Assembly (NCBI RefSeq): GCF_001426885.1
Contig: NZ_LMFP01000003.1
Location: 1,237,701 to 1,301,700, forward strand
Reading direction: 5' to 3'
DNA: 64,000 nucleotides
Origin: Pelomonas sp. Root1444
Lineage (GTDB): Bacteria; Pseudomonadota; Gammaproteobacteria; Burkholderiales; Burkholderiaceae_C
Below are positions 1-64,000 of this stretch, piece after piece. A program made the translations under genes and the position numbers. Each line of letters opens with the position of its first letter. Within the stretch, counting starts at the first letter, position 1. The notes beneath the pieces are model-generated. The model made no database searches. It saw only the letters and a program-made list of their open reading frames with translations, and was not told where the DNA came from.

Positions 1-37
1 AATTCGAAAGTTGCGCCCAACGAAACCCAATAAATCC

Positions 38-658
38 ATGAAGACTGTCGCCACCCTCCTGTCGAGTCTGCTGCTGGCCACCGTGGCTCAGGCGAACGAG
101 CCCGCCGCGGCAGCGGCCAAGCCCGATCTGGGCAAGGGCGGCGCCATCTCCACCCAGGTGTGCGCGGCCTGCCACACGGCCGACGGCTCGCGCGGCGCGC
201 CCGCCAACCCCATCATCGCCGGCCAGCATGCCGAGTACCTCGCCAAGCAGTTGGTCGAGTTCAAGACCAACAAGCGCAAGAGCCCCGTGATGAACGGCAT
301 GGCCGCGCCGCTGTCGGAGGAAGACATCCGCAACGTGGCGGCCTTCTATGCGTCCAAGACCGCCAAGCCCGGTTTCGCGAAGAGCAAGGACACCGTCGCC
401 CTGGGCGAGAAGATCTACCGCGGCGGCATCGCCGACCGCAACGTGCCGGCCTGCGCCGGCTGCCACGGCCCGAACGGCTCCGGCATCCCCGCGCAGTACC
501 CGCGCATCGGCGGCCAGCATGGCGACTACGTCGAAGCCCAGATGGTTGCGTTCCGTAGCGGCGCCCGCGCCAACGGCCCGATGATGACGAGCATCGCCGC
601 CAAGATGAACGACAAGGAAATCAAGGCGGTGTCCGACTACATCGCCGGGTTGCGTTGA
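38..658 (+). CDS. Dihaem c-type cytochrome (cytochrome c4-like)
   Basis: A periplasmic electron carrier of 206 residues. The ATG at 38 is chosen because it begins a clear Sec signal peptide (MKTVATLLSSLLLATVAQA, then NE). Two haem-binding CxxCH motifs are visible, CAACH at about residues 42-46 and CAGCH at about 139-143. Each is followed by a region with candidate methionine ligands (PVMNGM and GPMMTS). This two-domain layout is that of cytochrome c4, which passes electrons to terminal oxidases. The frame stays open back to the window edge, so a longer start upstream cannot be strictly excluded. The next genes, resB and ccsB, build c-type cytochromes, which fits the context. A strong terminator follows the stop. 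Confidence 0.9.
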   Translation: MKTVATLLSSLLLATVAQANEPAAAAAKPDLGKGGAISTQVCAACHTADGSRGAPANPIIAGQHAEYLAKQLVEFKTNKRKSPVMNGMAAPLSEEDIRNVAAFYASKTAKPGFAKSKDTVALGEKIYRGGIADRNVPACAGCHGPNGSGIPAQYPRIGGQHGDYVEAQMVAFRSGARANGPMMTSIAAKMNDKEIKAVSDYIAGLR

Positions 659-682
659 ACCTCTAGCAAGCCTCGAGGAACG

Positions 683-711
683 AAGGCCGGTGTCCCCCAC
701 CGGCCTTTTTT
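683..711 (+). terminator. Rho-independent terminator after the cytochrome gene
   Basis: A perfect 8-bp stem, GGCCGGTG (685-692) with CACCGGCC (698-705), extended by two A-T pairs, has a 5-base loop and is followed by a run of T (706-711). It lies 24 bases after the cytochrome stop and separates that gene from resB. Confidence 0.88.
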
Positions 712-734
712 CTTGGCCCTGATCCCGACCGCTG

Positions 735-2828
735 ATGTCATCCCCCACCGCCTCCCGCCCCACCGCTGCCCGCGAGCTGCTGGACCTGCTCGCGTCCATG
801 CGCTTCGCGATCACGCTGCTGAGCGTGATCTGCATCGCCTCGGTCATCGGCACCGTGCTGCGCCAGAGCGAGCCGATGGGCAACTACATCAACCAGTTCG
901 GCCCCTTCTGGGCCGAGGTGTTCGGCCGCGTCGGCCTGTACACGGTCTACAGCGCGCCATGGTTCCTCGCCATCCTGACCTTCCTGGTCGTCTCGACCAG
1001 CCTGTGCATCGCCCGCAACACGCCCAAGATCGTTGCCGACCTCAAGAGCTACAAGGAGAGCGTGCGCGAGCAGTCGCTGCAGGCCCACCATCACAAGGCC
1101 ATCGCCGAACTGCCGAGCAACCCGCCCATGGCGCTCGCCGAGATCGGCGCGGCGCTGACCCAGCTCGGCTGGAAGGCCCGCGTGCAGCAGCGCGAGCACG
1201 GCACCATGATCGCGGCCCGCCGCGGCGCGGCCAACAAGCTCGGCTACCTCGCGGCGCACTCATCCATCGTGCTGATCCTGGTCGGCGGCGTGCTGGACGG
1301 CAACGCCATGGTCAAGGTGGCGATGTGGCTGCAGGGCAAGCAGCTGTACACCGGCTCGGGTCTGGTGTCTGACATCAAGCCCGAACACCGCCTCAGCGTG
1401 GCCAACCCCAGCTTCCGCGGCAACGTGTCGGTGCCGGAGAAGCAGCGCCAAGGCATCGCGGTGCTCAGCCTGCCCAACGGCGTCGTGCTGCAGGACCTGC
1501 CGTTCGACATCGAGCTCAAGCAGTTCAGGGTCGACTACTACCCCACCGGCATGCCCAAGAGCTTCGCCAGCGACATCGTCATCCACGATGGCCGTACGGT
1601 CCGCGAGGCGACGGTGAAGGTCAACGAGCCCGTCATCCACCAGGGCCTGGCCATCTACCAGAGCAGCTTCGAGGACGGCGGCAGCAAGCTGCAGCTCAAG
1701 GCCTTGCCGCTGGCCGGTGGCGCGGCGCTGCCGCTGGAGGGCCGCGTCGGCACGCAGATGAAGTTCGGCGACCAGACGCTGGAGCTGGACGGCCTGCGCG
1801 TCATCAATGTCGAGAACCTCGCCAATGACGGCAACGCCAGCGGTGCGGACGTGCGCAAGGTCGACCTCGGCGAACGCCTGAGCCAGCATCTGGGCAGCGG
1901 CGCCAAGACCAGCACCGACAAGGCGCTGCACAACATCGGCCCGAGCTTCAGCTACAAGCTGCGCGACGCCGCCGGGCAGGCGCGCGAGTACAACAACTAC
2001 ATGCTGCCGGTCGAGTTGGACGGCCAGAAACTCTTCCTGGCCGGCATGCGCGAGACGCCGGCCGAATCGTTCCGCTACCTGCGCATGCCCGCCGACGAAA
2101 ACGGCGAACTGGCCGGCTGGCTGCGGCTGCGCCAGGCCCTGGCGCAGCCGGCGCTGCGCGATGCCGCGGCGCGCGCTTATGCCGTCAGCGCCACGCCGCC
2201 GGGACAGCCGCAGATGGCAGAGCAGCTGCAGCTGACCGCCCAGCGCGCGCTCAGCCTGTTCTCCGGCGCCGCGGCCAAGCCGGGCGACGATGCCAAGGAC
2301 GGCAAGGATGGCGTCCGGGGCGGCCTGCCGGCCCTGTCCCGCTTCATCGAGGCCGACGTGCCGGAGGCCGACCGCCAGCGCGTGTCCGAGGTGCTGCTGC
2401 GCATCCTCAACGGCAGCCTGTTCGAGCTGCACCAGCTCGCCCGCGAGCGCGCGGGCCTGCAGCGCGTGGCCACCGACGCTGCGACGCAGGCCTTCATGAC
2501 GCAGGCCGTGCTCTCGCTGTCCGACAGCCTGTACTACCCCGCCCCCATGCTGCTGCAGCTGGAGAACTTCGACCAGGTGCAGGCCAGCGTCTTCCAGGTG
2601 GCACGCGCCCCTGGTCAGAAGCTGGTCTATCTCGGTGCCCTCTTGCTCATCGTCGGCGTCTTCGCCATGCTCTACATCAAGGAGCGGCGGCTGTGGGTCT
2701 GGATCGCGCCCAGCGCCGACCCTGGCGGCTCGCAGGTGCGCATGGCCATGTCCAGCACCCGCGAATCGCCCGACAACGCGGTGCTGTTCGCCCAGCTGAA
2801 GGCCGCCATCCTGAAGGAACGCTCATGA
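735..2828 (+). CDS. resB: Cytochrome c biogenesis protein ResB
   Basis: This 697-residue inner-membrane protein is the ResB (Ccs1) half of the System II cytochrome c maturation machine, which delivers haem to apocytochromes outside the membrane. Three N-terminal hydrophobic segments are seen at about residues 22-44, 71-95 and 165-185. A long extracytoplasmic domain follows, then a last membrane segment near residues 630-652 and a short basic/aromatic tail. The length is typical of proteobacterial ResB. The stop overlaps the ATG of ccsB in an ATGA junction, so the two are translationally coupled. The upstream cytochrome is a plausible client. Confidence 0.95.
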   Translation: MSSPTASRPTAARELLDLLASMRFAITLLSVICIASVIGTVLRQSEPMGNYINQFGPFWAEVFGRVGLYTVYSAPWFLAILTFLVVSTSLCIARNTPKIVADLKSYKESVREQSLQAHHHKAIAELPSNPPMALAEIGAALTQLGWKARVQQREHGTMIAARRGAANKLGYLAAHSSIVLILVGGVLDGNAMVKVAMWLQGKQLYTGSGLVSDIKPEHRLSVANPSFRGNVSVPEKQRQGIAVLSLPNGVVLQDLPFDIELKQFRVDYYPTGMPKSFASDIVIHDGRTVREATVKVNEPVIHQGLAIYQSSFEDGGSKLQLKALPLAGGAALPLEGRVGTQMKFGDQTLELDGLRVINVENLANDGNASGADVRKVDLGERLSQHLGSGAKTSTDKALHNIGPSFSYKLRDAAGQAREYNNYMLPVELDGQKLFLAGMRETPAESFRYLRMPADENGELAGWLRLRQALAQPALRDAAARAYAVSATPPGQPQMAEQLQLTAQRALSLFSGAAAKPGDDAKDGKDGVRGGLPALSRFIEADVPEADRQRVSEVLLRILNGSLFELHQLARERAGLQRVATDAATQAFMTQAVLSLSDSLYYPAPMLLQLENFDQVQASVFQVARAPGQKLVYLGALLLIVGVFAMLYIKERRLWVWIAPSADPGGSQVRMAMSSTRESPDNAVLFAQLKAAILKERS

Positions 2829-4174
2829 ACACCACCACCTTCGACCTGCCGCGCCGCCACGCGCTGCAGCGGCGCGACGCGCTGGACTGGGTCTTCGCCG
2901 CGCTGGTGCTGCTCGGTGGCGGCTACGCCTTCAGCCGCTATCACGCGTCGATGGACGGCTACGAGCAAGGCATCCTGCTGTTCGCGATGCCGGCGCTGAT
3001 CGCGCTGGGATGGTTCTGGAAGCCATTGCGCTGGCTGAGCGTCGGCGCCGGTGCGGCAGCGCTGGTGGCCATCGGCCTGTACGCCCAGCACACCGACGGC
3101 TTCGGCGCCGACCTGGCTGCGGGCGAGAAGGTCTTCTGGCTCAAGTACATGCTGTCCAGCCAGAGCGCCATCCTGTGGATGAGCCTGCTGTTCTACATGA
3201 GCACTCTCTTCTACTGGGGCGGCTTCTTCACCGGCGCGGGCCGGCACAGCGTGGCCGAGGTCGTCGGCTCCAAGCTGGCCTGGGGCGGCGTGCTGATGGC
3301 GCTGGTCGGCACGCTGGTGCGCTGGTACGAGAGCCACCAGATCGGCGCCGACATCGGCCACATCCCCGTCAGCAACCTCTACGAAGTCTTCGTGCTGTTC
3401 TGCTGGCTGACCACGCTCTTCCACCTGTACTACGAGCAGCGCTTCGCGACGCGTTCGCTGGGCGCCTACGTGATGCTGGTCGTCAGCGCCGCGGTCAGCT
3501 TCCTGCTCTGGTACACGGTGGCGCGCGAGGCGCAGGAGATCCAGCCGCTGGTGCCGGCATTGCAGAGCTGGTGGATGAAGATCCACGTGCCCGCCAACTT
3601 CGTCGGCTACGGCGCCTTCGCGCTGGCCGCCATGGTGGCGCTGGCCTACCTGCTCAAGACGGCCGCGACGCGCTCGCTGTGGATCGGCCTGGTCGCGATG
3701 CCCGTGGGCGTCATCGCCCTCATCCTGGCGGTGCGCTTCGGCGCCGCGCTGGATGCCGCCACCATCGCTGGCCTGGATGGCTGGGCGCGCAAGATCGCCG
3801 GCGTCGCCGTGTTCCTGGCGGTGGTCATCGCGCTGCGCAGCCGCCTGAGCGCCCGCCTGCCCGACCTGCCTCAGCTCGACGACCTCATGTACAAGGCCAT
3901 CGCGCTGGGCTTTGCCTTCTTCACCATCGCGACCATCCTGGGCGCCTTCTGGGCTGCAGAGGCCTGGGGCGGCTACTGGAGCTGGGACCCCAAGGAAACC
4001 TGGGCCCTGATCGTCTGGCTCAACTACGCGGCCTGGCTGCACATGCGGCTGATGAAGGGCCTGCGCGGCACCGTCGCGGCCTGGTGGGCGCTGGTGGGGC
4101 TGCTGGTGACGACCTTCGCCTTCCTCGGCGTCAACATGTTCCTGTCGGGCTTGCACAGCTACGGCACGCTGTGA
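2825..4174 (+). CDS. ccsB: Cytochrome c biogenesis protein CcsB (CcsA family)
   Basis: The multi-pass haem-handling partner of ResB in System II cytochrome c assembly, 449 residues. The start at 2825 is set by the ATGA overlap with the resB stop; the open frame continues further upstream inside resB but that extension is not credible. The hallmark tryptophan-rich WWD motif is present near the C terminus (AWGGYWSWDPKETWALIVWL), followed by conserved membrane helices. About eight hydrophobic segments are visible. With ResB it forms the complete two-protein apparatus for covalent haem attachment to CxxCH sites. Confidence 0.95.
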   Translation: MNTTTFDLPRRHALQRRDALDWVFAALVLLGGGYAFSRYHASMDGYEQGILLFAMPALIALGWFWKPLRWLSVGAGAAALVAIGLYAQHTDGFGADLAAGEKVFWLKYMLSSQSAILWMSLLFYMSTLFYWGGFFTGAGRHSVAEVVGSKLAWGGVLMALVGTLVRWYESHQIGADIGHIPVSNLYEVFVLFCWLTTLFHLYYEQRFATRSLGAYVMLVVSAAVSFLLWYTVAREAQEIQPLVPALQSWWMKIHVPANFVGYGAFALAAMVALAYLLKTAATRSLWIGLVAMPVGVIALILAVRFGAALDAATIAGLDGWARKIAGVAVFLAVVIALRSRLSARLPDLPQLDDLMYKAIALGFAFFTIATILGAFWAAEAWGGYWSWDPKETWALIVWLNYAAWLHMRLMKGLRGTVAAWWALVGLLVTTFAFLGVNMFLSGLHSYGTL

Positions 4175-4293
4175 CGCCTCGCCCCCGAACGCATCCACCC
4201 CGCGGCAGCGGCCGTTGCGGCTGGCGCGGGTCATTTCTTTCGTTGCGCCGCTCGGGCCGATAGCCGCCACGACGCGCCATTCACCGACCGAAC

Positions 4294-5250
4294 ATGAAGC
4301 TGCCTGCCCCGGAGACCTGGCCCACGGAGCTCGACGCGCGGCAGAGCCTGCTGCTCGTCGACGACGACGCCGCCAGCGTGCAGGTGCTGGCGCGCATGCT
4401 GCACGGCCTGGGCGAGCTGCGCTTCGCACTGTCGGGCGAGGACGCGCTGCGCCTGGCGCACGAGAGCGCGCCCGACCTCGTCCTCATCGATGCCGAGATG
4501 CCAGGCCTGTCGGGGCTGGAAGTCTGTGCCGCGCTGCATGCCGACCCGCTGCTGGCCGACGTGCCGGTCATCATCGTCACCGGCCACACCGAGGTGGCTG
4601 CCGAGGTGGCGGGTTTTGCAGCCGGAGCGGCGGACTTCATCCGCAAGCCGCCGGTGGCCGAGGTGGTGGTGGCGCGCGTGCGCACGCAGCTGCGGCTCAA
4701 GGCGCTGGGTGACGCGCTGCGCGCCTCGGCGCTGACCGACGGCCTGACCGGCCTGTCCAACCGCCGCCGCTTCGACCAGGACCTGCACACCGAGTGCGAG
4801 CGCGCGCGCCGCGGCGGCGACAGCCTGGCGCTGCTGCTCGTCGACGTGGATCATTTCAAGCGCTACAACGACCACTACGGCCACGTCAGTGGCGATGCCT
4901 GCCTGCGCGAGGTCGGCACCGCCATCCGCGCGGCCATCCGCCGCCCCGGCGACCTCGCCGCACGCTACGGTGGCGAGGAGTTCGCCGTGCTGCTGCCCCA
5001 GACCGACGCGGCCGGCGCGCGCGGCATGGCCCAGCGCGTCGTCGATGCCATCGGCGCGCTGGCACTGCCGCACGCGGCGGCGCCCTCCGGCGCCATCAGC
5101 GTCTCGGTCGGCTGGGCAGCCGCGCGGCCCGACCAGGACCCCAGCCTCATGGCGAGCCGCGGCGAGTCCCTCGTCGAGGCCGCCGACCGGCGGCTGTACG
5201 CGGCCAAGGCGGCCGGCCGCGGCCGCGTCGGCGAGGCCGAGCCCGGCTGA
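4294..5250 (+). CDS. Response regulator with diguanylate cyclase (REC-GGDEF) domains
   Basis: A 318-residue cytoplasmic protein that should make cyclic di-GMP from GTP when its receiver is phosphorylated. The receiver occupies about residues 17-130, with acidic cluster LLLVDDD and phospho-acceptor Asp66 in VLIDAEMP. The GGDEF domain follows, with the active-site loop GGEEF at 226-230. An intact inhibitory I-site, RPGD at 217-220, lies five residues before it, so product feedback is expected. The next gene starts 19 bases later and encodes a periplasmic binding protein, which is followed by a hybrid kinase with HPt. The three probably form one signalling operon. Confidence 0.93.
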   Translation: MKLPAPETWPTELDARQSLLLVDDDAASVQVLARMLHGLGELRFALSGEDALRLAHESAPDLVLIDAEMPGLSGLEVCAALHADPLLADVPVIIVTGHTEVAAEVAGFAAGAADFIRKPPVAEVVVARVRTQLRLKALGDALRASALTDGLTGLSNRRRFDQDLHTECERARRGGDSLALLLVDVDHFKRYNDHYGHVSGDACLREVGTAIRAAIRRPGDLAARYGGEEFAVLLPQTDAAGARGMAQRVVDAIGALALPHAAAPSGAISVSVGWAAARPDQDPSLMASRGESLVEAADRRLYAAKAAGRGRVGEAEPG

Positions 5251-5269
5251 GCGCCGGCACAATGCGGCC

Positions 5270-6253
5270 ATGCGCCTCACCCAGCAGACACGTCCAGCCC
5301 TCGCTAACCTGCTGCTCGCGCTGACCCTGCTGTTGATGCCGCTGGCCCGCGCCGCCGCTGCGCCGCTGGTGCTGGCGGTCGGCGAGACGCCGCTGTTCGC
5401 GCCGCTGCAGCTGGCCGGCCTGGAGGGTCATTTCGCGGCCGAGGGGCTGGACGTGCGCGTGCTGCCCTGCATCAACGGCCGGCGCTGCCTGAAACACCTG
5501 ACCGACGGCGAAGCCCAGATGGCCACAGCGGCCGACACGCCGATGGTCTTCGCGCTGCATTCGGGCCATCGCTTCGACATCGTCGCCACCTTCGGCACCT
5601 CGTCCAAGGACACGATGATGGTGGCACGCCAGGACCGCGGCATCCGCACGCCGGCCGACCTGGCCGGCAAGCGCATCGGCGTCGTGCGTGGCACCAGCGC
5701 GCACTACTTCACCAACGTCTTCCTGCTCGTCAACGGGGTGGCGCGCGACTCGGTCACGCTGGTGTTCCTCGATCCGGCGCGCGGGGCCGAGCCGCTGCTG
5801 CGCGGCGAGGTCGACGCAGCGGCCCTGTACCGCCCCGTTGGCCCGCAGGCGGTCGAACAGCTGGGCGCCAAGGGCCTGGTGCTGCCGACGCTGCGGTCCT
5901 ACACGGTCACGGTCAACCTGGTCGCCCAGCCGGGCCTCAGCCAGGACACGCTGCTGCGCCTGCTGAAGGCCGTGCAGCGCAGCATCGCGCTGCTGAACAG
6001 CGAGCCGGCGCGCGCCCACGCCCGCCTGGCCACGTTGTGGAAGCAGGACGCCAAGGCGGTGGGCGTCCAGCTCGAAGGCTATGAATTCCGCCTCGGGCTG
6101 GACCAGACGCTGCTGTCCACGCTGGAGGCCGAGTCCCGCTGGGCGACACGCGAGGGCCTGGTGGGCGGCGCCGGTGCGCCGGACTATCTCGAACTGATGC
6201 GCATCGAGCCGATGCGCGCCCTCGACGCGCGCGCGATGACCGTCATCAAGTAG
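5270..6253 (+). CDS. Periplasmic substrate-binding protein, NMT1/THI5-like
   Basis: A 327-residue exported protein of the type 2 periplasmic-binding fold, as in ABC systems for sulfonates, nitrate or pyrimidine precursors. The start at 5270 gives a clean signal peptide (basic MRLTQQTR, hydrophobic core, ARAAAA cleavage region). The frame runs on upstream through the GGDEF gene, but that is a shadow. Family features include the ETPLFAPLQLAGLEGHFAAE opening and the GKRIGVVRGTSAHYF phosphate/anion-binding region. No ABC permease or ATPase is nearby. The histidine kinase starts only 3 bases after its stop, so it may present a ligand to that kinase rather than feed a transporter. The ligand is unknown. 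Confidence 0.85.
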   Translation: MRLTQQTRPALANLLLALTLLLMPLARAAAAPLVLAVGETPLFAPLQLAGLEGHFAAEGLDVRVLPCINGRRCLKHLTDGEAQMATAADTPMVFALHSGHRFDIVATFGTSSKDTMMVARQDRGIRTPADLAGKRIGVVRGTSAHYFTNVFLLVNGVARDSVTLVFLDPARGAEPLLRGEVDAAALYRPVGPQAVEQLGAKGLVLPTLRSYTVTVNLVAQPGLSQDTLLRLLKAVQRSIALLNSEPARAHARLATLWKQDAKAVGVQLEGYEFRLGLDQTLLSTLEAESRWATREGLVGGAGAPDYLELMRIEPMRALDARAMTVIK

Positions 6254-6256
6254 CCC

Positions 6257-9165
<2,909 letters not shown>

Positions 9166-9169
<4 letters not shown>

Positions 9170-10005
9170 CCCGCCAGCGCCTGCCGGTGGTCCTCGGCAT
9201 AGGTGCGCAGGCTGCGCGCCGCCTGCCCCGTCAGCCGCGGCACCGCGTCGGTCACCGCCGCAGTCCAGCCCTCGCGGACCGGATGGAAGATGGCGGCGAG
9301 GAATTCCGCATACGCCCTCGACACCCCGGCGCTGCTCAGCTGGTCGATGAAGCGCGCATCGTCGACGGCCTCGTAGCGCACCGGCTTGCCAAGGACGTCC
9401 GACAGCAGTTGCGCGGCCTCGGCGTAGCCCAGTGCTTCGGGGCCGGTCAGGTCCCAGGCCTGGCCGTCGAAGTCGCCGCGGCTCAGCGCGGCAGCGGCGC
9501 TGGCGGCGATGTCGCGCGCGTCGATGAAGCTGGTGCGGCCCTGGCCCGCCGGCACGGCGATGACGCCATGGTCGACGCCGGCCTTCCAGTAGGTGTGGAA
9601 GTTGTCGGCGAACCAGTTGGGCCGCAGGATGACGAAGGGCGTGCCGGAGCGCTCGATCGCGAGCTCCACCTGCCGGTAGGGGATGTTGTCGTCAGCATTC
9701 ACGCCCATGGCGCTTTGGAAGACGATCTTGATGCGCCGCGCGGCCAGCAGCTCGACGACCGGCAGCAGCAGCGCCAGCGCCTCCACATGGCCGGCCGGCA
9801 GCATCAGGTAGGCACGGTCGACGCCGCCCAGCGCGGCGGCGAGCGTGGCCGGGTTTGCGTAGTCGAACGCCACACCCGCGGCGCCCTCGACGGCGTGGCC
9901 CGAGCGCGTCGCCGCGATGACCTTTTCGCCCTGTGCCAGCAGTGCCTTCACCAACGGCCGGCCGACATTGCCACCCGCGCCCAGCACCAGAATCGTTCCG
10001 CTCAT
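9166..10005 (-). CDS. NmrA-family NAD(P)-binding oxidoreductase (QorB/YtfG-like)
   Basis: A 279-residue cytosolic protein with an N-terminal Rossmann fold (ILVLGAGGNVGRP) and the overall pattern of the NmrA / atypical short-chain dehydrogenase family. The closest characterised arrangement is E. coli qorB (ytfG), an NADPH:quinone reductase encoded divergently from the HxlR-type gene ytfH. The same divergent pairing with an HxlR regulator is seen here, which supports a quinone- or electrophile-detoxifying role; the substrate itself is inferred. A good ribosome-binding site (AAGGAG) precedes the ATG. Its stop overlaps the stop of the convergent kinase gene by four bases. Confidence 0.85.
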
Positions 10006-10017
10006 CAGTCACTCCTT

Positions 10018-10034
10018 GGTATCCATTGGAAACC
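10018..10034. promoter_or_regulatory. Candidate operator for the HxlR regulator (17-bp inverted repeat)
   Basis: GGTATCCA-T-TGGAAACC is a 17-base inverted repeat with seven of eight positions paired. It sits in the 106-base space between the divergent oxidoreductase and HxlR genes, 12 bases upstream of the oxidoreductase ATG and abutting its ribosome-binding site. HxlR dimers typically bind such dyads in the shared promoter. A third related TTGG element follows at about 10050. The assignment is inference from position and symmetry. Confidence 0.5.
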
Positions 10035-10111
10035 AGTACATTGGAGCAACTCCGGCCCATCCTTCCAAGCAGGCACCTGCGCAGCACCAGGTTCCCTGCA
10101 GGTAACCACCC

Positions 10112-10537
10112 ATGAGCGCACGCCCCTCCTTCGCCTACGACGTCTACGAGGACGAATGTCCCACCCGCTTGGTGCTGGGGAGGCTGGCCGACAAATGGGC
10201 GCTGCTGATCCTCGACCGGCTGCGTGACGGGCCGATGCGCTTCAGCGCGCTCAAGCGTGACATCAAGCGCATCACGCAGAAGGTCCTCACGCAGACGCTG
10301 CGCAAGCTGGAGCGCGACGGGCTGATCTCGCGCACGGTGACCGCCACCAGCGTGCCGGTCACCGTCGAGTACGCGCTGACGCCGCTGGGCGACACGCTGA
10401 CCGACACCATCGCGACGTTCGCCCATTGGGCCGAGCGGCACATGGACGCCGTGCTGGCCGCGCAAGCCGCTTTCGATGCCGCGGCGCAGGCCAGCCGTGA
10501 GGCGGTGGCCGGCAGCGTCGTGCACCGATTGCGCTGA
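10112..10537 (+). CDS. HxlR-family winged-helix transcriptional regulator
   Basis: This 141-residue DNA-binding protein carries the HxlR winged-helix domain across residues 15-115. The characteristic opening is a CPTRLVLGRLADKWALLILD stretch, followed by a helix-turn-helix (MRFSALKRDIKRITQKVLTQ) and wing (YALTPLGDTL). The single N-terminal Cys in this family often senses quinones, aldehydes or disulfide stress. It is transcribed away from the NmrA-family oxidoreductase, over a palindromic site, and probably represses that gene until an electrophile is present. About 20 extra C-terminal residues are Ala-rich. Confidence 0.9.
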   Translation: MSARPSFAYDVYEDECPTRLVLGRLADKWALLILDRLRDGPMRFSALKRDIKRITQKVLTQTLRKLERDGLISRTVTATSVPVTVEYALTPLGDTLTDTIATFAHWAERHMDAVLAAQAAFDAAAQASREAVAGSVVHRLR

Positions 10538-10543
10538 AAGCCC

Positions 10544-11014
10544 TCACCCCACCGGCAGCGCCGTCTCGTACTTGACCTCGCGCAGCACGACGTTGCTGCG
10601 CACGCTGCTGACGCCGGGCAGCTTGAAGATGTGCTGCTGCAGGAACAGGTCGTAGGCCTTCATGTCGGCCGCGACGACCTTGATGACGTAGTCGGCCTCG
10701 CCGGTGATGGCGTGGCATTCGATGATCTCGCGCCGCGTGCCCACCAGCCGCTCGAACTGCTCGACCGCGCCCTCGCTGTGCCGCACCAGGCTCACGTTGG
10801 CCAGCACGCAGATGGACAGGCCGATCTTCTCGCGGTCCACCAGCACGACCTGGCCGCGGATGACGCCGCGGTCCTCCAGCTCCTTCACGCGCCGCCATAC
10901 CGGCGTGGCGGACAGGCCGACCTTCTCCGCCAGCGCCTGCGTGGAAAGCCGCGCATCGACCTGCAGCGCTTCTAGGATCTGCAGGCTGGCGCGGTCGAAC
11001 TCGTTCGTTTCCAT
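10544..11014 (-). CDS. Lrp/AsnC-family transcriptional regulator
   Basis: A 156-residue regulator with an N-terminal helix-turn-helix (residues about 8-60, LSTQALAEKVGLSATPVWRR) and a C-terminal RAM/AsnC ligand-binding domain (about 70-150). These proteins form octamers that respond to amino acids. It is divergent from the indolepyruvate:ferredoxin oxidoreductase gene, separated by 110 bases that contain an inverted repeat. That context suggests it controls aromatic amino acid catabolism in response to an aromatic amino acid or its keto acid. The response ligand is inferred. It converges with the HxlR gene, six bases apart. Confidence 0.93.
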   Translation of the reverse strand: METNEFDRASLQILEALQVDARLSTQALAEKVGLSATPVWRRVKELEDRGVIRGQVVLVDREKIGLSICVLANVSLVRHSEGAVEQFERLVGTRREIIECHAITGEADYVIKVVAADMKAYDLFLQQHIFKLPGVSSVRSNVVLREVKYETALPVG

Positions 11015-11076
11015 GATTCCCCTCTTTGGAGAAGAATCATCTCACCCACCATGCAATCCATCGGCAATGAGGCAAG

Positions 11077-11101
11077 TTCTTCCGCCGTTGCGGAGGAAGA
11101 A
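11077..11101. promoter_or_regulatory. Candidate Lrp-family operator (imperfect inverted repeat)
   Basis: TTCTTCCGCCG (11077-11087) and CGGAGGAAGAA (11091-11101) pair at ten of eleven positions around a 3-base centre. The repeat lies in the divergent space between the Lrp-type gene and the oxidoreductase, 23 bases before the oxidoreductase ATG. A related GAGAAGAAT half-site occurs at about 11029-11037. Placement fits regulation of the oxidoreductase by the neighbouring Lrp protein. Confidence 0.45.
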
Positions 11102-11124
11102 TTTCCGGCCCCGAGGAGCCTCCA

Positions 11125-14100
11125 ATGTCCGACACCCCCGCGCTGCGTCCCTACGAGCTCAGCGACAACCTCGCCGCCCCCAGCGGCGCCGTCTTCCTGA
11201 CCGGCACCCAGGCGCTCGTGCGGCTGCTGCTGGCGCAGAAGCAGCAGGACGAACGGGCTGGACTGAAGACGGCCGGCTTCGTTTCCGGCTACCGCGGGTC
11301 GCCGCTGGGCATGGTCGACCAGCAGCTGTGGAAGGCCAAGAAGTTCCTCGACGCGGCGCACATCGAGTTCCTGCCCGCCATCAACGAAGACCTGGCCGCC
11401 ACCGCCTGCCTGGGCGTGCAGCGCGTGGCGCTGGACCCGCAGCGCACCGTCGATGGCGTGTTCGCGATGTGGTACGGCAAGGGCCCGGGCGTGGACCGCT
11501 CGGGCGACGCACTCAAGCACGGCAACGTCTACGGCACGTCAAAGCAAGGCGGGGTGCTGGTGGTGTGCGGCGACGACCACGGCTGTGTGTCCAGCAGCAC
11601 GCCGCACCAGAGCGACCAGGCGCTGCAGGCCTGGAGCATGCCGCTGGTCCACCCGGCCAACGTCGCCGAGTACCTGGAGTTCGGCCTGTACGGCTGGGCG
11701 CTGAGCCGATTCTCGGGCGCGTGGGTGGGCTTCAAGGCCATCTCCGAAGTGGTGGAGAGCGGCATGACCGTCGATCTCGACAGTGTGGCGCTCGACTTCG
11801 AGCATGCCGTCGACTACACCGCGCCGACCGACCTGCACATCCGTTCGGTCGACCTGCCCTCGCTGGAGCTGGAGTCGCGCCTGGGCCACAAGATCGAGGC
11901 GGTGAAGGCCTTCGCCAAGGTCAACAGCATCGACAAGCACATCGTCACCAGCCCCGCCGCGACGCTGGGCATCGTGACCGTCGGCAAGGCGCATTACGAC
12001 TTCATGGAGGTGCTGCGCCGGCTGGACCTGGACCCGAACGCCTTGGCCGCCGCGGGCGTGCGCGTCTACAAGGTGGGCCTCGTGTTCCCACTGGAGCCGA
12101 CGCGCATCACTGAGTTCTGCAGCAACCTGACCGACGTCCTGGTCATCGAGGAGAAGGGCCCGGTCGTCGAGCGCCAGATCAAGGAACTGCTCTACCACCT
12201 GCCCGAGTTCCAGCGCCCGCGCGTCGTCGGCAAGACGGACGAGCATGGCGCACCGGTGCTGAGCGCGCTCGGCGAACTGCGGCCGAGCCGCATCATGGGC
12301 ACCGTGGCCGACTGGCTGGCGCGGCTGAACCCGGCGCTGGACCGCCGCCACCTGGTCGTCGACTTCCTGACGCCCTGCCTGCTGAGCAACGCCGCCGACG
12401 GCGTGCGCCGCCAGCCCTACTTCTGCTCGGGCTGCCCGCACAACACCAGCACCAAGCTGCCCGAAGGCTCGCGGGCGCTGGCCGGCATCGGCTGCCACTT
12501 CATGGCCAGCTGGATGGAGCGCGGCACGTCGGGCCTCATCCAGATGGGCGCCGAGGGCGTGGACTGGGCGGCGCACTCACGCTTCACGAAGGAAAAGCAC
12601 GTCTTCCAGAACCTGGGCGACGGCACCTACTACCACTCGGGCTACCTGGCCATCCGGCAGGCCATCGCGGCCAAGACCAACATCACCTACAAGATCCTCT
12701 ACAACGACGCCGTCGCGATGACCGGCGGCCAGCCGGTGGACGGCCAGACCAGCGTGCCGCAGATCGCGCGCCAGGTCGAAGCCGAAGGTGTGAAGCGGCT
12801 TGTCGTCGTGTCCGACGAGATCGGCAAGTACGACGACCACCATGGCCTCTTTCCCGCCGGCACGACCTTCCACGACCGCAGCGAGCTGGATGCCGTGCAG
12901 CGCGAGCTGCGCGAGATCGAAGGCGTGACGGTGCTGATCTACGACCAGACCTGCGCCGCCGAGAAGCGCCGCCGCCGCAAGAAGAAGGAGTTTGCCGACC
13001 CGCCGCGACGCATCTTCATCAACGAGCAAGTGTGCGAAGGCTGCGGCGACTGTGGCGTGGCGTCGAACTGCCTGAGCGTCGTCCCGGTCGAAACCGACTG
13101 GGGCCGCAAGCGCGCCATCGAGCAGAGCAGCTGCAACAAGGACTTCTCCTGCGTGAACGGCTTCTGCCCCAGCTTCGTGTCCGTGCACGAGCCGGTGCTG
13201 AAGAAGAAGGCCGGCGCCACCTACACCGCGCAAGACCTGGCCCGCGAACTCGCGGGCATCGCGGCGCCCGCGGCCTGGAACTGGACGGGGCCTTTCGACC
13301 TCCTCGTCACCGGCGTCGGCGGCACCGGCGTCGTCACCGTCGGCGCGCTGGTCACCATGGCCGCCCACCTCGAAGGCAAGCAGGCCTCCGTGCTGGACTT
13401 CATGGGTTTTGCGCAGAAGGGCGGCGCGGTGCTGAGCTTCGTGCGCGTCGCGCCCACGCTCGACCTGCTCAACCAGGTGCGCATCGACACCCAGCAGGCC
13501 GACGTGCTGCTGGCCTGCGACATGGTGGTGGGCGCCTCGCCCGATGCGCTGGGCACCGTCAAGGCCGGCCGCACCGTCATCCTGGCCAACACGCACGAGC
13601 TGCCGACCGCGAGCTTCGTGCGCAACCCGGATGCGTCGCTGCAGGGCGACTCGCTGCTGGCCAAGATGAAGTTCGCCGTCGGCGAGCAGGGTTCACTCGA
13701 AACCCTCGATGCGCAGGACATCTCGCAGCGCCTGATGGGCGACACGCTGCCCAGCAACATCATCATGCTGGGCGCCTGCTGGCAACGCGGCCTGGTGCCC
13801 GTCAGCGAAGCCGCGCTGATGCGCGCCATCGAACTGAACGGCGTCGCCGTCGAGGCCAACAAGACCGCCTTCGCGCTGGGGCGCCTGGCCATCGCCGCGC
13901 CCGACGCGATCGCCAGGCTGGCGGGCGACGTCAACGTGGTGAAACTCTTCAACTACGACCAGCTCGATGGCCCGGACGGCCTGATTGAGCGGCGTGTGAA
14001 GTTCCTGACGGACTACCAGGACGCCGCCTACGCGGCGCGTTACCGCACGCTGGTCGACCGCGTTCGCGCGGCCGAGTCATCGCTGGGCAAGGGCCAACGG

Positions 14101-14661
14101 CTCACGCAGGCGGTGGCGCGCTACTACGCCAAGCTGCTGGCCATCAAGGACGAGTACGAGGTCGCGCGCCTGTACACCGACGGCCGCTTCGAGGCCGCGA
14201 TGAAGGACCAGTTCGAGAACTGGGAGCGCATCTCCTTCCACCTTGCCCCGCCGTTGATCTCCAGGCCCGGCGCCGACGGCCGCGCGAAGAAGATCGAACT
14301 GGGCAGCTGGACCTTCACGGCCTTCAAATGGCTGGCGAAATTGAAGGGGCTGCGCGGCGGCGCGCTGGACATCTTCGGCAAGACCGAGGAACGCCGCATG
14401 GAGCGCCAGTTGATCACCGACTACGAAAAACTGGTCGACGAGATCCTGGCCTCACTGACGGCTGCCAACCTCAACACCGCGGTCGAACTGGCCCGCCTGC
14501 CCGAGAAGATCCGCGGCTACGGCCATGTGAAGCACGCCAACGTCGTCGCGGTGAAGCAGCAGTGGCAGGCGCTGCTGGACCGCTTGCACGGCAAGGCGGC
14601 CGAGGTGGTGGCCCAGCCGGTCGCGCTGCCGGTGCGAGTGAAAGGAGTGGCGGAGCTGTAG
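11125..14661 (+). CDS. Indolepyruvate:ferredoxin oxidoreductase, fused alpha and beta subunits
   Basis: A 1178-residue fused 2-oxoacid oxidoreductase. It oxidatively decarboxylates aryl pyruvates, such as indolepyruvate or phenylpyruvate, to the aryl-acetyl-CoA while reducing ferredoxin. The N-terminal half holds the pyrimidine-binding and thiamine-diphosphate domains, with the LGDGTYYHSG...LYND signature near residues 497-525. A ferredoxin-like Cys cluster (VCEGCGDCGVASNC and later Cys) starts near 636. The gamma-type domain (VTGVGGTGVVTVGAL) begins near 728. In archaea these are two proteins, IorA and IorB; the single-chain form of about 1150-1190 residues is usual in proteobacteria. A well-placed GAGGAG precedes the ATG. 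Confidence 0.94.
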   Translation: MSDTPALRPYELSDNLAAPSGAVFLTGTQALVRLLLAQKQQDERAGLKTAGFVSGYRGSPLGMVDQQLWKAKKFLDAAHIEFLPAINEDLAATACLGVQRVALDPQRTVDGVFAMWYGKGPGVDRSGDALKHGNVYGTSKQGGVLVVCGDDHGCVSSSTPHQSDQALQAWSMPLVHPANVAEYLEFGLYGWALSRFSGAWVGFKAISEVVESGMTVDLDSVALDFEHAVDYTAPTDLHIRSVDLPSLELESRLGHKIEAVKAFAKVNSIDKHIVTSPAATLGIVTVGKAHYDFMEVLRRLDLDPNALAAAGVRVYKVGLVFPLEPTRITEFCSNLTDVLVIEEKGPVVERQIKELLYHLPEFQRPRVVGKTDEHGAPVLSALGELRPSRIMGTVADWLARLNPALDRRHLVVDFLTPCLLSNAADGVRRQPYFCSGCPHNTSTKLPEGSRALAGIGCHFMASWMERGTSGLIQMGAEGVDWAAHSRFTKEKHVFQNLGDGTYYHSGYLAIRQAIAAKTNITYKILYNDAVAMTGGQPVDGQTSVPQIARQVEAEGVKRLVVVSDEIGKYDDHHGLFPAGTTFHDRSELDAVQRELREIEGVTVLIYDQTCAAEKRRRRKKKEFADPPRRIFINEQVCEGCGDCGVASNCLSVVPVETDWGRKRAIEQSSCNKDFSCVNGFCPSFVSVHEPVLKKKAGATYTAQDLARELAGIAAPAAWNWTGPFDLLVTGVGGTGVVTVGALVTMAAHLEGKQASVLDFMGFAQKGGAVLSFVRVAPTLDLLNQVRIDTQQADVLLACDMVVGASPDALGTVKAGRTVILANTHELPTASFVRNPDASLQGDSLLAKMKFAVGEQGSLETLDAQDISQRLMGDTLPSNIIMLGACWQRGLVPVSEAALMRAIELNGVAVEANKTAFALGRLAIAAPDAIARLAGDVNVVKLFNYDQLDGPDGLIERRVKFLTDYQDAAYAARYRTLVDRVRAAESSLGKGQRLTQAVARYYAKLLAIKDEYEVARLYTDGRFEAAMKDQFENWERISFHLAPPLISRPGADGRAKKIELGSWTFTAFKWLAKLKGLRGGALDIFGKTEERRMERQLITDYEKLVDEILASLTAANLNTAVELARLPEKIRGYGHVKHANVVAVKQQWQALLDRLHGKAAEVVAQPVALPVRVKGVAEL

Positions 14662-14677
14662 CCGCGTCAGCGCCGGG

Positions 14678-15223
14678 TCACACCGGCTCTTCCCACCCCA
14701 GCGCCAACATGTCCCCGCCGCGGTGCACCGAATCCCCCAGCATGATGAAGTCATCCAGCTGCGGCGGCTTCACCGACGTGCCGGCCAGCATCGCGTGCGC
14801 CTGGCCGCGGTGGTGGGTCTGGTGCATGAAGAGATGGGCCAGCACCCGCCCCAGCGGCTCGCGCGGCCCCGCTGCGATGCCGGCGCCGCGGTCGAAGGCA
14901 ATGATGCGGTCGTCGTCGTCCGCCGCCAGCCCTTCGCAGAAGGCGATCAGCCGTTGGTCGCTTTCGTCCTGCCGCCCGGCCAGCTCGGTTGCGGTGCGGG
15001 CCGGCACGTAGGTGGCCCAGATGTCGCGCATCGCCGCGTCGCCGTGCAAGGCGGCGATGTAGTAGTGGTCGACATTGAGGATGTGGTTCAACGTCAGCGC
15101 CAGGCTCGGGAAGAAGCTCGTGCGCGGTGCGTGGAAGTCGGCCTCGGACAGCTGGGCCACGGCCCCCAGCAGGCGGCGGTTGGCGAGGCGGTTGGCGCGG
15201 GCCTGGATCAGGTGGAGGTTCAT
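14678..15223 (-). CDS. DinB-family protein
   Basis: A 181-residue four-helix-bundle protein of the DinB/YfiT superfamily, whose members often bind a divalent metal through three histidines and act as thiol-dependent transferases or damage-inducible proteins. Candidate metal ligands are in NHILNVDHYY and HQTHHRGQAHA. The start at 15223 (MNLHLIQARANRLANRR) matches the family N terminus; an upstream ATG at 15283 would add 20 low-complexity residues. Neither start has a strong ribosome-binding site. It converges on the oxidoreductase gene. The specific reaction is unknown. Confidence 0.85.
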   Translation of the reverse strand: MNLHLIQARANRLANRRLLGAVAQLSEADFHAPRTSFFPSLALTLNHILNVDHYYIAALHGDAAMRDIWATYVPARTATELAGRQDESDQRLIAFCEGLAADDDDRIIAFDRGAGIAAGPREPLGRVLAHLFMHQTHHRGQAHAMLAGTSVKPPQLDDFIMLGDSVHRGGDMLALGWEEPV

Positions 15224-15353
15224 AACGTCCAGATTGTGCGCCGCCCAGATGGCCGCATGGGGCTGACGGCGCCGCCGGGACATGCTTCAATGAACGGCAC
15301 GACCTGCCAGAGACACCAGCTTGCGAATCGGAGACGGCTACAAGGGGCCAGAA

Positions 15354-18032
15354 ATGGTCAGCACGACCGCCTGGGTGGCGGCCGCGGCGGTGCTGTCCAT
15401 CGGCCTGGCGCTGACCGCCGGTGCGGTCATCTGGCAGCAGCGCCTGGCCAGCGCCGAGGCGCGCAGCCAGCAGGAGCGCCAGGTGGAGCGGCTGCAGGCC
15501 GACCTCGTCAAGCGCGTGACCATGCCGGTCTACGGCCTCAAGGGCGCGCGCGGCACGCTGGCCGCGATGGACGGCAAGCTCAGCCGGCCAGCCTTCCGCG
15601 CCTATGTCGAATCGCGCGACCTGCCCAGCGAGTTCCCCGGTGTGCGCGGCTTCGGCTTCATCGAGAAGGTGGCCCATGCCGACCTCGACGCCTTCGTCGA
15701 CGCGCAGCGGCGCAACGGCGCACCGGACTTCCGCGTGCACGGCCTGGGCGCGGGCGACCCGCACTATGTCGTCACGCAGATCGAGCCGCTGGCACGCAAC
15801 GCGCAGGCCTGGGGCATCGATTCGGGCGGCAACCCGGTACGCCGCCAGGCCATCGAGCAGGCCGTGGACAGCGGCGAGGCCACGCTGACCAGCCCGGTGA
15901 CCCTGGTGCAGGACCAGCAGCAGGGGCACGGCTTCATGCTGCTGGTGCCGGTCTACAAGCAGGGCCGCGACCCGGGCACGCCAACCGAGCGCCGCGCCGC
16001 ATTGCTCGGCCTGCTGTATGCGCCGCTGGTGGCGAACGAACTGCTGCAGGGTGCGACGGACACCGCCGCGACACTGCTGAACCTGAAGCTGTCCGTGCGC
16101 ACTTTGGACGGTGATTTCGCGCCGCTGCTGGCCACCCGCGAAGGCCAGCCGCTGACACTGGCCGAAGCCGCGGACTACGCGCTGGCCGACGCGCCGATGG
16201 CCGAGTCCACCCAGTTCACCATCGCCGGGCGCGAGTTCCGGCTCGATGCCGCGCTGACGCACAAGGCGGCCATGCGGCTGCTGGGCCTGGCCGGCGTGGG
16301 CCTGGAGGTGGGCGGCGCCTTGCTGAGCCTGCTGCTGGCCATCACCGTCTACCTGCTGGCGGCCGGCCGTGCGCGCGCCGAGCAGATGGCGCGCGACATG
16401 ACGGCCGACCTGGCGCGCCTGGCCACCGTGGCCAGCCACACCACCAACGCGGTGCTGATCACCGATGTCCAGCGCCGCATCACCTGGGTCAATGCCGGCT
16501 TCACGCGGCTGTTCGGCTACGCGAGCGAGGAGGTCACGGGCCGCCTGCCCGGCGAGCTGCTGCAATCGCCGCGGACCGACCCCGACACCGCACGCCACAT
16601 GCGCGAGGCGACGGAAGCCGGGCTGGGCTGCCACCTGGAACTGCTCCAGCGCACCAAGGACGGCCAGGACCGCTGGGTGGACGTCGAGGTCCAGCCGCTG
16701 CATGCGGGCAACGGCGAGCTGAACGGCTTCATGGTTATCGGGTCGGACATCACCGCCCGCCGGGCCCTGCAGGCGCAGGCCGACGAGGCCCGCCAGAGCC
16801 TGCTGGACCTCTACGACAACGCGCCTTGCGCCTACTACGCGGTGGACGCCAACGGCTGCTTCCTGCAGATCAACGCGCTGGGCCTGACATGGCTGGGCTG
16901 TTCCGCCGAGGAGCTCATCGGCCGGGTCGGCCCGCGCGACTTCTTCACCGAGGAGGGGCAGCGCCAGTTCGACGAGAACTTCGCGCGCTTCAAGCGCGAA
17001 GGCCGCGTGTCGGGGCTGGAGTACGACCTGGTCGGCCGCCAGGGCGAGACGCGCCGCGTCAGTCTGTCGGCGACGGCCGTCTACGACACGGCCGGGCACT
17101 TCCTGCGCAGCCGCTCGGTGATGTTCGACATCAGCGAGACCCACCGCATCCGCCAGCAGCTGCACCAGCTCACGCTGGACCAGCAGGCCATGCTGGAGAG
17201 CGACCTGGTGGGCATCGTCAAGCTCCGCGACCGCCGGTCGGTCTGGCACAACCGGGCGCTGGAGCGCATGTTCGGCTACCGCGAAGGCGAGCTGCTCGGC
17301 GCGCCCGCCCAGCAGCTCTACCCCGATGACGCGAGCTTCGAGGCCTTTGGCCGGCTGGCCTATCCGCAGCTGCGCGCGGGCGGGCGCTTCCGCACCCAGC
17401 AGAAGATGCGCCGCAAGGACGGCTCGCTGATCTGGGTGGACATGGCCGGCGTGGAGCTGCCCGGCAGCGGCGGCACGACGCTGTGGATGTTGCTGGACAT
17501 CACGCAAAGCAAGGCCCATGAGGCGCGCATGGAGCGCGCCGCGCTGCACGACGCGCTGACCGGCCTGCCCAACCGCCTGCTGCTGGCCGACCGCCTGCGG
17601 CAGGCCATCCACGGCGCCGAGCGCAGCGGCCACGTGTTTGCGCTGGCCTACATGGACCTGAACGGCTTCAAGCAGATCAACGACACCCATGGCCATGACG
17701 CCGGCGACGAGGTGCTGAAGACCGTCGGGGCGCGCCTGCTGGCCGGCCTGCGCGCCAGCGACACCGTGGCCCGCCTGGGCGGCGACGAGTTCGTCGTGCT
17801 GCTGACGCCGGCCCAGGCGCCCACCGAGGCCGAACCGGTGCTGGACCGGCTGCTGGACGCGCTGAGCCAGCCCATCACGCTGAGCAGCGGCGCCCAGGTC
17901 GCCGTCGGCAGCAGCCTGGGCCTGGCCCACTACCCCGGCGACGGCCGCACACCGGATGCGCTGATGCGGCACGCGGACGAGGCGATGTTCGCCAACAAGC
18001 GCGCGGGAAGGTCGCGGGCGCTGGCGCGCTAG
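15354..18032 (+). CDS. Membrane diguanylate cyclase with CHASE and PAS domains
   Basis: An 892-residue sensor cyclase. The ATG at 15354 is preceded by AAGGGG at proper spacing; a TTG 33 bases upstream is less likely. Membrane segments flank a periplasmic CHASE domain at about residues 60-270, which carries the family RGFGFIEKV region. Three PAS/PAC modules follow (about 350-480, 490-610 and 615-730). The C-terminal GGDEF domain has its active loop at 809-813 and an RASD inhibitory site five residues before. No EAL domain is present. It should couple an extracellular small ligand to c-di-GMP synthesis. Its stop overlaps that of the convergent Lrp-type gene. Confidence 0.92.
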   Translation: MVSTTAWVAAAAVLSIGLALTAGAVIWQQRLASAEARSQQERQVERLQADLVKRVTMPVYGLKGARGTLAAMDGKLSRPAFRAYVESRDLPSEFPGVRGFGFIEKVAHADLDAFVDAQRRNGAPDFRVHGLGAGDPHYVVTQIEPLARNAQAWGIDSGGNPVRRQAIEQAVDSGEATLTSPVTLVQDQQQGHGFMLLVPVYKQGRDPGTPTERRAALLGLLYAPLVANELLQGATDTAATLLNLKLSVRTLDGDFAPLLATREGQPLTLAEAADYALADAPMAESTQFTIAGREFRLDAALTHKAAMRLLGLAGVGLEVGGALLSLLLAITVYLLAAGRARAEQMARDMTADLARLATVASHTTNAVLITDVQRRITWVNAGFTRLFGYASEEVTGRLPGELLQSPRTDPDTARHMREATEAGLGCHLELLQRTKDGQDRWVDVEVQPLHAGNGELNGFMVIGSDITARRALQAQADEARQSLLDLYDNAPCAYYAVDANGCFLQINALGLTWLGCSAEELIGRVGPRDFFTEEGQRQFDENFARFKREGRVSGLEYDLVGRQGETRRVSLSATAVYDTAGHFLRSRSVMFDISETHRIRQQLHQLTLDQQAMLESDLVGIVKLRDRRSVWHNRALERMFGYREGELLGAPAQQLYPDDASFEAFGRLAYPQLRAGGRFRTQQKMRRKDGSLIWVDMAGVELPGSGGTTLWMLLDITQSKAHEARMERAALHDALTGLPNRLLLADRLRQAIHGAERSGHVFALAYMDLNGFKQINDTHGHDAGDEVLKTVGARLLAGLRASDTVARLGGDEFVVLLTPAQAPTEAEPVLDRLLDALSQPITLSSGAQVAVGSSLGLAHYPGDGRTPDALMRHADEAMFANKRAGRSRALAR

Positions 18033-18472
18033 CCCCTGTCGTCCTTCGGTGAATCCATGACGATGTAGCTGGTGATCATGCTGACCTGCGGCAGCCCGCC
18101 CAGCACGTCGGCGTGGAAGCGCTTGTAGGCCGGCAGGTCGGCCACCTCCACCCGCAGCAGGTACTCGAAGGCGCCGGTCACGTTGTGGCATTCGCGCACG
18201 ACGGGGCAGTCCTTCATCGCCTGCTCGAAGCCCTGCTGTTCGCCCAGCGTATGGCGCGACAGGCCGATGGCGACATAGGCGACAAAGCCCAGCCCCAGCC
18301 GCGCCGGGTCCAGCACCGCGCGGTAGCCCCTGATGACGCCCAGCCGTTCCAGCTCCTGCACGCGGCGCAGGCAGGCCGAGGGGCTGAGGGCGATGCGCTG
18401 GGCCAGTTCGGCGTTGGTCACCCGGCCGTCTTTGACCAGTTCGCGCAATATCTTCTCGTCGATCACATCCAT
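18029..18472 (-). CDS. Lrp/AsnC-family transcriptional regulator (LysE partner)
   Basis: A 147-residue Lrp-type regulator. The start at MDVIDEKILRELVKDG matches the canonical family N terminus; the open frame extends 18 codons further but without a family match. The helix-turn-helix (NAELAQRIALSPSACLRRVQ) and RAM domain are both complete. It is divergent from a LysE-type exporter gene 84 bases away. This is a common arrangement in which an Lrp protein senses an amino acid and switches on its efflux. It overlaps the convergent diguanylate cyclase stop by four bases. Confidence 0.9.
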   Translation of the reverse strand: MDVIDEKILRELVKDGRVTNAELAQRIALSPSACLRRVQELERLGVIRGYRAVLDPARLGLGFVAYVAIGLSRHTLGEQQGFEQAMKDCPVVRECHNVTGAFEYLLRVEVADLPAYKRFHADVLGGLPQVSMITSYIVMDSPKDDRG

Positions 18473-18556
18473 GACCGCAGATGATTGCACAGCACCGCCC
18501 ATCCGCACTGCAGAACGCAAGCCCATTCGACGTCGCCCTGCCTAGAGTTGCGGCCC

Positions 18557-19153
18557 ATGAATACCAGTGCCACCCTGCTCGCCCTCGCCGGCTTCGCCTT
18601 CGTCACGTCCATCACGCCCGGCCCCAACAACCTGATGCTGCTGGCCTCCGGCACGCACTTCGGGTGGCGGCGCAGCCTGCCGCACCTGCTGGGCATCTCG
18701 TTCGGCTTCGGCGTCATGCTGGTGCTGGTCGGCTTGGGCCTGGGTGAAGTCTTCAGCCGCTACCCGGGCCTGCATGACGTGCTGAAGTGGGCGAGCCTGG
18801 CCTACCTGCTCTACCTGGCCTGGAAGGTGGCGACCGCGGCACCGCCGACGCCGGGCGACGGGCCGGGCCAGGGCGGCGGACGCCCGATGGGCTTTGGTGC
18901 CGCGGCGTTGTTCCAGGTCATCAACCCCAAGGCATGGGCGATGGCGCTGACCGCCGTCACGGCCTACGGCGAACTGGGCCTCGTGGCGATCACCGCCATC
19001 TTCGTGCTCGTCAACCTGCCCTGCTGCGGCTCCTGGGCGTTGCTGGGCGAGCAGATGCGCCGCTGGCTGCACCGGCCGCGCGCGCTGCAGGCCTTCAACT
19101 GGGGTGCGGCGGCGCTGATGGTGGCGTCGGTGCTGCCGCTGCTGCGCGGCTGA
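18557..19153 (+). CDS. LysE/RhtB-family amino acid exporter
   Basis: A 198-residue inner-membrane transporter with about six hydrophobic segments. The N terminus has the LysE/RhtB hallmark (FVTSITPGPNNLMLLASG), and the mid-protein INPKAWAMAL motif is conserved. Such proteins export amino acids or their derivatives by proton antiport. The divergent Lrp-type gene is the likely regulator. The substrate cannot be read from sequence. The start at 18557 places the TPGPNN motif at the usual distance from the N terminus. Confidence 0.92.
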   Translation: MNTSATLLALAGFAFVTSITPGPNNLMLLASGTHFGWRRSLPHLLGISFGFGVMLVLVGLGLGEVFSRYPGLHDVLKWASLAYLLYLAWKVATAAPPTPGDGPGQGGGRPMGFGAAALFQVINPKAWAMALTAVTAYGELGLVAITAIFVLVNLPCCGSWALLGEQMRRWLHRPRALQAFNWGAAALMVASVLPLLRG

Positions 19154-19295
19154 ACAGGGAAAGCTGCGATGTGTCGGTGGTGACACAGAGCGGCATCCAG
19201 CGGCATCAAGCGGAATGCGCACCTCGGCGAGCATCGGCATCGGCCTGGCCGCACCGGTCCTCGCCGACCTCGCCGCGCGCCGGTGGCGGCGCGGC

Positions 19296-20222
19296 TCAGG
19301 CGACCATCGGCTCCACGCTGACGCCCACGTTCAGCTGCGCCACGCCGCCGCCGCGCAGCACGCCGCGCAGTGGCGCCACGTCGGCATAGTCGCGGCCCCA
19401 GGCCAGCGTGACATGGTCCAGCCCCGCGGGCACGGCGTTGGTCGGGTCCAGCGCCAGCCAGCCCTGCTCGGGGCACCAGACTTCGGCCCAGGCGTGCGAG
19501 GCGTCGGCGCCCACCAGCTTGGCCTGCCCCGGCGGCGGCCGCGTCAGCAGGTAGCCCGACACGTAGCGCGCCGCCAGGCCCAGCGAGCGGCAGGCGGCGA
19601 TGAAAACGTGGGCGAAGTCCTGGCACACGCCGCTGCGCTGCGCCAGTGCATCGGCGGCGCGCGTCGCCACCGTCGTGCTGTGCGGCTGGTAGCGCAGGTC
19701 GGTATGGATCTGGTGCATCAGCGCCAGCCCGCCCGCGGCCAGCCGGCGTCCGGGCGGGAAGGCGCGGCGCGCATAGGCGGCGAGCGCCTCGTCCGGCGCG
19801 GCGTAGGTGGAGGCCAGCGCGAATTCGTCGGCCTCCTGCAGCGCACGGCCGGCACGGTAGCGCAGGCTGCGCGCGACGGCCTCCCAGGCGGGGCCGCGGT
19901 CCACGTCGGGTGCTGGCCGGTCGGTCAGCGTGGCCTCGAAGCGGCTGTCAACGACGAGGCGCTCATGCACGCGCGCATGGCCGAAGCTCAGGTGCCGGTT
20001 GCCCCAGGGGTCGCGCCGCAGGTGGCGGGCCAGCTCGGCGGCGTCCAGCTCCAGGCCTTCGATGCCCCAGCCGTCGGGCAGCGGGTCGATGTTGAGCTTC
20101 CAGCCGCTGACCTTCTGCCCGGGCGTGTCGCGCGGCGCCAGGCAGGCGGCGTGGTAGGCCCACTCCACCGAGGCCTCGTAGGTGTACTCGGTGACGTGGT
20201 GGACCGCGAGCCGAACGCTCAT
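19296..20222 (-). CDS. Transglutaminase-like cysteine peptidase family protein
   Basis: A 308-residue protein with a bacterial transglutaminase N-terminal domain (about 1-85) and a transglutaminase-like core. The catalytic triad is visible as Cys in SGVCQDFAH, His in SHAWAEVW and Asp in ALDPTNAV. Members hydrolyse or transfer on amide bonds. The ATG at 20222 is fixed by an ATGA overlap with the upstream ATP-grasp-alpha-E fusion gene; a longer reading adds only two residues. Tight coupling to that gene marks it as part of the predicted peptide-synthesis or processing system described for this family set. Substrate unknown. Confidence 0.9.
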   Translation of the reverse strand: MSVRLAVHHVTEYTYEASVEWAYHAACLAPRDTPGQKVSGWKLNIDPLPDGWGIEGLELDAAELARHLRRDPWGNRHLSFGHARVHERLVVDSRFEATLTDRPAPDVDRGPAWEAVARSLRYRAGRALQEADEFALASTYAAPDEALAAYARRAFPPGRRLAAGGLALMHQIHTDLRYQPHSTTVATRAADALAQRSGVCQDFAHVFIAACRSLGLAARYVSGYLLTRPPPGQAKLVGADASHAWAEVWCPEQGWLALDPTNAVPAGLDHVTLAWGRDYADVAPLRGVLRGGGVAQLNVGVSVEPMVA

Positions 20223-22876
20223 TGCCACACCCGCTGCTCGGCGCCGAGCACATGCGCGAAGTAGCGCTGGCTGATCAGGCTGGACAGCTCGCCCGCCTGC
20301 GCCGCGGCGCGTGCCAGGTGCTGGACCAGCGCCGGCCCCGGTGCGGCCAGCTCGGCCAGCGGCCAGGCCTCGGGCACGGGCAGGTCGGCGGCGATGTCGG
20401 TGGCCCAGCCCGGGTCGTGGCGGGCCAGCTTGGCGAAGCGGTCGCGCAGCGTGCGCGCCACCCAGGCCAGCGAACGCGGGTTCTCGGTGTCGTGCACCAG
20501 CAGGTGCAGCAGCGGCGGCGCCTCGCGGCGAGCCTGGAACTGGGCGCGGTAGGTGATGGTGGAGTCGAACACGCCCAGCAGCAGCGCGAAGCCGTCCTCG
20601 GTGAGGGCAAGGTCTTGCGCAAAAGTCTCCGCCAGCACTTCCGCATGGAAGGACAGGCGCTCGATCTGGCGGCCGATGGACAGCAGCCGCCAGCCATCGT
20701 CGCGCGTCATGCGGTCGGTCTGGGCGCCGGTGATGGCGGCCAGGTGGGTGTCGGCGCGCGCCAGCACGTTGAGCACGTCGCTCACCGGCGCCATGGATGA
20801 GGCCGGGCCGGGGCGGTCCAGCACGGCGCGCAGGTGCTGCTCGAACTGCGCGGCGGTCTCGTGGATGAGGCGCCAGGCCTCAGGCGACAGCCGTTCGCGC
20901 AGCGCCAGTGCGCAGCCTTGCAGCGCGCGCAGGTTCCAGCCGACGCTGGTGACGCCGGAACTCGGCAGCAGCGAGGCGAGCAGCGCACGCTCGAAGCCGC
21001 GCGGGTCGTCCGCGGCCTGCGGCGCCTTGGCGTCGATGAGGCCGTGGCTGCGCGCCAGCGCGTCCAGCAGCGGCAGCATCGGCGCCGGCATGGCGCCGCG
21101 CTGCACCATGACGCTGGCCTCGATGACGTGGCGCGCCAACCGCGCGCTGTTCTCGGCGCGTTCGGTGTAGCGGCCCAGCCAGAACAGGTTCTCGGCGGCG
21201 CGGCTGGTGACGGTCCAGTGCACGTCGCGCAGGTCGGCGGCCTGCAGCGGCTGGGGCAGCAGCGAGGTGGGGTCGACCTCGCCGTCGGTCATGACCCAGG
21301 TGTCGGCGCTCAAGGACCCGCGCTGGATGGACAGCCAGGCGTCGGCCAGCGGGTCGCGGCGCGGCGCGACGCGGGTCAGGCCGCCCGGCAACACCTTCCA
21401 GCCGCCCTTGCCATCGGTCAGCGCGAACACGCGCAGCAGCGCCACCCGGGGTTCCAGCGCGCCGCGTATCCAGACCGGCTGCTTGGTCGGCTTGACGCGC
21501 GCCTGCAGCGTGTAGGCGGTGGGGTCGGCGTCGATGCGCGCAGCCAGTTCCTGCAGCGCCTCGGCGCCAAGTTCGGCGGCGACGACGGGCGCGAAATGCT
21601 GGGTCGTGCTGCTGGCCGAGAAGGTCGGCACGACGATGAACTCCGCCAGCCGCGGCCGCAGCGCGCGCCAGGCGCTCTCTTCGCCACACCACCAGCTCTG
21701 GATGGCCGGCAGCGAGAGTTCCTCGCCGAGCAGGCTCTCGGCCACGCCGGGCCAGAAGGCCGCGAGGCCGGGGCTTTCCAGCCAGCCGGCGCCAGGCGCG
21801 TTGGCGATGACCACCTCGCCGGCGCGCGCCGCCTGCAGCAGGCCCGGCACGCCGAGGATGGAGTCGGGGCGCAGCTCCAGCGGGTCCAGCCAGGTGTCGT
21901 CGACGCGGCGCAGCAGCACGTGCACGCGCTCCAGGCCGGCCAGCGTCTTGAGGTACACCTTGTCGGCGCGCACCGTCAGGTCGGCGCCCTCCACCAGCGT
22001 GATGCCGAGGTAGCGGGCCAGGAAGGTCTGCTCGAAATAGGTCTCGTTGCGCGGCCCGGGCGTCAGCAGCGCCACGCGGCTGCGCTCGCCGCCGGGCGAG
22101 AGCGTCGTTAGCGCGCGGATGAAGTCGCGGTAGCTGGCGGCCAGGCGCTGCACGGCCATCTGGCGGAAGGCCTCGGGGAACTGCTGGGCAATGATGAGCC
22201 GGTTCTCCAGCACATACCCGAGGCCCGAGGCGGCCTGCGTGCGCTGGCCGACCACCCACCAGTGGCCGTCGGCGCCGCGCGTCAGGTCGAAGGCCAGCAC
22301 ATGCAGGTGCACGCCGTGCGGCGGCCGGGCGCCGTGCATGGCGCGCAGGTACTGCGGATGGGCCAGCACCAGCGAGGCCGGCAGCAGGCCCTGCTGCAGC
22401 AGCCGGCGCTCGCCGTAGGTGTCGGCCATCACGGCCTCCAGCAGCCGCGCGCGCTGGGCGATGCCGGCCTCGATGTGGCGCCACTCCTCGGGCTCGATCA
22501 GCATGGGCAGCAGCTCGAGCGGCCAGTGGCGGGCCAGCGGCGCGCTGTCCTTGCCGTCTTCGCCCGGCAGCGGCGGCGCGTCGCTGTGCACGTTGTAGCT
22601 GGCGCCGTCCTCCAGCACACGGCGCTGCACGCGCAGGGCCTTGGCCGACAGCTCCTGCCAGCCGGCCGGGCCGCCAGCGGCGAAGAAGCGCTGCCAGCGC
22701 TCGCTGAGGCCGGCCTGCGGCTCGCCGGGCTGGTTGACCTGGCCGGTCAGCTCGTAGAAATGGCCGTCACGGCTGCGCAGCGCGCTGGAGGCGGCCTGCG
22801 CCAGCGGATCGGGGGCGGACGGCTCGTCCGCCTCGTCGGGGAGCAGGCTCCACTGACTGGGTGTGAGCTCGGGCAT
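20219..22876 (-). CDS. Fused circularly permuted ATP-grasp / alpha-E domain protein
   Basis: An 885-residue fusion. Residues about 70-530 match the circularly permuted ATP-grasp (DUF404/DUF407) family. Residues from about 545 to the end match the alpha-E (DUF403) helical family, opening with AAENLFWLGRYTERAENSAR. The same two modules are separate genes at 28967-30400 and 27876-28814. Compared with that stand-alone ATP-grasp, the region corresponding to its VVKEVHGAGGYGMLVG glycine loop reads EFIVVPTFSASSTTQHF here. This copy may therefore not bind ATP in the usual way. It overlaps the following transglutaminase by ATGA. The biochemical role is uncharacterised. Confidence 0.88.
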   Translation of the reverse strand: MPELTPSQWSLLPDEADEPSAPDPLAQAASSALRSRDGHFYELTGQVNQPGEPQAGLSERWQRFFAAGGPAGWQELSAKALRVQRRVLEDGASYNVHSDAPPLPGEDGKDSAPLARHWPLELLPMLIEPEEWRHIEAGIAQRARLLEAVMADTYGERRLLQQGLLPASLVLAHPQYLRAMHGARPPHGVHLHVLAFDLTRGADGHWWVVGQRTQAASGLGYVLENRLIIAQQFPEAFRQMAVQRLAASYRDFIRALTTLSPGGERSRVALLTPGPRNETYFEQTFLARYLGITLVEGADLTVRADKVYLKTLAGLERVHVLLRRVDDTWLDPLELRPDSILGVPGLLQAARAGEVVIANAPGAGWLESPGLAAFWPGVAESLLGEELSLPAIQSWWCGEESAWRALRPRLAEFIVVPTFSASSTTQHFAPVVAAELGAEALQELAARIDADPTAYTLQARVKPTKQPVWIRGALEPRVALLRVFALTDGKGGWKVLPGGLTRVAPRRDPLADAWLSIQRGSLSADTWVMTDGEVDPTSLLPQPLQAADLRDVHWTVTSRAAENLFWLGRYTERAENSARLARHVIEASVMVQRGAMPAPMLPLLDALARSHGLIDAKAPQAADDPRGFERALLASLLPSSGVTSVGWNLRALQGCALALRERLSPEAWRLIHETAAQFEQHLRAVLDRPGPASSMAPVSDVLNVLARADTHLAAITGAQTDRMTRDDGWRLLSIGRQIERLSFHAEVLAETFAQDLALTEDGFALLLGVFDSTITYRAQFQARREAPPLLHLLVHDTENPRSLAWVARTLRDRFAKLARHDPGWATDIAADLPVPEAWPLAELAAPGPALVQHLARAAAQAGELSSLISQRYFAHVLGAEQRVWQ

Positions 22877-23007
22877 CGCGGGTCGCTACGGCTGGCATGC
22901 AGCGCTGGGGAAAGGCAGGCATTGTCAATGCAATGCCAGCGCCTCAGCCTTCGGGTTGAACCGGCCCGGCGCCCGTATTTCTCGAGGCTCACGGCCGCCA
23001 AGCCGCA

Positions 23008-23892
23008 TCACGGCGCGTCGGGCATCCGGCTGTCGCCGGACTGCGCGCGCGGCGACAGGAAGGCTCGCAGCACACGCTCGGCCGCCTCGGGGTCGTCGCG
23101 CCAGGCGCCATGGCCCACGCCGGCAAAGCGCTCGAACTGCACCCATTGCGCCGGCAGCGCGGCGACGATCTCCTGCGCGTCCTCCAGCGGCGTGACCGGG
23201 TCCTGCTCGCCGGCCATCACCAGCACCGGGCATTGCACGTTCGCCAGGCCCGGGCGCAGGTCCATGCTGGGAAGCTCGGTGCGCGTGTGGGCGAACAGGA
23301 TCTCGGGCTTGAAGATCATCCAGCCGCCCGCGTTGGGGTTGCGGGCCTGGGTGTTGTAGAGATGGCGGCAGTGCTTCTCGTAGAGCGCCCAGGTGTCCGC
23401 GCCGGGGCGCTCCCAGAACGCGCGCGCCGCGTCCGCCGCGGCCGGGCCGCCGAGGGCGCCGAAGCGCTGGATCTTGCGCTCCAGGCCGAAGTGGTGGGAG
23501 GTGCTGGACAGCACGACCTTGCCGGGGTGTTGCGGATGCCGCGCCAGGTAGCGCTGCACGACGAAGCCGCCGAAGCTCTGGCCCAGCACGATGGGGTTGA
23601 CGATGCCGAGGGCCTCGCACAGCCGCACGATGTCGTCGGCGAACACGTCCAGCACCCATTCATCGGCCGGCCGCGGGTCGCTGCGGCCATGGCCGCGCAG
23701 GTCGAAGTAGACGACCTGGCAGAGGTCCGCGAAACGGCTGAAGAAGGGGCGGAAGGCGGTGTGGTCGAAGCCCGGGCCGCCGTGGACGAGGATGAGCGTC
23801 GGCTTCTCGCGCAGCTCGGGACCCTCCGGCACATGGCCGAGGCCTTCGATGTCGACGAAGAGGCGGACGCCGGGTTGGATTTCGATGCGCAT
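23008..23892 (-). CDS. Alpha/beta hydrolase, proline iminopeptidase-like
   Basis: A 294-residue alpha/beta-fold hydrolase resembling prolyl aminopeptidases and related S33 enzymes. The oxyanion region is LILVHGGPGFDHT, the nucleophile elbow is GQSFGGFV (Ser), and a late GVGHGAW motif carries the catalytic His. The start at 23892 follows the family; the frame continues upstream through the ParE-like toxin gene only as a shadow. The toxin stop lies 5 bases upstream, so the gene may be read through from the toxin-antitoxin operon. Its place between two transglutaminase/ATP-grasp sets makes a role in cutting their peptide product conceivable but unproven. Confidence 0.85.
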   Translation of the reverse strand: MRIEIQPGVRLFVDIEGLGHVPEGPELREKPTLILVHGGPGFDHTAFRPFFSRFADLCQVVYFDLRGHGRSDPRPADEWVLDVFADDIVRLCEALGIVNPIVLGQSFGGFVVQRYLARHPQHPGKVVLSSTSHHFGLERKIQRFGALGGPAAADAARAFWERPGADTWALYEKHCRHLYNTQARNPNAGGWMIFKPEILFAHTRTELPSMDLRPGLANVQCPVLVMAGEQDPVTPLEDAQEIVAALPAQWVQFERFAGVGHGAWRDDPEAAERVLRAFLSPRAQSGDSRMPDAP

Positions 23893-23897
23893 GGCGT

Positions 23898-24188
23898 TCA
23901 GCCTCGCCCTTGTCGCGCGGACGGCGGGCGTCGATGGTGGAAGACCGCCAGCACCCACAAGGTGCCCCCGGCGACGCGGTCGTAGAGCGAGTAGGGAAAG
24001 CGCCTCAGCACGACGCGCCGGCATCCCTCTTCGACTTCGGCGAATCCGTCAGGATTGCGGCACGCCGACTGCAACGCGGCGTCGAAGGCACGGGCGAACT
24101 CCAGGCCGAGGCCCACGGCTTGCGCTTCGTACCAAGCCTGGGCGTCGAGCAGCTCGGCGCGCGCCTCGGGCCTGAACAGCACGCGCAT
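23898..24188 (-). CDS. RelE/ParE-superfamily toxin
   Basis: This 96-residue protein has the ParE/RelE fold pattern. An N-terminal FRPEARAELLDAQAWYEAQ helix is followed by a central helical segment, then the strand pair RRFPYSLYDRV and LWVLAVFHHRRPP. Such toxins act on DNA gyrase (ParE) or on mRNA at the ribosome (RelE); this one looks closer to ParE by its long N-terminal helix. The antitoxin gene ends two bases upstream on the same strand, giving the usual antitoxin-first operon. The C-terminal tail is Arg-rich rather than the usual Trp ending. Confidence 0.88.
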   Translation of the reverse strand: MRVLFRPEARAELLDAQAWYEAQAVGLGLEFARAFDAALQSACRNPDGFAEVEEGCRRVVLRRFPYSLYDRVAGGTLWVLAVFHHRRPPSARQGRG

Positions 24189-24190
24189 GC

Positions 24191-24421
24191 TCAGCGCGAT
24201 GGCGTGGCGGCCATCAACTCCGCGCGAACCTCATCCCACGGGATGCCGGCATCGGGTTCAGCCTCGACGGCCAGCGACCGACGGCGCAACTCCAGGCGCT
24301 GCGCCTCCGTCAGGCCAGGCGCCTGGGCCGCATCGAGGGCGACGCTGTCCCACAAGTCCTCGGCAAGCTGGATGCGCTCAGCCACCGAGAGCTTGCGGAG
24401 TTCGGCGAGGTCGATGCTCAT
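24191..24421 (-). CDS. Addiction-module antitoxin (TIGR02574-type)
   Basis: A 76-residue protein of the addiction-module component family that pairs with ParE/RelE toxins. The N terminus (MSIDLAELRKLSVAERIQLA, then EDLWDS) is characteristic. The ATG at 24421 is preferred over an upstream alternative at 24439 because it matches the family start. It is transcribed with and two bases ahead of the toxin. The pair interrupts the minus-strand run of transglutaminase/ATP-grasp genes, so it may have been inserted there. Confidence 0.88.
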   Translation of the reverse strand: MSIDLAELRKLSVAERIQLAEDLWDSVALDAAQAPGLTEAQRLELRRRSLAVEAEPDAGIPWDEVRAELMAATPSR

Positions 24422-24446
24422 GCCGCAAGTTTGCACCAAGTAGGCT

Positions 24447-27400
24447 TCAACCCAGCTTGCGCAGATCCAGCGTGAACGGGAACTCGAGGCTGCGTTGCGG
24501 CTCTTTCACTTCGACACGACCCGGCGTGTGGCCGATGGACGCAAAACGCGCCAGGCGTCGGCTCTCCGCCTCGTAGGCGTTGACCGGCAGCGTGTCGTAG
24601 TTGCGACCGCCCGGGTGGGCGACGAAATAGCGGCAGCCGCCGAGGGACTTCTGCTGCCAGGTGTCGACGAGGTCCACCGTCAGCGGCGCATGGATGCCGA
24701 TGGTCGGGTGCAGCGCCGACTGCGGCAGCCAGGCGCGGTAGCGCACGCCGCAGACGAACTCGCCGACGCGGCCGGTGGGCTGCAGCGGCAGCGGCTGGCC
24801 GTTGACCGTCACGCGGTGGCGCGGGTCGACGAGGCCGCTCACGTGCAGCTCCAGCCGCTCCATCGACGCGTCCACGTAGCGCACGGTGCCACCGGCCGAG
24901 CCTTCCTCGCCCATCACGTGCCAGGGCTCCAGCGCGCCGCGCAGCGTGACGTGCACGCCGCGCGCGGCGAACTCGCCGTACTTGGGGAAGCGGAACTCGA
25001 AATGCGGCGCGAACCAGGCGGCGTCCAGCGCATAGCCGGCCTCGCCCATGTCCTGCATGACGTCGGCGAAGTCCTCGCGGATGAAGTGCGGCAGCAGCCA
25101 GCGGTCATGCAGCTCGGTGCCCCAGCGCACCAGCGGCGCGCGGTAGGGTGCTTGCCAGAAGCGCGCCACCAGCGCACGCAGCAGCAGCTGCTGCACGATG
25201 CTCATGCGCGCATGCGGCGGCATCTCGAAGGCGCGCAGCTCCAGCAGGCCCAGCCGCCCCGTCGCCGAGTCGGGCGAGTAGAGCTTGTCGATACAGAACT
25301 CGCTGCGGTGGGTGTTGCCGGTCACGTCGACGAGGACGTTGCGCAGCATGCGGTCGATCATCCACGGCTGAGTGTTGTCACCCAGACGGTGGATCTCGCC
25401 CAGCGCGATCTCCAGCTCGCGCAGCTGATCGTTGCGCGCCTCGTCCACGCGCGGCGCCTGGCTGGTCGGGCCGATGAACAGGCCGCTGAACAGGTAGCTC
25501 AGCGAGGGGTGGTTGTGCCAGTAGGCCAGCAGCGAGGCCAGCAGCGACGGCCGGCGCAGGAAGGGCGAGTCCGCCGGCGTGGCGCCGCCCAGCACGAAAT
25601 GGTTGCCGCCGCCGGTGCCGGTGTGGCGGCCGTCGATCATGAACTTCTCGCTGGACAGCCGCGTCAGCCGTGCGGCTTCGTAGAGGAACTCGGTGTGGTC
25701 GACCAGCTCGCGCCAGTTGTGCGCCGGGTGGATGTTGACCTCGATGACGCCGGGGTCGGGCGTGACCTGCAGCAGCTTCAGGCGCGGGTCGCGCGGCGGC
25801 GGGTAGCCCTCCAGCACGATCTTGAAGCCGGTGTCCTCGCAGGCGGCCTCGACGGCGGCGAGCAGTTCCAGGTAATGCTCGAGCTTCTCGAGCGGCGGCA
25901 TGAAGACGTAGAGCACGCCGCTGGCCTGCCCCTTGGCCTCGGCCGCCGGGCCGTTGGCGCGGCGCGGGTCGCGGGCCTCGACGCACAAGGCCGTGCGGGT
26001 CACGTCGTGGGCGCTCTCGAAGCGGCCAGGCGTGGCGTCGGCACGGGCGGCGCCCCCCGCCAGCCCCTCCCCGCCGGTGCTGGTGCTGGCGCCGCTCTGC
26101 CGCAAGCCCGGCGTCGGCCCCGCCGACGTCACGCCCTGCACCTGCGTGCGCAGCGCGGCCGCGGCGGGCAGCATGCCGCGCGGTGCGAAGGGGTCCTGCT
26201 CGATCAGGTAGGGGTAGTCGCCCTTGCTGACCCAGGGCAGCGAGTCCAGCGGCAGGCGCCAGCCCATCGGCGAGTCGCCGGGGTGCAGGTACAGGCGCTC
26301 GTCGCGCAGGAACCAGGGCCCCGTCTGCCAGCGCGCGCCGGCCAGCGCGGGCGCGTCGCCGCTGCGCCGGATGGGCAGCACATAGCCGACGACATGCGAC
26401 AGGCCCTGCTCGAAGATGCGGCGCAGGCGCGTGCGCTCCATCTCGTCGTCCAGCCGCGAGTCGAAGGGGTCGACGTTGACCGGCAGGCGGCGCTCGCGCC
26501 ACAGGTAGTAGAAGGTGTCTTCATAGCCGGGCCGCACATGGGCGTCGGTCAGGCCCAGGCGGCGCGCGAGCGCGCCCATGAAGGTGCGGGCGTGCTCGCT
26601 GGTGTAGGCATGGCCCTCGCGCTCGTCGGCGAACCAGTCGGGGTTGCGCCAGCAAGGCTGGCCGTCGGCGCGCCAGCAGATGGACAGCGCCCAGCGCGGC
26701 AGCTGCTCGCCGGGGTACCACTTGCCCTGGCCGAAGTGCAGGAAGCCGCCCTGCCCGTATTCGTCGCGCAGCTTGTGCGTCAGCTGCTGGGCATAGAGGC
26801 GCTTCGTCGGCCCGAGCGCGTCGGTGTTCCATTCGGGCGCGTCGCGGTCGGCGATGGCGACGAAGGTGGGCTCGCCGCCCATCGTCAGGCGCACGTCACC
26901 GGCTTCGAGTTCGCGGTCGACCTGCTCGCCGAGCTTGAGCACGTCGGCCCATTGCGCCTCGGTGTAGGGCTTGGTCACGCGCGGCGACTCGTAGATGCGC
27001 GTGACGCTCATCTCGTGGCCGAACTCGACCTCGCTCTGGTCCACGCCGCCGCTGATCGGCGCGGCGCTGCCCGGCGTGGGCGTGGCGGCCAGCGGGATGT
27101 GGCCTTCGCCGGCCATCAGGCCCGAGGTGGGGTCCAGGCCGACCCAGCCGGCGCCGGGCAGGTAGACCTCGCACCAGGCATGCAGGTCGGTGAAGTCGAC
27201 CTCGGTGCCGCTGGGGCCGTCGAGCGCCTTCTCGTCGGGCGTCAGCTGGATCAGGTAGCCCGACACGAAGCGGGCCGCCAGGCCCAGGTGGCGCAGCACC
27301 TGCACCAGCAGCCAGCCGGAGTCGCGGCAGGAGCCCGAGGCCTTCTGCAGCGTCTCCTCCGGCGTCTGCACGCCGGGCTCCAGCCGGATCAGGTAGGACA

Positions 27401-27866
27401 CGCTGCGTTGCACGCGCTGGTTGAGGTCGACGAGGAAGTCGATGGTCGTGCGCTCGGTGCGCGGGATGTCCGCCAGGTAGGCGGCCAGCAGCGGCGTGAC
27501 CGGCTCGACCTGCAGGTAGGGCGCCAGCTCGATCTGTTGCGCCTCGTCGTAGCCGAACGGGAAGGTCTGCGCGTGCGGCTCCAGGAAGAAGTCGAACGGG
27601 TTGTAGACCGACATCTCGGCGACCAGGTCTACCGTGACGGTGAACTCGGTCGTCTTCTCGGGGAACACCAGCCGCGCCAGGTAATTGGCGAACGGGTCCT
27701 GCTGCCAGTTGATGAAGTGCCCTTCGGGCTCGATGCGCAGTGAGTAGCTCAGCACCGGCGTGCGGCAATGCGGCGCCGGGCGCAGGCGCACGACCTGCGG
27801 GCCGAGGCTGACCGGACGGTCGTACTTGTAGCGCGTGACGTGCTTGAGGGCGACGTGTATGGACAT
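24447..27866 (-). CDS. Transglutaminase-DUF2126 fusion protein
   Basis: A large 1139-residue protein. The N terminus is a bacterial transglutaminase N-domain (1-85), then a transglutaminase core near residues 150-260 with Cys in GSCRDSGW, His in DLHAWCEV and Asp in LDPTSGL. The rest matches DUF2126, a long domain of predicted enzyme function. It follows the alpha-E and ATP-grasp genes with only 9 bases between this start and the alpha-E stop. Comparative genomics of amidoligases has predicted that this trio makes and processes a peptide. No member of the DUF2126 part has an activity I can state. Confidence 0.92.
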   Translation of the reverse strand: MSIHVALKHVTRYKYDRPVSLGPQVVRLRPAPHCRTPVLSYSLRIEPEGHFINWQQDPFANYLARLVFPEKTTEFTVTVDLVAEMSVYNPFDFFLEPHAQTFPFGYDEAQQIELAPYLQVEPVTPLLAAYLADIPRTERTTIDFLVDLNQRVQRSVSYLIRLEPGVQTPEETLQKASGSCRDSGWLLVQVLRHLGLAARFVSGYLIQLTPDEKALDGPSGTEVDFTDLHAWCEVYLPGAGWVGLDPTSGLMAGEGHIPLAATPTPGSAAPISGGVDQSEVEFGHEMSVTRIYESPRVTKPYTEAQWADVLKLGEQVDRELEAGDVRLTMGGEPTFVAIADRDAPEWNTDALGPTKRLYAQQLTHKLRDEYGQGGFLHFGQGKWYPGEQLPRWALSICWRADGQPCWRNPDWFADEREGHAYTSEHARTFMGALARRLGLTDAHVRPGYEDTFYYLWRERRLPVNVDPFDSRLDDEMERTRLRRIFEQGLSHVVGYVLPIRRSGDAPALAGARWQTGPWFLRDERLYLHPGDSPMGWRLPLDSLPWVSKGDYPYLIEQDPFAPRGMLPAAAALRTQVQGVTSAGPTPGLRQSGASTSTGGEGLAGGAARADATPGRFESAHDVTRTALCVEARDPRRANGPAAEAKGQASGVLYVFMPPLEKLEHYLELLAAVEAACEDTGFKIVLEGYPPPRDPRLKLLQVTPDPGVIEVNIHPAHNWRELVDHTEFLYEAARLTRLSSEKFMIDGRHTGTGGGNHFVLGGATPADSPFLRRPSLLASLLAYWHNHPSLSYLFSGLFIGPTSQAPRVDEARNDQLRELEIALGEIHRLGDNTQPWMIDRMLRNVLVDVTGNTHRSEFCIDKLYSPDSATGRLGLLELRAFEMPPHARMSIVQQLLLRALVARFWQAPYRAPLVRWGTELHDRWLLPHFIREDFADVMQDMGEAGYALDAAWFAPHFEFRFPKYGEFAARGVHVTLRGALEPWHVMGEEGSAGGTVRYVDASMERLELHVSGLVDPRHRVTVNGQPLPLQPTGRVGEFVCGVRYRAWLPQSALHPTIGIHAPLTVDLVDTWQQKSLGGCRYFVAHPGGRNYDTLPVNAYEAESRRLARFASIGHTPGRVEVKEPQRSLEFPFTLDLRKLG

Positions 27867-27875
27867 GCGTGGCCC

Positions 27876-28814
27876 TTAGACGAGGAAGTCGCGGCTGATG
27901 GCCGAACCGAGATCGGCAACCTCGGCCAGGAAGCCATCGAGGAAGGGGTGCAGGCCCTGGGCCAGGATCTCGTCGATGCGGCCGAAAGCCAGCTCGGCCT
28001 CCAGGCGCCCGACGCGGCGCAGCGTCTCGCCGGACTGGGCATTGGCCACGCGCTTGAGGTTGGCCTGCATGCGCGTCACGCAATGCGACAGCGAGCGCGG
28101 CATGTCGGGGCGCAGGATCAACAGCTCGGCCACCTTGTCCGGCTGGATGACGTTGCTGTAGACCTTGCGGTAGATCTCGAAGCCCGACACCGAGCGCAGC
28201 ACGGCCGACCAGTAGTAGAAGTCCCGTGCGGTGTCGCGCTCGGTCGAGGCCTCGCCGTCCTGGCGATAGAACTTCACGTCGATCAGCCGCGCCGTGTTGT
28301 CGGCGCGCTCCAGGAAGGAGCCGATGCGGATGAAGTGGAAGGCCTCGTCCTGCAGCATGGTGCCGACCGTCACGCCGCGCGACAGGTGCGAGCGGTACTT
28401 GACCCACTCGAACAGCTGCGACGGGTCGCGCGCCAGCGCGCCTTCGCGCAGCAGGCGCCGGAACTCCAGCCAGGTCTGGTTCATCGTCTCCCAGACCTCG
28501 GTCGTGAGAGACCCTCGCACCGCCCGCGCGTTCTCGCGCGCGGCGCGCAGGCAGTTGTAGATGGACGAGAGATTGCTCTCGTCGGCCACCATGAACTCCA
28601 TGACGTTGCGGCCGTTGATGGCCGCGTACTTGGCGCCGTACAGGCCGTTCAGCTCGGAGATGGACACCAGGCTGCGCCAGGACTGCTCGGACTCCTGTGC
28701 CGACTGCGGCTGCAGCGACGTCTGGTAGGCGATGTCCAGCATCCGGGCCGTGTTTTCGGCCCGCTCGATGTAGCGGCTGAGCCAGAACAGGTGGTCGGCG
28801 GTCCTAGAGAGCAT
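27876..28814 (-). CDS. Alpha-E domain protein (DUF403)
   Basis: A 312-residue, almost wholly helical protein with the alpha-E family opening (MLSRTADHLFWLSRYIERAE, then NTARML) and closing helices. Its function is unknown; the family is found almost only beside circularly permuted ATP-grasp and transglutaminase genes, or fused to the former, as in the 885-residue protein of this window. It lies between the ATP-grasp and transglutaminase-DUF2126 genes on the same strand, 9 bases from the latter. A tandem hairpin sits in the 152-base gap upstream. Confidence 0.92.
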   Translation of the reverse strand: MLSRTADHLFWLSRYIERAENTARMLDIAYQTSLQPQSAQESEQSWRSLVSISELNGLYGAKYAAINGRNVMEFMVADESNLSSIYNCLRAARENARAVRGSLTTEVWETMNQTWLEFRRLLREGALARDPSQLFEWVKYRSHLSRGVTVGTMLQDEAFHFIRIGSFLERADNTARLIDVKFYRQDGEASTERDTARDFYYWSAVLRSVSGFEIYRKVYSNVIQPDKVAELLILRPDMPRSLSHCVTRMQANLKRVANAQSGETLRRVGRLEAELAFGRIDEILAQGLHPFLDGFLAEVADLGSAISRDFLV

Positions 28815-28910
28815 GGCACAGTCTCACGAAAAGTTGTTCATCAGGCACCGCGCGCCGAAGCTTGCGCGATATCCAGCGGACGCCGCAGAACCGGCTTTGC
28901 CGGGCTGCTG

Positions 28911-28952
28911 GCGTCGCCCCCTTGAGGGGGCCGGCGAAGCCGGTAGGGGGTG
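28911..28952. repeat. Tandem-hairpin intergenic repeat
   Basis: Two adjacent hairpins are seen: GCCCCC-TTGA-GGGGGC (28916-28931) and CCGGC-GAA-GCCGG (28931-28943), followed by TAGGGGGTG. The last 20 bases (28933-28952) occur again in inverted orientation at 49852-49871. Such C-tract/GAAGCCGG elements resemble small dispersed intergenic repeats of Burkholderiales. It falls between the ATP-grasp and alpha-E genes and could attenuate or stabilise their transcript. The rest of the gap shows nothing else. Confidence 0.6.
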
Positions 28953-28966
28953 GGCTGACCATTCCC

Positions 28967-30400
28967 TCAGTCTTCCAGGACCCAGGTGTCCTTGGTGCCG
29001 CCGCCCTGGCTGCTGTTCACCACCAGTGAGCCCTCCTTCAACGCGACCCGCGTCAGCCCGCCCGGCACCATGCGCACGGATGCCCCCGACAGCACGAAGG
29101 GTCGCAGATCAATATGACGGGGCGCGATGCCTGATTCGACGAAGGTCGGGCAGGTGGACAGCGACAGCGTCGGCTGCGCGATGTAGTTGCCGGGGTTGGC
29201 GACGATGCGCTCGCGGAAGGCCGCGATCTCGGCCTGCGTCGCCGCCGGGCCGACCAGCATGCCGTAGCCGCCCGCGCCGTGCACCTCCTTCACCACCAGC
29301 TCGCCCAGGTGGGCCAGCGTGTAGGCCAGGTCCTCCTTCTCGCGGCACACATAGGTGGGCACGTTCTGCAGGATGGGTTTCTCGCCGAGGTAGAACTCGA
29401 TCATCTTCGGCACGTAGGGGTAGATGGACTTGTCGTCGGCGATGCCGGTGCCGATGGCGTTGGACAGCGTCACCTTGCCGGCCTTGTAGGCACCGACCAG
29501 CCCCGCGCAGCCCAGCTGCGAGTCGGCGCGGAACACCTGCGGGTCGAGGAAGTCGTCGTCCAGGCGGCGGTAGATGACGTCCACCCGCTTGGGGCCGCGC
29601 GTGGTGCGCATGTACACGAAGCCGCCATCGACAAACAGGTCCTGGCCCTCGACCAGCTCCACGCCCATCTGCTGGGCCAGGAAGGCGTGCTCGAAGTAGG
29701 CCGAGTTGTACATGCCCGGCGTCAGCACGACGACGGTGGGGTCGGACACACCCGACGGCGCCACGCTGCGCAGCGTGTCCAGCAGCAGGTCGGGGTAGTG
29801 CGCCACCGGCGCGATGCGGTGCTGCACGAACAGCTCGGGGAAGAGCCGCATCATCATCTTGCGGTTCTCGAGCATGTAGCTCACGCCCGAGGGCACGCGC
29901 AGGTTGTCCTCCAGCACGTAGTAGTGGCCGCTGCCATCGGCGTGGCCGGCGCGCACGATGTCGACGCCGGCGATGTGGCTGTAGACGCCGCCCGGCACGT
30001 CCACGCCCATCATCTCCTTGCGGAACTGGGCGTTGTTCAGGATCTCGTCGGCGGGCACGATGCCGGCCTTCAGGATCTCCTGGTCGTGATAGACGTCGTG
30101 GATGAAGCGGTTCAGCGCCGTCACGCGCTGCGCCAGCCCGGCCTGCATCGACGTCCATTCGGCAGCCGGGATGACGCGCGGGATCAGGTCGAAGGGGATC
30201 AGCCGCTCGGTGCCCTCGCCGCTGTCCTTGTCGCCATACACAGCGAACGTGATGCCCACGCGCCGGAAGATCAGTTCAGCCTGCGCGCGCCGCTCGCGCA
30301 TCAGGGATTCGGGCTGCTCCGCCAGCCAGCGGGCATAGGCCTCGTAGTGGGCGCGGGTGGCGGTCCCCGCGGCATTCATCTCGTCAAAGGCGGTCTGCAT
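28967..30400 (-). CDS. Circularly permuted ATP-grasp protein (stand-alone)
   Basis: A 477-residue member of the circularly permuted ATP-grasp type 2 family (DUF404/DUF407). The mid-region shows the conserved YVLEDNLRVPSGVSYMLENR block, and the C-terminal part has the glycine-rich nucleotide-binding loop VVKEVHGAGGYGMLVGP. ATP-grasp enzymes ligate a carboxylate to an amine at the cost of ATP. With the alpha-E and transglutaminase-DUF2126 genes directly downstream it forms the predicted peptide-ligase operon. The start at 30400 has a GGAGCG-type ribosome-binding site. The product is unknown. Confidence 0.92.
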   Translation of the reverse strand: MQTAFDEMNAAGTATRAHYEAYARWLAEQPESLMRERRAQAELIFRRVGITFAVYGDKDSGEGTERLIPFDLIPRVIPAAEWTSMQAGLAQRVTALNRFIHDVYHDQEILKAGIVPADEILNNAQFRKEMMGVDVPGGVYSHIAGVDIVRAGHADGSGHYYVLEDNLRVPSGVSYMLENRKMMMRLFPELFVQHRIAPVAHYPDLLLDTLRSVAPSGVSDPTVVVLTPGMYNSAYFEHAFLAQQMGVELVEGQDLFVDGGFVYMRTTRGPKRVDVIYRRLDDDFLDPQVFRADSQLGCAGLVGAYKAGKVTLSNAIGTGIADDKSIYPYVPKMIEFYLGEKPILQNVPTYVCREKEDLAYTLAHLGELVVKEVHGAGGYGMLVGPAATQAEIAAFRERIVANPGNYIAQPTLSLSTCPTFVESGIAPRHIDLRPFVLSGASVRMVPGGLTRVALKEGSLVVNSSQGGGTKDTWVLED

Positions 30401-30480
30401 CGTCGCTCCTGTTCCCTGCCGCGTCGCAATTTACGCGCCCGCCCAGACAGAAGCTTCCGGTGCGCGCACGCACGACCAGC

Positions 30481-30513
30481 GTGCACGCCGCCCGATGTGC
30501 GGGCGGCATGCAC
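30481..30513. terminator. Strong hairpin after the TonB receptor gene
   Basis: GCCGCCCG (30487-30494) pairs with CGGGCGGC (30500-30507) around a 5-base loop. After one mismatch the stem extends by five more pairs (GTGCA with TGCAC). It lies 22 bases downstream of the TonB receptor stop on the minus strand. No T-run follows, so it may act as a transcript-end stabiliser or weak terminator. The remaining intergenic bases up to 30400 show no other feature. Confidence 0.45.
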
Positions 30514-30534
30514 GGTTGTACACCGGCTTGAGGA

Positions 30535-32547
30535 TCAGAAACGGATCTGCAGACCCGTACTGGCCGCGCGGCCGGGCTGGGGCGACAGGTCGCGAATGGT
30601 CGGCACGGCCGTCGCGTTGTAGGCCAGCTTGTTGCCGAGGTTGGTCAGCCGCAGGTACCACAGGCCGTCCAGGTCGCCCAGCTTGAGCTGCCGGGCCAGG
30701 CTGAAGTTGACCGTGCCGTAGCCCGGTGTCGGCTTGTCGAAGGCGTCGACCCGGTCCTGGCGGGCGGCCAGGCGCCATTCCAGCCGGCCCGACCAGTCGC
30801 CCTGGCGCGCCTCCAGGCCCAGCATCGCGCGGCGCGGCGCCAGCCGCGGCAGCGCCTCGCCGGTCTGCGTGTTCTCGCCGTGCACCATGTCGAACTGGCC
30901 CAGCAAGGCCAGCCACGACATGGCCTGCCAGCGGCCCTCCAGCTCGACGCCGCGCAGCCGCGCCGGCACGCCCTGGAAGACGTAGACCGGCAGCGTGCTG
31001 CCCGCCTCCTCGCCCGGGACGGTCTCGCCGTTGGCCTGCAGCGCGATGTAGTTCGAGAAGCGGGTCTCGTAGACGTTGACATGCGCATGGCTGCGCTCGC
31101 CCTCCCACTTCAGGCCGAAGTCGGCGCCATGCGAGCGCTCCAGCCCCAGCGTCGTGTCGCCGCGCTCGTAGGCGTCGGTGGCCAGGTGCAGGCCGTTGGC
31201 GAACAGCTCGTAATAGGCCGGCGCGCGCTGCGTGCGGTTCAGGTTGGCGCTGACGCTCCAGCCCCCCGCCAGCGGGTAGACGCCGCTGAACGCCAGGCTG
31301 GTCGGGCTGAAGCGGCGCTGCTGCGGCGAGCCGAAGCGGCCGTCGCTGTTGTCGGTGTCGCCGGCCGAATCGATGCGCACCTGCTCGTGCCGGGCGCCGG
31401 CCGACAGCTGCAGGTCGCCGAACCGGTACTGTTCCAGCACGAAAAGGCCGTTGTTGTGCGTGCGCGTGCTCGGCACGAAGGCCTCCTCGCCCAGGGCTGA
31501 GAAGTCCAGCGTCTCCCACTGCAGGCCCACGACGCCGTGCAGCCCGCCCAGCGGCGCATGAGTCAGCTCCAGGCGGCCGTCGGTGCCGGTGCTCTTGAAG
31601 GTCGTGCCGACCGCGCCGTCCTCGATCTCCGAGTGCTCGTAGCGGTTGCGGCTGAGCTGCCAGCCGACGTGGCGCACCGGCCCGTCCTCGGTGCTCCACT
31701 CGCCGGCCGTGGCCACGCGCTGGCGCTTCATCTTGATCTGGGCGGCGTCCTCCACGGTGGTGCCATAGGTGGTGCGGAAGTCGTCCACCGACACGCCGGC
31801 GTAGCCGCCCTTGAAGAACACCGAGCCGCCCAGCGCCGCGCTGTGGTCGTGCGAGGCCGAGTTACGCACCGAGGTGCGGCTCTCGCTGCCGTCGTCGGTC
31901 GGGCTGGAGAAGCGCGGCGCGCGCTGGTTGCCGGCATCGCGGCCGGAGAGGTCGGCATGCCAGCCCCAGCCGGCGTCGGCACGGCCGCCACCGCCGTCCA
32001 GCACGACGGCGCCGCTGCGGTCGTTGGACGGCCCGCCCAGGCGCACCTCGGCCGCGCCGCTCAGGCCGTCGATCAGCGTGCGCGGGATGCGGTTGTCCAG
32101 CGTGTTGACGACGCCGCCGACCGCATTGCCGCCGTACAACAGCGCTGCGGCGCCGCGCAGCACCTCGACCTTGTCGATGACCAGCGGGTCGATGGCCACG
32201 CCGTGGTCGAAGCTGAGGTTGGACGCATCCACCGACGCGCCGGAGTTGTTGAGGATGCGCACCCGGTCGCCGTCCAGCCCGCGGATGCTGGGGCGGCTGG
32301 CGTTCGGGCCGAAGTTGGTGGCGGCCACGCCAGGCAGGCCCTGCAGCGTGTCGCCCAGGTTGGAGGAACGGGTCAGCACGAGCTGGTCGCCGGAGAGGGA
32401 GTCGCTGGGCTGGGCCAGCACCTGGCTTTTCAGCGGGTTGCCGGTGACGACGACCTTGTCGAGGGATTCGGCGGGCTCGGCGTGAGCGGCGGAGACGAAG
32501 ACGGACAGACAGGCGGCCGCAACGGGCGCCAGAGCAAAGGAACGCAT
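30535..32547 (-). CDS. TonB-dependent outer-membrane receptor, ZnuD-like
   Basis: A 670-residue outer-membrane receptor. The ATG at 32547 starts a signal peptide (MRSFALAPVAAACLSVFVSA, then AHA) followed by a TonB-box-like stretch. The plug domain has the sequence GLDGDRVRILNNSGASVDAS and the block EVLRGAAALLYGGNAVGGVV, both typical of the ZnuD zinc-receptor group and its relatives. The barrel closes with a terminal Phe (GLQIRF), the usual outer-membrane assembly signal. A His-rich patch (SASHDHS) in the barrel supports a metal ligand. It follows a small His/Cys exported protein gene. No recognisable Zur box was found. Confidence 0.87.
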   Translation of the reverse strand: MRSFALAPVAAACLSVFVSAAHAEPAESLDKVVVTGNPLKSQVLAQPSDSLSGDQLVLTRSSNLGDTLQGLPGVAATNFGPNASRPSIRGLDGDRVRILNNSGASVDASNLSFDHGVAIDPLVIDKVEVLRGAAALLYGGNAVGGVVNTLDNRIPRTLIDGLSGAAEVRLGGPSNDRSGAVVLDGGGGRADAGWGWHADLSGRDAGNQRAPRFSSPTDDGSESRTSVRNSASHDHSAALGGSVFFKGGYAGVSVDDFRTTYGTTVEDAAQIKMKRQRVATAGEWSTEDGPVRHVGWQLSRNRYEHSEIEDGAVGTTFKSTGTDGRLELTHAPLGGLHGVVGLQWETLDFSALGEEAFVPSTRTHNNGLFVLEQYRFGDLQLSAGARHEQVRIDSAGDTDNSDGRFGSPQQRRFSPTSLAFSGVYPLAGGWSVSANLNRTQRAPAYYELFANGLHLATDAYERGDTTLGLERSHGADFGLKWEGERSHAHVNVYETRFSNYIALQANGETVPGEEAGSTLPVYVFQGVPARLRGVELEGRWQAMSWLALLGQFDMVHGENTQTGEALPRLAPRRAMLGLEARQGDWSGRLEWRLAARQDRVDAFDKPTPGYGTVNFSLARQLKLGDLDGLWYLRLTNLGNKLAYNATAVPTIRDLSPQPGRAASTGLQIRF

Positions 32548-32614
32548 GAGGGTACTTCCACGAGAAAACGCAAACGACCACACCCCGGGAGCGGGGCGCG
32601 GCAAGGCTTGGGGT

Positions 32615-32926
32615 TCAGGCGGAAGCGGGAGGCGCCCGCGCGGGCGGGAGGCCCAGGCTGACGGCGCGCGGGACGCTGCCCTGGGCAACCCACGGCGCGG
32701 CATGCGTGACCGTGGCGACCACCAGCGCAGGCGACTGGGTTGCGGGCGCGCCAGCGCCAAGATCCGCGGCGGTCAGGCACAGGTCGCAGTGAACCAGGTG
32801 GGCGATGCCCTCGCCCTGCCGGTCGTCGATGTGCGACAGCGCATGCACGCCCGCCATCGCTTGCGCGATGGGGAGCAGCAGGGCCAGCCAAAGTAGCCAG
32901 CCGCGAGCGTTGCGACGGAGGTTCAC
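32615..32926 (-). CDS. Small exported His/Cys protein, DUF2946-like
   Basis: A 103-residue protein with an N-terminal hydrophobic signal (WLLWLALLLPIAQAMAG) followed by a metal-ligand-rich segment, HALSHIDD then HLVHCDLCLTAA. The rest is Ala/Pro-rich. It resembles small DUF2946-type proteins found beside metal-related TonB receptors. It is encoded 67 bases upstream of the ZnuD-like receptor on the same strand. A periplasmic or membrane-anchored metal-handling or regulatory role is inferred from residues and neighbour only. It starts 50 bases from the divergent M20 gene. Confidence 0.7.
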   Translation of the reverse strand: MNLRRNARGWLLWLALLLPIAQAMAGVHALSHIDDRQGEGIAHLVHCDLCLTAADLGAGAPATQSPALVVATVTHAAPWVAQGSVPRAVSLGLPPARAPPASA

Positions 32927-32976
32927 GGGCGCAATCCTAAACTCCGGGACTTCACTGAGCCTGAAGTCACCCTGTC

Positions 32977-34182
32977 ATGAAGCTCATCGACACCATCCTG
33001 GCCGACGCGGCCGAGATCACGGCCATCCGCCGTGACCTGCACAAGCATCCCGAACTCTGCTTCCACGAGGAGCGCACCGCGGACGTCATCGCCAAGGCCC
33101 TGACCGACTGGGGCATCCCCGTGCACCGCGGCCTCGGCAAGACCGGCGTCGTCGGCATCGTCAAGAACGGCACGTCGGACCGCGCCGTGGGCCTGCGCGC
33201 CGACATCGACGCGCTGCCGATGACCGAGCGCAACGAGTTCCCGCATGCCAGCAGCATCCGCGGGCGCATGCATGCCTGCGGGCATGACGGTCACACGGCC
33301 ATGCTGCTCGCCGCGGCCAAGCACCTGGCAACCAACCGCAACTTCGACGGCACGGTATACCTCGTCTTCCAGCCTGCCGAGGAAGGTGGCGGCGGCGCGC
33401 GTGAGATGATCAAGGACGGCCTGTTCGAGAAGTTCCCGATGGAGGCCATGTTCGGCGCCCACAACTGGCCCGGCATGAAGGCCGGCCAGTTCGCGCTGAA
33501 GCCCGGCCCGGTGTTCGCCAGCAGCAACGAGTTCAAGATCACGCTCAAGGGCAAGGGCTCCCACGCCGCCATGCCGCACCTGGGGCTGGACCCGGTGCCC
33601 GCTGCCTGCCAGCTGGTCACGGCCTTTCAGACCATCATCAGCCGCAACAAGCGGCCGATCGATCCCGGCGTCATCTCCGTGACGATGATCCACGCCGGCG
33701 AGGCCACCAACGTCGTGCCCGACTCGGTCGTCATGGAAGGCACGGTACGCACCTTCACGCTGGAGCTGCTGGATCTGCTGGAGCGCCGCATGAAGGGCAT
33801 GACCGAGCAGCTGGCCGGCGCCTTCGAGTTGAGCGCCGAGTTCGAGTTCCGCCGCAACTACCCGCCGACCATCAACCACATCGCCGAGACCGAGTTCGCG
33901 CGCCGCGTGCTGACCGACATGGTGGGCGCCGACAACGTGCAGGAGTTCGAGCCAACCATGGGCGCAGAGGACTTCAGCTACTACCTGCTGGACAAGCCGG
34001 GCTGCTACTTCCTCATCGGCAACGGCGACGGCGAGCACCGCCTGGGCGGCCACGGCATGGGGCCATGCATGCTGCACAACCCCAGCTACGACTTCAACGA
34101 CGAGCTGATCCCGCTGGGCGGCTCGATGTGGGTTCGGCTGGCCGAAGAATGGTTGGCCCCTCGCCCGGTCTCGTCCCGCTGA
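32977..34182 (+). CDS. M20-family amidohydrolase (hippurate hydrolase-like)
   Basis: A 401-residue metallo-amidohydrolase of the M20D group, which removes acyl groups from amino acids (hippurate, N-acetyl or indole-acetyl conjugates). Metal-binding and catalytic signatures are visible: MHACGHDGHTAMLLAA, then QPAEEGGGGAREMI, the dimerisation-domain block THAGEATNVVPDSV-like (IHAGEATNVVPDSV), and the late MGAEDFSYYL. The length is usual. The ATG at 32977 lies in a short divergent space with the small His/Cys gene. Substrate not assignable. Confidence 0.92.
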   Translation: MKLIDTILADAAEITAIRRDLHKHPELCFHEERTADVIAKALTDWGIPVHRGLGKTGVVGIVKNGTSDRAVGLRADIDALPMTERNEFPHASSIRGRMHACGHDGHTAMLLAAAKHLATNRNFDGTVYLVFQPAEEGGGGAREMIKDGLFEKFPMEAMFGAHNWPGMKAGQFALKPGPVFASSNEFKITLKGKGSHAAMPHLGLDPVPAACQLVTAFQTIISRNKRPIDPGVISVTMIHAGEATNVVPDSVVMEGTVRTFTLELLDLLERRMKGMTEQLAGAFELSAEFEFRRNYPPTINHIAETEFARRVLTDMVGADNVQEFEPTMGAEDFSYYLLDKPGCYFLIGNGDGEHRLGGHGMGPCMLHNPSYDFNDELIPLGGSMWVRLAEEWLAPRPVSSR

Positions 34183-34201
34183 ACGCGGACGCGCCCAGCC
34201 G

Positions 34202-34251
34202 GTCCCCCGGGGGGACGGCGATGCCTGCGGCTTCGGGCCGCAAGCATCGCC
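34202..34251. repeat. Two adjacent strong hairpins
   Basis: GTCCCCC-G-GGGGGAC (34202-34216) is followed at once by GGCGATGC-C-TGCGGC-loop-GCCGCA-A-GCATCGCC (34217-34251), a 14-pair stem with one C/A mismatch and a TTCGG loop. They fill much of the 121-base gap between the M20 gene and the DUF1415 gene. There is no T-run. They may be a REP-like mobile repeat or an mRNA 3'-end protector. Confidence 0.6.
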
Positions 34252-34303
34252 AGCGCGGGCCGGCTTGGGAGCGGCCCGGCGCTCGGCCCGAAAGGCAAAT
34301 TCA

Positions 34304-34846
34304 ATGCATCAAGAACAAATCATCCAGGACACCCGCGACTGGGTCGTCAAGGCCATCATCGGCCTGAACCTCTGCCCGTTCGCGAAGGCGGTGCATGTCA
34401 ACGAACGAATCCGCTACGTGGTCAGCGACGCGACCGAACCCGAGGCGCTGCTGAAGGACCTGGCGCACGAGCTGCTGGCGCTGAACCGCGCCGACCCCGA
34501 GGTGGTGGACACGACGCTGCTCATCCACCCCAACGTCCTCACCGACTTCCTCGACTTCAACGACTTCCTCGACGCCGCCGACGCGCTGGTGGAGGAGTTG
34601 AAGCTCGACGGCATCCTGCAGATCGCCGACTTCCACCCCGACTACCAGTTCGAGGGCAGCGCGGCCGACGACATCACCAACTACAGCAACCGCGCGCCCT
34701 ACCCCACGCTGCACCTGCTGCGCGAGGAGAGCATCTCGCGGGCTGTCGAGGCGATGCCGGACACGGCAGCCATCTACGAAAACAATCTTGACACGCTGGC
34801 CCGTCTCGGCCATGCGGGCTGGCAGGCGCTCGGCCTCAAGCGCTGA
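34304..34846 (+). CDS. DUF1415 family protein
   Basis: A 180-residue cytosolic protein of the DUF1415 family, conserved in beta- and gammaproteobacteria but without a known activity. The family marker near the N terminus is present (WVVKAIIGLNLCPFAKAVH), as are FHPDYQFEG and the SNRAPYPTLHLLREESIS block. The ATG at 34304 (MHQEQIIQDTRDW) matches the family start; an in-frame GTG 39 bases upstream lacks support. Conserved Cys, His and Asp residues suggest an enzyme or metal site, but that is speculation. Confidence 0.92.
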   Translation: MHQEQIIQDTRDWVVKAIIGLNLCPFAKAVHVNERIRYVVSDATEPEALLKDLAHELLALNRADPEVVDTTLLIHPNVLTDFLDFNDFLDAADALVEELKLDGILQIADFHPDYQFEGSAADDITNYSNRAPYPTLHLLREESISRAVEAMPDTAAIYENNLDTLARLGHAGWQALGLKR

Positions 34847-34849
34847 GCG

Positions 34850-35202
34850 TCACTCCTTGACCCAGGACAGGCCACCGCCCTTCTTGGGTGAATTCGCGCG
34901 CGTGCGCAGCACGGCGTCGAAGCCGCTCTTGCCGCCGTTCCAGATCGCCGTCAGCAGGCTCACGACGTCCTCGCGCGTGAGGCGTCCAGGTCGGCACGGA
35001 ACTGCTTGATGGCCGCGGCCAGCATGTCGCGCGGCAGCTCCTGGTGCGTGGCCAGCACCACCAGCATGGCGGCATGCAGGTCCGGCCAGGCGCCGCACAG
35101 CAGCTGGATGCGCTTGAGCGCCTCGGCAGGCGCGGTGCGGCGGCCGGGGAGCACCCAGGCCAGCGTGTCGGCAGCGTCGTCGTCCGGCGAGGTCGCGTCC
35201 AT
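34850..35202 (-). pseudogene. Frameshifted small hypothetical gene
   Basis: A start at 35202 with a strong ribosome-binding site (AAGGAG) opens a frame reading MDATSPDDDAADTLAWVLPG and on to LDA, then a stop at 34960. A second frame, shifted by one base at about 34981, continues as LTREDVVSLLTAIWNGGKSG and ends at 34850. Joined, the two read as one small soluble protein of about 117 residues. A single-base deletion, or a sequencing error, best explains the break. The family is not recognised. It faces the DUF1415 gene, three bases from its stop. Confidence 0.65.
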
Positions 35203-35362
35203 GGCTCGTCTCCTTCGGGGCTGCAGATTTCGCGGCGCCGGGCCAGTGTCAATCATTTATGGCCCGGGCGCCCGAGGAAATCGGCACGCCGCGAGGCGGG
35301 ACATGCCGCCTGACGCCTCAGTCATGCGGCAAACTCCGCGGTTGCTTTCGTGCCCCGCCGCC

Positions 35363-36052
35363 ATGCAGCCCAAGACCCTCGCCCTGATCGACGATGACGC
35401 CGAGTATTCGGAATTCCTGACGCAGTTCCTGCAGGAGCAGGGCATCGCGGTCAGCCGCTTCGACGACAGCAACGCGCTGCTGGCCGCGCCGGAGGCCTTC
35501 GGCTTCGATTTCTACCTGGTCGACCTGATGCTGCCGGGCGTGAACGGTGTGGAGCTGATCAAGATCCTGCGCCGCCGCACCGATGCCGGCATCGTGGTCG
35601 TGTCCGGCCGCCTGGGGCCGGAGGTGTTCCGCGAGGTCATCACCGCCGGCGCCGACATGTACCTCGTCAAGCCGGTGCAGTTCGAGCAGGTGTCGCTGGC
35701 CATCGCCGCCGTGCAGCGCCGCGTCGCCAAGCCCGCCACCGCCGATGCGGCCTGGAAGCTGGACCGCGCCGCGGGCGAGCTCGTCGTGCCGGACGGCACG
35801 CGCATCCAGCTCAGCGAGGCCGACCGGCAGCTGCTGGAATGCTTTGCCCAGGCCGGCGGCGAGCCGGTCACGCGCGAGGCGCTGCTGAACAAGCTCGGCC
35901 GTGAGGTGCCCGAAGGCGAATCCGATGACGGCCTCTCGGCCACCATCTACCGGCTGCGCCGCCGCATCGAGCGCGCCACGCCCACCCTCGTGCCGCTGCA
36001 GAGCAAGTCGCGCGTGGGCTACGTCTTCCGCGCGCCGCTGCAGGTGATCTAG
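35363..36052 (+). CDS. OmpR-type response regulator
   Basis: A 229-residue regulator with an N-terminal receiver (about 4-118; acidic ALIDDDAEY, phospho-acceptor Asp in FYLVDLMLPG, Lys in YLVKPV). The C-terminal winged-helix DNA-binding domain occupies about 135-225, ending in SKSRVGYVFRAP. The ATG at 35363 is the first with the receiver intact; the longer frame upstream runs through the divergent gene. It converges with a cytoplasmic PAS/GAF sensor kinase, 17 bases apart. The two are plausibly a cognate pair although not co-transcribed. Confidence 0.92.
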   Translation: MQPKTLALIDDDAEYSEFLTQFLQEQGIAVSRFDDSNALLAAPEAFGFDFYLVDLMLPGVNGVELIKILRRRTDAGIVVVSGRLGPEVFREVITAGADMYLVKPVQFEQVSLAIAAVQRRVAKPATADAAWKLDRAAGELVVPDGTRIQLSEADRQLLECFAQAGGEPVTREALLNKLGREVPEGESDDGLSATIYRLRRRIERATPTLVPLQSKSRVGYVFRAPLQVI

Positions 36053-36069
36053 CAGCCTGCGCGGCAGCT

Positions 36070-38451
36070 TCAGTCCTGCGGCAGCGTGAGCCGCATGACG
36101 GTGCCCAGCGCGCCGGTGCGCAGCAGCTCGGCGCTGCCGCCGTGCAGGTCCATGACACGCTTGACGATGTAGAGCCCGAGGCCGTGGGCCGACTCATGCC
36201 CGCCGCCGCGCGCGCCGCGGGTGAACAGGCGCGGCAGCAGCTCGCGCGGGATGCCCGGGCCCGCGTCAGCGACCTCGAACTGCAGCGCCGCGGGCTCGTC
36301 GAAGTCCATCACGTGCAGCGTCACCGGGCTGAGGCCGGGCGCGTACTTCAGCGCGTTGGACAGCAGGTTGCGCAGCGCCAGCCGCAGCAGGCTCATGTCC
36401 ATCAGCGCGGTGCGCGTGGCGGTGTGACGGTGCACGGCGACGCGGTCGCGCTGCTCGCGCGGCAGGTCGGCAATGGTCACGGCGATCAGCGTGTCGATGT
36501 CGGTGTCCAGCCGCGCGATGCTGCCGCCGCCGGCCAGCAAGCTGGCGGCAGCCAGCGTGTTGTCCACGCCGGCCAGCACCTGGCCCAGCACGGCCTGCGC
36601 GCGCGTCAGCCGCTCCTGCGCCTGGCGCTCGCCGCGGCCGGCCAGGCTGGCGGTGGCGCTCTGCAGCGCGGCGCTGGCGTTGTTCAGCGGCTGGCGCACC
36701 TCGTGGGCCAGCACGTCCAGCATCTCCGAGCGCTCCCGCAGCAGCTGGTCCAGCTCCTGCACGTGGCGCTCGGTCTGGCGGCGCATCCTCTGCTCCCGCT
36801 CCAGCTCGGCGCGGCGCTTGAGGTCCTCGGTGATGTCGTCCACCAGCGCCTGGGCGCGCACCGGCCGCCCCAGCGCATCGAATTCGGCCACCGCCGAGAC
36901 CAGCACGTCGCGCAGCCGCCCGTCGGCGCAAATCAGCTGCACCGGGCAGTCGTCGACATGGCCGTCGCGCCACATCGCCGGCCGGTAGACCTCGCGCACC
37001 TGCTGGCTGGATTCGAGCGTCAGAAAGTCGTCCAGCATGCGGCCGATGACCTGTTCGCGCCGGTAGCCCAGGCGCTCCAGCCAGCGGTCCGACACGCTGA
37101 GCACGCGCCCGGCCGCGTCGACCGAGTGCATCAGCGCCGGCGTCGACTCGTACAGCGCACGCAGGCGCTGGCGGCTGTGCTCCAGCTCGGCGGCGGCGCG
37201 GTGGTGCTCCGTCACGTCCTGGAAGGCGCCCACCAGCCGCACCGGCACGCCGTCCTGCCAGTCCACCTGGCCCTGCGACAGCACCCAGATCTCGCGCCCC
37301 GTGGCTGTGACGAGCGGCAGCTCCAGGCTCCAGGGTTCGCCATGGCTGATGCCGCGCCGCACCGCCGCCTCGATGGCAGCACGCGCCTCGGGCTTGTAGT
37401 AGCCGACCGCCTCCTCCACCGTCGGCCGGTGGCCCGGCTCGAGATCGTGGATGCGACAGGTCTGGTCGCTCCAGACCAGCTCGCGGGTCTGCAGGTCCAG
37501 GCTCCAGCCGCCCACGCCGGCGACGCGCCCGGTGCGGTCCAGCAAGGCCTTGCTCTCGCGCAGCTCGCGCTCCACGCTGAGCCGGTCGGTCACGTCCTCG
37601 GCGATGCCCACGTAGCCCGCCAGCCCGCCGTCGGGCGCCAGCAGGGGCCGCGCCCGCATCCAGACCTGGCGCAGCGCGCCGCCGCCTGGGCGGCGCACGC
37701 GGTAGCGCATCTCGAAGGGCTGGCAGCCCGCCACGCAGCGCCGCCAGTGGGCCAGCACCGAGGCCGCGTCCTCGGGCGCCAGCGTGGCCACCCAGCCCTC
37801 GCCCAGCGCCGCCTTGGGCGTCAGGCCGCAGATCTGCTGCCAGGCCAGGTTGGTGTAGATGCATTGGCCGGCCGCGTCGGCGCGGAAGACGCCCAGTGGC
37901 GCCGTCTCGGCCAGCACGCGAAACGGCTGCTCGGCGGCCACCGGGTCGACCCAGGCCAGCGCACGCTCGCGCATCATCAGCGCCTCGGCGGCCATGCCGG
38001 CCAGGCGCGTCAGCGCCTCGCGCTGGGCCTCGCTGAGCTCGCGCGGCTGGAAATCGACGACGCACAGCGTGCCCGGATGGCTGCCGTCGTCCAGGCGGAT
38101 GGGCACACCGGCATAGAAGCGCAGCGGCGGGTCGGCGCGCACGTCGGGGTGGTCGACGAAGCGGTCGTCCAGGCGGGCATCACGCACCTCGAACAAGCCG
38201 TCGCACAGCAGCGTGTGGGCACAGAAGGTCTGGCCGCGCGGCGTCTCGCTGCGGCCGAAGCCGACGGCGGCCTTGAACCACTGGCGCTTCTCGTCCAGCA
38301 GGCCCAGCAGGGCCACCGGCGTGCCGCAGATCTGCGCGGCCAGCGCGGCCAGATGGTCGAACAGCGGCTCGGGTTCGGTGTCCATGACGGCCAGCTGGGC
38401 CAGGCGGGCCAGGCGGCGGTCTTCGTCGGGCGGCAGGTCGGCTATCACCAT
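36070..38451 (-). CDS. GAF/PAS sensor histidine kinase
   Basis: A 793-residue soluble histidine kinase with no clear membrane segment. The start at 38451 (MVIADLPPDEDRRLARL) matches the usual beginning of kinases with an N-terminal GAF domain (about 20-160). Three PAS/PAC modules follow (roughly 180-300, 305-420 and 430-550), then a short coiled coil. The phospho-acceptor box is LAHEVRQPLNNASAAL. The ATPase has NALKYAPG, DAGPGIP and HGLGLYIVKRV. It senses an intracellular signal, perhaps light, redox or a ligand held by a PAS domain. The OmpR-type regulator converging on it is the likely partner. Confidence 0.92.
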   Translation of the reverse strand: MVIADLPPDEDRRLARLAQLAVMDTEPEPLFDHLAALAAQICGTPVALLGLLDEKRQWFKAAVGFGRSETPRGQTFCAHTLLCDGLFEVRDARLDDRFVDHPDVRADPPLRFYAGVPIRLDDGSHPGTLCVVDFQPRELSEAQREALTRLAGMAAEALMMRERALAWVDPVAAEQPFRVLAETAPLGVFRADAAGQCIYTNLAWQQICGLTPKAALGEGWVATLAPEDAASVLAHWRRCVAGCQPFEMRYRVRRPGGGALRQVWMRARPLLAPDGGLAGYVGIAEDVTDRLSVERELRESKALLDRTGRVAGVGGWSLDLQTRELVWSDQTCRIHDLEPGHRPTVEEAVGYYKPEARAAIEAAVRRGISHGEPWSLELPLVTATGREIWVLSQGQVDWQDGVPVRLVGAFQDVTEHHRAAAELEHSRQRLRALYESTPALMHSVDAAGRVLSVSDRWLERLGYRREQVIGRMLDDFLTLESSQQVREVYRPAMWRDGHVDDCPVQLICADGRLRDVLVSAVAEFDALGRPVRAQALVDDITEDLKRRAELEREQRMRRQTERHVQELDQLLRERSEMLDVLAHEVRQPLNNASAALQSATASLAGRGERQAQERLTRAQAVLGQVLAGVDNTLAAASLLAGGGSIARLDTDIDTLIAVTIADLPREQRDRVAVHRHTATRTALMDMSLLRLALRNLLSNALKYAPGLSPVTLHVMDFDEPAALQFEVADAGPGIPRELLPRLFTRGARGGGHESAHGLGLYIVKRVMDLHGGSAELLRTGALGTVMRLTLPQD

Positions 38452-38512
38452 GGTGGCAAGCTTAGGGCAAGGCTCGCCGCCGTTCGTCGATGACCACCGT
38501 CCCTGCAGCTGG

Positions 38513-38659
38513 GACACGCCCGAGGCCATGGGCCGCGAGCTGGCCGATTCACGCGTCTGGAGCGGCGTTCACTTCCGCAACTCGGTGGACGTGGGCTACC
38601 GCATCGGCCAGAAGGTCGCCGAGGCAGTGCTGGCGATGCAGCTCAGGCCCTTGCAATGA
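38513..38659 (+). pseudogene. C-terminal remnant of a vanadium haloperoxidase/PAP2-like protein
   Basis: Forty-eight codons ending at 38659 read like the extreme C terminus of a bacterial vanadium-dependent haloperoxidase or PAP2-type enzyme. The motif SRVWSGVHFRNSVDVG holds the SRxxxxxH anion-site signature, followed by IGQKVAEAVLAMQL. No start codon, signal peptide or upstream domains remain; the frame runs back antisense into the sensor kinase. It is best read as the tail of a gene lost by deletion. Assignment rests on one motif. Confidence 0.5.
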
Positions 38660-38680
38660 GCGCTTTCGCGCCGTGCCCGG

Positions 38681-39124
38681 TCAACGCAGCGCCGTGACGC
38701 CGCTCGGCAACGTGGAGTTCCGGGATTTGCGCCACAGCGCCACTGCCACATGCACCGCCAGGCCAACACCCAGCAGCAGCAACGCGCCAACGCTCCACAC
38801 CACCCAAGCGAGCACGGTGACACCGCCGGACAGCCACGGCAGCGTGCCAGCCAGGGCCTGCAGTTGAGGCGTCAGGTTTTCGAGCAGGGCCGCCAGCCAT
38901 TCGGCCACCGGCACCGGCAGCCACGCGGTCAACGCCGCAGGCAGGCTCCAGTCGCCGACGCCGAGCGTGCCCGCGTGAGCCAGCATGGCCGCCAGCAGCG
39001 CCTGGCCCGACCACACCAGGCCGGACCACAACGCCAGCAGCAGCAACACCAGCACCCATCCCAGAACGATCACCACGGCAGGCTCCAGTCGATTGAAGGT
39101 CGGCAGTGTGTGCGACCTCGGCAT
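38681..39124 (-). CDS. Small membrane protein of unknown function
   Basis: A 147-residue protein with at least two strong hydrophobic segments (about residues 15-38, with VVIVLGWVLVLLLLALWSG, and 100-130, with TVLAWVVWSVGALLLLGVGL) and a moderately hydrophobic middle. The C terminus is basic (WRKSRNS). No family is recognised. It lies between the UvrA gene and a haloperoxidase remnant. It is likely an inner-membrane protein. Confidence 0.65.
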   Translation of the reverse strand: MPRSHTLPTFNRLEPAVVIVLGWVLVLLLLALWSGLVWSGQALLAAMLAHAGTLGVGDWSLPAALTAWLPVPVAEWLAALLENLTPQLQALAGTLPWLSGGVTVLAWVVWSVGALLLLGVGLAVHVAVALWRKSRNSTLPSGVTALR

Positions 39125-39189
39125 GGCGAGGAACCAGGCTGTGGCTCAGCGAGGCTTCCAGAAAGCCAAGGGTGTTCGACGCCCACGCA

Positions 39190-44820
<5,631 letters not shown>

Positions 44821-45038
44821 GGGGAGGGGTCAAAACGACAAAGGCGAGCAGTGTAGGTAGGGGGTCGGGCCGAAAGTGTCAGCAAAGGCCGCGACAGGCG
44901 GTCACGCCGAGCGGCCTGAGCGGCCAGGATTCACCACATTCGTGGGACTAGCGGTTGCGTATCCGCGCCGCCTGCGGCAACAATGGCTCGCCCCTCCTTG
45001 CGGTGGGGCCATAACAACAAGGTCAACGAGGACATGGG

Positions 45039-45548
45039 ATGGACAACGCAAGGCTGCATGTTGAAGTGCCAACGCATCCGATCTGGCTGAGCGCCGCCGC
45101 TGGCGACGCGGGTGCGAATGCGCCCCAGCCTGAAGGCGGCCAACCCTCCACCGCGCGGCGCTTGCCGCAGGTGCTGCTCGTCGAAGACAACCACATCAAC
45201 CAGGTCGTCGCGCTGGAATTCCTGGCGCTGATGGGCGTGCAGGCCCGCCTGGCCAAGAACGGCATCGAGGCCCTGGCCGCGTGCGCCGAGGCCGCCCCGG
45301 ACCTGGTGCTGATGGACATCCAGATGCCCGGCATGGACGGCCTGGAATGCGCCCGCCGCCTGCGCGCCCAGCAGCGCGAGGGCAAGCTGGCCAACTTCCC
45401 CATCCTCGCGCTGACGGCCCATGCGCTGGACGCCGACGTGGCGGCCAGCATGGACGCCGGCATGGACGAGCACCTGACCAAACCGCTGGACTTCGTCGCG
45501 CTGCGCACCCGGCTGCAGCGCTGGCTCAAGCTCCCCGAACCGAACTGA
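45039..45548 (+). CDS. Stand-alone receiver-domain protein
   Basis: A 169-residue protein with about 40 unstructured N-terminal residues and then a single receiver domain: acidic VLLVEDNHINQ, phospho-acceptor Asp in LVLMDIQMPGMDG, and Lys in HLTKPLD. No output domain is seen. Its sequence resembles receivers at the C terminus of hybrid kinases (EDNxxNQ, ALTAHAL). It may thus serve as a phosphate relay or sink for a separate kinase. It converges on a propeller-type diguanylate cyclase, 13 bases away, and is divergent from uvrA across 218 bases with no other feature seen. Confidence 0.88.
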   Translation: MDNARLHVEVPTHPIWLSAAAGDAGANAPQPEGGQPSTARRLPQVLLVEDNHINQVVALEFLALMGVQARLAKNGIEALAACAEAAPDLVLMDIQMPGMDGLECARRLRAQQREGKLANFPILALTAHALDADVAASMDAGMDEHLTKPLDFVALRTRLQRWLKLPEPN

Positions 45549-45561
45549 CCGGCCGCCAATC

Positions 45562-48500
45562 CTAGGCGGGCGGGCCGTCGAAGAGCCGCCAGCGCGCCCG
45601 CCCCGCATGCTTGGCCTCGTACAGCGCCAGGTCGGCCGCCTTGTACAGCGCGTCGACATCCTGCGCGTCGCGCGGATAGCAGGCGCCACCGATGCTGGCA
45701 CTGGGCAGCAGGGCCAACGGCCTCGCCTGCCGCAATGCATCGGCGAGCGCGTCGACGATGCGGCGGCAGACGGCCTCGGCGGCGGCGGGGTCCGACGTGT
45801 CCGGCAGCAGCACCGCAAACTCGTCGCCGCCCAGGCGCGCGGTGCGGTCGGCCTCGCGCACTGCCACGTTCAGGCTCGCGCTGACCGACCTGAGCACCGC
45901 GTCGCCCGCATCGTGGCCCCAGGTGTCGTTGATCTGCTTGAAATGATCCAGGTCGATCAGCAGCAGGTACAAACCCAGGCCGTTGCGCTGAGCCTGGGCC
46001 ATCAGATGACGCAGGTCGTCATTGAAGAGACGTCGGTTGGCCAAGCCGGTCAGCCCGTCGTAGTAGGCCAGTTGCTCCAGCTGCTGCTGGCTTTCCTGTA
46101 GCTCGCGCGTGCGCTGCTCCAGCGCCATGGTGCGCTCGGCCACCAGCTGTTCAAGCCCGCGTTGGCGGCGCCGCAGGATGAGCAGGCGCGCCTGCACCAG
46201 CGCGGCGAGCAGTGCGCAGACCGCCAGACCCAGACCGATGCGGAACCACAGCGTCTCGTGCCAGCGCGCACGCACGTGCAGCGGCAGCCGCAGCACCTCC
46301 GACCACGCACCCTGGGCGCCGGTGCCGCGCAGCTCCAGCACGTGGTCGCCGGGCGGCAGGTTGGTGTAGGTGGCGATGCGCCGGCTCGGCTCGGTCGCCA
46401 CCCAGTTGGCATCGACGCCCAGCAGCCGGTATTCGTAGCGGTTGCGCTCCGGCGCGCCATAGTCCAGCACCGAGAACTCGACCAGCAGGCTGCGCCGCTG
46501 CGGCTCCAGCGTCAGCACGGCCGGGTTGGCGCCCTGCGGGCGGGGCGGCACCACGGTGCGCACGTCACCCAGCCGCACCTCGGTCACCACCAGCGGCGCC
46601 GGCTCGGTGCGCCGCACGGCCTGGCGCGGGTTCACGATGGTCAGGCCGCCCAGGCCGCCAAACAGCAGCATGCCGTCCGCGGCGGCGGCGCCGGCGCTCG
46701 TCCAGTAGCCGAGGATGCCCACGCCTTCGGCCGCGCCCAGGCTGCGGGCGCGCAGGCTGTCCTGCGAGATGTGCGCGAGGCCGGCGTCGGTGCTGGCCCA
46801 CACGTCACCGTCCGGTGCCAACACCAGCACATCGACGCCGTTGTGCGGCAGGCCTTCGGCCACGGTGACGCGGCCGATCTGCGGTTCGGCGCCCGGCGCC
46901 GCGGTGGTCTCCATCACCCGCACGCCGGCGCCGAAGCCCGCCACCCACAGGCGGCCGCGCCGGTCCAGCAGCATGGAGGAGATGTAGCCCGTCGGCAGCC
47001 CGATGCGGCCGGGCGCGTCCTGCGCGGGCCGGCTGAGCGCCATCGTGGCGGTGTCCAGCCGCAGCACGCCGGTGCGCGTGCCGACCCACAGCACGCCGTC
47101 CTTCCCCGGCAGCAACGCGCTGATGCGCTGTTCGTCCAGGCGGGCGCCATCCTCACGCGCCAGCACTCGCAGGTGCGGGCCATCGCCCGGCACCACGGCC
47201 CACAGCCCGTCGAGCCCGCCCAGCCACAGCCGGCCGTCCTGCATCGCCAAGGCCCAGACCGACGCGGTGGGCGAACGCCCCGGGACCTCCAGCCTGCGCA
47301 CCGCGCGGCCGTCGGCATCGGCGCGATACAGCCCGCGCTGCGTGCCGAGATAGACCGCCCCATCCGGCGCCTGCACCATGCTCAGCACACGCCCCGGTGG
47401 CAACGCCGTGAGGGGTTTGGCGGCATCGGGCCGCAGCGCCGCCACGCGGCCCTGCTCGGCCCGCACGATGTCGACGCCGCCATCGCCCACGCTGAGCCAC
47501 ACGCGGCCATCCGGCATGGCGAGCACGAACGGCACGTTGACGTGGTTGATGCCCGCCGCCGCGCCTTGGCCGCCAAACCACGTGCTGACGGTGGACTGGC
47601 GCGCGTCGTAGTGGCTGAGCCCCGTGTCGGTGGCCACCCAGACCAGGCCACTGCGGTCGCGGTACATCGCGGAGATGTCGTCATCGGGCAGGCTCGCCGT
47701 GCTGCCCTGGCGGTGTTGCTCGCGGCGCAGCTGCCAGCTGCGCGAATCGACGCGCAGGACGCCGCCGCCGTCGGTGCCCAGCCACATGTCGCCCGGGGCG
47801 GCCTCGACCATGTTGAGGATGGCCGCGTTGGCCACGCCGGTGGCGCCCCTGTCGGCGGCCGCAGCCTTCACCAGCTGGTTCAATGGCACCGCCGCGGTCG
47901 CACCGGCCTCGACCACGAAGGCGCCGTGCGAGCGTGTGCCGACCCACACGCGCTGCTCGCTGTCGAGCCGCAGCACGGCCACGAAAGGCGCGCCCTCGTC
48001 GGCGGGCAGCGTCACGTTCAGGAAGCGCGCGCTGCCGGCCGCGCGGTGGAACAAGCCTTTGTCGGTGCCCACCCACAAGCCGCCGGCGGCGTCGTGCAGC
48101 AGCGACTGCACGGCGCTGTCGGGCAGTCCCTGGTTGCGCGCCAGCCCGGCATGGCGCTGCACGGTGCCGCTGCGCGTGTCGAGCAGGTCCAGGCCGGCGC
48201 CGGTGCCCACCCACAGCCGGTCCGGGCCCTCGTCGAGCACGGCGTGCACGCTCTTGCGGCTCAGCGCGGCACCCGCGGCCAGAACCGGGTCGAACCGGTC
48301 GGTCTGCGGGTCATAACTCACCAGTCCGCCGGCACTGGTGCCGACCCAAAGCCGCCCCTTTCCATCGACATGCAGCGCCAGCACGTAGCTGTCTGGCAAG
48401 GCGCCGGACACGGCGATGTCGCCGACGTAGGTGCGCAGCTTGTAGCCGTCCCAGCGGGACAGCCCGTACTGGGTGGCGATCCAGATGAAGCCCTCGCGGT

Positions 48501-48678
48501 CCTGCGCCAGGCTGACGATGGACATGGGCGTCATCAGCACGCGGTGGAACACCGCGTCAGACCGGGCCGCCCAGGGCATGGGCATCGGTGCGTCCAACGC
48601 CAGCGCGCTGCCGCCCGCCAGACCGAGCAGCGCGGCGAGGCAAGCCAACTTGTCGATCAGCCAGTTGAAGTGACGCAT
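45562..48678 (-). CDS. Two-component-propeller diguanylate cyclase
   Basis: A 1038-residue inner-membrane sensor. A signal sequence (about 1-28) leads into a large periplasmic region of repeated propeller blades with the pattern GLWVGTxxGL (two-component regulator propellers). A Y_Y_Y domain follows (RYEYRLLGVD...YTNLPPGDH), then one membrane helix (FRIGLGLAVCALLAALVQAR) and a coiled coil. The GGDEF domain has its active loop at 950-954 and a READ inhibitory site five residues before. Similar architecture is seen in polysaccharide-sensing regulators. The start at 48678 is the first Met before the signal peptide; the frame continues upstream only as a shadow. Confidence 0.9.
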   Translation of the reverse strand: MRHFNWLIDKLACLAALLGLAGGSALALDAPMPMPWAARSDAVFHRVLMTPMSIVSLAQDREGFIWIATQYGLSRWDGYKLRTYVGDIAVSGALPDSYVLALHVDGKGRLWVGTSAGGLVSYDPQTDRFDPVLAAGAALSRKSVHAVLDEGPDRLWVGTGAGLDLLDTRSGTVQRHAGLARNQGLPDSAVQSLLHDAAGGLWVGTDKGLFHRAAGSARFLNVTLPADEGAPFVAVLRLDSEQRVWVGTRSHGAFVVEAGATAAVPLNQLVKAAAADRGATGVANAAILNMVEAAPGDMWLGTDGGGVLRVDSRSWQLRREQHRQGSTASLPDDDISAMYRDRSGLVWVATDTGLSHYDARQSTVSTWFGGQGAAAGINHVNVPFVLAMPDGRVWLSVGDGGVDIVRAEQGRVAALRPDAAKPLTALPPGRVLSMVQAPDGAVYLGTQRGLYRADADGRAVRRLEVPGRSPTASVWALAMQDGRLWLGGLDGLWAVVPGDGPHLRVLAREDGARLDEQRISALLPGKDGVLWVGTRTGVLRLDTATMALSRPAQDAPGRIGLPTGYISSMLLDRRGRLWVAGFGAGVRVMETTAAPGAEPQIGRVTVAEGLPHNGVDVLVLAPDGDVWASTDAGLAHISQDSLRARSLGAAEGVGILGYWTSAGAAAADGMLLFGGLGGLTIVNPRQAVRRTEPAPLVVTEVRLGDVRTVVPPRPQGANPAVLTLEPQRRSLLVEFSVLDYGAPERNRYEYRLLGVDANWVATEPSRRIATYTNLPPGDHVLELRGTGAQGAWSEVLRLPLHVRARWHETLWFRIGLGLAVCALLAALVQARLLILRRRQRGLEQLVAERTMALEQRTRELQESQQQLEQLAYYDGLTGLANRRLFNDDLRHLMAQAQRNGLGLYLLLIDLDHFKQINDTWGHDAGDAVLRSVSASLNVAVREADRTARLGGDEFAVLLPDTSDPAAAEAVCRRIVDALADALRQARPLALLPSASIGGACYPRDAQDVDALYKAADLALYEAKHAGRARWRLFDGPPA

Positions 48679-48882
48679 CCGCGGCGACGAGACGCCGGTT
48701 GCCGTGCCGTCCGCACAGCAGCCGGAGCCTGCCTTGAACCTTTGACGGGCAGGATAAGGCAGGACACGTGCGCCGCGCGTGAAAGGTTGCCGGCGCGGCA
48801 GCCGAGGGGCGCCTCTTGGGCCCACGGGAGGCCTTGCCCGGGCGCCCATAATCGCCCGCCTCAACCTTGAGGAGACACGCCG

Positions 48883-49851
48883 ATGAAGCGACGCACGCTG
48901 CTGTCCACCCTGCCCGCCTTCCCGGTGCTGTCCAGCCCCTGGCTGGCCCAGGCGCAAGGCGCCAAGCCGCAGACCTGGATCGTGCCCTTCCCCGCCGGCG
49001 GCGGCACCGACGCCTTCGCCCGCCCGCTGACCGCGATGCTGACCCGGCAGATGGGCCGCCAGGTCATCATTGACAACAAGGGTGGCGCGGGCGGCACGGT
49101 GGGTGCCGGGCTGGCAGCCAAGCTGGCGCCGGACGGCACCAACTTCTTCATGGGCGCCGTGCATCACGCCATCGCTCCGGCCATGTATCCCAAGCTCGAC
49201 TACCGGCTGGAGGAGGACTTCATCCCCGTCGGCCTGCTGGCCAGCGTGCCGCAGGTCATCGTCGTGCATCCGGGCAAAGTGCCCGTCAGCGACCTCAAGG
49301 GCCTGCTGGCCACCGTGCGTGCCAAGCCCGGCAACCTGAACTACGGCTCGGCCGGCAACGGCACCTCGCACCACCTGGCGGGCGAGCTGTTCAAGCTGCA
49401 GACCAAGACCTTCATCACCCACATCCCCTATCGCGGCGCCGGTCCGGCGCTGCAGGACCTGATCGCCGGCCAGGTGGACATGATGTTCGACGGCCTGGGC
49501 TCGTCGGCTACGCACATCAAGGGCGGGCGCATCAAGGCGCTGGCGGTCGCGTCGACCAAGCGCGCGGTCGGCTTCCCCGACGTGCCCACCGCCGCCGAGG
49601 CCGGCGTGCCGGGCTACGAGGTCTCGACCTGGTACGGCCTGTGGGCGCCCAAGGGCACCCCCAGGGAGGCCATCGCCGCCATGCAGGCCGAACTGCGCAA
49701 GGCCTTCGCCACGGACGAGATCCGCAACACCTGGCACGGCCTGGGCGCGGAGACGCCCAATCTCTACGGCGAGGCCTTCGGCCAGTTCGTCAGCGCGGAG
49801 GTCAAGCGCTGGGCGAACGTCGTGAAAACCTCCGGCGCCAAAATGGAGTAA
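48883..49851 (+). CDS. Bug/TctC-family periplasmic solute receptor
   Basis: A 322-residue exported binding protein of the Bug (TctC-like) family, greatly expanded in Burkholderiales. The signal peptide is MKRRTLLSTLPAFPVLSSPW, with cleavage after AQA. The mature opening IVPFPAGGGTDAFARPLTAM and IDNKGGAGGTVGAGLAAK are diagnostic of the ligand-binding core. Bug proteins bind carboxylates for tripartite transporters or for signalling. No membrane TctA/TctB partner is adjacent. The next gene, a malonyl-CoA-synthetase-like enzyme 64 bases on, suggests malonate or a related dicarboxylate as ligand. AGGAGA precedes the ATG. Confidence 0.93.
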   Translation: MKRRTLLSTLPAFPVLSSPWLAQAQGAKPQTWIVPFPAGGGTDAFARPLTAMLTRQMGRQVIIDNKGGAGGTVGAGLAAKLAPDGTNFFMGAVHHAIAPAMYPKLDYRLEEDFIPVGLLASVPQVIVVHPGKVPVSDLKGLLATVRAKPGNLNYGSAGNGTSHHLAGELFKLQTKTFITHIPYRGAGPALQDLIAGQVDMMFDGLGSSATHIKGGRIKALAVASTKRAVGFPDVPTAAEAGVPGYEVSTWYGLWAPKGTPREAIAAMQAELRKAFATDEIRNTWHGLGAETPNLYGEAFGQFVSAEVKRWANVVKTSGAKME

Positions 49852-49871
49852 CACCCCCTACCGGCTTCGCC
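49852..49871. repeat. Second copy of the C-tract/GCCGG intergenic repeat
   Basis: CACCCCCTACCGGCTTCGCC is the exact reverse complement of 28933-28952. It begins at the base after the Bug-receptor stop codon and is followed by AGCCGG, so the CCGGC/GCCGG hairpin is retained in imperfect form. Only part of the fuller 28911-28952 element is present. It is probably a dispersed repeat that may mark the transcript end. Confidence 0.6.
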
Positions 49872-49915
49872 AGCCGGCAGTCGCTTGGTAAGGCACCAGC
49901 CTGTCAACCAACAGC

Positions 49916-51415
49916 ATGAACCTCTATACCGCCCTGCGCGCCGGCTTCCCGGCGAACCTCGATTCGACCGCCATCGATGCCGAAGGCGCCCACTACTCGT
50001 GGCGCGACCTGGAGCGCGGCAGCGCGATGCTGGCCAACTGGCTGCACAAGCTGGACCTGCCCGCCGGCAGCCGCGTGGCCGTGCACACCGACAAGAGCGT
50101 CGAGGCGCTGATCCTGTATCTCGCGGTGCTGAGAGCGGGCCATGTCTACCTGCCGCTGAACCCCGCCTACCAGGCCAGCGAGCTGGCGCACTTCATCACC
50201 GACGCGGCGCCGGGCGTCGTCGTCTGTGCCGGCAAGAACTTCGGCTGGGTCAGCAAGCTGGCCTTCCAGCGCGGCGTGCGCTGGGTCTTCACGCTCAACG
50301 ACGACCGCACCGGCACCCTGCTGGACCGCGCCGTGCAGATGAGCGACGCGCACCAGCCCGTGCCGCGCCTGCCCGGCGACCTCGCCGCCATCCTCTACAC
50401 CAGCGGCACGACCGGGCGCAGCAAGGGCGCCATGCTCAGTCACGGCAACCTGCTGTCGAACGCGCAGACGCTGAAGGACTTCTGGGACTGGCGGCCCGAC
50501 GACGTGCTGCTGCACGCGCTGCCCATCTTCCATGTGCACGGCCTCTTCGTCGCCTCGCACGGCGCGCTGCTGAACGGCAGCCGCATGCTCTGGTTCAACC
50601 GCTTCGACGCGTCGGCCGTGGCCAGCCGCTTTCCCGACGCCACCGTCTTCATGGGCGTGCCCACGCTCTACGTGCGGCTGCTGCAGGAGAAGCAGCTGGA
50701 CACGCGCGCCATGCGGCTGTTCATCAGCGGCTCGGCGCCGCTGTTGATCGAGACCTGGCGCGAATGGCAGGCCCGCACCGGCCACCTCATCCTGGAGCGC
50801 TACGGCATGAGCGAAACGCTGATGCTGACCTCCAATCCCTGCCGCCCCGAGGACGGCGAACGCATCGGCGGCACCGTCGGCCCGGCCCTGCCCGGCGTGG
50901 GCCTGCGCATCGCCCGCGACGACGGCCAGCCCTGCGCGCCGGACGAGATCGGCCACGTGCAGGTGCGTGGGCCCAACGTCTTCAGCGGCTACTGGCAGAT
51001 GCCTGAGAAGACGGCCGAGGAGTTCACGGCCGACGGCTGGTTCAAGACCGGCGACGTCGGCCGCGTCGACGCCAACGGCTACCTGACGCTGATCGGCCGC
51101 AGCAAGGACCTCATCATCAGCGGCGGCTTCAACGTCTACCCGGCAGAGATCGAAGGCTTCCTGAACGAGCTGCCGGGCGTCGGCGAATCGGCCGTCATCG
51201 GCGTGCCGCACCCGGACTTCGGCGAAGCCGTCGTCGCCGTCATCACGCCAGCCGGGCAACCCGACCCCGAGGCACTGATCCGCGAACTGAAGAGCCGCAT
51301 CGCCGGCTTCAAGGTGCCCAAGCGCGTCATCGTCGTGCCGGAGCTGCCGCGCAACGCGATGGGCAAGGTGCAGAAGAAGCTGCTGCGGGAGCAGCATGCG
51401 GGGCTGTTCGCGTAG
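49916..51415 (+). CDS. matB: Malonyl-CoA synthetase-like acyl-CoA ligase (MatB family)
   Basis: A 499-residue adenylate-forming enzyme. The AMP-binding P-loop is AAILYTSGTTGRSKGAML. The substrate-side motif ERYGMSETLMLTSNP matches malonyl-CoA synthetases (MatB) better than long-chain fatty acid ligases. Later motifs are GWFKTGDVGRVDANGY, the hinge GRSKDLIISGGFNVYPAEIE and the catalytic Lys region NAMGKVQKKLL. It should convert malonate, ATP and CoA to malonyl-CoA, AMP and pyrophosphate. A Bug receptor lies just upstream, which supports a dicarboxylate uptake-and-activation pair. No malonyl-CoA decarboxylase gene is adjacent. Confidence 0.87.
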   Translation: MNLYTALRAGFPANLDSTAIDAEGAHYSWRDLERGSAMLANWLHKLDLPAGSRVAVHTDKSVEALILYLAVLRAGHVYLPLNPAYQASELAHFITDAAPGVVVCAGKNFGWVSKLAFQRGVRWVFTLNDDRTGTLLDRAVQMSDAHQPVPRLPGDLAAILYTSGTTGRSKGAMLSHGNLLSNAQTLKDFWDWRPDDVLLHALPIFHVHGLFVASHGALLNGSRMLWFNRFDASAVASRFPDATVFMGVPTLYVRLLQEKQLDTRAMRLFISGSAPLLIETWREWQARTGHLILERYGMSETLMLTSNPCRPEDGERIGGTVGPALPGVGLRIARDDGQPCAPDEIGHVQVRGPNVFSGYWQMPEKTAEEFTADGWFKTGDVGRVDANGYLTLIGRSKDLIISGGFNVYPAEIEGFLNELPGVGESAVIGVPHPDFGEAVVAVITPAGQPDPEALIRELKSRIAGFKVPKRVIVVPELPRNAMGKVQKKLLREQHAGLFA

Positions 51416-51427
51416 CGGACAGGCCGG

Positions 51428-51922
51428 CTAGGCCGTCGCGGCGTTCTTGACCTCACCCAACGCCAGCTGCAACACCCGCGCATCGCTGCTCGCACGATGG
51501 CGCGTGAGCTGCTGGCGGGACCGCACCGCCTCGGTGACGCCCTTCCAGCGCTGCGCCTCGTCCTCGTTGAGCAGCTTGCGCAAGTCATCCAGCTTGAAGC
51601 TCATCCGCAGTTCGACCGCGTCGTAGAGCCGGGCGAGCCACGTGTAGTCGTGGCCCCAGCCGTCGCAGAAGACCACCTGGCCGCGCAGGCGCGTGTTGAG
51701 CTGCTCGGCCATCCAGCGCGCCGGCTTGCCATGCTGCTGCAGCAGCGCGCGGCTGATGCCGTGCAGCGCCTCGGCGCCGTCGTCCCAGTGCAGCCAGTCG
51801 GGCTCGGGGCGGATGAGGCCGCAGAACAGCGCCCCGTCGGTGGCCACGAAGCCGACCTCCACGGGGTAGCTGCCGCGGCCGAACCCCGAGGCCTCGATGT
51901 CGATGATGGTCGGCAGCTGCAT
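51428..51922 (-). CDS. DnaQ-like 3'-5' exonuclease domain protein
   Basis: A 164-residue protein with an RNase H/DnaQ-type exonuclease fold. The first metal-binding motif is IIDIEASGFG (Asp and Glu), a middle FCDGWGHDYTWLARLYD supplies a second Asp, and HRASSDARVLQLAL gives the final His/Asp of a DEDDh enzyme. It is a stand-alone exonuclease rather than a polymerase domain. It converges on matB, 12 bases apart. Substrate (DNA or RNA) is not evident. Confidence 0.82.
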   Translation of the reverse strand: MQLPTIIDIEASGFGRGSYPVEVGFVATDGALFCGLIRPEPDWLHWDDGAEALHGISRALLQQHGKPARWMAEQLNTRLRGQVVFCDGWGHDYTWLARLYDAVELRMSFKLDDLRKLLNEDEAQRWKGVTEAVRSRQQLTRHRASSDARVLQLALGEVKNAATA

Positions 51923-51956
51923 GACGGCCCCAGTTTGTCAGGCTCGCGGCCGCCAG

Positions 51957-52532
51957 CTATGCAGGGTTGTCAATGACCTGCTCGCGCTCGAAGAGCTGCA
52001 GCGCGGCGCGGCCGACCTGGCGCGTGTCCCAGTAGGCATAGGCGCCCACGCCCGCCGCGCCCACCAGCGGCACCCAGCGCGACAGCGCCCGCCCGGCCAC
52101 CTGCTTGCCCAGGTGCATGCCGACCGCGCCGGCCACGCGCTGCAGCACCGCCTGCGCGGCGGGGCGCACGATGACGCGTTCGCCGACGCGCACGCCCAGG
52201 TCACGCAGCGCCTGGGCGGCCGTGTGACGGAACAGGCACCACATCATCTGCGCCGGCCCCAGCTGGGCGCTGCGCCCGTAGAGCGCCGCAATGTCGGCGA
52301 CCAGTTGGCGCTGGATCTGCCAGACGGCCATCATCTCCGGCGCGATGGTGGCCCAGCCCAGCGGCCCGGCTGGCAGCGCCAGCGCGCCGGCCGCCAGCGC
52401 TGCCTTGGTGGCCGCGCCCTCGATGGCGCGGGCCGCGGCGTCCGCCGGACGGGGCACGGGCTCGCAGGCCGGCTCCGGCGGCTGGGTCACCAAGGCCAGC
52501 ACCTTGTCGCTCAGTCTTGCATCGCTGCCCAT
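51957..52532 (-). CDS. EcsC-family protein
   Basis: A 191-residue protein resembling the EcsC family. It has Ala/Gly-rich, partly hydrophobic helices, with the typical PLVGAAGVGAYAYWDTRQVGR stretch near the C terminus, just before the final acidic helix. EcsC was named from a B. subtilis ABC-transporter operon, but its function is not established. A strong ribosome-binding site (AAGGAG) precedes the ATG. The gene is 34 bases upstream of the exonuclease gene on the same strand, so they may be co-transcribed. Confidence 0.8.
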   Translation of the reverse strand: MGSDARLSDKVLALVTQPPEPACEPVPRPADAAARAIEGAATKAALAAGALALPAGPLGWATIAPEMMAVWQIQRQLVADIAALYGRSAQLGPAQMMWCLFRHTAAQALRDLGVRVGERVIVRPAAQAVLQRVAGAVGMHLGKQVAGRALSRWVPLVGAAGVGAYAYWDTRQVGRAALQLFEREQVIDNPA

Positions 52533-52686
52533 TCGTCACTCCTTGGCCTCACAGCACCGATTGGGGCACAAAGTTCCTTGCGCTGCATGCATCCAATGGC
52601 ACAGACTCGCAGCCAGGGGTTCCCGGCGCGGTCCACAAGATGCCACGGCCCCTACAGGGAGTGTCGCCGTACCTGGAGACCCAACC

Positions 52687-54405
52687 ATGAACCTCCTCAC
52701 CGACCTGCGCATCGGCAAGCGTCTCGGCCTCGCATTCGCGATCTCCATAGCCTTCAGCGTGCTGCTGGCCGCCTACGCCCGCACGGCATTGATGCACATC
52801 AATGACGAGCTTGAGGTGATGGTCAGCGACCGGCTGGTCAAGATCGCCCAGCTCGAGGAAATCAAGGACAACGTCAACATCAACGCGCAAGCCGTGCGCA
52901 ACGTGCTGCTGGTGGCCACGCCCGAAGCCAAGCGCAAGCAACTGGCCGACGTCGATGCCGCCGCCAAGCGCACTGCCGAACTGTTCGACAAGCTCAACGC
53001 CAGCCTGCCCCCGGGGCGCAGCCGCGAAATGATGGACGGCGTGGTGCAGGCGCGCGGGCTCTTCGTGGCCTCGGTGCGCAAGGTCCTCGACCTGGGCCTG
53101 AAGGGCGAGACCGACCCGGCGCGAGACCTGCTGCTCGGCGAGACGCAGGAGCTGCAGGCCAAGTACTTCACGGCGCTGGAGGCGCTGGTCGCCTATCAAA
53201 AGGACTTGATGCACCAGGCGGCCAAGGCGACCGATGACACGGTGGACTTCGCGGCGGTCGCCGTCCTCCTGGCCGCGGCCGCCGCGATTGCCATAGGCAT
53301 GACGATGGCGTTGCTGATCACCCGCTCGGTCGTCAAGCCGATCCAGCAGGCCGTCGACGCCGCCGAGACGGTGGCAGCCGGCGACCTGCGCGTGCACCTG
53401 GCGACCACGCGCAAGGACGAGGCCGGCCAGCTGCTCGGTGCGCTGCAGCGCATGAACGACTCGCTGGTGCGCATCGTCGGCGCCGTGCGTGGCAACGCCG
53501 AGAGCGTCGCCACCGCCAGCGGCCAGATCGCACAGGGCAACGCGGACCTGAGCCAGCGCACCGAGCAGCAGGCCAGCAGCCTGCAGGAGACGGCGGCCTC
53601 GATGGAGGAACTGAGCGCCACCGTCAACCACAACACCGACACCGCCCGCCAAGCCGAGCAGATGGCCACCGGCGCGGCGCGCGTGGCCGAGACCGGCGGC
53701 CAGGTGATGGGCCAGGTCGTCGACACGATGGAGCAGATCACCACCAGCTCCCGCAAGATCGCCGACATCATCGGCACCATCGACGGCATCGCCTTCCAGA
53801 CCAACATCCTGGCGCTCAATGCCGCGGTCGAGGCGGCGCGGGCCGGCGAGCAGGGCCGCGGGTTTGCCGTCGTGGCGGGCGAGGTGCGCCTGCTGGCCCA
53901 GCGCTCGGCCGAGGCGGCGCGCGAGATCAAGGCGCTGATCGGCGCCAGCGTCGAGCGCGTCGAGGCCGGCAACACGCTGGTCGGCGAGGCCGGCCGCACG
54001 ATGGGCGAGGTCGTCAGCCAGGTGCGGCGCGTGTCCGACCTGATCAGCGAAATCAGTGCCGCCAGCGGCGAGCAGAGCAAGGGCATCGCCCAGGTCGGCG
54101 AAGCCGTCAACCAGCTCGACCAGGTCACGCAGCAGAATGCCGCGCTCGTCGAGGAGAGTGCAGCCGCGGCCGAGAGCCTGCGCGTGCAGGCGGGCCAGCT
54201 GGCCGAGACGGTCTCGACCTTCAAGCTCGACGGCGCCACGACAGCCAAGCCGGCAGCGCCCAAGACTGCAAGGCCCGCACCGGCCGTGAAGGTCAAGGCC
54301 AAGGCCTCGCCGCCCAAGGCACACCCGGTGCCGGCGACGCCCGTCGCGGCCCCTGCCGTGGCCGCCGTGGCAGCCGGCGCCGACGACGAGTGGACGGCCT
54401 TCTAG
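52687..54405 (+). CDS. Methyl-accepting chemotaxis protein
   Basis: A 572-residue chemoreceptor. Membrane segments at about 12-32 and 190-210 bound a four-helix-bundle periplasmic sensor domain. HAMP (about 212-265) and a long coiled-coil signalling domain follow. The signalling tip is FQTNILALNAAVEAARAGEQ and FAVVAGEVRLLAQRS. The last residues are DEWTAF, giving an xWxxF-type C-terminal pentapeptide (EWTAF) that could tether CheR or CheB. Between domain and tail lies an Ala/Pro/Lys-rich linker. The ATG at 52687 gives the normal N terminus. The ligand is unknown. Confidence 0.93.
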   Translation: MNLLTDLRIGKRLGLAFAISIAFSVLLAAYARTALMHINDELEVMVSDRLVKIAQLEEIKDNVNINAQAVRNVLLVATPEAKRKQLADVDAAAKRTAELFDKLNASLPPGRSREMMDGVVQARGLFVASVRKVLDLGLKGETDPARDLLLGETQELQAKYFTALEALVAYQKDLMHQAAKATDDTVDFAAVAVLLAAAAAIAIGMTMALLITRSVVKPIQQAVDAAETVAAGDLRVHLATTRKDEAGQLLGALQRMNDSLVRIVGAVRGNAESVATASGQIAQGNADLSQRTEQQASSLQETAASMEELSATVNHNTDTARQAEQMATGAARVAETGGQVMGQVVDTMEQITTSSRKIADIIGTIDGIAFQTNILALNAAVEAARAGEQGRGFAVVAGEVRLLAQRSAEAAREIKALIGASVERVEAGNTLVGEAGRTMGEVVSQVRRVSDLISEISAASGEQSKGIAQVGEAVNQLDQVTQQNAALVEESAAAAESLRVQAGQLAETVSTFKLDGATTAKPAAPKTARPAPAVKVKAKASPPKAHPVPATPVAAPAVAAVAAGADDEWTAF

Positions 54406-54418
54406 TTGAGCGAACATG

Positions 54419-54441
54419 AGGGCTCCGATCGCAGGAGCCCT
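54419..54441 (+). promoter_or_regulatory. Hairpin that buries the ribosome-binding site of the next gene
   Basis: AGGGCTCC (54419-54426) pairs perfectly with GGAGCCCT (54434-54441) around a 7-base loop. The right arm contains the GGAG of the AGGAG ribosome-binding site for the DapA-like gene at 54446. Folding would hide that site. There is no T-run, so translational control is as plausible as termination of the chemoreceptor transcript. Confidence 0.5.
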
Positions 54442-54445
54442 ACCG

Positions 54446-55369
54446 ATGCAGACCGTTCCCTGGCGCGGCGTTTTCCCCGCCGTCACGACCAAGTTCAAAG
54501 CCGACGAAAGCCTCGACCTCGACGCGACGGCGCGGCACATCGATTTCCAGATCCGCAACGGCATCCACGGCGTGGTCTGCTGCGGCTCGCTGGGCGAGGC
54601 CAGCACGCTGGCGCTGGACGAGAAGCTGGCCGTCGCGCGCTGCGCGCTGGATGCCGCCAACGGCCGCGTGCCGGTGCTGGCGACGGTGTCCGAAAGCAGC
54701 ACGCGCGAGGCGCTGCGCTTCATCGAGGGCGCCAACGCGCTGGGCGTGGCCGGCTACATGGTCATGCCCTCGGTCATCTACGTGGCCGACGCACGCGAGG
54801 CCATGGCCAATGTGCGCACCTATGCCGCCGCCGCGCAGCGGCCGCTGATGGTCTACAACAACCCGGTCGCCTACCGGGTGGACCTGCGGCCCGGGCATTT
54901 CGCCGAACTGGCCGAAGGCCCGCACAGCGAGCACATCGCGGCCATCAAGGAGAGCAGCGGCGACGTGACCCGCATCACCGACCTGCGCAACCTGCTGGGC
55001 GACCGCTACCGCCTCTTCATGGGCGTGGACGACCTCGCCTTCGAAGGGCTGGCGCTGGGCTGTGACGGCCTGCTGGCCGGCGTGGGCTGCGCCTTCCCGC
55101 GCGAGACGGTGGCCATGTTCGACCTGATGCAGGCCGGCCGCTGGGACGAGGCCCGCGCCATCTACCGCTGGATGACGCCGCTGCTGCACCTGGATGTGTC
55201 GACCAAGCTGGTGCAGAACCTCAAGCTCATCGACGCGCTGGTGGGCGTGGGCAGCGAGCACATGCGCCGGCCGCGGCTGCCGCTGGTGGGCGCGGAGCGC
55301 GCGCATGTCGAGGCGCTGGTGGCCACGGCGCTGGCGACGCGGCCGGCGCATTGCCAGTCGCAGCCATGA
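54446..55369 (+). CDS. DapA-family enzyme, probable hydroxyproline-pathway deaminase
   Basis: A 307-residue class I aldolase-type protein of the dihydrodipicolinate synthase superfamily. The Schiff-base Lys is near residue 168 in AAIKESSGD, and the partner Tyr near 137 in LMVYNNPV. It overlaps by ATGA with a 4-hydroxyproline-epimerase-like gene. In that context the best match is the pyrroline-4-hydroxy-2-carboxylate deaminase (LhpC type), which yields alpha-ketoglutarate semialdehyde. A true lysine-pathway DapA or a different aldolase cannot be ruled out from sequence alone. AGGAG precedes the ATG, within a hairpin. Confidence 0.83.
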
Positions 55370-56298
55370 CGCGCGTCCAGATCGTCGACTCGCACACCGG
55401 CGGCGAGCCGACACGCGTGGTCGTCGGCGGCTTTCCCGGTCTCGGCCACGGCACCATGGCCGAGCGCCGCGAGCTGCTGGCACGTGAGCACGACCACTAC
55501 CGCCGCGCAACGCTGCTGGAGCCGCGCGGCAGCGAGGTTCTCGTCGGTGCCCTGCTGTGTGCGCCGCAGGACCCCGCGCACACGGCCGGCGTCATCTTCT
55601 TCAACAACACGGGCTACCTCGGCATGTGCGGCCACGGCACCATCGGGCTGGTGGCGACGCTGGCGCACCTGGGCCGCATCCGCCCTGGCGAGCACGTCAT
55701 CGAGACGCCCGTGGGCGAGGTGCGCGCGACGCTGCATGACGACGGCCGGGCGAGCGTGCGCAACGTGCCGGCCTGGCGCCTGGCTGCCGACGTGGCCGTG
55801 ACCTTGCCGACCGGCCAGGTGGTCACCGGCGACATCGCCTGGGGCGGCAACTGGTTCTTCCTGTGCGCCGACCATGGCCAGGCGGTGCGGCCCGAACGGG
55901 TTGGCGCGCTCACCGACTACGCCGCCATGGTGGGCGAGGCGCTGCATGACCAGGGCGAACGCGGGGCGCACGGCGCCGTCATCGACCACATCGAGCTGTT
56001 CGCCGACGACGATGACGGCGCGGACTCGCGCAGCTTCGTGCTCTGTCCCGGGCGGCAATATGACCGCTCCCCTTGCGGCACCGGCACCAGCGCCAAGCTG
56101 GCCTGCCTGGCCGCGCGCGGCAAGCTCGCGCCGGGGCAGGTCTGGCGCCAGGCCAGCGTCATCGGCAGCGTCTTCGAAGGCTGGTACGAGGCAGCCGGCG
56201 AGCACATCGTGCCCACCATCCGCGGCCAGGCCTTCGTCACCGCGGAGGCGACCCTGCTCATCGACCCCGCCGACCCCTTCGGCTGGGGCCTGCCCTGA
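55366..56298 (+). CDS. 4-hydroxyproline epimerase-like (proline racemase family)
   Basis: A 310-residue enzyme with both catalytic cysteines of 4-hydroxyproline 2-epimerases. Cys88 sits in GMCGHGTIG and Cys237 in SPCGTGTSA. Two Cys, rather than Cys/Thr, argues for an epimerase and against trans-3-hydroxyproline dehydratase. It converts trans-4-hydroxy-L-proline to cis-4-hydroxy-D-proline, the first step of bacterial hydroxyproline catabolism. The ATGA overlap with the DapA-like gene shows coupling. The D-hydroxyproline dehydrogenase that links the two steps is not in the window. Confidence 0.88.
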
Positions 56299-56431
56299 CA
56301 GGGATCCTCCAATACCCCTGCGGACGGCATTGAAATTTGGGGCTGCGTCGACGCGGCCGCGACGGCAAACTTGACGCGCCACGCCCGGCTCACGAAGCCC
56401 GGGCGGGTGTCGTTGGAAGGAGCTGTCTCGC

Positions 56432-57634
56432 ATGCATTCGGAGCAAGCCACCCTGTACCGGCCACAAGGCCCCCAGCACCGGCCGGCAGCCGCCCCGCCG
56501 CCGGTACTGCGCGAGCTGCTGGCGCGCGCCGACGTGCAGATCAACGGCACGCGGCCCTGGGACATGCGCGTCAACGACGCCCGCGCCTTCCGTCGCATCC
56601 TGACGCAGTGGTCGCTCGGCGCGGGTGAATCCTATGTGGATGGCGACTGGGACTGCGAGCGGCTGGACATGATGTTCGAGCGCCTGCTGCGCGCCGAGCT
56701 CGACCGCACCGCCCCGGGTACCGCCAAGCTGCGCCTGCTGCTGGAGGGCCTGCGCCAGCGCCTGTTCAACCTGCAGAGCGTGGAACGCGCCCATCAGGTC
56801 GGCGAGCGGCACTACGACGTCGGCAACGACGTGTTCGAGGCCATGCTGGACTCCCGCATGATCTATTCCTGCGCCTACTGGGAACACGCGCAGGCCCTGG
56901 AGCAGGCCCAGGTCGACAAGCTGGAGATGATCTGCCGCAAGCTGGAGCTGAAGCCCGGCGAGACACTGCTGGACATCGGCTGCGGCTGGGGCGGCCTGGC
57001 GCGCTTCGCGGCCGAGCGGCATGGTGTGCACGTGACGGGCATCACCATCAGCAAGGAGCAGCTGGCCATTGCCGAGCAACGCTGCGCCGGCCTGCCGGTG
57101 ACGCTGCGGCTGCAGGACTACCGCTCGCTGCAGGGCCGCTTCGACAAGATCGTCTCGGTCGGCATGTTCGAGCATGTCGGCCTGAAGAACTACGGCGTCT
57201 ACTTCGACACAGCGCGCCGCCTGCTCGCGCCGGACGGGCTCTTCCTGCTGCACAGCATCGGCGTGGACCGCCGCGCGCCGCACACCGACCCCTGGATCGA
57301 GCGCTACATCTTTCCCAACGGCAAGCTGCCCTCGCCCGTCGAGCTGGCCGGGGCGCTGGAGGGCCGCTTCGTCGTCGAGGACTGGCACAACTTCGGCCCG
57401 GACTACGACCGCACGCTGATGATCTGGGCCGAACGCTTCGAGGCCGCGTGGCTACGGCTCGCCTCGCACTACGACGAGGGTTTCCGACGCATGTTCCGCT
57501 ACTACCTGCTCAGCTGCGCGGGCTTCTTCCGCTCGCGCCAGGGGCAGCTCTGGCAGCTGGTGCTGAGCCGGCCGGAGCGGCGCGGCGGCTACCGCTCGTT
57601 CAGGCCGTCGGCATCTGCCGAACGGCCGGCGTGA
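56432..57634 (+). CDS. cfa: Cyclopropane-fatty-acyl-phospholipid synthase
   Basis: A 400-residue SAM-dependent enzyme that adds a methylene bridge to unsaturated acyl chains of membrane phospholipids. The SAM-binding glycine loop is LLDIGCGWGGLARFAAERHG. The family motif SVGMFEHVGLKNYGVYF follows, and the C terminus has the usual Tyr/Arg-rich helices ending in FRSRQGQLWQLVLSRP. The length fits E. coli Cfa (382). A strong AAGGAG lies 9 bases before the ATG. It stands alone, 133 bases after the epimerase, in a gap with no other feature seen. Confidence 0.93.
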   Translation: MHSEQATLYRPQGPQHRPAAAPPPVLRELLARADVQINGTRPWDMRVNDARAFRRILTQWSLGAGESYVDGDWDCERLDMMFERLLRAELDRTAPGTAKLRLLLEGLRQRLFNLQSVERAHQVGERHYDVGNDVFEAMLDSRMIYSCAYWEHAQALEQAQVDKLEMICRKLELKPGETLLDIGCGWGGLARFAAERHGVHVTGITISKEQLAIAEQRCAGLPVTLRLQDYRSLQGRFDKIVSVGMFEHVGLKNYGVYFDTARRLLAPDGLFLLHSIGVDRRAPHTDPWIERYIFPNGKLPSPVELAGALEGRFVVEDWHNFGPDYDRTLMIWAERFEAAWLRLASHYDEGFRRMFRYYLLSCAGFFRSRQGQLWQLVLSRPERRGGYRSFRPSASAERPA

Positions 57635-57654
57635 CCTGCACAGGGACGAGCTGA

Positions 57655-58416
57655 TCAGCCGCCCTCGCGCTGCAGCCGCAACGCGGCCGCGACCTGGGCG
57701 AAGGCGGGCAGCAGGTCGTCCCAGGCGACCCGGTCGAGCGACCGCGGCTTGCGCAGGGCGGCGGACGGCGCGTTCCCGCGCAGCACGCCCCGGCCGGCGA
57801 AGGCGATGGTGTTGCTGCAATCCTTGTCACCCACCAGCAGCACTTCGCCGTCGAAGGCGCGCGTCAGCCGGGCGGCATGGCGCTGGAATTCAGGGTGGGC
57901 GGTGTGCAGGTTGACGGCGAGCAGGCCGTCCGCCCGCAGCGCGGCACGACAGTCGTCGTAGAAGGCCTGGGAGCACAGCGCGGGCGGCTGCCCTTCGTGG
58001 TCGAAGCCGTCCACGAGCAGCACATCCAGCCGGTCGTGCGTGTGGCGCACGAAGTCCGCACCGTCGCCACGCCGCACCCGGAACCGCGTACCGTCGGCCG
58101 GCACCTGGAACTGCTCGCGCAGCGCAATGACATGGGGGTTGATCTCGACGACCTCGATCTGGGTCTCGGCCAGATGGCGGTGGCAGAACTTGGCGAGCGA
58201 GCCGCCACCCAGCCCGATCATCGCGAGCCGCTCGGGCCGCGGCACGAACAGCAGGAAAGCCATCATCGTGCGGGTGTAGGCCAGGTCCAGGGCGTCGGGG
58301 CGCTGGACCTGCATGCGGCTCTGGATCTCGCAGATCGAGAAATGCAGAGCCCGGCTGTTCAGCGTCTCGTAGACGAAGGGCTTGACGAACTGTGACGGGT
58401 CGGCGGTGTCGGGCAT
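57655..58416 (-). CDS. Spermidine-synthase-like methyltransferase-fold protein
   Basis: A 253-residue protein with a SAM/decarboxy-SAM-type Rossmann domain of the spermidine synthase superfamily. The glycine loop is MIGLGGGSLAKFC, followed by acidic VEINPHVIALRE and the RRGDGADFVRH block. The short N-terminal beta domain of true spermidine synthases is reduced. Such shortened forms are common in proteobacteria and need not make polyamines. The ATG at 58416 is used; a GTG at 58455 would add 13 residues. The gene converges with cfa. Confidence 0.82.
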   Translation of the reverse strand: MPDTADPSQFVKPFVYETLNSRALHFSICEIQSRMQVQRPDALDLAYTRTMMAFLLFVPRPERLAMIGLGGGSLAKFCHRHLAETQIEVVEINPHVIALREQFQVPADGTRFRVRRGDGADFVRHTHDRLDVLLVDGFDHEGQPPALCSQAFYDDCRAALRADGLLAVNLHTAHPEFQRHAARLTRAFDGEVLLVGDKDCSNTIAFAGRGVLRGNAPSAALRKPRSLDRVAWDDLLPAFAQVAAALRLQREGG

Positions 58417-58455
58417 GGGCGCGGAAAGAGCGACGCCTTCAGACGCCGAGGTCAC

Positions 58456-58514
58456 GGTCTTTATGTGAATCTTATTTGCCTGGCATTATCATGCAGTGAA
58501 CATAAGGAGCCGGC
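58456..58514. promoter_or_regulatory. AT-rich divergent promoter region
   Basis: A markedly AT-rich stretch (TCTTTATGTGAATCTTATTT and on) stands out in this GC-rich window and lies between the spermidine-synthase-like and ribbon-helix-helix genes. It holds a short dyad GCAT-TATC-ATGC (58483-58494), with AAGGAG at 58504-58509 serving the downstream gene. Probable promoters and a site for self-regulation; no specific boxes are certain. Confidence 0.4.
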
Positions 58515-58697
58515 ATGGAGCAAAAGACTGCCCGCCTGACGGTCTTGATCGACCCGGACAAGAAAAAGGCTTTCGAGGCCCTGTGCGCACAGCAGGACGT
58601 GACGCCCTCCCAGGTGGTGCGGCGGCTGATCCGCGACTACCTGGCCGCGCACGGCGTGGGCTACGCGAGCGGGCCGGAGACGGCCACACCCCGCTGA
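58515..58697 (+). CDS. Small ribbon-helix-helix (CopG-like) protein
   Basis: A 60-residue protein matching the ribbon-helix-helix fold: a strand (ARLTVLIDPD), helix (KKKAFEALCAQQ), turn (DVTPSQ) and second helix (VVRRLIRDYLAAHG). Such proteins are compact DNA-binding repressors or antitoxins. No toxin gene is beside it. The excellent AAGGAG and the AT-rich dyad upstream suggest a well-expressed, possibly self-regulated gene. Confidence 0.8.
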   Translation: MEQKTARLTVLIDPDKKKAFEALCAQQDVTPSQVVRRLIRDYLAAHGVGYASGPETATPR

Positions 58698-58727
58698 GCG
58701 CCCTCTGATCGATCGGACGCCGGCGCG

Positions 58728-59135
58728 TCAGCCCGGCGGCGCGGTGTCGCCGCGGCCCAGGTAGGCCCGGATGGCCGTGATGCGGCCCTGGGCGTCCAGC
58801 TCGAACACATCCACGACGTGGAGGGTGTCGCGGCCGTCGATGACGATGCGCAGTTCGGCCGCCACGCCACCGTCGCGCTCGTACGCGGCCAGCACGTCGA
58901 TCGCCAGGCTGCCGACGGCCGCAAAGTTCTTGCGCGTTTCGGCCAGCGCCGCGGCCTTGCCGACGACGCGGAGCTTCCAGTCACGCAGCGTGACCGTATC
59001 GGCAAGCAGGGACTCAATGGCGGCAAGGTCGCGCGCGGCGTAGGCGCTCAGGTAGGCGCGCACGCGGTCGAGCGGACGCAGGTCGTGCGACGATGGCCGT
59101 GCGGGCGCGGGCTGGCATGGAGAGGTCGGGGCCAT
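58728..59135 (-). CDS. SnoaL/NTF2-like protein
   Basis: A 135-residue protein with a cone-shaped NTF2-like fold. The family pattern is DRVRAYLSAYAARDLAAIES then LLADTVTLRDW, and the C-terminal strands end in DVFELDAQGRITAIRAYLGR. It may be a small isomerase-like or ligand-binding protein; no catalytic residues can be assigned. The ATG at 59135 is preferred over one at 59204 because the added 23 residues have no match. The first 30 residues are Pro/Ser-rich. Confidence 0.78.
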   Translation of the reverse strand: MAPTSPCQPAPARPSSHDLRPLDRVRAYLSAYAARDLAAIESLLADTVTLRDWKLRVVGKAAALAETRKNFAAVGSLAIDVLAAYERDGGVAAELRIVIDGRDTLHVVDVFELDAQGRITAIRAYLGRGDTAPPG

Positions 59136-59206
59136 GTGCGGCCATGCTATCCGCGCGCTGACCGCAGACACGGGCGCCGCGAGCCCTGGCAAGTTAGGCT
59201 GCACAC

Positions 59207-60280
59207 ATGATCACCACCTGCTCGCAACCGAAAGGGGCGCCGCTGTCGCGATGGCTGCGCCGTTCGGTGCTGGCGCTGCTTGCCGCCGTCCTCGCCACTG
59301 CCGCAGCGGCGCAGGGCGAGGTGGCCGCCGCGGCCTCCAAGCGCGTCGTCTTCCTGGCGCAGGACTTCCGCAACGGCGGCATCACGGCCGTCTATCGCGG
59401 CTTCGAGCAGGCCTGCCAGGAACTCGGCTGGACCTTGAACATCGTCAACGGCAATGGCGACCGCGCGACGATACGGCGGCGCTTCGATGAAGCCCTGCTC
59501 GCCGGCGTGGACGGCATCGTGCTGGGCGGCTTCGACGAAGCCGACATCGCCGACCGGCTCGCCGCGTCCACGCGGCCCGCGCCGGTGCTGGTCGGTTGGC
59601 ATGCCTCGTCCCACAGCGGGCCGGCATCCAGCCTGTTCGCCAACGTCAGCACCGATCCCGCCGTCGTTGCGGACATGGCCGCCGCGCTGGTGACGCCGGC
59701 CGGCGGCGCGCGCGCCGGTGTCGTCATCTTCAACGACGGCCGCTTCGACATCGCCAACACCAAGACGCTGCGCATGCGCGAAGCCTTGTCGCGCTGCGCG
59801 CGCTGCGAGCTGCTGGCCATAGAAGACGTCCCGATCTCGAATGCCGCGAAAGAGATGCCTGCGGCGCTGGAGCGGCTGCACCGGCGTTTCGGCGTGCGCT
59901 GGACGCATGTGCTGGCGATCAACGATGTCTACATGGACTCGATGCACTTCCCGCTGCTGTCCCTGGGGCGCCGCGACATCGTCGGCATCGCCGCCGGCGA
60001 CGGCTCGCGCACGGCGCTGAGCCGCATACGCTCCGGTCGCTCACAGCAGCTCGCGACCATCGCCGAGCCGACCGGCTTGCAGGGCTGGCAACTGGCCGAC
60101 GAACTGAGGCGGGCCTTCGCCAAGCAGTCGCCCAGTGGCCGCGTGGCCCGCCCGATTGCCGTCACCACCCAGTTGCTGCGCCAGCTGGGATCGCAGGAGA
60201 TCGACGACGCGCTGCCCTACCGGGCCGAGTACCGGCGGCAGTGGTCCGGCACCGCGGCGGGCAGCGCACCGGGCAGGTAG
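59207..60280 (+). CDS. Orphan sugar-type periplasmic binding protein
   Basis: A 357-residue exported protein of the RbsB/LacI-like (type 1) binding fold. After a basic N terminus a hydrophobic signal (SVLALLAAVLATAAAAQ) leads into RVVFLAQDFRNGGITAVYRG. The hinge and ligand region includes LLAGVDGIVLGGFDEADIAD. These bind sugars, autoinducer-2 or similar ligands. No permease, ATPase or kinase is adjacent, so the partner is unknown. The N terminus has a Cys at residue 5, but a lipobox is not evident. Confidence 0.83.
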   Translation: MITTCSQPKGAPLSRWLRRSVLALLAAVLATAAAAQGEVAAAASKRVVFLAQDFRNGGITAVYRGFEQACQELGWTLNIVNGNGDRATIRRRFDEALLAGVDGIVLGGFDEADIADRLAASTRPAPVLVGWHASSHSGPASSLFANVSTDPAVVADMAAALVTPAGGARAGVVIFNDGRFDIANTKTLRMREALSRCARCELLAIEDVPISNAAKEMPAALERLHRRFGVRWTHVLAINDVYMDSMHFPLLSLGRRDIVGIAAGDGSRTALSRIRSGRSQQLATIAEPTGLQGWQLADELRRAFAKQSPSGRVARPIAVTTQLLRQLGSQEIDDALPYRAEYRRQWSGTAAGSAPGR

Positions 60281-60424
60281 TCCGACCGTTGCCGTCATGG
60301 CGGCCGACCGCCCGGCCGGCAGATGCTGGCCCGCTGGTGCGTAAGCGGCACGGCGTCCTACAGCCAGCGCGCCGTCGCGGGGGCATCGTCCGGGGGATGC
60401 AGTGGTTTTGCAGTCGGAGCCCCC

Positions 60425-60622
60425 ATGAGAACCCCCTTCAGATTTGCAGTGCCGAACTGGTTTCGTGCCGAGGCTGGCGCCGAAGAGGGCACCGGCCGCG
60501 CCGCACCCCTGCCACGCTGGCGCGCCGTCCTCCGCCGCGCGCTGGCGCGCCACGCGCCCCGGGTGGAACCGGCCGCTCCGGCTCCACGCTCGCATCATCC
60601 CTTCCAACAGGAGACGAAATGA
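60425..60622 (+). CDS. Small Arg-rich hypothetical protein
   Basis: A possible 65-residue protein starting MRTPFRFAVPNWFRAEAG. It has a GGAG 6 bases before the ATG, and its stop overlaps the next gene's ATG in an ATGA junction. These two signs support a real, coupled gene, though the Arg/Ala/Pro-rich content is also what a chance frame would give in GC-rich DNA. No family is recognised. The 144 bases between it and the upstream binding-protein gene show no gene. Confidence 0.4.
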   Translation: MRTPFRFAVPNWFRAEAGAEEGTGRAAPLPRWRAVLRRALARHAPRVEPAAPAPRSHHPFQQETK

Positions 60623-61041
60623 GCTTCTTCAGCAAGATCCTCGACAGGCTGGGCCTTGGGACGCAGGCAAAGGGGGCGGCGCCCGCGCCGTCAACGGCAA
60701 GCGCTGCGGCCACGACCCCCGCAACGCCCGCGCCCGCCTCAGCACCTGCGACCGCGGCGCCAGCGGTCCAGCCCATTGCCATCGTCGACGTCGTCGAGCA
60801 ACTCGAACAGCGCGCGGCGGCCAACCCCCAGAAGCTCAACTGGCGCACATCCATCGTCGACCTTCTCAAGCTGCTCGACCTGGACTCCAGCCTGGCCGCC
60901 CGCAAGGAACTCGCCACCGAGCTGCATTGCCCGCCGGAGCTGATGGGTGACTCGGCGCAGATGAACATCTGGCTGCACAAGCGGGTGCTGGCCGAGATCG
61001 CGGTGAACGGTGGCAAGGTGCCGCCGGAGCTGACGGTCTGA
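60619..61041 (+). CDS. DUF3597 domain protein
   Basis: A 140-residue protein. The N terminus is MSFFSKILDRLGLG, followed by an Ala/Pro/Thr-rich linker (about 16-50) and a compact C-terminal DUF3597 domain from VDVVEQLEQRAAANPQKLNW to the end. The domain's role is not known; its helical fold suggests protein or ligand binding. A good AGGAG lies 7 bases before the ATG. Confidence 0.9.
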   Translation: MSFFSKILDRLGLGTQAKGAAPAPSTASAAATTPATPAPASAPATAAPAVQPIAIVDVVEQLEQRAAANPQKLNWRTSIVDLLKLLDLDSSLAARKELATELHCPPELMGDSAQMNIWLHKRVLAEIAVNGGKVPPELTV

Positions 61042-61075
61042 TCGACGCGAGCAGGGCCCGACCGGACCGGCGCGC

Positions 61076-61444
61076 ATGGACTTCTGGATCTCCACGCCGT
61101 ATTCGCAGGAGCCCCGGCTCATCCTGGTCCGTTGGCGGGCCTGGGAAGTGCAGGTGCCGAACTACGACGCCCCGACCTGGCACCTGGCGGGCTACCTGGC
61201 CGCGGAACACTGCGCGAAGGTGTCGTCCGCCGTCGCCTTCGTGCACCCCGACACCGAGGAAGTGACCACCAAGACCGGGCGCACCTACGCGCTCAGCGGG
61301 CCACCCGGCGTCGATGCGGACGTGGCGGCGCTGTGGCAGGCGTGGCAGGGGCAGCACCAGGTCGTGGTGCTGCGGGAAGTGACAAGCGACGTGCTGGACG
61401 GGCGCCAGCCCGTCGCGGTGAACTTGATCCGGGCGCCCTCTTAG
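61076..61444 (+). CDS. Hypothetical protein
   Basis: A 122-residue soluble protein beginning MDFWISTPYSQEPRLILVRW. It is rich in Trp and in beta-prone residues (WEVQVPNYDAPTWHLAGYLA), without signal peptide or membrane segments. No family is recognised. It follows the DUF3597 gene by 34 bases on the same strand and may be in its operon. Its normal codon pattern and the conserved-looking aromatic spacing make it a probable gene. Confidence 0.7.
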   Translation: MDFWISTPYSQEPRLILVRWRAWEVQVPNYDAPTWHLAGYLAAEHCAKVSSAVAFVHPDTEEVTTKTGRTYALSGPPGVDADVAALWQAWQGQHQVVVLREVTSDVLDGRQPVAVNLIRAPS

Positions 61445-61473
61445 GCAGCGGCGGAGGAACCCGCACCGCTGCC
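61444..61473. terminator. Hairpin between convergent genes
   Basis: GGCAGCGG (61444-61451) pairs perfectly with CCGCTGCC (61466-61473) around a 14-base loop. It directly follows the hypothetical gene's stop and lies downstream of the convergent ribonucleotide reductase. A second pairing, GACCCGG (61474-61480) with CCGGGTC (61492-61498), abuts it. There is no T-run; it may still serve as a bidirectional terminator. Confidence 0.4.
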
Positions 61474-61496
61474 GACCCGGTTTCAGCGAGCCCGGG

Positions 61497-64000
61497 TCAC
61501 CCGCATTGCCCCACGTACCCGCACGCCGTGCAGAAGTCGCAGCCATCCTTGTGGATCATGGTGGCGTTGCCGCACTCCGGGCAGGGCTTGCCGGCCTGGA
61601 CCTGCAGCGTGCCTGCCGCCGCGGCGAGCTTGGGCGCCGGCGTCTGCAGCAGGCCCATGTCGGTCAGCGGCTGGCCGGCTTCGTCGAGGATGCCCAGCAT
61701 CGCATAGCGGTGGATGATGAGGCGCGCCACATAGGCCACAGTCGACGGCCAGACCTGCTGGCGGCGTTCGCCGTTCAGCGACGGCACCGGCGCCATGAAG
61801 TGGCCCAGCGGCTCGCCGACGTTGAGCAGCTTGCGCAGCTTCATCGCGATCCAGCCGGGGTCCATCACGCGCATGTCCAGCGACAGCAGGCGTGCCAGGC
61901 CGTCCAGCGCCTTGGGGTAGTTGCCCGAGAAGCCCATCGCGCAAGGGCGCATGACCGTGCCGCCGTCGGGGGTGGGCAGCAACACCTCCTTCAGCGTCAG
62001 CGTGAACTGCTCGTTGGTGGCTGGGTTGTCCACGTCGACCGCCCAGGCCAGCGTGCCGGAGATGCCGGTGCGCGGCTCGTTGCGGCTGAACATCGCGTCG
62101 ACCACCGGCGTGGGGCCGCCTTCGGCCAGCGCGCCGAGCTGCTCGCAGCGCCAGCGGATGACGGCGGCCGTGGCGGCGACTACGCCCGGGAAGAGGCGCT
62201 GCTCGCCGCTGGGCGGCATGGGCATCTCGAAGGCGCGCTCCTCGGCGACAGTCGCGAGCGCGTCGAGCTTCAGGCGCAGCCAGGCGGCGTCGTTGGTGCG
62301 CAGGTCGGTCGACAGCGTCTTGGCCAGCGCCGCCAGGCCGCGCGGCTGCTCGGCGCCGTTGACCCACACCTCGAAGGGCAGGTTGCGGCCGAACAGCCCG
62401 CCGTCGGGGCCGTCCAGCGGCAGCTCGCCGATGAAGAGGGCGAAGTCGCCATGCGGGTGCTGGATGAGGTAGCTCCAGGCCGGGTTGCCGCCGGGCATCT
62501 CGGGACGGCTGGGCCAGCGCAGCGACGCGACCACGGCCTGCGGCAGGCGCTCGACGCGCAGGCGCTGGTTGGCGCCGCCGAGTTCGGCGCCTGAATCTGG
62601 ACGAAGCGGTTCGGGCTGCTTGACCTCCGGCGTCACGCTCAGCACCGAGCCCAGCACGCTGTTGGGCCGGTAGGTGGCCAGGCCCTTCAGCTTGGTCTGC
62701 CAGGCCTGCATGTACAAGTCCTGGAAGTTCTCGTACGGGTAGTCGGCCGGTACGTTGACCGTCTTGCTGATGGACGTGTCGATGTAGGGCGCGACCGCGG
62801 CGACCATGGACGCATGGTCGGCCGCGCTCAGCTCCAGCGCGGTGACGAAGGCGTCGCTCAGCGGCGCATCGGCGCCAAACAGATGTCTATACAGGCGCCA
62901 GGCATGGTCCTCGACCGCGTACTCCTTGAAGCCGCCGCCCTCGGCCTGGCCCAGGCGCTTCTTGCGCGTGTAGGTCCAGGAGAAGGCCGGCTCGATACCG
63001 TTTGACGCGTTGTCGGCGAAGGCCAGGCTGATGGTGCCGGTGGGCGCGATGGACAGCAGGTGCGAGTTGCGCAGGCCTTGCGAACGGATCTTGTCTTTCA
63101 GCGCCTGCGGCAGGCGCGACGCGAAGCTGCCGCCGGAGAGGTACAGGTCGGCATTGAAGAGCGGGAAGCTGCCGCGCTCGGCGGCGATGTCGCTGGACGC
63201 CGAGTAGGCCGCGTCGCGCATCAGCTCGCTGATGCGGCTGGCCATGTCGCGCGCGGCCTGCGTGTCGTAACGCAGGTTGAGCATGACGAGGGCGTCGCCC
63301 AGGCCCGTGAAGCCGAGGCCCACGCGGCGCTTGTTGGCGGCCTCCTGAGCCTGGGCCGGCAACGGCCACGGGGTCACGTCCAGCACGTTGTCCAGCATGC
63401 GCGTGGCGACGGCCACGACCTCGGCAAAGCCGGCCTCGTCGAACGCCGGCTTGGCGCTGAACGGATCGCGCACGAAGCGCGTCAGGTCGATGGAGCCGAG
63501 GCAGCAGCAGCCGTAGGGCGGCAGTGGTTGCTCGGCGCAGTTGTGGACATAGAGCCCGTTGGCATCGAACGCATGGACATGTTCGACGGTGACGTCGTAG
63601 ACCGCCTCGACGCCTTCGGGCTCGACGGCTTCGACCGTGGCCGTGAAGCGCTCCCGGTTCAACTCGCGCCGGTAGGCCCCCAGCAACTCCTCGAGGCGCG
63701 CCTGCTTGGCACTGTCCTCAAAGCCAACCTGTTCGGCGTAGCGGCGCAGGTTGTCGCCGCTGATGACCAGCTCATGCAACGCACGCCGTTCGTAGTCGCG
63801 CTCGCCGCCGCGGCCGTCGGGCATGCGCTGCGGTCCGGCGGGATGCCGGTCACGGTAGATCGCCGATGCGACACCCAACCGCGCCAGCATGCGCTGCACC
63901 GCCTGCAACTGGCCGAAATCAGCCTGGGTCAGGCGCACGCTGACGCCCTTGTCTTGCGCACCCTGGACGGAGCCGTCCGCGTCGAACAGCCCGCGCAGCA
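61497..64000 (-). CDS. nrdJ: B12-dependent ribonucleotide reductase with intein (5' part outside window)
   Basis: Class II (adenosylcobalamin-dependent) ribonucleotide reductase, reading leftwards and cut by the window edge. At least 834 codons are present. From 63539 down, the extein reads CAEQPLPPYGCCCLGS, then FTGLGDAL and APTGTISLAFADNASNGIEP, typical of NrdJ. The TSCPD region and a C-terminal Cys cluster (PCPECG...DFCTACGYVGQCG) follow. The Cys at 63537-63539 corresponds to the thiyl-radical Cys of the NPCxE motif. It is preceded by an intein C terminus ending in GLYVHN. The enzyme makes deoxynucleotides and should work only after splicing. Confidence 0.92.
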   Translation of the reverse strand, partial: LRGLFDADGSVQGAQDKGVSVRLTQADFGQLQAVQRMLARLGVASAIYRDRHPAGPQRMPDGRGGERDYERRALHELVISGDNLRRYAEQVGFEDSAKQARLEELLGAYRRELNRERFTATVEAVEPEGVEAVYDVTVEHVHAFDANGLYVHNCAEQPLPPYGCCCLGSIDLTRFVRDPFSAKPAFDEAGFAEVVAVATRMLDNVLDVTPWPLPAQAQEAANKRRVGLGFTGLGDALVMLNLRYDTQAARDMASRISELMRDAAYSASSDIAAERGSFPLFNADLYLSGGSFASRLPQALKDKIRSQGLRNSHLLSIAPTGTISLAFADNASNGIEPAFSWTYTRKKRLGQAEGGGFKEYAVEDHAWRLYRHLFGADAPLSDAFVTALELSAADHASMVAAVAPYIDTSISKTVNVPADYPYENFQDLYMQAWQTKLKGLATYRPNSVLGSVLSVTPEVKQPEPLRPDSGAELGGANQRLRVERLPQAVVASLRWPSRPEMPGGNPAWSYLIQHPHGDFALFIGELPLDGPDGGLFGRNLPFEVWVNGAEQPRGLAALAKTLSTDLRTNDAAWLRLKLDALATVAEERAFEMPMPPSGEQRLFPGVVAATAAVIRWRCEQLGALAEGGPTPVVDAMFSRNEPRTGISGTLAWAVDVDNPATNEQFTLTLKEVLLPTPDGGTVMRPCAMGFSGNYPKALDGLARLLSLDMRVMDPGWIAMKLRKLLNVGEPLGHFMAPVPSLNGERRQQVWPSTVAYVARLIIHRYAMLGILDEAGQPLTDMGLLQTPAPKLAAAAGTLQVQAGKPCPECGNATMIHKDGCDFCTACGYVGQCG
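63540..64000 (-). other. Intein C-terminal part with LAGLIDADG-type endonuclease domain
   Basis: In frame with the reductase, about 153 codons belong to an intein. The C-terminal splicing block is VYDVTVEHVHAFDANGLYVHN, followed by Cys as first extein residue, so the splice His, Asn and +1 Cys are all present. Near the window edge lies LRGLFDADGSVQG, a LAGLIDADG homing-endonuclease motif, followed by LTQADFGQLQAVQRMLARLG, which fits its core. The N-terminal splicing half lies outside the window. Frame integrity suggests an active or recently active element. Confidence 0.88.

Follow-up and report, generated by a model that had tools for sequence, protein, structure and literature searches.

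A predicted peptide-conjugation system with two paralogous operons, one of them encoding an apparently inactive ATP-grasp protein fused to alpha-E

Introduction

In 2009, Iyer et al. are said to have predicted a peptide-tagging system built from ATP-grasp, alpha-E and transglutaminase proteins together with the peptidase Anbu. The passages of later papers that cite this prediction describe it as one four-gene operon (PMC5666114, PMC6376114, PMC3597751). According to these passages, the peptide-joining system itself is not new, having been predicted in 2009.

Members of the same families are encoded in Pelomonas sp. Root1444, in the stretch of 64,000 nucleotides analyzed here as a whole and referred to as the window. 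A preliminary description of this DNA proposed two non-identical sets of such genes in one 11-kb block, one set with separate ATP-grasp, alpha-E and transglutaminase–DUF2126 genes and the other with a fused ATP-grasp–alpha-E gene and a short transglutaminase gene, encoding either two products or a heteromeric machine. The present study compares the window with related loci with respect to gene order, active-site residues, distribution across genomes and promoter sequences.

Materials and methods

The comparison covered 275 loci including the window, in which genes were assigned first by BLAST with the window proteins and then by profiles. They consisted of 80 named loci, all of which were chosen by similarity to the fused protein, 120 stretches taken from genomes of the class and the family, 40 from genomes of the phylum and the family, 5 plasmid regions and 29 short loci that the phylum search had yielded. 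Distribution was determined in an even sample of 276 genomes of the class, in 150 genomes of the family and in a phylum search of 199 genomes. In the phylum search, a gene was first called fused by its open frame and score, and 31 of the 33 loci concerned were then retrieved.

Segments shorter than 330 residues and duplicates were dropped from the ATP-grasp tree (363 to 359 sequences). The transglutaminase tree left out segments shorter than 200 residues, identical segments and frames with ATP-grasp or alpha-E matches. Sigma-54-type sites were searched in the 250 bases upstream of each gene with the pattern TGGCAC-N5-TTGC, in which GG and GC were required, and the expected numbers were derived from Markov controls. 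Upstream pieces had to have at least 240 bases, and those repeating another piece exactly in the last 80 bases were left out.

Results

The locus consists of five genes on the minus strand, whose domains are as first described according to open reading frames and Pfam profiles. A separate circularly permuted ATP-grasp protein (28967–30400, 477 amino acids; PF14403, 552 bits) is followed by a separate alpha-E protein (27876–28814, 312 amino acids; PF04168, 330 bits) and, 9 bases downstream of the latter gene, by a transglutaminase–DUF2126 protein (24447–27866, 1139 amino acids; PF09899, 1330 bits). The remaining two genes encode a circularly permuted ATP-grasp fused to alpha-E (20219–22876, 885 amino acids) and a stand-alone transglutaminase (19296–20222), which has 308 amino acids if it starts at the ATG of the ATGA sequence in which it overlaps the TGA of the fused gene. 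As stated in the preliminary description, the paired proteins are non-identical, with amino acid identities in the aligned parts of 32% (ATP-grasp), 25% (alpha-E) and 28% (transglutaminase). All genes of the proposed 11-kb block are present, but the block is not continuous. The two sets, as originally drawn, are separated by genes for an alpha/beta hydrolase (23008–23892), a ParE-type toxin (23898–24188) and its partner antitoxin of the Unstab_antitox family (24191–24421), all on the minus strand between the DUF2126 gene and the fused gene. The hydrolase is probably an insertion and is found in the same gap of four Roseateles-like loci (L105, L106, L126 and L127; 79–88% identity). Among the named records scanned, two from Roseateles are closest to the fused gene (89% identity). 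The toxin–antitoxin pair (23898–24421) had no match in any other locus compared and is outside the peptide-ligase system. An antisense frame of 1082 codons opposite the DUF2126 gene (24495–27743, plus strand) is most likely a high-GC shadow and no gene.

The neighbor patterns across the loci define two operons. Operon I contains the genes for ATP-grasp, alpha-E, transglutaminase and the Anbu peptidase (e.g., L215, L221 and L229). Operon II comprises three genes on one strand in a conserved order, namely transglutaminase–DUF2126, fused ATP-grasp–alpha-E and transglutaminase, and was seen in Granulicella (Acidobacteriota), in Azospirillum and Shinella (Alphaproteobacteria) and in the window's own class. 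Neighbors were scored if they lay on the same strand with a gap below 600 bases, a rule by which the window does not score because of its inserted genes. The gene directly upstream of the fused gene encoded DUF2126 in 113 of 170 cases (in five more, a partial DUF2126 gene; in 40, no upstream neighbor was scored), and the gene directly downstream encoded a transglutaminase in 159 of 170. The separate alpha-E gene (n = 198) was followed by a transglutaminase gene in 43 cases and by DUF2126 in 31, with nothing scored in 78. Longer series with the order ATP-grasp, alpha-E, transglutaminase, DUF2126, fused protein and transglutaminase are present in some genomes (L116, L120). Because of these neighbor patterns, the first set of the preliminary description has to be divided into the front of operon I and the head of operon II, the DUF2126 gene going with the fused operon and not with the separate ATP-grasp and alpha-E genes. 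The rarity implied for the layout has to be given up as well, as the same layout was found in other genomes.

In the window, the genes for the circularly permuted ATP-grasp and alpha-E, in this order on one strand, correspond to the front of operon I, and the order of operon II is kept, with three other genes following DUF2126. The transglutaminases form three clades, which are separate in the tree, and none of the operon-I clade was found beside the window's alpha-E gene. The genome (5.9 Mb, 33 contigs) contains two alpha-E matches, both in the window, and two Bact_transglu_N matches, which are the DUF2126 fusion and the transglutaminase after the fused gene, i.e., both in operon II of the window. 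An Anbu peptidase gene was not found in the window operon. A candidate of the proteasome family (247 amino acids) is located on contig 11 (L004, 1492–2235). No alpha-E gene was found on that contig, and the frames neighboring the candidate look unrelated. The missing transglutaminase, the Anbu candidate on another contig and the inserted hydrolase and toxin–antitoxin genes might indicate a decaying remnant, in which the operon-I transglutaminase was lost, Anbu was orphaned and operon II was interrupted. However, all five genes are full length and carry the motifs of their families, and the occurrence of the hydrolase in the same gap of the four Roseateles-like loci implies that the layout has lasted, so that decay appears highly improbable. 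We are somewhat inclined to regard the two operons as anciently diverged sisters of one system, which abut in this genome.

The complete five-gene set, arranged as in the window, was also seen on a plasmid of the IncFII type in a clinical isolate of Enterobacter roggenkampii (L209, 3162–12353). The 20-kb stretch includes arsC and one copy of IS26, and the five-gene set may move as a unit. Second, weaker DUF2126 matches (approximately 318–362 bits to PF09899) were observed in open frames of approximately 700–750 codons on other contigs or far from the ligase loci (G039:C5:74043, G166:C2:62063, G137:C130:41920, G331:C39:41854, G318:C38:6068 and G382:C1:2758809), and perhaps form a separate subfamily.

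The partners of the ATP-grasp proteins appear intact. Both ER motifs are conserved in the separate alpha-E protein, and the ER motifs of the alpha-E part of the fused protein are intact, too. Both window transglutaminases possess the Cys-His-Asp triad (Cys180-His229-Asp245 in the DUF2126 protein, Cys200-His243-Asp259 in the stand-alone enzyme). DUF2126 is described in Pfam as a putative amidoligase and may be a glutamine-synthetase-like ligase.

The two ATP-grasp forms differ in their putative active sites. The separate protein of the window contains D147, E164-D-N166, K324, K371 and the GGYG loop and is predicted to be an active ligase. In an end-to-end profile alignment, D147, E164, N166, K324 and K371 coincide with the motif residues of YgiC, YjfC and Gss. 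The fused protein of the window keeps the aspartate (D197) and has G210, R212, P369 and V416 at the positions of E, N and the two lysines. The E-x-N motif, which is likely a metal site, the lysines corresponding to K324 and K371 and the glycine loop of the active ligase are absent from it. In a first sequence set, E164 and N166 were both present in 99 of 99 separate and in none of 46 fused proteins. Considering all loci, both residues were found in all 189 distinct separate ATP-grasps and in one of 170 distinct fused proteins, the other 169 keeping neither. The one fused protein with both residues, L085_8196, falls among the separate sequences in the tree and looks like an A-type ATP-grasp that was fused independently. 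Since this A-type fusion keeps the motif, it serves as a natural control, according to which fusion alone does not cost the motif. In the same locus (L085, 4818–10874), the A-type ATP-grasp–alpha-E fusion with the full motif lies beside a B-type fused gene. K324, D431 and the full GGxG loop were retained in 189, 188 and 188 of the 189 separate proteins versus 1, 0 and 1 of the 169 fused proteins. The motif was found in 0 of 85 fused proteins after removal of 84 sequences (79 from named loci, 5 from plasmids) that had been chosen for their similarity to the fused protein.

In the midpoint-rooted ATP-grasp tree, the two forms fall into separate clades, one consisting of the 189 separate proteins and L085_8196 and the other of the 169 fused proteins, divided by a branch of length 1.33. 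As the printed support of this node is 0.319, the split leans on the long branch and the residues rather than on the node value. Within the separate family, the glycine loop (residues 371–380) occurs as a KEVHGxGGYG-like type with G375 (102 of 189) and as a KPANESGGYG-like type with E375 (85 of 189). A glutamate, which may be a third metal ligand, is missing from the G375 type.

For the fused family, an active enzyme with altered chemistry, using another metal or nucleotide mode with a conserved arginine and glutamine as new catalytic residues, might be considered. Arginine replaces N166 in 148 of the 169 fused proteins and glutamine replaces R168 in 157. Position 164 holds S, A or G in 154 of them, almost all (165) have D147, and 126 have K or R at position 371. 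Moreover, 20 columns are conserved at 95% in the fused family, and are not conserved or hold another residue in the separate one. On the other hand, the fused proteins have together lost both putative metal ligands, the glycine loop, K324 and D431, each being absent in 168 or 169 of the 169, and 56 columns are conserved to at least 95% in the fused family compared with 137 in the separate family, the sampling of the families being different. Altered chemistry is very unlikely in our opinion. From its sequence, the fused ATP-grasp looks catalytically dead and probably cannot provide a second product by ordinary ATP-grasp chemistry.

The genes under study are common, and their predicted role is unconfirmed since 2009 in those parts of the citing literature that were available. 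Alpha-E was detected in 84 of 276 genomes of the class, in 131 of 150 genomes of the family and in 115 of 199 genomes of the phylum search. DUF2126 was present in 53 class genomes, all of which are among the 84 with alpha-E, and in 94 of the 150 family genomes. The B-type fused gene occurred in 26 class genomes, and every one of these also harbored an A-type ATP-grasp, which was separate in 25 and the fused A-type of L085 in one. Nesting of this kind would have probabilities of 1.6 × 10−15 and 3.6 × 10−35 for independent genomes, figures that are overstated since the genomes are related. DUF2126 accompanied the fused gene in 24 of the 26, the exceptions being G011 and G090. Among the matches listed for the family, 14 DUF2126-negative genomes had at least two alpha-E matches, and all of them were examined. 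Nine carried a fused-type gene, in all cases together with a separate copy, and five had fragments or doubtful second matches. The fused copies from eight of the nine all lacked the motif. In genome G318, which is broken into contigs at this point, no more than an end piece of 79 residues represents the second copy. Among the matches listed for the phylum search, all 33 genomes with a fused-type frame had a separate alpha-E as well, and in three of these the copies were more than 2 Mb apart on one contig.

No genome of the class, the family or the listed phylum matches was found to contain the fused gene without an A-type or separate copy. By these counts, dependence of the fused gene is stricter for the A-type copy than for DUF2126. 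Linkage alone does not account for it, because the copies are more than 2 Mb apart in three genomes. The independent distribution considered in the preliminary description was not observed in the genomes examined. Operon II might nevertheless be an independent second system under similar control, with DUF2126 as catalyst and the fused protein as scaffold, which would yield two products. This appears rather unlikely, since the fused gene occurs without DUF2126 in G011, G090 and the nine family genomes, was accompanied by an A-type or separate copy in every genome examined in which it was found, and since DUF2126 also adjoins operon I in some loci without a fused gene.

The two operons share a promoter type in many relatives. 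In counts to which related Burkholderiales contribute many loci, sigma-54-type sites with at most one mismatch preceded 53 of 147 operon-I heads (2.4 expected) and 48 of 101 DUF2126 heads (1.6 expected). With at most two mismatches, the numbers were 92 of 147 (12.6 expected) and 60 of 101 (7.2 expected), respectively. In the controls, sites with at most one and at most two mismatches were found upstream of 0 and 5 of 124 inner fused genes (1.8 and 10.8 expected), 0 and 10 of 178 inner alpha-E genes (1.2 and 13.0 expected) and 0 and 5 of 45 fused genes scored as heads (0.2 and 4.8 expected). Less clean were the controls with inner transglutaminase genes (3 and 37 of 198; 4.0 and 20.6 expected), inner ATP-grasp genes (3 and 5 of 20; 0.4 and 1.2 expected) and transglutaminase genes as heads (3 and 8 of 37; 0.2 and 3.0 expected). 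For the 55 loci in which both heads could be scored with at most two mismatches, a site was present at both heads in 37, at operon I alone in 7, at DUF2126 alone in 7 and at neither in 4. The window contains a candidate site with two mismatches, GGGCGCGTAAATTGC (30426–30440, minus strand), 25 bases before the ATG of the separate ATP-grasp. It is weak on its own and has similar counterparts in L105, L106 and L127. The genome contains two RpoN-type matches.

These sites at both heads agree with the published induction of operon-I genes by nitrogen source in Pseudomonas putida. In the part of that data set consulted, PP_2685 (bacterial proteasome, beta subunit) and PP_2688 (circularly permuted ATP-grasp type 2) were increased by 4.44 and 3.99 log2 units with nitrate versus ammonium (PMC8050072). 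In marine metagenomes, the domains were associated with urea-metabolism domains, as stated in the section of PMC3597751 that was available. The operons are probably co-induced via sigma-54 under nitrogen limitation, with nitrogen being the presumed signal. Regulation of the two sets by unrelated conditions, which was conceivable from the preliminary description, finds no counterpart in the promoter comparison.

Discussion

Taken together, the results incline us, by a modest degree, toward one joint peptide-conjugation system encoded by both operons, in which an active ligase works with a pseudo-ligase partner. The separate ATP-grasp of operon I would be the working ligase, which, as its fold and residues suggest, would use ATP to turn a carboxyl group into an acyl-phosphate, which would then be linked to an amine. 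Alpha-E would be its helical partner and, because it accompanies both ATP-grasp forms, likely is a docking or substrate element. Operon II would supply the dead ATP-grasp fused to alpha-E, the DUF2126 ligase and two cysteine enzymes of the transglutaminase fold. Amide bonds would be formed from acids and amines by the active ATP-grasp and DUF2126. The pseudo-ligase, which keeps alpha-E in a fixed fusion, would be a constant partner of the active copy, either as a scaffold or acceptor platform that unites alpha-E, substrate and DUF2126 in a putative complex, or as a regulator; it may hold the substrate or control the active copy. The transglutaminase-fold enzymes may trim, process or transfer the product.

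The heteromeric machine proposed earlier gains support from the co-occurrence of the genes, the sigma-54-type sites at both heads and the fused ATP-grasp without catalytic residues. The alternative of two products is weakened by the residue loss in the fused ATP-grasp and is still retained here because DUF2126 itself may be a ligase of the glutamine synthetase type. Only tentatively, and with some doubt, do we extend the joint system to a machine of Proteobacteria and Acidobacteriota that is induced by nitrogen limitation and combines an active ATP-grasp, its obligate dead paralogue fused to alpha-E and a ligase of the glutamine synthetase fold. If this were true, three ligase proteins would act in one machine, one of them as a pseudoenzyme scaffold or regulator, and the product would be a nitrogen-linked peptide or protein tag. 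The combination of an apparently dead ligase, accompanied by a live paralogue in the genomes sampled, with sigma-54-type sites at both heads makes the role of the system approachable by experiment. It might also explain why studies confined to the four-gene Anbu operon, as far as the available excerpts report, showed no complex or product, since partners may be encoded elsewhere.

An ATP-grasp pseudoenzyme lineage tied to the other copy, with sigma-54-type sites at both heads, was not found in any earlier account within a search directed at literature other than the 2009 paper. The system predicted in 2009 comprises the same families, and operon I of the window is that operon with its last two genes missing from the locus. 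Unlike the four-gene operon described, the window has, next to operon I, another operon that is paralogous to it and whose ATP-grasp is poor in the active-site residues, and in relatives this second operon has the same promoter type as operon I, in contrast to the single operon described for the 2009 system. The separate ATP-grasp is close to a solved structure, the putative glutathionylspermidine synthase 3n6x of Methylobacillus flagellatus (phmmer E-value 5 × 10−217), with which it shares the E-D-N motif. E. coli Gss, YgiC and YjfC, annotated as glutathionylspermidine synthetase and peptide-spermidine ligases, show 9–10% identity, and unlike the window, the E. coli regions examined have no neighbor annotated as alpha-E, DUF2126 or transglutaminase. 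As the closest relatives with a named activity, YgiC and YjfC, which are annotated as joining peptides to spermidine, provide a lead for the substrate class and no more. The RloABC operon of Pseudomonas aeruginosa combines genes for an ATP-grasp protein, a peptidase and a transglutaminase that is inactive, according to the available text of PMC12239564. In that system, the published comparison for RloC is RimK and activity is lacking in the transglutaminase, whereas in the window it is an ATP-grasp that appears inactive; the analogy between the two systems is one of published description.
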